Shown: one piece after another, positions 1 through 24,279 of the stretch
How the letters are laid out: every line of letters begins with the position of its first letter
Position numbering within the stretch: position 1 is the first letter of the stretch
Origin: a virus
Virus record (IMG/VR): IMGVR_UViG_3300030085_000253
Span: 1 to 24,279 of that record
Direction: 5' to 3' (one strand)
Length of the DNA: 24,279 bases
Notes under the pieces: generated by a model
What the model was told of the DNA's origin: nothing
Database searches by the model: none
Seen by the model: the letters and a program-made list of their open reading frames with translations, nothing else
Position numbers and translations under genes: made by a program

Positions 1-87
1 GCTTTCATTTTTTATACGCAAAATTAAAGTAAAAACGTAGGGATATAGATATAACAAACTAGAACCAGTTTAGGTTCAGTAATTATA
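1..87 (+). other. Leader upstream of the small terminase gene
   Basis: This is AT-rich sequence with stop codons in all three forward frames, so it may hold the last codons of an upstream gene but cannot be assigned. A short hairpin (GAACC at 62-66, loop AGTTTA, GGTTC at 73-77) lies ten bases before the first ATG. No TAnnTTTG promoter is visible in these bases. Confidence 0.4.
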
Positions 88-561
88 ATGAAAGGAAGGA
101 AAAAAATACCAACAAAAATTAAGGAGCTAAAAGGAACGGTTGAAAAATCTCGACTAGTGGGAAATGAGATGGTTACTTCGGCAGTTGTAACAATGCCTTC
201 CGCTCCTTCCTTCCTAAATGATTATGGAGCAAAAGAATGGGAGTTAGTTACTAATGAGTTAGCTAATATTAAGATGCTTCACTTAACCGATCTATCAATT
301 TTGGCAATGTATTGCAATGAGATGGGGACATATTACGAAATAGCTAATGAGCTACGTGGCAACTTTACCCAGCAAACGGTCGACAAAGATGGGCGTTTAA
401 GGATGACTAAAATAAATCCCAAGTATAAAATCATGCAAACCGCTTTACAAAATGGATTAAAAATTGCTACGCAATTTGGATTTACCCCTAGCTCAAGAGC
501 TTCTTTATCAATGCCAGAGCAAGAGGATGAAAGAACTGATGACTTTAATTTCTTTGACTAA
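88..561 (+). CDS. terS: Terminase small subunit, P27 family
   Basis: Predicted DNA-recognition subunit of the packaging motor, which binds the phage genome and hands it to the large terminase. The 157-aa product shows the P27-type layout: a basic N-terminus, a P-x-FL segment near residue 40, an ...AKEWELV... helix, a D-x-x-x-L-x-x-Y-C helix, then NPKYKIM and a closing FGFTPSSRASL motif before an acidic tail. Length fits the family. ATG at 88 is the first start after the leader. Its TAA overlaps the next ATG by one base (TAATG), which suggests translational coupling. Position directly before a methyltransferase and the large terminase supports the call. Family assignment is by pattern only. 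Confidence 0.85.
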   Translation: MKGRKKIPTKIKELKGTVEKSRLVGNEMVTSAVVTMPSAPSFLNDYGAKEWELVTNELANIKMLHLTDLSILAMYCNEMGTYYEIANELRGNFTQQTVDKDGRLRMTKINPKYKIMQTALQNGLKIATQFGFTPSSRASLSMPEQEDERTDDFNFFD

Positions 562-1211
562 TGATAAACATTTACAACCAAGATTGTTTAGAAGCCATGA
601 AGCTAATGAAAGATAATCAATTTGATTTAGCAATAGTTGATCCTCCTTATGGGATTAATGTAGCTAACAATAGTACTGGGACAGTAATAAGAAATAAATC
701 AGATAAAGATATTTTTAAAATAAAGGATTGGGATAAATGTATTCCTGATAAAAATTATTTTTTAGAATTGCAAAGAGTAAGCAAAAATCAAATAATTTGG
801 GGAGGTAATTATTTTTTAGATTATTTGGGTTATTGCAAAGCTCCAATAATTTGGAATAAAAAAAATGGAGCTAGTTTATATGCAGACGGAGAAATGGCTT
901 GGACTTCAAAAGGACTACCAAAAAACTTAAAGATTTGGACCCATCAATGGTGTGGAGCTTTTAAAGCATCTGAAAGAGGTGCAATTAAATACCATCCAAC
1001 ACAAAAACCAATAGCACTTTATGAATGGCTATTAATGAATTACGCTAAAGAGGGAGATAAGATATTAGATACACATTTAGGAAGTGGCTCGATAGCTTTG
1101 GCTTGTCATAATTTAGGTTTTGATTTAGAGGGTTATGAATTAGATAAAGAGTATTATGACAATGCTCTAAAGAGAATAAAGAACCATCAAGCTCAACTTC
1201 GTTTGATATGA
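561..1211 (+). CDS. Site-specific DNA methyltransferase (N6-adenine/N4-cytosine, beta class)
   Basis: Predicted SAM-dependent methyltransferase acting on the exocyclic amino group of adenine or cytosine in DNA. The 216-aa protein has the catalytic DPPYG motif at residues 27-31, HPTQKP at 145-150, and the SAM-binding motif DTHLGSGS at 170-177 followed by the acidic ligand region YELD at 192-195. Motif IV before motif I is the beta-class (PF01555-like) order. The recognition domain between them is short. It is joined to the small terminase by a TAATG overlap and overlaps the large terminase by four bases. No partner restriction enzyme is next to it, so it is probably an orphan enzyme that protects phage DNA or marks packaging or replication sites; that role is inference. 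Confidence 0.9.
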   Translation: MINIYNQDCLEAMKLMKDNQFDLAIVDPPYGINVANNSTGTVIRNKSDKDIFKIKDWDKCIPDKNYFLELQRVSKNQIIWGGNYFLDYLGYCKAPIIWNKKNGASLYADGEMAWTSKGLPKNLKIWTHQWCGAFKASERGAIKYHPTQKPIALYEWLLMNYAKEGDKILDTHLGSGSIALACHNLGFDLEGYELDKEYYDNALKRIKNHQAQLRLI

Positions 1212-2773
1212 AACTAAAGGAATGTAAAAAATTCTACTTTGATGAAAAGTCAGCTGATAGAGTTGTCTACTTTATCGAGAATCATATTAAGCACATTAAA
1301 GGAGAACTTGGAGGCAAACCATTTAAGCTTGAGCCATTTCAAAAAACAATAGTTAGAGATTTATTTGGTTGGAAGTATAGAGATACCGATTTAAGAAGAT
1401 TTAGAACTGCATACATTTGCCTTCCTAGAAAGAATGGAAAGTCAACTCTGATTAGTGCTATTGCATTGTATATGTTAATAGCTGATGGTGAACCAAGTGC
1501 TGAATGTTACGTTGCTGGAGGGGATAGACAACAAGCTGGTATTATATTTGATGTCGCATCTGGAATGGTTAGAGCAGACAATCAACTCAACAAAAACTTA
1601 AAAGTATTTAAGAACTCTATTGTATATGAGAAAACAAACTCTGCATTTAAAGCTATCAGCTCTGAAGCATCTTCTAAATTTGGTTACAATGCTTCTTTTA
1701 TTTGTATGGATGAGTTCTTTGTTCAAAAGGATGCAAGTCTTTGGGATGCCTTGACTACTTCAGTAGGTTCAAGAAGGCAACCGCTAACTATTGCAATAAC
1801 TACCGCAGGATATAATAAAGAATCCATTTGCTACAAGACTGAAGATTATGGTCGCAAGGTTTCAAAGGGTATTATCAAAGATGACTCTTTTTATTATGTA
1901 AAATACTATTGCCCAGATAAAGTAGATTGGACTTCAGAGGAAGCTTTAAGAATTGCTAATCCTGGCGTTGAAACTGGTGTTGTAAAATTAGACTACTTAA
2001 AAAGAGAGCAAGAGAAAGCTATCAAAATGCCATCTTATGAGAATACTTTTAAGATGTTACATTTGAATCAATGGACCACTAGTGTTAGCAAATGGCTATC
2101 AGATGAACAATGGGAAGCGTGTAATTTAGCTCCAATAGACATAGAAAACTTTAGAGGTAAAAAATGTTATGCTGGATTAGACCTTGCTTCAGTTAGGGAT
2201 TTGAGCGCATTTGTTTTAATCTTTCCAGAAGATGACAAGCTAACAGTTATTCCTTATGCTTTCGCTCCTAAAGAAAATGCTTTTGTAAGAAGTAGAAGAG
2301 ATCAAGTTGACTATATTGGTTGGTCCAAAGAAGGACTTTTAGAACTAACTGAAGGGGACGTTACTGACTACAATTACATAAAAAAGAGAATAAAAGAAAT
2401 AGCTGAAATAGTAAACATTCAAGAGATAGCTTATGACCGTTGGAACTCTAGTCAGTTAGTTATTGATTTAGTAAATGATGGTTTACCAATGAGTCCTTTC
2501 GGTCAAGGTTTCGCAAGTTTATCAAGTCCCACCAAAGAACTGGAGAAAAAAGTACTAGCTAAAGAAATAAATCATGGGGGGCATAAGGTGTTAAGATGGT
2601 GTTGCTCTAATGTTGCAATAAAGTCTGATCCTGCTGGAAATATTAAAATGGATAAAAGCAAGTCAACTGAAAAGATAGACCTTATGGTTTCTCTAGTTAT
2701 GGCTTTAGGTTCTTATTTAAATGATGATTCTGATGACTCTGCTTATGATGATAGAGGTATCTTATGGCTTTGA
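1208..2773 (+). CDS. terL: Terminase large subunit (ATPase and nuclease)
   Basis: Packaging motor and headful or cos nuclease. The 521-aa product has an N-terminal ATPase with Walker A PRKNGKST at residues 73-80 and Walker B ICMDEF at 165-170 (D168, E169). The C-terminal RNase H-like nuclease has acidic residues at D325 (YAGLDLAS), D410 (AYDRWNS) and D491 (KIDLMVSL). Length and motif order fit the Terminase_1 type used by HK97-like phages. The start overlaps the methyltransferase stop by four bases (ATGA). The gene ends just before a Bacteroidota-type promoter, so the portal gene can be transcribed separately from the terminases. Confidence 0.95.
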   Translation: MKLKECKKFYFDEKSADRVVYFIENHIKHIKGELGGKPFKLEPFQKTIVRDLFGWKYRDTDLRRFRTAYICLPRKNGKSTLISAIALYMLIADGEPSAECYVAGGDRQQAGIIFDVASGMVRADNQLNKNLKVFKNSIVYEKTNSAFKAISSEASSKFGYNASFICMDEFFVQKDASLWDALTTSVGSRRQPLTIAITTAGYNKESICYKTEDYGRKVSKGIIKDDSFYYVKYYCPDKVDWTSEEALRIANPGVETGVVKLDYLKREQEKAIKMPSYENTFKMLHLNQWTTSVSKWLSDEQWEACNLAPIDIENFRGKKCYAGLDLASVRDLSAFVLIFPEDDKLTVIPYAFAPKENAFVRSRRDQVDYIGWSKEGLLELTEGDVTDYNYIKKRIKEIAEIVNIQEIAYDRWNSSQLVIDLVNDGLPMSPFGQGFASLSSPTKELEKKVLAKEINHGGHKVLRWCCSNVAIKSDPAGNIKMDKSKSTEKIDLMVSLVMALGSYLNDDSDDSAYDDRGILWL

Positions 2774-2797
2774 CTTTTCCCCTTTTCGTTATCTTTG
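2769..2797 (+). promoter_or_regulatory. Bacteroidota-type promoter in front of the portal gene
   Basis: TTTG at 2769-2772 is followed after 17 bp by TATCTTTG at 2790-2797, an exact TAnnTTTG -7 element. The spacing is within the 17-23 bp reported for Flavobacterium promoters. Transcription would begin about seven bases downstream, giving a leader of roughly 15-20 bases before the portal ATG at 2820. The -33 element overlaps the last codons of the large terminase. It lies in the only gap between the terminase and portal genes. Confidence 0.75.
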
Positions 2798-2819
2798 TAG
2801 TATAATTGCAATTTAACTT

Positions 2820-4004
2820 ATGGGTCTATTTGATTTTTTACGCTCTGAAAAGCGTAATAATAACTATCTAAATGCCATGTTTGGCAATCTAGGAAATAAA
2901 AACACAAGGGGGGTTAGTAAGGAATCTTCATTAACTTTCTCTGCGGTGTATTCATGTGTACGTCTAATAAGCGAATCAATCGCTTCACTTCCTATAAAAG
3001 TCTACCGTATTGAAGAGGACCAAGATAAAATTACTGATGTATCCCATCCAATTTATAAGCTAATAGCTCAAAATCCTAATAAGTTAATGACTACATACAC
3101 ATTCCTAGATGTGTTAATGAACAATCTTTTATTAGATGGGAACTCTTATTTTTACATTGAAAGGGATGCAAACGCTAGACCCATTCAGCTAATACCAGTT
3201 GATCATAATGACGTTAAGGTAGTTAGATATGATGACGAAGTTTATTACGATATAAAAGACCATGAGGTCGGAGTAATGGCTCAAGACATGCTTCACTTTT
3301 TTAATCTATCATTTAATGGCATTGAAGGAGTAAGCGTAATTAAAGCTCAACAGTCTACAATCGGAACTAGTTTAGCTTCTAATGATACTGCTAATTCTTA
3401 CTTTCAAAACTCTTCTCAAATTGGTGGGGTCATTAAGCATCCTGGTAAGTTGTCTAAAGAAGCAGTTGAAAGATTAAAAAATAGCTGGAACACACAATAC
3501 AATGGAAGCTTTGTTAGTGGCAAAACTGCAATCCTTGAGGAGGGGATGACATTTGAGCAAAGTAAAATTAATGCTAATGACTATCAACTTTTAGAGTCAA
3601 GAAGATTCCAAATAGAAGAAATAGCTAGAATTTTTAAATGCCCATTATCTTTGATCGGTCATCTTGAAAAGTCGGCTAACTACAATTCAATAGAAGCTTT
3701 AAGTATTGACTTCGTAAGATTTACGCTAACTCCTTATTTAGTTTGTATTGAGCAAGAACTTAATAGAAAACTATTTAGAAATAACGAGTTAGACGAATAC
3801 TCAATCAAGATAGACGTTAATGGTTTATTGAGAGGGGATAGTAATGCCAGAGCTTCTTATTATAGAGAGATGATGCAAATCGGAGCTTTATCAATTAATG
3901 AGGTTCGTAGGATGGAAGATATGAATAGAATTGGAGATGAAGGGGATGTTCACTATTTCCCTTTGAATTTTGCTCCAATCGGTAAAACTAGCGAGGATGA
4001 CTAA
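2820..4004 (+). CDS. Portal protein, HK97 family
   Basis: Dodecameric portal at the unique capsid vertex; it is the channel for DNA and the docking site for terminase and connector. The 394-aa length is usual for the HK97 type. Visible family features are MGLFDFL at the N-terminus, the SAVYSCVRLISESIASLP helix near residues 41-58, the NPN segment before the YTFLDVLM helix, LLLDGNSYFYI, and the GLLRGDSNARASYYREMMQIGALSINEVR region near the C-terminus, listed here as a pattern of helices. The start is set by the promoter leader at 2798-2819, with no Shine-Dalgarno sequence. The stop overlaps the next gene by eight bases. Confidence 0.93.
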   Translation: MGLFDFLRSEKRNNNYLNAMFGNLGNKNTRGVSKESSLTFSAVYSCVRLISESIASLPIKVYRIEEDQDKITDVSHPIYKLIAQNPNKLMTTYTFLDVLMNNLLLDGNSYFYIERDANARPIQLIPVDHNDVKVVRYDDEVYYDIKDHEVGVMAQDMLHFFNLSFNGIEGVSVIKAQQSTIGTSLASNDTANSYFQNSSQIGGVIKHPGKLSKEAVERLKNSWNTQYNGSFVSGKTAILEEGMTFEQSKINANDYQLLESRRFQIEEIARIFKCPLSLIGHLEKSANYNSIEALSIDFVRFTLTPYLVCIEQELNRKLFRNNELDEYSIKIDVNGLLRGDSNARASYYREMMQIGALSINEVRRMEDMNRIGDEGDVHYFPLNFAPIGKTSEDD

Positions 4005-5550
4005 CTTTCCAAATAAAGGAGATGACAAAAAAATCTCTTTGCGGAATAGTGAAGAGCCACAATTTGATTATGATTTTGCTTTAAATGTAAAAGAGCAAAC
4101 TCCAGAAATTTGGGGTGCTGGTGGCAATATAAGAGGCAATGATGCCTTTATGCTTTGGGGTCGAGCTAAAGATGGTCAAGATACTGAAGCGATAAGAGAG
4201 TGGCTCAAAGAAAGAGAATCATGGGCAAAGAGGCACTTTGAAGATGGTAAACAATTTGAAGGAGATACCGAACCAAATCTTTCTAATGTTGGAGGAGTTG
4301 TAGCTCAAATGAAATGGGGAGTAATTGGAACTCTTGGAGAGCAAGGGATGAAAGATGTTATTCTTGAACTAACAAAAAAGCTAGAGGGCAAAAAAGAAGA
4401 GAAGCAATTAAATGAAACTGTTATCAAAGCTCTTGAGAATAAAGTAGAAGAACACAATGAAGAGGTTAAAGACCTTGATATTAAATGGAACGCAAGGGTA
4501 ACTTTGAAAACTTTAGAAGAGGTTATGGAGCGTGGAATTGGAGCATACAAAACAAATCCAGGAAGCGTAAGACCTAACGTATCAAGTCCAGAGCAATGGG
4601 GATATTCAAGAGTAAATTCATTCCTTTTTGCTTTAAGAAAAGGAAGGTTTCAAGGCGGTAAACATGACACCGATTTACTCCCTAAAGAGCATCCAGTTAG
4701 ATTAGAAATGGAAGAAAAAAATTTAGATATTATGAAAAAGCATGAATTAAGACACATTCAAAAGATTGAAGAAACTGATGACTCAATCATTATTTATTAT
4801 GGAAAGAATGTGGATGACGTTGAGATGATTGACGAACAAGATAAAGAGATGGATGAAGCAGACCACTATCCTAGCCACGAAGAAGAAGAAAAAACTGAAA
4901 TAAGAACTAATCCTAATCAAGAGGTTAGAACCTTTGACATTCAAGATTTAGAGTTAAGAATGGATGGCGATAAACCAACAGTTGTAGGTTATGGAGCAGT
5001 CTTTAATTCTGAATCAAATGATTTAGGAGGGTTTAGAGAGTACATTGCTCCTGGTGCTTTTGATGGTAGGTTAGAAGATGACGTTAGATTTTTAGTTAAT
5101 CATGATGCTAATCTAATCCTAGCAAGAACTACAAATGGGACATTAAGACTATCAGTAGATGAAAAGGGATTAAGATATGAAGCTGATTTACCTAATACTT
5201 CAACTGCTAGAGATTTAATGGAGCTTTTAAAGAATGGAACTATAAGTCAGTCAAGCTTTGCTTTTACAGTTGAGGATGACTCATGGGAGTTAAAAGATGG
5301 AATGAACATTAGAACCATTAACAAGGTTTCTCAACTATATGATGTAAGCTCGGTTACTTATCCAGCTTATAACGCTGCAACTAGCTCGGTAGCTTTGCGC
5401 TCAATGGAGGAATGGAAAGAAAAAGAACAAGCTAAAAAGTTAGAAGAGAATTTAGCTAAAGAAAAAATAGAGGGTAAAAAAGAAGAACAAGATTTAAGAA
5501 ATCGCTCCCTTCATAAAATGCGAGTGCAAATCTTGAAAAATAAATTTTAA
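3997..5550 (+). CDS. Long prohead maturation protease with extra N-terminal domains
   Basis: The C-terminal third (about residues 310-470, numbered from the ATG) is an HK97-type S78/U35 prohead protease that cleaves the capsid scaffold domain. It shows VVGYGAVFN, the catalytic histidine in LVNHD (about H369), GTLRLS...GLRYEADLP and the serine region ISQSSFAF (S419/S420). In front of it lie about 300 extra residues: one domain (about 36-126) with IWGAGGN and QMKWGVIG, a second (about 164-233) with RGIGAYKTNP, SVRP and DTDLLPKEHP, then an acidic linker. Ordinary HK97 proteases are about 200 residues, so this 517-aa protein is an unusual architecture. ATG at 3997 overlaps the portal stop by eight bases; a TTG at 3970 would add nine residues and is less likely. 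An internal start near 4961 could release a free protease. Confidence 0.88.
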   Translation: MTNFPNKGDDKKISLRNSEEPQFDYDFALNVKEQTPEIWGAGGNIRGNDAFMLWGRAKDGQDTEAIREWLKERESWAKRHFEDGKQFEGDTEPNLSNVGGVVAQMKWGVIGTLGEQGMKDVILELTKKLEGKKEEKQLNETVIKALENKVEEHNEEVKDLDIKWNARVTLKTLEEVMERGIGAYKTNPGSVRPNVSSPEQWGYSRVNSFLFALRKGRFQGGKHDTDLLPKEHPVRLEMEEKNLDIMKKHELRHIQKIEETDDSIIIYYGKNVDDVEMIDEQDKEMDEADHYPSHEEEEKTEIRTNPNQEVRTFDIQDLELRMDGDKPTVVGYGAVFNSESNDLGGFREYIAPGAFDGRLEDDVRFLVNHDANLILARTTNGTLRLSVDEKGLRYEADLPNTSTARDLMELLKNGTISQSSFAFTVEDDSWELKDGMNIRTINKVSQLYDVSSVTYPAYNAATSSVALRSMEEWKEKEQAKKLEENLAKEKIEGKKEEQDLRNRSLHKMRVQILKNKF

Positions 5551-5567
5551 TAATAATTTTTCTATAA

Positions 5568-6776
5568 ATGAAAACATCAAAACTTTACAAAGAGGAAAGA
5601 GCTGAAGTTATCGAGAAAATGGAAGGACTAGTAGCATCTGCTGAAGGTCGTGAAATGAGTGATGACGAAAAAAGCAACTTTGACTCTTTAAACGAAAAAG
5701 TAGAGGAGTTGAATAAAATGTCAGTAAGAGCTGAATCATTTGAAAAACTACAAGCTACAAAAGCAATCAAAGAAGTTACTGAAAACACTCCAAAAGAAAT
5801 TAGAGAGTATTCTTTCCAAGATGCAATGCATCAAGCTGCAACTGGTCGTCTTTCTGGACTAGTTAAAGAAATGGACCAAGAAGCACGTAACGAAGCACGT
5901 TATACTGGACAGTCTTTTAAAGGTATTGCAATTCCTTCTTCAATTCTAACAAGAGCTGCGGTAGCAACTTCTGCTGGAAATGCTACTGAAGTAATGGCAT
6001 GGACTGACCAACTTGAAGCAAATCTCGTGTTAGCATCAGCTGGAGCAAATTTTTACTCTGGTGTAGATAACATGAAATTCCCAGTGTTTAGCTCAATCAA
6101 CTCTGGATTCGTTGCTGAAACTGGTGGCTCTGCTCCAGCTACTAACGGTACTGCTACAAGCTTAACTTTATCTCCAAAGAAGCTAATCTCTATCGTAAAT
6201 GTATCTGCTGAAGCTATCGCTCAAAACAGTTCTATTGAGAACGCATTGAGAAGAAACATGGCGCAATCAGTAGCTGCTACTTTAGAATCTGCTTTATTAG
6301 GAACTGGTGATGTATCTAACGCACCTACTTCTATCTTTGCTGATGCTGCTGCTGGTTCTACTGCTGCTTTCTCTGCTGACTCTGCTTTAGCTTTAGAAAC
6401 TACTGTTCTAGGAAATGGAGTACAATTAGAAGGAGCTAGAATGGCTTACCTAGTAGATATGAAGTCTTATGCAACTGCTAAAGCTGCGGCTCAAGTTGCT
6501 TCAGTTTCTCCTTTGTATGACACAAGAGATAAGACTATCAATGGCTACTTTGCTTTTGTTTCTAGTAATGTTGGTAATGGCGGTGGCGCTACTAAAGACC
6601 ACGCTTTATTTGGAGATTTCTCTAAAGTACACATTGCTCAATTTGGTGGGTTAGACGTTATTTATGACATCTACACTAACGCTGGAACTGGTGAGCCAAG
6701 ATATGTATTAACTTCATTAGTTGACGGTGATGCAGTTCAAAATGATACTGCTTTCGCTAGTCTAATTGAAGCATAA
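5568..6776 (+). CDS. Major capsid protein, HK97 fold
   Basis: Main shell protein of the head. The 402-aa protein begins with a charged, helical delta-domain of about 100 residues (scaffold, normally removed by the maturation protease) and continues into an Ala/Thr/Ser-rich body with SFKGIAIPSS, an E-loop-like stretch, GFVAETGGSAP and LTLSPKKLISIVNVS. These match the phage_capsid family pattern. It directly follows the protease gene, as expected. ATG at 5568 is preceded by an A/T-only leader and no Shine-Dalgarno sequence. A strong intrinsic terminator follows 13 bases after the stop, which fits a gene whose product is needed in hundreds of copies. Confidence 0.95.
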   Translation: MKTSKLYKEERAEVIEKMEGLVASAEGREMSDDEKSNFDSLNEKVEELNKMSVRAESFEKLQATKAIKEVTENTPKEIREYSFQDAMHQAATGRLSGLVKEMDQEARNEARYTGQSFKGIAIPSSILTRAAVATSAGNATEVMAWTDQLEANLVLASAGANFYSGVDNMKFPVFSSINSGFVAETGGSAPATNGTATSLTLSPKKLISIVNVSAEAIAQNSSIENALRRNMAQSVAATLESALLGTGDVSNAPTSIFADAAAGSTAAFSADSALALETTVLGNGVQLEGARMAYLVDMKSYATAKAAAQVASVSPLYDTRDKTINGYFAFVSSNVGNGGGATKDHALFGDFSKVHIAQFGGLDVIYDIYTNAGTGEPRYVLTSLVDGDAVQNDTAFASLIEA

Positions 6777-6789
6777 TTTTATTTAATTG

Positions 6790-6819
6790 GAGGGGGTTAA
6801 TCCCCCCTCTATTTTTTTA
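6790..6819 (+). terminator. Intrinsic terminator behind the capsid gene
   Basis: A GC-rich 7-bp stem (GAGGGGG at 6790-6796, CCCCCTC at 6803-6809) closes a 6-base loop and is followed by TATTTTTTTA. This is a complete rho-independent terminator on the + strand. It lies between the capsid stop and the connector ATG at 6826. Confidence 0.85.
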
Positions 6820-6825
6820 TTTGAA

Positions 6826-7440
6826 ATGATTAGAAACTTATACGACTATAACTATTTACCTTATGGTAAGCTTTCTCTAGTAACTGCTCCGACATCAACC
6901 GCAGTAAGTTTAAGTGAAGCTAAAACACATTTAAGGATAGATTCAGATTTTACTGCTGATGATACTTATATCTCAACATTAATTGATGTTGCTACTAATA
7001 TGGTCGAGGAGTTTACTAGAACCAGAGTAATGGCGCAAACGGTGCTAATTAGCTTTGACCAATTTTATGATGTAATGAATCTTCAGTTGGGGGGCGTTAC
7101 TTCGATAACTCATGTTAAATACTTCGACACTAATAATGTAGAACAAACTTTAAGTGCTACTGAATACGCAGTCGATCTAAAAAATAAACCAGCTTTATTG
7201 TATGAAGCTGAAGATGGTAATTATCCAGATACCTACGAAAAACCAAATGCAGTAAAAATAACTTTTGTAGTTGGCGAAGCTAGTGCTGATGATGTAGTTG
7301 CTGCAATAAAACACGCAATACTAATTATAGTAGGTCGATACTACGAAAACCGACAAGATGTAATAGTAGGAAGTCAAGTAAATACTGTTCCATTGATGGT
7401 CGAAAGATTATTAACTCCTTATAGAGCTTACGATTTTTAA
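6826..7440 (+). CDS. Head-tail connector protein (gp6-like / phiE125 gp8-type)
   Basis: Predicted adaptor ring that binds below the portal. The 204-aa product carries the family pattern: LSLVTAPTSTAVSLSEAKTHLRID near the N-terminus (A-P...VSLxEAKxHLRID, read as a motif), then a helix pair around DDTYISTLIDVATNMVEEFT and a C-terminal helix that includes IKHAILIIVGRYYENR. The reading frame is open back to a TTG at 6787, but that stretch is the capsid terminator itself, so ATG at 6826, seven bases after the T-tract, is the better start. Its stop and the next start share a base (TAATG). Confidence 0.85.
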   Translation: MIRNLYDYNYLPYGKLSLVTAPTSTAVSLSEAKTHLRIDSDFTADDTYISTLIDVATNMVEEFTRTRVMAQTVLISFDQFYDVMNLQLGGVTSITHVKYFDTNNVEQTLSATEYAVDLKNKPALLYEAEDGNYPDTYEKPNAVKITFVVGEASADDVVAAIKHAILIIVGRYYENRQDVIVGSQVNTVPLMVERLLTPYRAYDF

Positions 7441-7769
7441 TGATAATTGGCAAACTAGATACAAGATTAGAGTTGGTTAAGCAAACTTATACTCAAAATG
7501 CTTATGGAGAACGGACCGTTGATACTCAAACTTCTGCTTTCATTTATGCTGATTTTGATTATAGAGCTGGAGGCACTAAATATGAAGCTGACTTTTTAGA
7601 AAATACTCAAGTCATTCAAGCAATGATTAGATTTAGAACTAATATAGGAGCTTCTAATGAGTATATCTTAAAAAAAGGTTCTGATGTTTATACTATAAAA
7701 AGCATTAGAGAAATAGGTCGAAAAGACTATATGTTACTAACTATTGAACTAAAAGACTTATCTGAATAA
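7440..7769 (+). CDS. Head closure protein (SPP1 gp16 / phage_H_T_join family)
   Basis: A small connector component that closes the DNA channel after packaging and forms the head-tail interface. The 109-aa length and pattern fit: IGKLDTRLELVK at the N-terminus, a YGERTVDT turn, an alternating beta segment with ...ADFDYRAG..., and the closing ...YTIKSIREIGRKDYMLLTIEL... strand pair (described as a motif). It lies in the standard order after the gp6-like connector and before the gp10-like protein, joined to both by TAATG-type overlaps. Confidence rests on pattern and gene order together. Confidence 0.82.
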   Translation: MIIGKLDTRLELVKQTYTQNAYGERTVDTQTSAFIYADFDYRAGGTKYEADFLENTQVIQAMIRFRTNIGASNEYILKKGSDVYTIKSIREIGRKDYMLLTIELKDLSE

Positions 7770-8194
7770 TGGTTGGAGTTAGTATAGATGAAAAAGAGTT
7801 AAGGGGGTTAGTGAAAGATTTAGAGAGTCTAAATATGTCTGACACTAGAAACAAAACTCTATTAAGGCAAGGAATGAGAAAAGCATCAAAACCATTACTT
7901 CAAGAGTTAAAGAGTTTAGTTCCTAAAGATACTGGTCGCTTGAGAAAATCTTTAGCGGTTATAAATGGAAAGAATAGAAAAGGAGTACCGCCTTCGGTTT
8001 ATGTTGGTCCAAGAGTAAAAGGAGCTTATAGAGATAAGTCTAAAAGTGGCTTCTACTTTTTCTTTTTAGAATATGGATTTTATGGTAAAACTGGAAAGAG
8101 ATACCTTGACAAAGCTGCTGGTTCAAAAGGAGCAAAAGCTCAAAATGATGTAATAAATCAAGTGAAAGCTTTGATTGATAAAAGGATGAAATGA
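7769..8194 (+). CDS. HK97 gp10-like head-tail / tail completion protein
   Basis: Member of the HK97-gp10_like family, a minor protein at the head-tail junction. The 141-aa product has the characteristic VPKDTGRLRKS segment near residues 51-61, then a basic loop, then ...FFFLEYGFYGKTGKR with the conserved aromatic-E-x-G block, and an amphipathic basic C-terminal helix. Gene order (closure protein, gp10-like, DUF3168 protein) is the canonical one for HK97-type siphoviruses. The stop overlaps the next ATG by four bases (ATGA). Confidence 0.85.
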   Translation: MVGVSIDEKELRGLVKDLESLNMSDTRNKTLLRQGMRKASKPLLQELKSLVPKDTGRLRKSLAVINGKNRKGVPPSVYVGPRVKGAYRDKSKSGFYFFFLEYGFYGKTGKRYLDKAAGSKGAKAQNDVINQVKALIDKRMK

Positions 8195-8598
8195 ATATAG
8201 GGAAAGCAATATATAGCATCTTGAGTAATGATAGCTCGGTAAGTTCTTCAGTAGGTACTAGAATCTTTCCTAGTAGATACATTGATGAATCTGGAAAATA
8301 TCAACTTCCATTTATATCTTATCAAGTAATTTCAGTAGAACCTAACAATACAAAGAATGGAGTTAGCACTTATGACTATACTACTGCTCAAATTAATATA
8401 GTAGGCAATAGTTATAATGATGTTATAACATTAGCTCAAAACGTAAGAACCGCTTTAGACTATACAAGTGGAACTTATGAGGGTGTAGTAGTAGACAAGA
8501 TATTTTTTGAAAATAGTGTTGAAGTCTTTGATGAAAACGCTGGGAGCGTTGGACTTTATCAAATATCTCAAGATTATAGATTTAACATAAATAGATAG
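8191..8598 (+). CDS. Tail terminator / completion protein (DUF3168, gpU-like)
   Basis: Predicted ring protein that caps the tail tube and joins it to the head connector. The 135-aa product starts with IGKAIYSILSNDSSVSS, then VGTRIFPSRYIDES and the strand LPFISYQVISVEPN, followed by ...TTAQINIVGNSYNDVITLAQNVRTAL..., the DUF3168 pattern of an N-terminal helix, R-I-x-P motif and central sheet-helix unit. Length is normal for the family. It lies two genes before the tail-tube gene, where this function is expected. Confidence 0.83.
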   Translation: MNIGKAIYSILSNDSSVSSSVGTRIFPSRYIDESGKYQLPFISYQVISVEPNNTKNGVSTYDYTTAQINIVGNSYNDVITLAQNVRTALDYTSGTYEGVVVDKIFFENSVEVFDENAGSVGLYQISQDYRFNINR

Positions 8599-8600
8599 AT

Positions 8601-8771
8601 ATGTATAAGATAAAACTTAAAAAGGATTATAGCTTCAGAGGTGTCGATTATAAAAAAGGCGAATCTTACGAGGTAAGTATAAAGGTATTTAGAGTCTTAA
8701 AATCTGAAGGGGTTTTAGACAATAAAAAGAAATCTAAAAAAGAGGATACTCTTGAAGATTTAGATAATTAA
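8601..8771 (+). CDS. Small 56-aa protein of the head-tail cluster
   Basis: ATG at 8601, two bases after the DUF3168 stop, opens a 56-codon frame closed by TAA at 8769-8771. The product begins MYKIKLKKDYSF, has the pattern RGVDYKKGESYEV followed by a helix ending LKSEGVL, and finishes with a run of Lys, Glu and Asp. This resembles short proteins common between tail terminator and tail-tube genes (G-x-x-YKKG-x-x-Y-V, then L-x-x-x-G). The frame fills an otherwise empty gap of about 200 bases between two structural genes, and codon use matches its neighbours. Function is unknown; a small structural or chaperone role is a guess. Confidence 0.75.
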   Translation: MYKIKLKKDYSFRGVDYKKGESYEVSIKVFRVLKSEGVLDNKKKSKKEDTLEDLDN

Positions 8772-8797
8772 TATATTAATTTTTAAAATAATAAACA

Positions 8798-9226
8798 ATG
8801 GCAATTTTTAACGGAACAGACCTAGTTTTAAAGGTACAAGCTGCTCAAGGTTCTGCTGATGAGTTTGTTATATTGCATTCAACTAGCTGTACTATTGATA
8901 TAGCAATGGATACAATAGACATCTCAACAAAAGACTCTGCTGGTAATAGAGAGATTATCGGTGGTCAGAAGAGCTTTACTTTAAGTGCTGACGGTCTTAT
9001 GGATTTTACAAGTAAAGCAACATCTACTGACCCAGATGAAATCTTTACTAATTTAGATAATAGAACTGCGGTAACATTTACTTTTGCTCTAGCTACTCCA
9101 GCTGGATACAAATATACTGGTAGTGGTTTCTTCACTTCAATAAGTATTACTGGCGGTGTAGAAGATGCTCCTACATTTAGTGTAAGTATTGACGGAACTG
9201 GTGATTTAGTTCAAACTGCAATCTAA
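8798..9226 (+). CDS. Major tail tube protein (TP901-1 / phage_tail_2 family)
   Basis: Repeating subunit of the tail tube. The 142-aa product shows the family pattern: MAIFNGTDLVLKV, then SCTIDIAMDTIDISTKDS near residues 27-45, an IIGGQKSFTLSADGLMDF block, ...TFTFALATPAG... and a closing strand ending FSVSIDGTGDL (described as motifs). It is the right size for a simple siphovirus tube subunit. It lies immediately before the chaperone pair and tape measure, the invariant tail order. The start is preceded by A/T-only sequence ending ATAATAAACA, again without Shine-Dalgarno. Confidence 0.9.
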   Translation: MAIFNGTDLVLKVQAAQGSADEFVILHSTSCTIDIAMDTIDISTKDSAGNREIIGGQKSFTLSADGLMDFTSKATSTDPDEIFTNLDNRTAVTFTFALATPAGYKYTGSGFFTSISITGGVEDAPTFSVSIDGTGDLVQTAI

Positions 9227-9234
9227 TAATCTAT

Positions 9235-9292
9235 TTTTGTTGGTGGAGTTGTACTACGGTACGCTCCGCTAACTTAAATAAAACCAACAAAA
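9235..9292 (+). promoter_or_regulatory. Structured RNA element between tail-tube and chaperone genes
   Basis: A perfect 10-bp inverted repeat (TTTTGTTGGT at 9235-9244, ACCAACAAAA at 9283-9292) encloses a second hairpin: GGAG 9245-9248 with CTCC 9264-9267, and inside it GTAC 9251-9254 with GTAC 9259-9262 closing a TACG loop. In RNA that loop, C(UACG)G, is of the very stable UNCG class. The 3' outer arm ends two bases before the chaperone ATG at 9295. There is no T-tract, so it is not an ordinary terminator. A role in limiting chaperone translation or in stabilising the 3' end of tail-tube mRNA is inference. Confidence 0.6.
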
Positions 9293-9294
9293 TT

Positions 9295-9651
9295 ATGTAC
9301 GAAATAGTAGTTATAAATAAAAACGATTATCCAATAAGATTTGGAATGAACTCATTAAGATTATTCTGCAAAGATACTGGAAGAACTTTGCAAGATTTAG
9401 ATAAGCTTGGTCAAGATATGAGTTTAGATGACGCATGTTATTTGATCCTAAATGGAATCAAAGACGGTTGTAGAGTTAGCGGTAAAGAATGTTCTTTAGA
9501 TATTGACCAAGTTGCTGATTTGCTTGATGAGGATTTTGAAGCACTAAACAAAGTGTTAGAAGTTTTTAGTGAGCAGTTTTCTGCTAAATTCTCTGAAGAG
9601 GATAAGGAGGGAAACGTAAAAGCTCCGAAAGGAGCGAAAGCAAAGAAGTAA
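9295..9651 (+). CDS. Tail assembly chaperone, short form (gpG-like)
   Basis: Predicted chaperone that coats the tape measure and recruits tail-tube subunits; normally absent from finished virions. The 118-aa product begins MYEIVVINKNDYPIRFGMNSLRLFC (a beta strand then a helix), continues through DDACYLILNGIKDGCRV and a DLLDEDFEALNKVLEVF helix, and ends in a charged Lys/Ala/Gly tail. The arrangement fits tail chaperones of Bacteroidota phages rather than lambda gpG itself. Near its 3' end it contains a slippery heptamer at 9609-9615 that can move ribosomes into the -1 frame, so two products are expected. Its position between tail tube and tape measure is diagnostic. Confidence 0.82.
   Translation: MYEIVVINKNDYPIRFGMNSLRLFCKDTGRTLQDLDKLGQDMSLDDACYLILNGIKDGCRVSGKECSLDIDQVADLLDEDFEALNKVLEVFSEQFSAKFSEEDKEGNVKAPKGAKAKK
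9609..9635 (+). promoter_or_regulatory. Programmed -1 ribosomal frameshift signal
   Basis: GGGAAAC at 9609-9615 is a perfect X_XXY_YYZ heptamer in the chaperone frame (..G GGA AAC). A 6-base spacer (9616-9621) is followed by a GC-rich 5-bp stem, GCTCC 9622-9626 with GGAGC 9631-9635, closed by a GAAA (GNRA) tetraloop. The -1 frame opens only at 9606, after a TAA at 9603-9605, so the heptamer sits in the short overlap where slippage is productive. Lambda uses the closely related GGGAAAG for G/GT. An AAGGAGG at 9604-9610 overlaps the site. Confidence 0.88.
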
Positions 9652-9986
9652 CATGGAATGACTTGGAAGCAGTCGCTTATGGTTTAGACTTGCTTCCTAA
9701 AGACTTCTGGAACTTAACATTCCATGAGTTCTTTTGCATACAAAAAGGGCGCAATGATAGACTAGAGATGGCAATGCGAACTGAATGGGAAAGGACCAGA
9801 TGGTTAGCATGTGTTTTATTGCAACCGCATACAAAAAAGAATAGCAATCTAACTCCCCAAAAACTAGTTAGGTTTGAATGGGAGAAAAAGGTTGAGAAGA
9901 TAGATAAAGAAGAAAGGAAAAAGAGAGCAGAATACGCTTTAAAAAAATATAAAATAGAAGATGGCACAGAAAAATCTATCGATTAA
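9615..9986 (+). CDS. Tail assembly chaperone, -1 frame extension (gpT-like part)
   Basis: This is the second part of the frameshifted chaperone. Its frame is open from 9606 and has no ATG near the beginning; the first possible initiator is a TTG at 9663, which would cut off a conserved-looking TWNDLEAVAYGLDLLP segment. Read after slippage at 9609-9615, it adds 123 residues to the first 107 of the short form, giving a 230-aa product. The pattern W-x-D-L-E-A-x-A-Y-G...P-x-x-F-W-x-L-T-x-x-E is typical of the second tail chaperone frame. The end overlaps the tape measure start by 26 bases. The long form would bind the tape measure, as lambda gpGT does. Confidence 0.82.
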   Translation, partial: RKSSERSESKEVTWNDLEAVAYGLDLLPKDFWNLTFHEFFCIQKGRNDRLEMAMRTEWERTRWLACVLLQPHTKKNSNLTPQKLVRFEWEKKVEKIDKEERKKRAEYALKKYKIEDGTEKSID

Positions 9987-11664
9987 ATTAAGTCTTAATG
10001 ACAAGCAATTCCAAAGCAATTTAAAAAAGGCAACTAGGTCTATTAATAAATTTGGAAACCAAATGAAAAGAACAGGTCAAACATTGAGCAAATCTTTGAC
10101 CGCTCCAATTCTAGCATTTGGCGCAATAAGTGTCAAAGCTTTTGATGATCAAGTTAAAGCAGAAGCAAAATTAAGAACATCATTAAAGGGTAATGAAGAT
10201 GCTTTTAAAAGACTAAAAGCTCAAGCTCAAGAACTTCAAAAAGTTACTTTATTTGGAGATGAGGCAACTATTGAAGCTCAAGCGTTTTTAGCTCAATTAG
10301 GATTAACTGAAAGTGCTATCTTAAAGTTGACTCCGTTAGTTCAAGACTTTGCAGCAGCTCAAGGAATCCAATTAACTGACGCTGCTAAATTAGTAGCTAA
10401 ATCAGTTGGCTCAAGTACAAACGCTTTAAGTAGATATGGAATAACAATAGAGGGTGAAGTAGGAAGCACCGAAAGACTAGAAAGCGCAGTCAATGCTTTA
10501 ACTACTGCTTTTGGAGGTACTTCTGAAGCTATTTCTAAAGTTGGACTTGGACCATTAGAACAACTTAAAAATCAATTAGGAGATGTATCCGAACAGTTTG
10601 GCTCAATAGTTTTAGAAGGTATTGAACCGTTAAAAACTGGACTTCAAAAATTAGCTGATTTATTAAGTAATTTAACAAAAGAACAAAAAGAGAATATTGT
10701 CAAGTTCGCAGCTCTTGCTGCTGCAATAGGACCAATAGTTATAATACTAGGAAGCTTAATAACTTCAATAGGTGCTATCATTCCATTGGTTGTGAAGCTA
10801 GTAGCGGTGTTTAATCCAATGGTTGCTTTGGGTGTAGCGGTGGCTGGTAGCTTAACATTTGTGGCTAAAAAATTAGGTCTTTTCAGAAAAGAAATAAAAA
10901 AGACTAATGAAGAATCTAAAAAAGTAGACCCTAATAGTATTTTAGGGGGTATGATGTCTGGAGATACAAAGAATCCAGTTACTGGAAAAGCATTTACCAC
11001 TCCAAAAAAACAAAAAACAACAGCACCATCTTTCAAAAAAAGTCCATTAACTCAAGCGGTAGAACCAATTAAAGCTCTTAATGTTGAGCTTAAAGATGTT
11101 TCTAAAAATACCATGAAAGCGGTTGAGGGTGTTCAAACAATGACTGAAACATTTACACCACTTCAAGAAGTTATAAATTCATTAAATGAATCATTAGTAA
11201 CTATTGGACTTCAATTAGGAAATACTTTTTTACAAGGAGCGCAATCAATACAAGAGTTTGGAACTGCGGTTAAGATGGCTGCAAAAGAAGCTATTGGAGC
11301 ATTTATAGCTCAAGGTGTTGCTGCTGCAATTTCATCTTCTTTAAAAAATCCAGCTTTTGCACTTAACCCAGCTCTTATACCAATAGTTGCTGGTTTAGCT
11401 GGGGGTTTAGCAAAGACTGCATTTAACGAAATAATTCCAGAATTTGCAGACGGTGGAATCGTAAGCGGACCAACAATGGGACTAATCGGAGAGTATCCTG
11501 GTGCATCTGCGAATCCAGAAGTTATCGCTCCATTAGATAAGCTTAAAAATATGATTGGAGGAGCTGGAGGTTCGGTTCAAGTATTTGGCTCAATAAGTGG
11601 GTCTGACATACTTTTAAGCAGTGATAGAGCAAAAAATAATAGAAATAGAACAAGAGGATACTAA
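9961..11664 (+). CDS. Tail tape measure protein
   Basis: Sets tail length and takes part in DNA ejection. The 567-aa product starts inside the chaperone gene. It shows a Lys/Asn/Gln-rich amphipathic N-terminus (LNDKQFQSNLKKATRSINKF), an alpha-helical phage-tail repeat region with TLSKSLTAPILAFG near residue 41, a strongly hydrophobic block at about 249-302 that could span a membrane, and a C-terminal FADGGIVSGPTMGLIGE motif (about residues 494-510) typical of tape measures. At about 0.15 nm per residue this predicts a short tail of roughly 85 nm. No muralytic domain is visible. The stop overlaps the next ATG by one base. Confidence 0.92.
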   Translation: MAQKNLSIKLSLNDKQFQSNLKKATRSINKFGNQMKRTGQTLSKSLTAPILAFGAISVKAFDDQVKAEAKLRTSLKGNEDAFKRLKAQAQELQKVTLFGDEATIEAQAFLAQLGLTESAILKLTPLVQDFAAAQGIQLTDAAKLVAKSVGSSTNALSRYGITIEGEVGSTERLESAVNALTTAFGGTSEAISKVGLGPLEQLKNQLGDVSEQFGSIVLEGIEPLKTGLQKLADLLSNLTKEQKENIVKFAALAAAIGPIVIILGSLITSIGAIIPLVVKLVAVFNPMVALGVAVAGSLTFVAKKLGLFRKEIKKTNEESKKVDPNSILGGMMSGDTKNPVTGKAFTTPKKQKTTAPSFKKSPLTQAVEPIKALNVELKDVSKNTMKAVEGVQTMTETFTPLQEVINSLNESLVTIGLQLGNTFLQGAQSIQEFGTAVKMAAKEAIGAFIAQGVAAAISSSLKNPAFALNPALIPIVAGLAGGLAKTAFNEIIPEFADGGIVSGPTMGLIGEYPGASANPEVIAPLDKLKNMIGGAGGSVQVFGSISGSDILLSSDRAKNNRNRTRGY

Positions 11665-13862
11665 TGCCAACTGGAACAATAACAAGCGAATTTAAAAGTG
11701 ATACTGGATTTAACTACGAAATAGTTATCCAAGAGAATGATTCAACATCTGACTATTCTATTAGTGATGTTACATTAAGCTCAAGAGGTTTCGATTTAAC
11801 TTATCAAACGGAAGATAAAGATAGATTTACTGGTCTAATCCCTTCCGAACTTCAATGGGATATTTTTATAGAAGCTGATGCTAATCAAACTTTACTAACT
11901 GCTAAAATTGAGCAAATTAGACAAGCTCCTTATAAGAAGTTTCAAGTCTATATTAAAAAAGGAACTAGTAGAGATAACATGACTCTTTGGTGGGCTGGTA
12001 ACTTATTCAATGATATAAACCCCCAAAAAGATGAAAGTGTCCCTACAATGGTAACTTTAACTGCTGGATGTGGTTTATCTTATTTGGCTAGAATACCCTT
12101 TAATGACGTAACTCCTTACGCTTTCGCAAGGTATAACATTATCCAATTCTTTATAAATGCTTTTAAAAATGATATAGATACTGAAAAATTTTGGGCAACT
12201 GATGAAACATTTATAGAAACATTAATAGATTGGACTACTTCAAATCAAACACGCTCACAAGCAAGAGATCCATTTGTAGAGAATAGATTTAATGCAATGG
12301 CTTTCAGAAGTCTGAATGAAAAGACTGGGGAGTATGAATTTGAGGATGGCTTTACTTTATTAGATAACATTTGCCACACATTTGGAGCTAGATGCTTTTT
12401 AGCTAATGGAGTTTGGACCATTATACAAGTTAATCATTATGACTACATGGCGGACAATGGTAGTGCTTTTATCAGAAGATATTTGAAAGCCAATACTGGA
12501 ACAGCTCCTAGTTCTGATGACGTAGCTAATTTTAATCAAACTGAAGGAACTGATACAATTAGACTAGCTGGAGGCACTTTCGACTATTTACCAGTTTTAA
12601 GAAATGTTGTAGCGGTATACAATCATGAAGAACCTTTAGACTTTGATTTTGTCAGCTTTACTAATGGGGATGGGTCTACTAATACAAATCTTCAAAGCAA
12701 TGAGATAGTAGCATGGAATGGCTTTATTAGTGCTGATGGCACTTCAGCGACAACATCCTCAATTTATGGAATAAATAATGCAAACATAACTGATATGATG
12801 TCGGTTAATTTAGGAGAGATTATTGCGCAAACTGGAGGGACTTTAAGATTTAAAAGACTATTTAGTTTAAGTAATTCTGATGGACCTATTATTTTTGTTG
12901 ACGCTGCAACTCCATTAAATCAACAGCAATTACTAGCTAGAATTTACACTAGATTTAAGTTGGTAGGAAGTACCGATACTTATTATGCTAACAACTTTAA
13001 TGTAGCAGAGCCAAGCGAATGGGTAACTGCTAACAATTATACTGGCTCTCCTACTGATATTTATGCAAATTTAGCTTATACCCCCCCAAATAACTTTGGT
13101 TATAATTTAGAAGCATCTACTGAATTAGTAGAATTTGAAACCGAACCAATCCCAGAGGATGGAACTCTATATTTAGAGGTTTATGCTAGGGTTTATTATA
13201 ATTCAGTTAATGGGTTTTTATTTAACTTTGATGACAATACAGAAGTAGTTGAAGGTTCTGCTGCAATAAATGAGGATGAAATAATAGTCTTTTCCTCTCC
13301 AGAAACGGAAGAGGAATTTGGAATATTTTATTTATTAGATGGTCAAAACATAATAACTCAAGAATTTGAAGCTATAAATCAACCAGGTGGTACAACTATA
13401 ACCAACGGAGAAACTTATGAAGTTGAAGAGACATTAATTGGGTCTGGTCCAAACGCTGGAAGCGTTGGAAAAATAGAAAGCTTTGACGGTACTAATTGGC
13501 AACCTACTGACTACACATGGAGGTCTTATGGCAATACTACAAACCTAAGAATACACCGATTATTAGTTAATGAGATTCTGCAAGGTCAGCAAAAAGGAGC
13601 AAAGATGTATAATGGTCAGCTTAAAAATGTAAATCTATCTTTATCAGATGCTGATTTTTATAATTACAATAATGCTATTTCTATTGACTCTGTTTTATAT
13701 ATACCTTATGAATGTACTTATAATGGAGAAACAGATACATGGAATGGACAATGGTATGAAGCTTCAAGGGATGGAACTAACATAACTGACAATGATAAGA
13801 TTGTCAATGATAAAGATAGAGATAGAAAAAAACCGATAAAAGTATCAGCATTTCATAACTAA
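11664..13862 (+). CDS. Large tail-tip / baseplate protein
   Basis: A 732-aa protein directly after the tape measure, where the distal tail and hub proteins belong. The N-terminal third is beta-rich with many aromatic residues (ITSEFKSDTGFNYEIVI, FTGLIPSELQWDIFIEAD, LWWAGNLF) and a helical ...FEDGFTLLDNICHTFGARCFLANGVWTII... block resembling hub or Dit-type domains of Bacteroidota phages. The middle contains jelly-roll-like strand patterns around TLYLEVYARVYYN, as in carbohydrate-binding modules, and the C-terminus is charged. No catalytic motif was recognised. A homoheptameric C7 run near 13081 encodes Pro-Pro without breaking the frame. Exact subunit identity is uncertain. Confidence 0.7.
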   Translation: MPTGTITSEFKSDTGFNYEIVIQENDSTSDYSISDVTLSSRGFDLTYQTEDKDRFTGLIPSELQWDIFIEADANQTLLTAKIEQIRQAPYKKFQVYIKKGTSRDNMTLWWAGNLFNDINPQKDESVPTMVTLTAGCGLSYLARIPFNDVTPYAFARYNIIQFFINAFKNDIDTEKFWATDETFIETLIDWTTSNQTRSQARDPFVENRFNAMAFRSLNEKTGEYEFEDGFTLLDNICHTFGARCFLANGVWTIIQVNHYDYMADNGSAFIRRYLKANTGTAPSSDDVANFNQTEGTDTIRLAGGTFDYLPVLRNVVAVYNHEEPLDFDFVSFTNGDGSTNTNLQSNEIVAWNGFISADGTSATTSSIYGINNANITDMMSVNLGEIIAQTGGTLRFKRLFSLSNSDGPIIFVDAATPLNQQQLLARIYTRFKLVGSTDTYYANNFNVAEPSEWVTANNYTGSPTDIYANLAYTPPNNFGYNLEASTELVEFETEPIPEDGTLYLEVYARVYYNSVNGFLFNFDDNTEVVEGSAAINEDEIIVFSSPETEEEFGIFYLLDGQNIITQEFEAINQPGGTTITNGETYEVEETLIGSGPNAGSVGKIESFDGTNWQPTDYTWRSYGNTTNLRIHRLLVNEILQGQQKGAKMYNGQLKNVNLSLSDADFYNYNNAISIDSVLYIPYECTYNGETDTWNGQWYEASRDGTNITDNDKIVNDKDRDRKKPIKVSAFHN

Positions 13863-14674
13863 TGGCACAAAGAACAAACACAAGATTAAGTCCTTATCTA
13901 TTTAATGAATGTCTAGCTATCATATCCGAACCAGTAGTTAGTGGACCAATAACTCTATTAGATATTTTAGCTCCTGGATTTACGACTGCTAAAAATGGAG
14001 AGGTTGTGCTTTTGATAAACGCAATTACTGGAAGCTCATTTGAGGTTACATTAGGAGAAGATATTTCTGCAACATCTACAAGGTTAACAATTAGCTCATT
14101 TACAGTTGAAGAATACATCCCAAGAGGTTCTATTCTAATACACAAGCAAGATGTCAAATGGGAGTACATATATAAAGAAACTACTTTAAGTCATTTGCAT
14201 ATGTATCAAACTGGAAATACACATGGGAACGATTTACTAATGAACTTTACCCAATTTAATTTCAATGTAAATAGTGGGGCAATACTAGCTGATGGGGATA
14301 GCAAAAACAATAACTGGGGCGCAAGGTATGGTTTTTTTAATGCTCCTCATAATGGCGCACAAATTAAAAAAATAGATTATATCTTCACCACAAACGCTGG
14401 AGCTGGAGAAAACTTTGTCTTTAGTTTATGGAAAAAACCAATCACTCCAAATGGTACAACTGCAACCGCATTAACTTTAATTGATAGCTACACTATAACA
14501 AGTCAGAATAATGCTAGTTATGTGTTCCAGTCTACGGTAACTCCAAGCGCAAGTTTAGGAGCTTTAACCGAACATGATGTTATTATCCCATCCATTAAAA
14601 AAGAGGGTACTAAAGTAAGCTCTACAAAGGTTTATGGAGATATAGAATTATTAATAGAATACGATCCAAGATAA
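13862..14674 (+). CDS. Putative tail fibre / receptor-binding protein
   Basis: A 270-aa beta-rich protein without catalytic motifs. The sequence is rich in Thr, Asn and Gly with alternating hydrophobic residues. It has an N-terminal attachment-like part (residues 1 to about 110) and a C-terminal part containing GARYGFFNAPHNGAQIKKIDYIF and a jelly-roll-like strand series ending VYGDIELLIEYDPR (read as patterns). It is the last structural gene before the lysis genes and is coupled to its neighbours by TAATG overlaps on both sides. The position and composition suggest a host-recognition component, but a minor tail-tip protein is equally possible. Not recognised as a named family. Confidence 0.55.
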   Translation: MAQRTNTRLSPYLFNECLAIISEPVVSGPITLLDILAPGFTTAKNGEVVLLINAITGSSFEVTLGEDISATSTRLTISSFTVEEYIPRGSILIHKQDVKWEYIYKETTLSHLHMYQTGNTHGNDLLMNFTQFNFNVNSGAILADGDSKNNNWGARYGFFNAPHNGAQIKKIDYIFTTNAGAGENFVFSLWKKPITPNGTTATALTLIDSYTITSQNNASYVFQSTVTPSASLGALTEHDVIIPSIKKEGTKVSSTKVYGDIELLIEYDPR

Positions 14675-15042
14675 TGTTTAAAAGAGCTAGAAATATTTTT
14701 TTATATTCAGATAGTGAACCGAATGAGGTTATGATAGCTCTTTGCCATTTGATATGTTTACCATTAACAATTTTAGCAGATTTTGAAACTAAGAATTATA
14801 TGTTAATGCTTTTAGGTTTTATTAGTGGTTTTTATCAGCTTTGGGCGGTTTTAAAAAAAGATTGTATAAAATATAGATTAATAGCGGTTCAAGTTGCAAC
14901 TGCAATAGCAATATCTACGGTTTTAAATTTAATTAATCAAGGTCTTTTTTATGGGTCTAAAACTGGATGGGGTATAATTCTACTCTTTGCAGTATGGAAC
15001 ACTATTAGGGTATTTTTAGAAAAAATTAAAAGGTATGGATAG
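14674..15042 (+). CDS. Small multi-pass membrane protein, holin candidate
   Basis: The 122-aa product has three to four hydrophobic segments, at about residues 20-35, 42-60, 67-88 and 97-114, with short charged turns and a basic C-terminus (FLEKIKRYG). It opens the lysis block and overlaps the following membrane-anchored coiled-coil gene by eight bases. Size, topology and position suggest a holin or an accessory membrane protein. However, a better holin candidate of a named family lies at 15806, so this may be an antiholin, a pinholin or something else. No family was recognised. Confidence 0.6.
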   Translation: MFKRARNIFLYSDSEPNEVMIALCHLICLPLTILADFETKNYMLMLLGFISGFYQLWAVLKKDCIKYRLIAVQVATAIAISTVLNLINQGLFYGSKTGWGIILLFAVWNTIRVFLEKIKRYG

Positions 15043-15346
15043 TCTTGGGCAAATAATGGTTATGGTCGGAGCGATAGCTGGTTCTACTGCTCTTTGGAAT
15101 TTTTTAAGCGATAGGTTAAAAGCTAAATTAGAAATGAAGAAAAATGAAGCTCAAAATGATGATGGCAATTTATATAGAGATGACTTAAAAGCTAGAGTTA
15201 GAAATCTAGAAACTTTGTTGGCTCAATCTTCAGATGAAAAGGACGAATTAAGAGATACAGTTTTAGCTTTGACTGCTCAAGTGTCAGAGTTAAGAGTTAA
15301 AGTAGAATTTTTAGAAAAAGAGAACGAAAGACTAAAAATGAAATGA
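15035..15346 (+). CDS. Membrane-anchored coiled-coil protein, possible spanin or lysis accessory
   Basis: The 103-aa product begins with one hydrophobic helix (about residues 5-24, IMVMVGAIAGSTALWNFL) and continues as a long charged coiled coil with heptad leucines from about residue 45 (LKARVRNLETLLAQ) to the C-terminus. This is the architecture of an inner-membrane spanin (Rz-like). No lipobox gene is nested in it or follows it, so an Rz1 partner is missing and the spanin idea is inference. It overlaps the upstream membrane gene and is followed by the tiny basic gene at 15343 with a four-base overlap. Confidence 0.6.
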   Translation: MDSLGQIMVMVGAIAGSTALWNFLSDRLKAKLEMKKNEAQNDDGNLYRDDLKARVRNLETLLAQSSDEKDELRDTVLALTAQVSELRVKVEFLEKENERLKMK

Positions 15347-15471
15347 AAAAAATAACCAACAATTTTTTAGCAAAACCAAATAAAAAGCGTAAGGGCATAC
15401 ATTCTAAAAACGCTTCAAGGACCAAAGGGTCTAAACAATACAAAAAACTTAATAAAGGTCAAGGCAAATGA
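15343..15471 (+). CDS. Very basic 42-aa protein (K-G-x-H...GQG pattern)
   Basis: ATG at 15343 overlaps the upstream stop and the TGA at 15469-15471 overlaps the endolysin ATG, so the frame exactly tiles the gap between two genes. The product is extremely basic. It contains KPNKKRKGIHSKNASR, then a TKGSKQYKK segment and a final KGQGK. I recall short phage proteins with the pattern K-G-(I/V)-H-(S/A)-K...S-K-x-Y-K-K...GQG, many in phages of Bacteroidota and in marine phages, but this was not checked. It may bind nucleic acid or ribosomes; function is unknown. It is below usual gene-caller length limits. Confidence 0.72.
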   Translation: MKKITNNFLAKPNKKRKGIHSKNASRTKGSKQYKKLNKGQGK

Positions 15472-15818
15472 AGTATTTTAAGTTAGAAGAGTTTGATAGT
15501 CCTGATTTAAAAGGGTCAGGAAAGAATATGAAAAAAGACTTTTTAGTTAAGCTTGATGAAGCAAGAGAGTTAGCTGGAATACCTTTTAAAATAAATAGTG
15601 GATTTAGAACGAAAGCGCAAAACCTTAAAGCAAAAGGAGCATCTAAAAGCTCTCATTTAATTGGTGTCGCTGCTGATATATCATGTAGAGATTCAGTAAG
15701 TAGACAAATAATAGTAAATGCTTTAATAACGGTTGGCTTTACAAGATTAGGAATAGCTAACTCCTTTATCCATGTAGATTTAGACATTAATAAACCTGAT
15801 GCAATATGGCTATATTAG
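15468..15818 (+). CDS. Endolysin, peptidase M15 family
   Basis: Predicted zinc peptidase that cuts peptidoglycan stem peptides (D,D-carboxypeptidase or L-Ala-D-Glu type) at the end of infection. The 116-aa protein is a single M15 catalytic domain with KYFKLEEFDSPD at the start, the INSGFRT substrate segment at about 42-48, zinc ligands H63 and D70 in SSHLIGVAAD, and H102 in FIHVDLD. No signal peptide or cell-wall-binding domain is visible, so it should need a holin for release. It overlaps the tiny basic gene before it and the holin gene after it (15806). Confidence 0.92.
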   Translation: MKYFKLEEFDSPDLKGSGKNMKKDFLVKLDEARELAGIPFKINSGFRTKAQNLKAKGASKSSHLIGVAADISCRDSVSRQIIVNALITVGFTRLGIANSFIHVDLDINKPDAIWLY

Positions 15819-16189
15819 GCAACATTCTAGGCAATCTTTTAGGCAAAGCTGATAAGATAGTTGATGAAGTTATTACTTCTGAAGAAGAGGCAATGACATT
15901 AAAGAACGAACTCCAAAAAATAATAAATGAGCAAGAAGCGATTATTGAGCAAGAGGTTACTAAAAGATGGGAAAGCGATAACAATCAAAGCTCATGGCTT
16001 CCAAGAAACATTAGACCCCTTGTTTTAGCTTGGTTAGTAGTAAGCACTACTTTACTAATCTTCATTGATGCTGGAGCTATCAATTTTGTTGTAGAAGATA
16101 AATGGGTCGATTTACTTCAGATAGTTCTAATAACTTGCATTGGAGCATATTTTGGCTCAAGGGGTTTGGAGAAAATCAAACGAAACTAA
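15806..16189 (+). CDS. Holin, GTA-type three-transmembrane family
   Basis: The 127-aa product has an N-terminal amphipathic segment (ILGNILGNLLGKADKIVDEVI), a charged coil, then the signature RWESDNNQSSWLPRNIRPL near residues 74-92, which is characteristic of the 3TM holins first named from gene transfer agents (PF11351-like). Hydrophobic helices follow at about 92-108 (LVLAWLVVSTTLLIFID...) and about 103-122 after a short turn. The start lies inside the end of the endolysin gene, so the two are translationally coupled. It probably forms the membrane hole that releases the M15 endolysin. Confidence 0.82.
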   Translation: MAILGNILGNLLGKADKIVDEVITSEEEAMTLKNELQKIINEQEAIIEQEVTKRWESDNNQSSWLPRNIRPLVLAWLVVSTTLLIFIDAGAINFVVEDKWVDLLQIVLITCIGAYFGSRGLEKIKRN

Positions 16190-17239
16190 ATGGAAAAAAG
16201 ATACCGTTTACGAAAAGACGAATGGGAATTAATTGACGAATATAGAGCAGACAAAAAAAGCAAATCATTACTAGAAGAGGAATGTAATGAAATAGGAGTT
16301 GACATTAATACTGTTTCTCATTATTGGTATAAGAGCAAAAAGTTCTCAATTTTTGCCAAAGCCAATCAATTCACAAAAGATGACTTTTTAAAATCCATTG
16401 AGGATTTAATAGTTAACTACGCTCCTAAATATCCCAATATAGATTATCCAGAAAAGAAAGACGGTCATTTACTTATAATAAATCCTGCAGACGTACACAT
16501 TGGCAAATTTGCTGATGAAAAAGAAACTGGTAATAAGTACAATATAGAAATAGCAAAAGAAAGAGTTAGAGAGGGTGTAAAGGGTATTTTAAGAAATGCT
16601 GAAGGATATAACATAGATCGAATTTTATTCTGCATTGGGAATGATATACTTCATACCGATAATACTCATGGCACTACTACTAAAGGAACTCCTCAAGATA
16701 CTGATGGCAAATGGCATAGGCACTTTACACAAGCTTTAGAGTTATATGTTGAGATAGTTGAGATGCTTATGAAAATAGCTCCAGTTGATTGTGTTCACTC
16801 AATGAGTAATCATGACTACATGAGCGGTTTCCATTTAGCTCATGCTCTTAAAGCATGGTATCGAAACACCGAAGCGGTTAAAGTAGATGCAGAACCAATG
16901 CACCGAAAATACTACATTTACAAAAATAGCTTAATAGGATTAACACATGGCGACGGAGCAAGACTCCCTAATTTGCCCCTCCATATGGCGCAAGAAAAAC
17001 CAATACTTTGGGCAAAGACAAAATATCGATACTGGTATCTTCACCACTTACACCATAAACAAAGATATAAGTTCTTGAGTTCTTATGATAATGTAGGTGT
17101 AACTCTAGAATTTTTAAGAAGCCCAAGCGGTACGGATTCATGGCATTATCAGAAAGGATATACTGGTAGTGTTAAGGCAGTAGAAGGGTTCATTCATAAT
17201 GAATTTGGACAAATAGCTCATTTAACTCATATTTTTTAA
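16190..17239 (+). CDS. Calcineurin-like metallophosphoesterase with N-terminal helical domain
   Basis: The 349-aa protein has a helix-turn-helix-like N-terminus (about residues 9-55, ending ...VSHYWYKSKKFSIF) followed by a two-metal phosphoesterase core. Metal-site motifs are D101-x-H103 (PADVHIGKF), GND at 150-152, SNHD at 206-209 (GNHD-like), THGD at 252-255, and the HHLHH cluster at 285-289 where GHxH is usual. All expected blocks are present in order, so it is probably active. Substrate is unknown; similar phage proteins occur without a proven role. It begins directly after the holin stop and is the last gene before the operon terminator, an unexpected place for a nucleic-acid enzyme. Confidence 0.82.
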   Translation: MEKRYRLRKDEWELIDEYRADKKSKSLLEEECNEIGVDINTVSHYWYKSKKFSIFAKANQFTKDDFLKSIEDLIVNYAPKYPNIDYPEKKDGHLLIINPADVHIGKFADEKETGNKYNIEIAKERVREGVKGILRNAEGYNIDRILFCIGNDILHTDNTHGTTTKGTPQDTDGKWHRHFTQALELYVEIVEMLMKIAPVDCVHSMSNHDYMSGFHLAHALKAWYRNTEAVKVDAEPMHRKYYIYKNSLIGLTHGDGARLPNLPLHMAQEKPILWAKTKYRYWYLHHLHHKQRYKFLSSYDNVGVTLEFLRSPSGTDSWHYQKGYTGSVKAVEGFIHNEFGQIAHLTHIF

Positions 17240-17255
17240 TATATTTGCAATCATC

Positions 17256-17291
17256 CAAACATTTGTTTGCTTTGTAGTTACAACATTTGTT
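17256..17291 (+). repeat. Pair of AACATTTGTT dyads, operator candidate
   Basis: AACATTTGTT occurs at 17258-17267 and again at 17282-17291, each with AACA/TGTT half-sites around TT. The first copy extends to CAAACA-TT-TGTTTG at 17256-17269. They lie in the gene-free stretch between the metallophosphoesterase and the terminator. Binding by a regulator is only a possibility. Confidence 0.35.
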
Positions 17292-17311
17292 AATTTAGTT
17301 ATTAGTTAATT

Positions 17312-17338
17312 AGAGGGCGTAAAAACCCTCTTTTTTTT
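17312..17338 (+). terminator. Intrinsic terminator ending the late operon
   Basis: A 6-bp stem (AGAGGG 17312-17317, CCCTCT 17326-17331) closes an 8-base A-rich loop and runs into eight consecutive T residues (17331-17338). It lies 73 bases after the metallophosphoesterase stop and before the early promoter, so it separates the late transcript from the early one. Confidence 0.88.
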
Positions 17339-17423
17339 GCCTTTTTTTACAATAAGTGAAATTATTTTAACATTTTTCTTATCTAGTAGACTAACTTTTT
17401 TTGTGTTTTTCTGTTAAAAAGTG

Positions 17424-17453
17424 TTGACATTTAATTAAAAGCGTGTATATTTG
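17424..17453 (+). promoter_or_regulatory. Early promoter, Bacteroidota type
   Basis: TTG at 17424-17426 and TATATTTG at 17446-17453 are separated by 19 bp, an exact -33/-7 pair for the primary Bacteroidota sigma factor. The expected start of transcription is near 17460, leaving an A-rich leader of about 23 bases (ending ACACAACAA) before the ATG at 17483. It follows an intrinsic terminator and T-rich DNA and heads the whole replication region. Confidence 0.85.
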
Positions 17454-17482
17454 CCATATAATTATTAACTAAAACACAACAA

Positions 17483-17686
17483 ATGAATTTACCTTTTAAT
17501 TACACAGATGAATTAACTAACCGAGTTAAACAAAATTGGCTAACACTAGAAAATAAAGATTTGTTTAAAAAGTGCAAAAATAACAATGATTTTTGTATTG
17601 CTTTTGCTAGGTTATCAATAGAAAGAAATTGTGAGCGTATGCTCGGAGATAAAATTATTGAAATTTATATCAAAGAAATGATTTAG
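17483..17686 (+). CDS. First early gene, 67-aa protein of unknown function
   Basis: The ATG follows the early promoter leader directly, so this is the first product made. The 67-aa protein is mostly helical and slightly basic, with two cysteines in ...FKKCKNNNDFCIAFARL... (a CxxxxxxxC-like pair) and a further Cys in SIERNCERML. No HTH, zinc-binding or membrane pattern is convincing. It is followed by an attenuator-like hairpin before the next gene. By analogy with other phages, a first early protein ahead of a leaky terminator could be a regulator, antiterminator or host-takeover factor; that is inference from position only. Confidence 0.75.
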   Translation: MNLPFNYTDELTNRVKQNWLTLENKDLFKKCKNNNDFCIAFARLSIERNCERMLGDKIIEIYIKEMI

Positions 17687-17693
17687 AAATGTA

Positions 17694-17733
17694 AAAACCC
17701 CACCGCCCCCTACTGAAACAAATAGGGGGTTTT
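17694..17733 (+). terminator. Weak terminator or attenuator with two alternative stems
   Basis: CCCCCTA (17706-17712) pairs with TAGGGGG (17723-17729) across a 10-base loop, followed by only four T residues. An upstream AAAACCCC (17694-17701) can instead pair with GGGGTTTT (17726-17733). The two pairings share 17726-17729 and exclude each other. The element fills the gap between the first early gene and the rest of the early operon. Confidence 0.6.
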
Positions 17734-17753
17734 GGTAGTAAAAAACCAACAAT

Positions 17754-17975
17754 ATGAAAAGAGAACAAATTACTGACAAACACATCATTCTTCAAAGTTT
17801 ACAATTTATGCTTATCTATTATGAAGGTAGGTTAAAAGCATACAAAGAAACCGATAGAGAGGACTTGCAAGAGATTGCTCATAAATACATAGCTAAAATA
17901 AGAAGAGTTATTATTAAGAAATCTCAAGAGCCGATCAATGAAATAAGTGTTAACAAAATAGAATCTTATAAATAA
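17754..17975 (+). CDS. Early protein of unknown function, 73 aa
   Basis: A basic helical protein beginning MKREQITDKHIILQSLQFML, with a central ...YEGRLKAYKETDREDLQEIAHKYIAKIRRVI... pattern of two helices (given as a motif). No family was recognised. It is the first gene after the attenuator-like hairpin and its start follows the leader AAAAAACCAACAAT, an A-rich context like that of other starts here. Its TAA overlaps the next ATG by one base (TAATG), so the two are probably co-translated. Confidence 0.7.
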   Translation: MKREQITDKHIILQSLQFMLIYYEGRLKAYKETDREDLQEIAHKYIAKIRRVIIKKSQEPINEISVNKIESYK

Positions 17976-18157
17976 TGGAAAAGCTAAAAGATATTATTCA
18001 AGAATACTCTACAATGAGAAGTTTGGAGGTCAACAAATCAAGGCAAGAAGAAGCTAATGGGAATCAAGAAATGGCTAATTATCATCAAGGTCGAGCTGAT
18101 GCACTTGCTACGATATTAAGAAAACTAATGAAACTAAATGAAAGTAAAGATGTCTAA
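17975..18157 (+). CDS. Early protein of unknown function, 60 aa
   Basis: A charged, probably all-helical protein (KLKDIIQEYSTMRSL near the start, then NQEMANYHQGRADALATILRKL, read as two helices). The Q-G-R-A-D-A-L-A-T-I-L segment resembles the end of short phage proteins that form helical hairpins, but no function can be named. It is coupled to the upstream gene by TAATG and is overlapped at its 3' end by the tiny membrane peptide starting at 18138 or 18150. Confidence 0.65.
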   Translation: MEKLKDIIQEYSTMRSLEVNKSRQEEANGNQEMANYHQGRADALATILRKLMKLNESKDV

Positions 18158-18251
18158 AGGAAAAGAAAACGCTTATTTGGTGGCGATAACAACCATTCTA
18201 ACAACAATAATAATAACAATAGATCAAATAGGTCTAATAAATTTAATCTAA
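18138..18251 (+). CDS. Tiny single-pass membrane peptide, 37 aa
   Basis: The frame from ATG 18138 (or an internal ATG at 18150, giving 33 aa) ends at TAA 18249-18251, which overlaps the ATG of the SSB-like gene as TAATG. The product has a basic N-terminus (MKVKMSKGKENAY) followed by one hydrophobic stretch, LVAITTILTTIIITIDQIG, and stops. Tiling between two overlapping genes argues that it is translated. It is too short for most gene callers. Function is unknown. Confidence 0.55.
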   Translation: MKVKMSKGKENAYLVAITTILTTIIITIDQIGLINLI

Positions 18252-18679
18252 TGACAAAGAAAGGAATAGTAAAAAGTGTTCAATCTAATGGAACTTGGGA
18301 AGGTAAATACGGTCTTATGTATCTATATGAGGTTACAATCAATGAAGATAGTGGTCAATACATGAGCAAAAGCGACAATCAAACCAAATTTATTAAAGGT
18401 CAAGAAGTAGAATATGAATATACTGGAGGTCAATATCCAAAGATCAAACCAGCTCAAACATTTGAAAAGGGCAATTTTAAGACATCTAACGCATCTTCTG
18501 GAGGTTTTGATACTCAAAGACTAATAGTGAAACAAAATGCGCTAACAAACGCTTGTAATATTATTGGAGATGCTTCTGACCTTAATAAGATAATAGAAAC
18601 TGCTGAAGTATTCTCTAAATGGGTTTTAAATGATGAAAAGCCATCTAAAGTAGAAAAGTCTAATGATTTACCTTTTTAA
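18251..18679 (+). CDS. Single-stranded DNA-binding (SSB-like) protein
   Basis: The 142-aa product begins with an OB-fold-like strand pattern: TKKGIVKSVQSNGTWEG, YGLMYLYEVTINEDSG, then a KFIKGQEVEYEYTGG segment. It continues with a helical region (RLIVKQNALTNACNII...IIETAEVFSKWV) and ends in an acidic-hydrophobic tip, SNDLPF (137-142), which matches the DDDIPF-type tail by which SSBs recruit partner proteins. The combination supports an SSB role in phage replication and recombination, although it is not classical EcoSSB. It lies upstream of the DnaA-like and initiator genes and is preceded by a TAATG overlap. Confidence 0.72.
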   Translation: MTKKGIVKSVQSNGTWEGKYGLMYLYEVTINEDSGQYMSKSDNQTKFIKGQEVEYEYTGGQYPKIKPAQTFEKGNFKTSNASSGGFDTQRLIVKQNALTNACNIIGDASDLNKIIETAEVFSKWVLNDEKPSKVEKSNDLPF

Positions 18680-18681
18680 TT

Positions 18682-19035
18682 ATGATAGAAGAGAAGTATT
18701 ATAATGCAGATGGCTCTTATTATGGAACTGAAAAGCCAGAGGGTTATGGAGCTGAAGTGATAAATGGCAAATGGACTCTTTTTAATTGGGATGAAAGAGT
18801 CAAAGAATATCAAGCAGACCCTAAAGTTAGACTTTGGAAGCTAGAATATAAGACTAATCAATCTTTGCCAGTAATGGCTTATGATGGGGATTTAAATGTT
18901 AAATTTTCAGATGTTTCTTCCTTACATTATGATATGTTTAAGGGAACAAATAAAGAGCTTTCTATCTACATGGATAAACTCAAAAAACAAGGTTTTGAGT
19001 TCAAAAGTGAGTATATTATAAAAGAATTTGATTAA
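18682..19035 (+). CDS. Hypothetical protein, 117 aa
   Basis: Starts two bases after the SSB-like stop (spacer AT) and ends two bases before the DnaA-like gene. The N-terminal half is rich in Tyr, Gly and Trp (YYNADGSYYGTEKPEGYGAE, then WTLFNWDERVKEY) and the C-terminal half is helical with a Phe-rich end (KKQGFEFKSEYIIKEF). No motif was recognised. The tight spacing to replication genes suggests a role in the same process, but there is no direct evidence. Confidence 0.65.
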   Translation: MIEEKYYNADGSYYGTEKPEGYGAEVINGKWTLFNWDERVKEYQADPKVRLWKLEYKTNQSLPVMAYDGDLNVKFSDVSSLHYDMFKGTNKELSIYMDKLKKQGFEFKSEYIIKEFD

Positions 19036-19037
19036 AA

Positions 19038-19454
19038 ATGCACGAAATAGAGAAATTAATAAAAGAAAGAGAAACGGTTGATGCAATAGTTAAGACAGTT
19101 TGTATGGTTCTTAAAGTCAAAGAAAAAGACTTTAAAACAAAAAGCAGAGAAAGACATTTAATGGATGCTCGGAGCATGATCTACGCTTGTTGTAATGACA
19201 TTCTTGACATTGGATGTTCTGCTATAAGTAGGTACTTTAAAATGAATCATGCCACTATAATTCATCATTTAAAAAAGCACAAATCCTTAATAGATTTTGA
19301 TAGTGTTTATGCGGAAAGATATGAAGCTATTGTTATGCTTATAAAGTCTAAAATTGGTTATGTAGAAGATAGTGAAATCATTGACGAACTAATAAGAATA
19401 AAGAAAGAAAGAGCATTAAAACTAGAAATGATAAAAGAACATTTAAATAACTAA
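19038..19454 (+). CDS. Free-standing DnaA domain IV (Bac_DnaA_C-like) protein
   Basis: The 138-aa product contains the DNA-binding domain of DnaA without the AAA+ ATPase. The pattern SRERHLMDARSMIYACCNDI at about 36-55 corresponds to the R-x-R...AR...IY-L helix of domain IV. SAISRYFKMNHATIIHHLKKH at about 61-81 (split here into SAISRYFKMN and HATIIHHLKKH) matches the G-x-x-F-x-R-x-H-(S/T)-T-V-x-H signature, with NHATIIHH at 70-77. It may bind DnaA boxes at the phage or host origin, acting as a loader, competitor or transcription regulator. It lies two genes before the initiator with the candidate origin. Confidence 0.8.
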   Translation: MHEIEKLIKERETVDAIVKTVCMVLKVKEKDFKTKSRERHLMDARSMIYACCNDILDIGCSAISRYFKMNHATIIHHLKKHKSLIDFDSVYAERYEAIVMLIKSKIGYVEDSEIIDELIRIKKERALKLEMIKEHLNN

Positions 19455-19456
19455 TT

Positions 19457-19768
19457 ATGATAAAAGCTAAAGACAAAGTTTTAAAACTACTACAAGAAAA
19501 TCCATCCAATAGAGATAGCGACAATAAATTAATAGCTAACTTCTGGTTTTATGAGATCAAAGCAATGGGAAAAGACCCAAACACATTAACCGCTTTTGGT
19601 TTGTTAGATTTAATGAGTAAATCCAAGCTAACTAATACCGAAACCATTACAAGGGTTAGAAGGCAAATACAAGAGCAAAACAAAGAGTTAAGAGGTCAAA
19701 ACTACATTAACCGTCAAACTAAATTACAAAACAAAGTAAAGCTTGAATTGGGATATGAAGTTAATTAG
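19457..19768 (+). CDS. Conserved phage protein of unknown function, 103 aa
   Basis: A helical basic protein with the recurring phage pattern of K-V-L-x-L-L-x-x-x-P-x-x-R-D-x-D (IKAKDKVLKLLQENPSNRDS), ...LIANFWFYEIKAMG..., and a C-terminal ETITRVRRQIQEQNKELRGQ helix followed by INRQTKL. I have seen this layout in early regions of many phages, usually without assigned function; a DNA-binding role would fit the basic TRVRRQIQEQ helix. It starts three bases after the DnaA-like gene and its end overlaps the initiator gene by 14 bases. Confidence 0.7.
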   Translation: MIKAKDKVLKLLQENPSNRDSDNKLIANFWFYEIKAMGKDPNTLTAFGLLDLMSKSKLTNTETITRVRRQIQEQNKELRGQNYINRQTKLQNKVKLELGYEVN

Positions 19769-20453
19769 AGTTGAAAAAGATAACAATTACACCACTATTA
19801 ACAATGAGTTCATCTTTAATAAAAACATGAGCTTAAAGTCTAAAGGGTTGCTTTGCCATCTATTGGCTTTGCCAAATGACTGGAAGTTATATGTTGAGGA
19901 GGTCGAAAAGTGGCACAAAGACGGTAAAAGCTCTATTTATAGCGCATTTAAAGAGCTAAAAGAACTTGGTTATATGTCAAGAGAACAAATTAGAGTAGAT
20001 GGTAAATTTAAAGGTTATTCTTATGTAGTTTATGAAAAACCGTATTTAGATAAACCGAATACGGAAAAACCGAATACGGAAAAACCGAATACGGAAAATC
20101 GACCACTACTAAAGACTAATAATACTAAAGACTTAATTAAACTAAATACTAATAAAACTAAAGGGTTTGATTATCCAGTTGAATTAAATGTCGAAGCTTG
20201 GGAGCTTTGGAAAGAGTTTAGAAAAAAAGAGTTTAGGGCATCTTATAAATCATTAGGAGAACGCTCTGCAATTAGTAAGCTTTTGCGCTTGGCTGGTTCG
20301 GACTTTCAACTACAAGCGGACATTTTGAGACAATCAATGGAAAACGGTTGGAAGGGGATTTTCGAGTATAAAGAAAAAAGAAGTAAGACCGTTGAGGTGT
20401 TAAGTGAATATCAAAAGGCAATAGATTTAATAAATAAAGAATACAATGACTAA
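19755..20453 (+). CDS. Replication initiator-like protein with N-terminal winged helix
   Basis: The 232-aa product starts with a RepA_N/helix-turn-helix type domain: FIFNKNMSLKSKGLLCHLLAL, NDWKLYVEEVEKWHKDGKSS and AFKELKELGYMSREQIR, with the S-x-K-x-K-G-L-L and K-D-G-K...A...L...GY pattern of phage and plasmid initiators. A low-complexity linker (KPNTE three times) connects to a C-terminal domain with WELWKEFRKKE, SAISKLLRLA and ENGWKGIF, resembling DnaD-like or replisome-recruiting tails. ATG at 19755 is preferred over TTG at 19743. Like lambda O, its coding sequence carries direct repeats in the linker (20037-20096), which may be the origin. No helicase or polymerase is encoded nearby, so the host replisome is probably recruited. 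Confidence 0.8.
   Translation: MKLIRVEKDNNYTTINNEFIFNKNMSLKSKGLLCHLLALPNDWKLYVEEVEKWHKDGKSSIYSAFKELKELGYMSREQIRVDGKFKGYSYVVYEKPYLDKPNTEKPNTEKPNTENRPLLKTNNTKDLIKLNTNKTKGFDYPVELNVEAWELWKEFRKKEFRASYKSLGERSAISKLLRLAGSDFQLQADILRQSMENGWKGIFEYKEKRSKTVEVLSEYQKAIDLINKEYND
20037..20179 (+). repeat. Iteron-like and AT-rich repeats inside the initiator gene, candidate replication origin
   Basis: The 15-bp unit AAACCGAATACGGAA occurs three times end to end (20052-20066, 20067-20081, 20082-20096) with a degenerate fourth copy before it (20037-20051, 10 of 15 identical). Each unit has CCG/CGG half-sites. Next, an AT-rich tract carries ACTAAA(G/T)-type repeats at 20108, 20124, 20141 and 20157, spaced 16-17 bp. 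TTATCCAGT at 20171-20179 matches the DnaA-box consensus TTATCCACA at seven of nine positions. Iterons, then an AT-rich unwinding-like tract, then a possible DnaA box is the layout of lambda-type and plasmid origins. Confidence 0.65.
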
Positions 20454-20715
20454 AGAGCAAAAATCAGACGTTATAATGCTAATGGCTACAATGAGGGCAT
20501 TTAATGAACAGCTTTACAATTTAAAGGGGGTTCATAAGCAAGGGATGAAAATGAAGTTTAATAGACTTCTTAAAGTTTCGGCACAATATGAAAGGGAGAT
20601 AGTACACATAACTCAAAACAATCAAGAGTTTGAAGATGTTTATGACGCTCTCATGGATGTAATACTAGAAGTTAAAGAACAAATCAATGGACAAAAAGAA
20701 CCAAATCTGGAATAG
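20446..20715 (+). CDS. Hypothetical early protein, 89 aa
   Basis: A helical, charged protein that overlaps the initiator stop by eight bases. It reads MTKEQKSDVIMLMATMRAFN, then a basic HKQGMKMKFNRLLKVSAQYE stretch and an acidic C-terminal helix around FEDVYDALMDVILEVKEQ. The alternation of methionines and basic residues in the middle is notable but no family was recognised. The 3' end overlaps the next gene by 29 bases. A small replication-associated helical protein is the most that can be said. Confidence 0.65.
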   Translation: MTKEQKSDVIMLMATMRAFNEQLYNLKGVHKQGMKMKFNRLLKVSAQYEREIVHITQNNQEFEDVYDALMDVILEVKEQINGQKEPNLE

Positions 20716-21100
20716 GTGCAAAGACATCAAAGCTCTAAAATTAGAATGTTTAGACATTCTAGGAGAATTTTATATCCTTCTAGGGCATAAACCAGAAGCA
20801 CTAATTATTAAAAAGCTAAATGAGCAATTTGTTGAGGATTTAGTTAGTAAGTATAGCTCATTGACACTAGACCAGGTTAGATTTGCTATAAAGAAAGGAT
20901 TGCAAGAAAATGATCCTCCTATCTTTGTTAATGTTCCCACTTGGAATAAGTTTTTAAGAGATTTTAAAAAGCACGAACAGTTAAGAAGGCAAAACAATCA
21001 AATAGAGAGCTTCCAACAACATCAAAAAAGGTTAGATGATATGAGTAAGCTTATTGGACCAAGAGAAGTTAAAAAGATAGGGAATGGCCACAATAAGTAA
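20687..21100 (+). CDS. Hypothetical protein, 137 aa, possible replication accessory
   Basis: A mostly helical protein. The central pattern ...LNEQFVEDLVSKYSSLTLDQVRFAIKKGLQEND... followed by VPTWNKFLRDFKKHEQLRRQ resembles short phage proteins with an F-x-x-D-L-x-x-x-Y-x-x-L-T-x-x-x-V-x-x-A-F arrangement seen next to initiators in phages of Bacteroidota, possibly helicase-loader-like, but this is only a resemblance. The end is rich in Gln and basic residues. It overlaps the upstream gene by 29 bases and the NinG gene by 17 bases. Confidence 0.62.
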   Translation: MDKKNQIWNRCKDIKALKLECLDILGEFYILLGHKPEALIIKKLNEQFVEDLVSKYSSLTLDQVRFAIKKGLQENDPPIFVNVPTWNKFLRDFKKHEQLRRQNNQIESFQQHQKRLDDMSKLIGPREVKKIGNGHNK

Positions 21101-21473
21101 ACTAAAGAAGAAGTTAGATAAGATATTTAGTGAGTACATTAGATTAAGGGACTCTGATTATAAGGGTAATTGTAAATGTATAAGTTGTGGGAAAGAAGCT
21201 CCAGCTTTTGGTGGTTCTATTCATGCTGGGCATCTATTTAGTAGAAGATATTTAGCTACAAGATATGATGAAAAAAATGTCAATGCTCAATGTAATTATT
21301 GTAATACTTTTTTAAATGGGAATCAGATCAAAGCATCAAGAGGAGTAGAAAACAAATGGGGAAAAGGAACAGTTGAAGATATAGAGAGTAGAATCCACAT
21401 TACTGTTAAACTAACTAGAGTTGATTATGAAGAGTCGATTGAATACTATAAGAAAAAAATTAAAGAATTATGA
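21084..21473 (+). CDS. NinG-like recombination endonuclease (Rap family)
   Basis: Predicted structure-specific nuclease acting on branched DNA during phage recombination. The 129-aa product shows the NinG layout: a basic LKKKLDKIFSEYIRLRD start, the zinc knuckle CISC (32-35), a GSIHAGHLFSRRY segment with H47 and H50, RYDEKNVNAQC and the second knuckle CNYC (70-73), then NTFLNGNQ. The lambda NinG family has the same IRLRD, CxSC, AGH and haQCxxCN blocks. It is shorter than lambda NinG because the N-terminal extension is absent. It overlaps the PP-loop gene by four bases (ATGA). Confidence 0.9.
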   Translation: MATISKLKKKLDKIFSEYIRLRDSDYKGNCKCISCGKEAPAFGGSIHAGHLFSRRYLATRYDEKNVNAQCNYCNTFLNGNQIKASRGVENKWGKGTVEDIESRIHITVKLTRVDYEESIEYYKKKIKEL

Positions 21474-22315
21474 AGGAGTTATTAGTTTGCACTTTTAGTG
21501 GTGGAAGGACATCAGCATTTATGAGTCAATACATTTTAAATAGTAGTAAATACGATAATTTTGAAAAGATATTTATTTTTGCAAATACTGGAAAAGAACG
21601 AAAAGAAACTTTAGACTTTATTAATAAATGCGACTCTCAATGGAATCTAAATATAATTTGGCTAGAAGCTAAAATTAATGAAACAAAAGGAGTAGGGACC
21701 TCATATAATATTGTAGATTATAAAAACGCAGATAGGACTGGTAAAGTCTTTGAAAGAATGTTGAAAAAATATCCACTACCAAATGCTTTTGCTAGTAATT
21801 GTACTAGAGAGCTAAAATTAAAGCCAATAGAAAAATATGTTAAAGATTTAGGATATGATAGTTATACAACTGCTTTAGGTATTAGATATGATGAAAGACA
21901 TAGAAAATCTTTAAAAGCTAAAGAGAACAAAATAATTTATCCATTATGTGATGATATTAAAGTAGACGGAGCATTTATAAGAAAGTGGTGGGAAAGACAA
22001 ACATTTGACTTAAAATTAAAGGACTACGAAGGGAATTGCGATTTATGTTTTAAAAAGTCAGTCAGAAAGAGAATGACGTTAATAAAAGAAAATAAAGATA
22101 TTGCAAAATGGTGGATTAATATGGAGTCTAAATATGGAAATGAAGTAGTTCCGAGATTTGATTTGAGAAGTAACTTGTCCATAGAAGAAATAGTAAAAAA
22201 AGCACAAGAACCTTTTCAATCTGTCGAGGATGTGTATGAATTAAGTAAAAAACAAGTATCAATTTTTAATGAAGATTTAGATTATGAAACGGATTGTTTC
22301 TGCAAAGCTAATTGA
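21470..22315 (+). CDS. PP-loop ATP pyrophosphatase (PAPS reductase-like) with Cys clusters
   Basis: The 281-aa product has the PP-loop SGGRTS at residues 10-15, an ANTGKER turn at 38-44, NCTRELKLKP at 110-119 and GIRYDE at 137-142, all features of adenine-nucleotide alpha hydrolases in the PAPS-reductase/DndC group. Cysteines at C111, C190-x-x-C193 and C276-x-C278 could hold a metal or iron-sulfur cluster. Enzymes of this group adenylate or transfer sulfur. A DNA- or tRNA-modifying role is possible, and assimilatory PAPS reduction is less likely in a phage. DndB, DndD and DndE partners are absent here. It is coupled to NinG and overlaps the tiny gene at 22284. Confidence 0.82.
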   Translation: MKELLVCTFSGGRTSAFMSQYILNSSKYDNFEKIFIFANTGKERKETLDFINKCDSQWNLNIIWLEAKINETKGVGTSYNIVDYKNADRTGKVFERMLKKYPLPNAFASNCTRELKLKPIEKYVKDLGYDSYTTALGIRYDERHRKSLKAKENKIIYPLCDDIKVDGAFIRKWWERQTFDLKLKDYEGNCDLCFKKSVRKRMTLIKENKDIAKWWINMESKYGNEVVPRFDLRSNLSIEEIVKKAQEPFQSVEDVYELSKKQVSIFNEDLDYETDCFCKAN

Positions 22316-22415
22316 TTATATAAACAATAAATTGTTTAAAACTTTACCCCCAAAAGATTGGGAGTTATTAGAGGTTTTATATATTGCATCCAATGAAAAA
22401 GACAGTCATATTTGA
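22284..22415 (+). CDS. Tiny protein, 43 aa, overlapping both neighbours
   Basis: ATG at 22284, inside the end of the PP-loop gene, opens 43 codons closed by TGA at 22413-22415. The product reads MKRIVSAKLIDYIN, then NKLFKTLPPKDWELLEVLYI and a short polar tail. The composition looks like a real folded peptide (a helix, a PPKDW turn and a second helix) and it bridges the gap between two accepted genes. It is below the usual length cut-off. Function is unknown; confidence comes from tiling and amino-acid composition only. Confidence 0.55.
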   Translation: MKRIVSAKLIDYINNKLFKTLPPKDWELLEVLYIASNEKDSHI

Positions 22416-22755
22416 AGGAGGGGTTAATAAGGTTGCAACGCTATCAGACGGAACTTTATCAATCAACATACATACTCAAGAACTTCCAGATGAAACAATG
22501 ATGCGAATCTTTGGACTTCGTAAAATGCCAGGGATGGTTCTCATAAGCTCTGATGACATAAGCAAAGCTGAAGCTGAAGAGGTCGAAAAGTTCACATCTG
22601 ATTTTGAAGTAGGTAAAACTAAAACCGCTTCACAAAGATTAAGAGCGGTATTGTATAGGGTTTGGGAATCTGGAGAGCAAGTTTATGACTTTCCTATTTG
22701 GTATGAATCTCAAATGGAGCGCATAATTAATAAATATAAATCTACTCTTGAGTAA
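22393..22755 (+). CDS. Conserved phage protein of unknown function, 120 aa
   Basis: ATG at 22393 is chosen over a TTG three codons upstream. The product begins MKKTVIFEGGVNKVATLSDG and has a beta-rich first part (LSINIHTQELPDETMMRIF), then LRKMPGMVLISSDDIS, and a helical C-terminus with SQRLRAVLYRVWES and YESQMERIINKYK. The same block order, ending in R-L-R-A-V-L-Y-x-x-W-E, occurs in other Bacteroidota phage early regions as far as I recall, without a known role. It overlaps the tiny upstream gene by 23 bases and the next gene by eight. Confidence 0.72.
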   Translation: MKKTVIFEGGVNKVATLSDGTLSINIHTQELPDETMMRIFGLRKMPGMVLISSDDISKAEAEEVEKFTSDFEVGKTKTASQRLRAVLYRVWESGEQVYDFPIWYESQMERIINKYKSTLE

Positions 22756-22963
22756 GGCAACCAAAAATCAAGAGATTTGGAAAAGAGCGGAGAACGGTTT
22801 AAAATTAGTATTGCCTAAAAAAATAAATAGCGACATTGGTTGGCAATTAATGTTTGGATATAGAGAGGACTTTAGGTACGAAAAAGAGAAGTATGATAAA
22901 CATTGCGAACAGTATGAAACTAAAATATATAAAGACGTTGAGGACTTTAAAAGCCATCTTTAA
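22748..22963 (+). CDS. Hypothetical protein with TTG start, 71 aa
   Basis: No ATG is available in this frame until 22852, which would leave only 37 residues, so TTG at 22748 is the likely start, overlapping the upstream stop by eight bases. The product is basic and aromatic: KNQEIWKRAENGLKLVLPKK, then GWQLMFGYREDFRYEKEKYD and an acidic C-terminal helix. No family was recognised. Its last 50 bases overlap the membrane-protein gene at 22914. Confidence 0.6.
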   Translation: MSKATKNQEIWKRAENGLKLVLPKKINSDIGWQLMFGYREDFRYEKEKYDKHCEQYETKIYKDVEDFKSHL

Positions 22964-23081
22964 AACATTTCTAGCTTTATTTGTATTGATTTGTTTATTA
23001 CCTTTGGCAATACCAATCTTTCTACATTTGTTTATAGTAGAATTTATTAAAATACAAAATGAAGATAAAAGCATCAGTTAG
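22914..23081 (+). CDS. Small single-pass membrane protein, 55 aa
   Basis: From ATG 22914 (an ATG at 22893 and a TTG at 22854 are longer alternatives) the product has a basic N-terminus, MKLKYIKTLRTLKAIFKT, and one long hydrophobic helix, FLALFVLICLLPLAIPIFLH, with a short charged tail. It overlaps the genes on both sides. Its function is unknown; phages often carry small membrane proteins in early regions for superinfection exclusion or host takeover, but nothing in the sequence decides this. Confidence 0.55.
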   Translation: MKLKYIKTLRTLKAIFKTFLALFVLICLLPLAIPIFLHLFIVEFIKIQNEDKSIS

Positions 23082-23256
23082 TATAAAAGTAAACTTTAGC
23101 GATACCATGAGTGTTGATGAAGGTCAACAAATGGCAATAGATACTTTAATAGAAAGTCTTGAGGATTGGTTAATAGAGGGTGGTGTCCCACCAATAATAG
23201 AGATAGAGTATATAATGCCAGACACTACTGACGAAGATAGAATGTACTTAAACTGA
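23059..23256 (+). CDS. Hypothetical protein, 65 aa
   Basis: An acidic protein with an N-terminal strand (MKIKASVSIKVNFSDTMS), a helix around GQQMAIDTLIESLEDWLI and a final strand ...PPIIEIEYIMPDT... before a short tail. The beta-alpha-beta pattern looks like a small folded domain, but no family was recognised. It overlaps the membrane-protein gene by 23 bases and shares one base with the HNH gene (the TGATG junction at 23254-23258). Confidence 0.65.
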   Translation: MKIKASVSIKVNFSDTMSVDEGQQMAIDTLIESLEDWLIEGGVPPIIEIEYIMPDTTDEDRMYLN

Positions 23257-23594
23257 TGCCAAGACTACCAAAAGGAAAGAAAAAGAAATGGATTGCATCA
23301 AGCAAGAAAAAGACTGGATTTACTAAAGAACACATTAGCGAAAACTCCGACTTCTATAATTCAAGAAGATGGAGAGAGTTAAGAAAGTGGCATATTGAAA
23401 GAAATCCAATTTGTGAATGGTGTAAAGAGGAAGGAATAATAAACATTAAAGAAAGAATAATAGTTGACCACATTAAAGAAATTCAAGACGGAGGAGAAGG
23501 ACTTGACCCAAATAACTTGCAAACCTTGTGCTTATCCCACCACAACCAAAAAACAAACTGGGAAAAAAAGAAAAGGAGAAAGAAGTCTATTTGA
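23256..23594 (+). CDS. HNH endonuclease
   Basis: The 112-aa product has a basic N-terminus (PRLPKGKKKKWIASSKKKTG), then FYNSRRWRELRKWHIERNP, the zinc knuckle CEWC (53-56), the catalytic IVDHI (D71-H72), a GGEGLDPNNLQTLC turn (asparagine near 86-87, Cys at 92) and the final HHNQKT (95-100). All HNH blocks are present. In HK97-like phages an HNH nuclease next to the small terminase assists cos cleavage and packaging. Here it lies about 0.7 kb before the end of the window, while the small terminase opens the window. A homing-type free nuclease is the alternative. Confidence 0.88.
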   Translation: MPRLPKGKKKKWIASSKKKTGFTKEHISENSDFYNSRRWRELRKWHIERNPICEWCKEEGIINIKERIIVDHIKEIQDGGEGLDPNNLQTLCLSHHNQKTNWEKKKRRKKSI

Positions 23595-23613
23595 GTTGCA
23601 GTTCGGATTTACA

Positions 23614-23715
23614 ATGAATACAAGACAAGACAATTATTTATTAAGTAAAAGATCAAGCGATAGTTATGGAAGTATTATATCAGATTGTACTAATAATGAT
23701 GCTGGGGTATATTAG
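23614..23715 (+). CDS. Short hypothetical frame, 33 aa
   Basis: ATG at 23614, 19 bases after the HNH stop, gives 33 codons ending at TAG 23713-23715. The product is polar (MNTRQDNYLLSKRSSDSYGS, then ...DCTNNDAGVY). The same frame is open upstream inside the HNH gene, but that part is a shadow. Only tiling of the gap supports it. Confidence 0.35.
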   Translation: MNTRQDNYLLSKRSSDSYGSIISDCTNNDAGVY

Positions 23716-23791
23716 TCTACATTTATACTTTAGCCACCGAGAAGATAAAAGGCATAAAGAATTTAATAAGCGTTGGAATGAAAAAAAGTGA
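23696..23791 (+). CDS. Short hypothetical frame, 31 aa
   Basis: ATG at 23696 gives 31 codons ending at TGA 23789-23791, overlapping the frames on both sides (23614 and 23778). The product begins MMLGYISLHLYFSHRED and ends in a basic helix, FNKRWNEKK. Without it the 62 bases between 23715 and 23778 would be empty, unusual in this tightly packed region. Evidence is weak. Confidence 0.3.
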   Translation: MMLGYISLHLYFSHREDKRHKEFNKRWNEKK

Positions 23792-24044
23792 ATACTATTA
23801 CGACTATACAAGAAACGGAATGGAAGAAAAGGATTTAAAGATACCAAGCTATTACATTGGCGATAGATATGGAATAGAAGCAAGAAAAGTTATTGAGGAC
23901 TTTAATTTAAGTTATAATGTTGGTGTCGCAGTAAGCTATCTTCTACGTGCAGAGCGTAAGCATGAAACACCTTATGAATGTATAAAGAAAGCCATTAATC
24001 ATCTAGAGTTTGAATTAGAGAAAATCAACTACAATGAAGAATAA
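23778..24044 (+). CDS. DUF3310 family protein
   Basis: The 88-aa product shows the DUF3310 pattern found in many phages, sometimes labelled nucleotide kinase without proof: IPSYYIGDRYGIEARKVIED (P-x-x-Y...G-I-E-x-x-x-V-I-x-x), then a helix with GVAVSYLLRAERKHETPYECI (corresponding to x-x-x-K-Y-L-x-R-x-x-K...E-x-x-x-K) and a final KKAINHLEFELEKI helix. The usual K-Y-L-x-R becomes S-Y-L-L-R-A-E-R-K. Function in phage biology is unresolved. The start follows AGCGTTGGA; the stop overlaps the next gene by 11 bases. Confidence 0.78.
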   Translation: MKKSEYYYDYTRNGMEEKDLKIPSYYIGDRYGIEARKVIEDFNLSYNVGVAVSYLLRAERKHETPYECIKKAINHLEFELEKINYNEE

Positions 24045-24261
24045 AGTATTAGACTACATAAGCACTGCAGAAACTTTAGTAGAACGTCAAGAGATTTTAA
24101 TAAGACTACAAGAAGATGTTATAGATAAGTTAAGAAATGAGATAAACATATTAGAGTCTAGGTGTGAATTACAAGCTCAACAAATAAAACAAATCAAAGA
24201 AGAGTTAATAGGTATGACTAATGAATTTATTGATAGCAAGGCGGGGGGGTCAAAAAGATAA
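24034..24261 (+). CDS. Coiled-coil protein, 75 aa
   Basis: A nearly continuous coiled coil: LVERQEILIRLQEDVIDKLR, then NEINILESRCELQAQQIKQI with leucine and isoleucine at heptad positions, ending in a short Gly-Ser-Lys tail. A run of seven G residues at 24243-24249 lies in the last codons and is a place where an indel would change the C-terminus. Short coiled-coil genes often precede the packaging region of phages, but no specific role is supported. Bases 24262-24279 after it hold no identifiable gene. Confidence 0.65.
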   Translation: MKNKVLDYISTAETLVERQEILIRLQEDVIDKLRNEINILESRCELQAQQIKQIKEELIGMTNEFIDSKAGGSKR

Positions 24262-24279
24262 GACTAGATGCACGTACAC

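Follow-up and report, generated by a model that had tools for sequence, protein, structure and literature searches.

A probable −1 programmed frameshift cassette in a tail assembly chaperone gene of an uncultured phage group, with a minimal, covarying hairpin

The tail chaperone locus

The stretch of DNA analysed here (hereafter the window) is 24,279 bases long and comes from a virus record in IMG/VR; its head and tail genes follow one another on the + strand in the order terminase, portal, protease, capsid, connector and terminator genes, tail tube, chaperone gene and tape measure. The chaperone gene pair sits between the gene for the major tail (tube) protein (8798..9226; PF06199, E 1.1e-13; phrog_1407, E 3.7e-20) and that for the tape measure protein (9961..11664; phrog_1293, E 1.2e-20), and all of the features described below are likewise on the + strand. 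The first member of the pair, ORF1 (9295..9651), begins at ATG 9295 and encodes, in the zero frame, a putative short tail assembly chaperone of 118 aa that is lambda gpG-like. Within it lies the slippery heptamer GGGAAAC (9609..9615), read in the phase G_GGA_AAC with the zero-frame codons GGA (9610-9612) and AAC (9613-9615). The heptamer is followed by the 6-nt spacer GTAAAA (9616..9621), the 5′ arm of a hairpin, GCTCC (9622..9626), a GAAA loop (9627..9630) and the 3′ arm, GGAGC (9631..9635). The stem comprises 5 bp, four G-C pairs and one A-U pair, and the zero-frame stop codon of ORF1, TAA (9649..9651), comes 33 nt past the heptamer. The second member of the pair, ORF2 (9606..9986), encodes a T-like protein in the −1 frame, which is shut by TAA at 9603-9605, open from 9606 and closed by TAA at 9984-9986, overlapping the start of the tape measure gene (9961). 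A shift at the heptamer would add 123 residues of ORF2 (9615-9983) to 107 residues of ORF1, giving a predicted fusion of 230 aa with the junction ...EDKEGN-RKSSER... The positions of the heptamer, spacer, stem and loop, the phase, and the limits of the −1 frame, as given in the initial annotation of this DNA, were all confirmed on the sequence.

What kinds of protein do the two frames encode? The AlphaFold model of ORF1 (pLDDT 80) matched predicted viral tail assembly chaperones in Foldseek (E 8.5e-6, TM 0.73), the top match being named 'Tail assembly chaperone protein', and ORF1 also matched the tail protein family phrog_2115 (E 1.2e-4). The Pfam domain Phage_TAC_6 was found in 15/15 aligned members of ORF2 (best E 6.6e-8), the ORF2 of the window itself giving a weak match under the curated cut-off (E 0.0093), and one aligned member matched Minor tail protein T (E 2.8e-4). 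Among solved structures, there was no relevant match for ORF1, either by sequence or by fold, or for ORF2 by sequence. As modelled, ORF1 folds like tail assembly chaperones, and sequence comparison places ORF2 in Phage_TAC_6, in keeping with the earlier proposal that the −1 frame encodes a conserved chaperone domain. A single protein, A0A0K1LMC7 (247 aa), matches both the ORF1 and the ORF2 models, as expected of a G-T fusion. Furthermore, the related locus L286 (2144-2809) has a Phage_TAC_11-like domain and a Phage_TAC_6 domain in one unbroken frame, in which the long form needs no frameshift; because both domains are carried there uninterrupted, the fusion would be a workable product.

Several other elements of the window may be recorded here. 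A strong hairpin (9232-9290; MFE −25.3 kcal/mol, z −7.1) lies between the tail tube gene and ORF1. All of the distinct upstream regions of relatives (67/67) fold, at −10 to −27 kcal/mol and with varying sequence; an alignment of 12 of these hairpins contains 18 pairs, 6 of them with double changes. In 108/111 loci, an upstream stretch is complementary to the bases right before the ORF1 ATG (e.g., TTTTGTTGG/CCAACAAAA and TTTATCGTT/AACGATAAA), a pairing that could occlude the ORF1 start and that makes the region a candidate expression-control element. Directly 3′ of the capsid gene, at 6787-6817, there is a terminator-like inverted repeat, GGAGGGGG...CCCCCCTC, followed by TATTTTTT. Farther downstream, the small protein encoded at 19038-19454, close to a replication-initiation-like protein (19743-20453), carries a DnaA C-terminal DNA-binding domain (PF08299, E 1.9e-12), and the protein encoded at 21470-22315 has a phosphoadenosine phosphosulfate reductase domain, which is often found among phage auxiliary genes. 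Many of the longest related contigs (L009, L019, L038, L043, L062 and L128) are 23-26.5 kb in length, like the window, which hints at a small siphovirus genome of about 23-26.5 kb.

Conservation of the heptamer and covariation of the hairpin

How far could chance explain such a cassette? In-phase heptamers of the form XXXYYYZ number 67 in the 6,397 codons of the window (approximately 1 per 95 codons), and because they are so common, the heptamer alone is weak evidence. GGGAAAC itself is present once in the whole 24 kb, both strands counted, and 0.033% of window positions have, exactly 6 nt downstream, a stem of 5 bp or more in which 4 or more pairs are G-C. The local fold at 9616-9645 has a z score of −4.4, but a 72-nt fold is unremarkable (z = −1.3). 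In the single sequence, the cassette is suggestive; its conservation among relatives puts the signal far past chance.

A first scan of IMG/VR with ORF1 yielded 80 loci of 77-99% identity, all of which carry GGGAAAC in phase (80/80), and further scans extended this to 111 distinct loci, none of them truncated and all from one phage group and one collection (IMG/VR), 108 of which have GGGAAAC. The Gly codon GGA and the Asn codon AAC of the heptamer show zero synonymous variation (108/108 each); synonymous variation is seen in the other conserved columns of ORF1, at 5/5 other Gly and 4/4 other Asn. In a three-locus sister clade (L128, L151 and L205), the heptamer position is occupied by A_AAA_AAG. 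The codon preceding the heptamer codons is GAG in 107 of the 110 loci with Glu at this point and GAA in the remaining three, GAA being the codon required for A_AAA_AAG. On a tree built from the flanking coding sequence, with the cassette excluded, the heptamer changes once and the stem type switches at least 18 times; recombination may inflate the count of stem changes and explain some of these switches. Two other candidate heptamers were set aside. In many relatives, GGGAAAC is preceded at a distance of about 57 nt by T_TTA_AAT, an accidental result of coding for Leu-Asn that is missing from the window and lies outside the ORF1/ORF2 overlap, and an A_AAA_AAG near the stop codon in two loci (L015 and L038) is sporadic.

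The geometry of the downstream element is constant and its letters are not. The spacer measures 6 nt in 111/111 loci, in seven different sequences, and the 5-bp stem is intact in 110/111. Five paired versions of the stem occur, namely GCTCC/GGAGC, GCTCC/GGGGC (with one G-U pair), GCCAC/GTGGC, GCCGC/GCGGC and GGAGC/GCTCC, and the loop is 4, 7, 9 or 13 nt long. The last of these stems is that of the sister clade, which keeps the 6-nt spacer, has a loop of 9 nt and, compared with the window, has the three middle pairs all reversed. Where the hairpin is intact, it folds at about −8 to −11 kcal/mol, with −11 kcal/mol for L128. The sole broken stem, in L055 (467-1152), has an A.G mismatch at pair 4. 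L055 is identical in the tree columns to L057, whose stem is intact, and because L057 keeps the pair while being identical outside the cassette, the mismatch may be a sequencing error or a recent mutation.

To measure covariation, 14 distinct cassettes were aligned by structure with their loops excised, because MAFFT alignment of whole cassettes, with their loops of differing length, broke the stems. In this alignment, 98.6% of the cells are paired, compared with 80.6% after shuffling. Three of the five stem pairs are altered on both sides in a compensatory manner, and the covariation score is 0.505, against 0.127 for shuffled alignments (0/500 as high) and at most 0.104 for controls with slid partners. 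A search of Rfam gave no match. With a structure that starts 6 nt past the heptamer, within the range of 5-8 nt, and compensatory upkeep of its pairing, the cassette resembles frameshift signals of the 3′ hairpin-stimulated type. We consider this covarying hairpin to be the most valuable part of the finding. The alignment test that the initial annotation had proposed came out as it anticipated: codons and stem letters differ among the relatives, and the heptamer, spacer and stem persist.

Might the heptamer nevertheless work without stimulation by the hairpin, the pairing being kept for some other reason, such as protein coding in two frames or RNA stability? In A-rich RNA, a hairpin with a tetraloop could serve to stabilise the mRNA, and in the distant loci L202 and L287, a stop codon comes right after the heptamer and no stem was found at 6 nt. 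However, the distance from the heptamer is constant while the loop length and the letters vary, the stem persists where the heptamer is replaced (the L128 clade), and Paenibacillus phage PG1, a distant relative, also combines GGGAAAC with a hairpin, which starts 8 nt downstream. We therefore think it unlikely that the hairpin is not a stimulator.

Entry into the second frame and the translational context

ORF2 evolves as a coding sequence: its nucleotide diversity peaks at its own third codon positions (0.176, 0.097 and 0.378 at positions 1, 2 and 3, respectively). How, then, is it translated? One possibility is that it is made separately, from its own start or by re-initiation past the ORF1 stop, the heptamer being incidental. 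Re-initiation is common in phage gene chains, and just past the end of ORF1 the window has an ATG (9653) and, as the first in-frame start-type codon of ORF2, a TTG (9663). However, ATG 9653 belongs to the third frame, where a TGA ends translation two codons later, and most relatives carry TAACTTGG there; in 16 loci, the examined stretch contains no ATG at all. An in-frame ATG, GTG or TTG before the conserved TW(D/N)xLE motif of ORF2 was found in 0/111 loci, the first such codon coming 4 to 101 codons past the motif, which bears out and extends the earlier remark that the second frame has no ATG near its beginning. The invariant heptamer, spacer and stem would also be left unexplained. A second frame preceded by its own ATG and accompanied by no conserved heptamer, the arrangement that had been named as evidence against frameshifting, was found in 0/111 loci. 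Separate synthesis of ORF2 is, in our judgement, very improbable.

The sequence AAGGAGG, which overlaps the heptamer in the window and had been singled out as an oddity, did not hold up as a feature of the locus: it is present in only 2/50 unique cassettes, and it overlaps the heptamer rather than preceding it. Because it is not conserved, it is not part of the signal, and a role as an internal Shine-Dalgarno (SD) stimulator of the dnaX type was rejected on the same ground. Moreover, Bacteroidota ribosomes occlude their anti-SD (PMC9976891), so an internal SD would not be expected to act in such a host.

Does the phage infect a member of the Bacteroidota? An SD core lies upstream of 2/33 window genes, as against 11% of random 15-mers, and adenine is abundant in the start regions (73% at −12 and 64% at −13), a pattern like that of Flavobacterium johnsoniae start regions (PMC6847099). 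ORF2 is weakly similar to Bacteroides phages. These SD-less, A-rich starts and weak similarities make a Bacteroidota host plausible from sequence. The host is inferred, since confirmation came neither from a prophage or isolate nor from a close relative of the terminase: a search for prophages and hosts found no close relative in genome contigs (two scans) or among annotated phages, and the nearest TerL relatives are from Firmicutes phages (44-45% identity). The Bacteroidota promoter motif TAnnTTTG, sought also in a longer form, is not enriched (42 against 35 expected). Of the earlier suggestion of a Bacteroidota host that does not use SD sequences, the scarcity of SD cores stands and the host is plausible; no close relative that would tie the phage to such a host was found in genomes or phage records.

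The frameshift reading and its relation to known systems

We interpret the cassette as a −1 programmed ribosomal frameshift signal of the lambda G/GT kind in a tail assembly chaperone gene, and on the comparative evidence we give this reading a probability of roughly 94%. Ribosomes translating ORF1 would arrive at GGA_AAC as the 5-bp hairpin, 6 nt downstream, meets the mRNA entrance and slows them. In a minority of passages, tRNA-Gly and tRNA-Asn would move back by one base to pair with GGG and AAA, and ORF2 would then be translated. Two products are predicted, a G-like chaperone of 118 aa in abundance and, less often, a G-T fusion of 230 aa. The central proposal of the initial annotation, that the fusion is made beside the short form, is supported by conservation and covariation. 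In the window, trypsin would yield a junction peptide of just four residues, EGNR; relatives with the GCCAC/GTGGC stem would yield FETEGNR from the fusion and FETEGNDK from the short form. By analogy with lambda, the G part might bind the tape measure and the T part might recruit the tail tube subunit. Counting against this reading are the short stem (5 bp), the low efficiency of the heptamer in E. coli, the mismatch in L055, the origin of all loci from one phage group and one collection, the possible effect of recombination on the count of stem changes, and two distant relatives, one of which (L282) shows no canonical heptamer at the overlap while the other (L286) needs none.

Tail chaperone −1 frameshifting is well known. 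What the sequences appear to add is a phage group of which no description was found in the open-licence papers searched, a covarying minimal hairpin and one replacement of the heptamer. A guess from a single sequence has been replaced by an evolutionary test, in which the heptamer was replaced once and the stem was rewritten many times at constant geometry. Because stem and heptamer are both replaced while the geometry is constant, the relatives supply natural variants, with five versions of the stem, loops of four lengths and two heptamers, on which the role of the 3′ hairpin in tail chaperone frameshifting can be tested. The finding also bears on the annotation of an uncultured but abundant group of phages, in whose genomes the two parts would otherwise pass for unrelated small proteins.

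G_GGA_AAC is a low-efficiency heptamer in E. coli, although it is probably used by insertion sequences (PMC4066793). Because GGGAAAC is inefficient in E. coli, its presence here raises the question of whether SD-less ribosomes obey the E. coli slippery-site rules. We offer, as a speculation that we hold to be rather unlikely, that in this large uncultured group SD-independent ribosomes of the Bacteroidota type slip readily from Asn-AAC and are tuned by a tiny hairpin, selection holding G_GGA_AAC and a 5-bp stem at 6 nt. If this were true, there would be a host-specific −1 frameshift rule, differing from that of E. coli.

Farther relatives show a range of overlaps. IMG/VR loci with 31-56% similar ORF2 mostly have the same overlap, with GGGAAAG, GGGAAAC, AAAAAAC or AAAAAAG, and in L282 (2136-2806), where the chaperone ORFs overlap by 97 nt, no canonical in-phase heptamer was found. 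Flavobacterium phage 11b and Bacteroides phages F1, F2 and F4, which are cultivated Bacteroidota phages, have a related chaperone pair with the second ORF in the −1 frame, but where the ORFs overlap they have, in place of GGGAAAC, runs of about nine A, and the hairpin at 6 nt was not found in them. In 11b (L306, 857-1521) and F4 (L082, 3681-4333), the pair, with ORF2 in the −1 frame, is annotated as separate hypothetical genes, and transcriptional and ribosomal slippage are both possible at these overlaps. Could transcriptional slippage also yield the fusion in the group studied here? Polymerase could slip on such A-runs, and the L128 clade has seven A. However, the usual polymerase slippage needs longer runs than the G3A3 of the window. 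Moreover, a hairpin at a fixed distance of 6 nt suits ribosomal frameshift stimulators, which generally begin 5-8 nt downstream (PMC4066793). We give transcriptional slippage next to no weight, and the ribosomal reading is kept. The gene pair is also present in a cultivated flavobacterial phage, Cellulophaga phage phi18:1 (gp56/gp57; L304, 30231-30942), in which gp57, across A9 from gp56, is shifted to the +1/−2 frame and has in-frame ATGs at its start; the direction or mechanism of the shift may differ there.

The E. coli dnaX signal (an SD-like element, A_AAA_AAG and a hairpin) resembles the cassette in combining a heptamer with a hairpin, and the L128 clade uses its heptamer. It differs in that the present cassette is without a conserved upstream SD-like element, has a stem of just 5 bp and belongs to a tail chaperone gene. 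GGGAAAC is not new for a tail chaperone gene: it has been predicted for Burkholderia phage KL1 (PMC3483164), Caulobacter phage Colossus (PMC3556154) and halovirus HCTV-1 (PMC5009743), where the identical heptamer has the same functional place in phages of unrelated hosts and the passages on it mention no downstream structure. The lambda-type −1 frameshift and the roles of G and T in tails are treated in the last of these papers (PMC5009743).

Another parallel is the PANG_00010/00011 pair of Paenibacillus phage PG1 (HQ332138). Its first ORF is homologous to ORF1 (approximately 29% identity) and has GGGAAAC where the EGN residues align; its −1 frame is homologous too, and a hairpin of 5-6 bp (GCCGG/CCGGC) starts 8 nt past the heptamer. 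It differs in having a Gram-positive host and in being annotated as two hypothetical proteins, with no mention of a frameshift; a search with its ORF1 found no further relatives. The general model is lambda G/GT, whose frameshift, with that of its relatives, was reportedly described by Xu et al. in 2004. The order of tail tube, chaperone pair and tape measure, the −1 shift close to where the first gene ends, the heptamer beginning G_GGA_AA, the second domain without its own start and the expectation of two products are all alike. In contrast, the lambda heptamer ends in G (Lys) and the present one in C (Asn), ORF1 is not recognisably lambda G by sequence, ORF2 belongs by its sequence to Phage_TAC_6 rather than to lambda T, and here a conserved, covarying hairpin stands 6 nt downstream.
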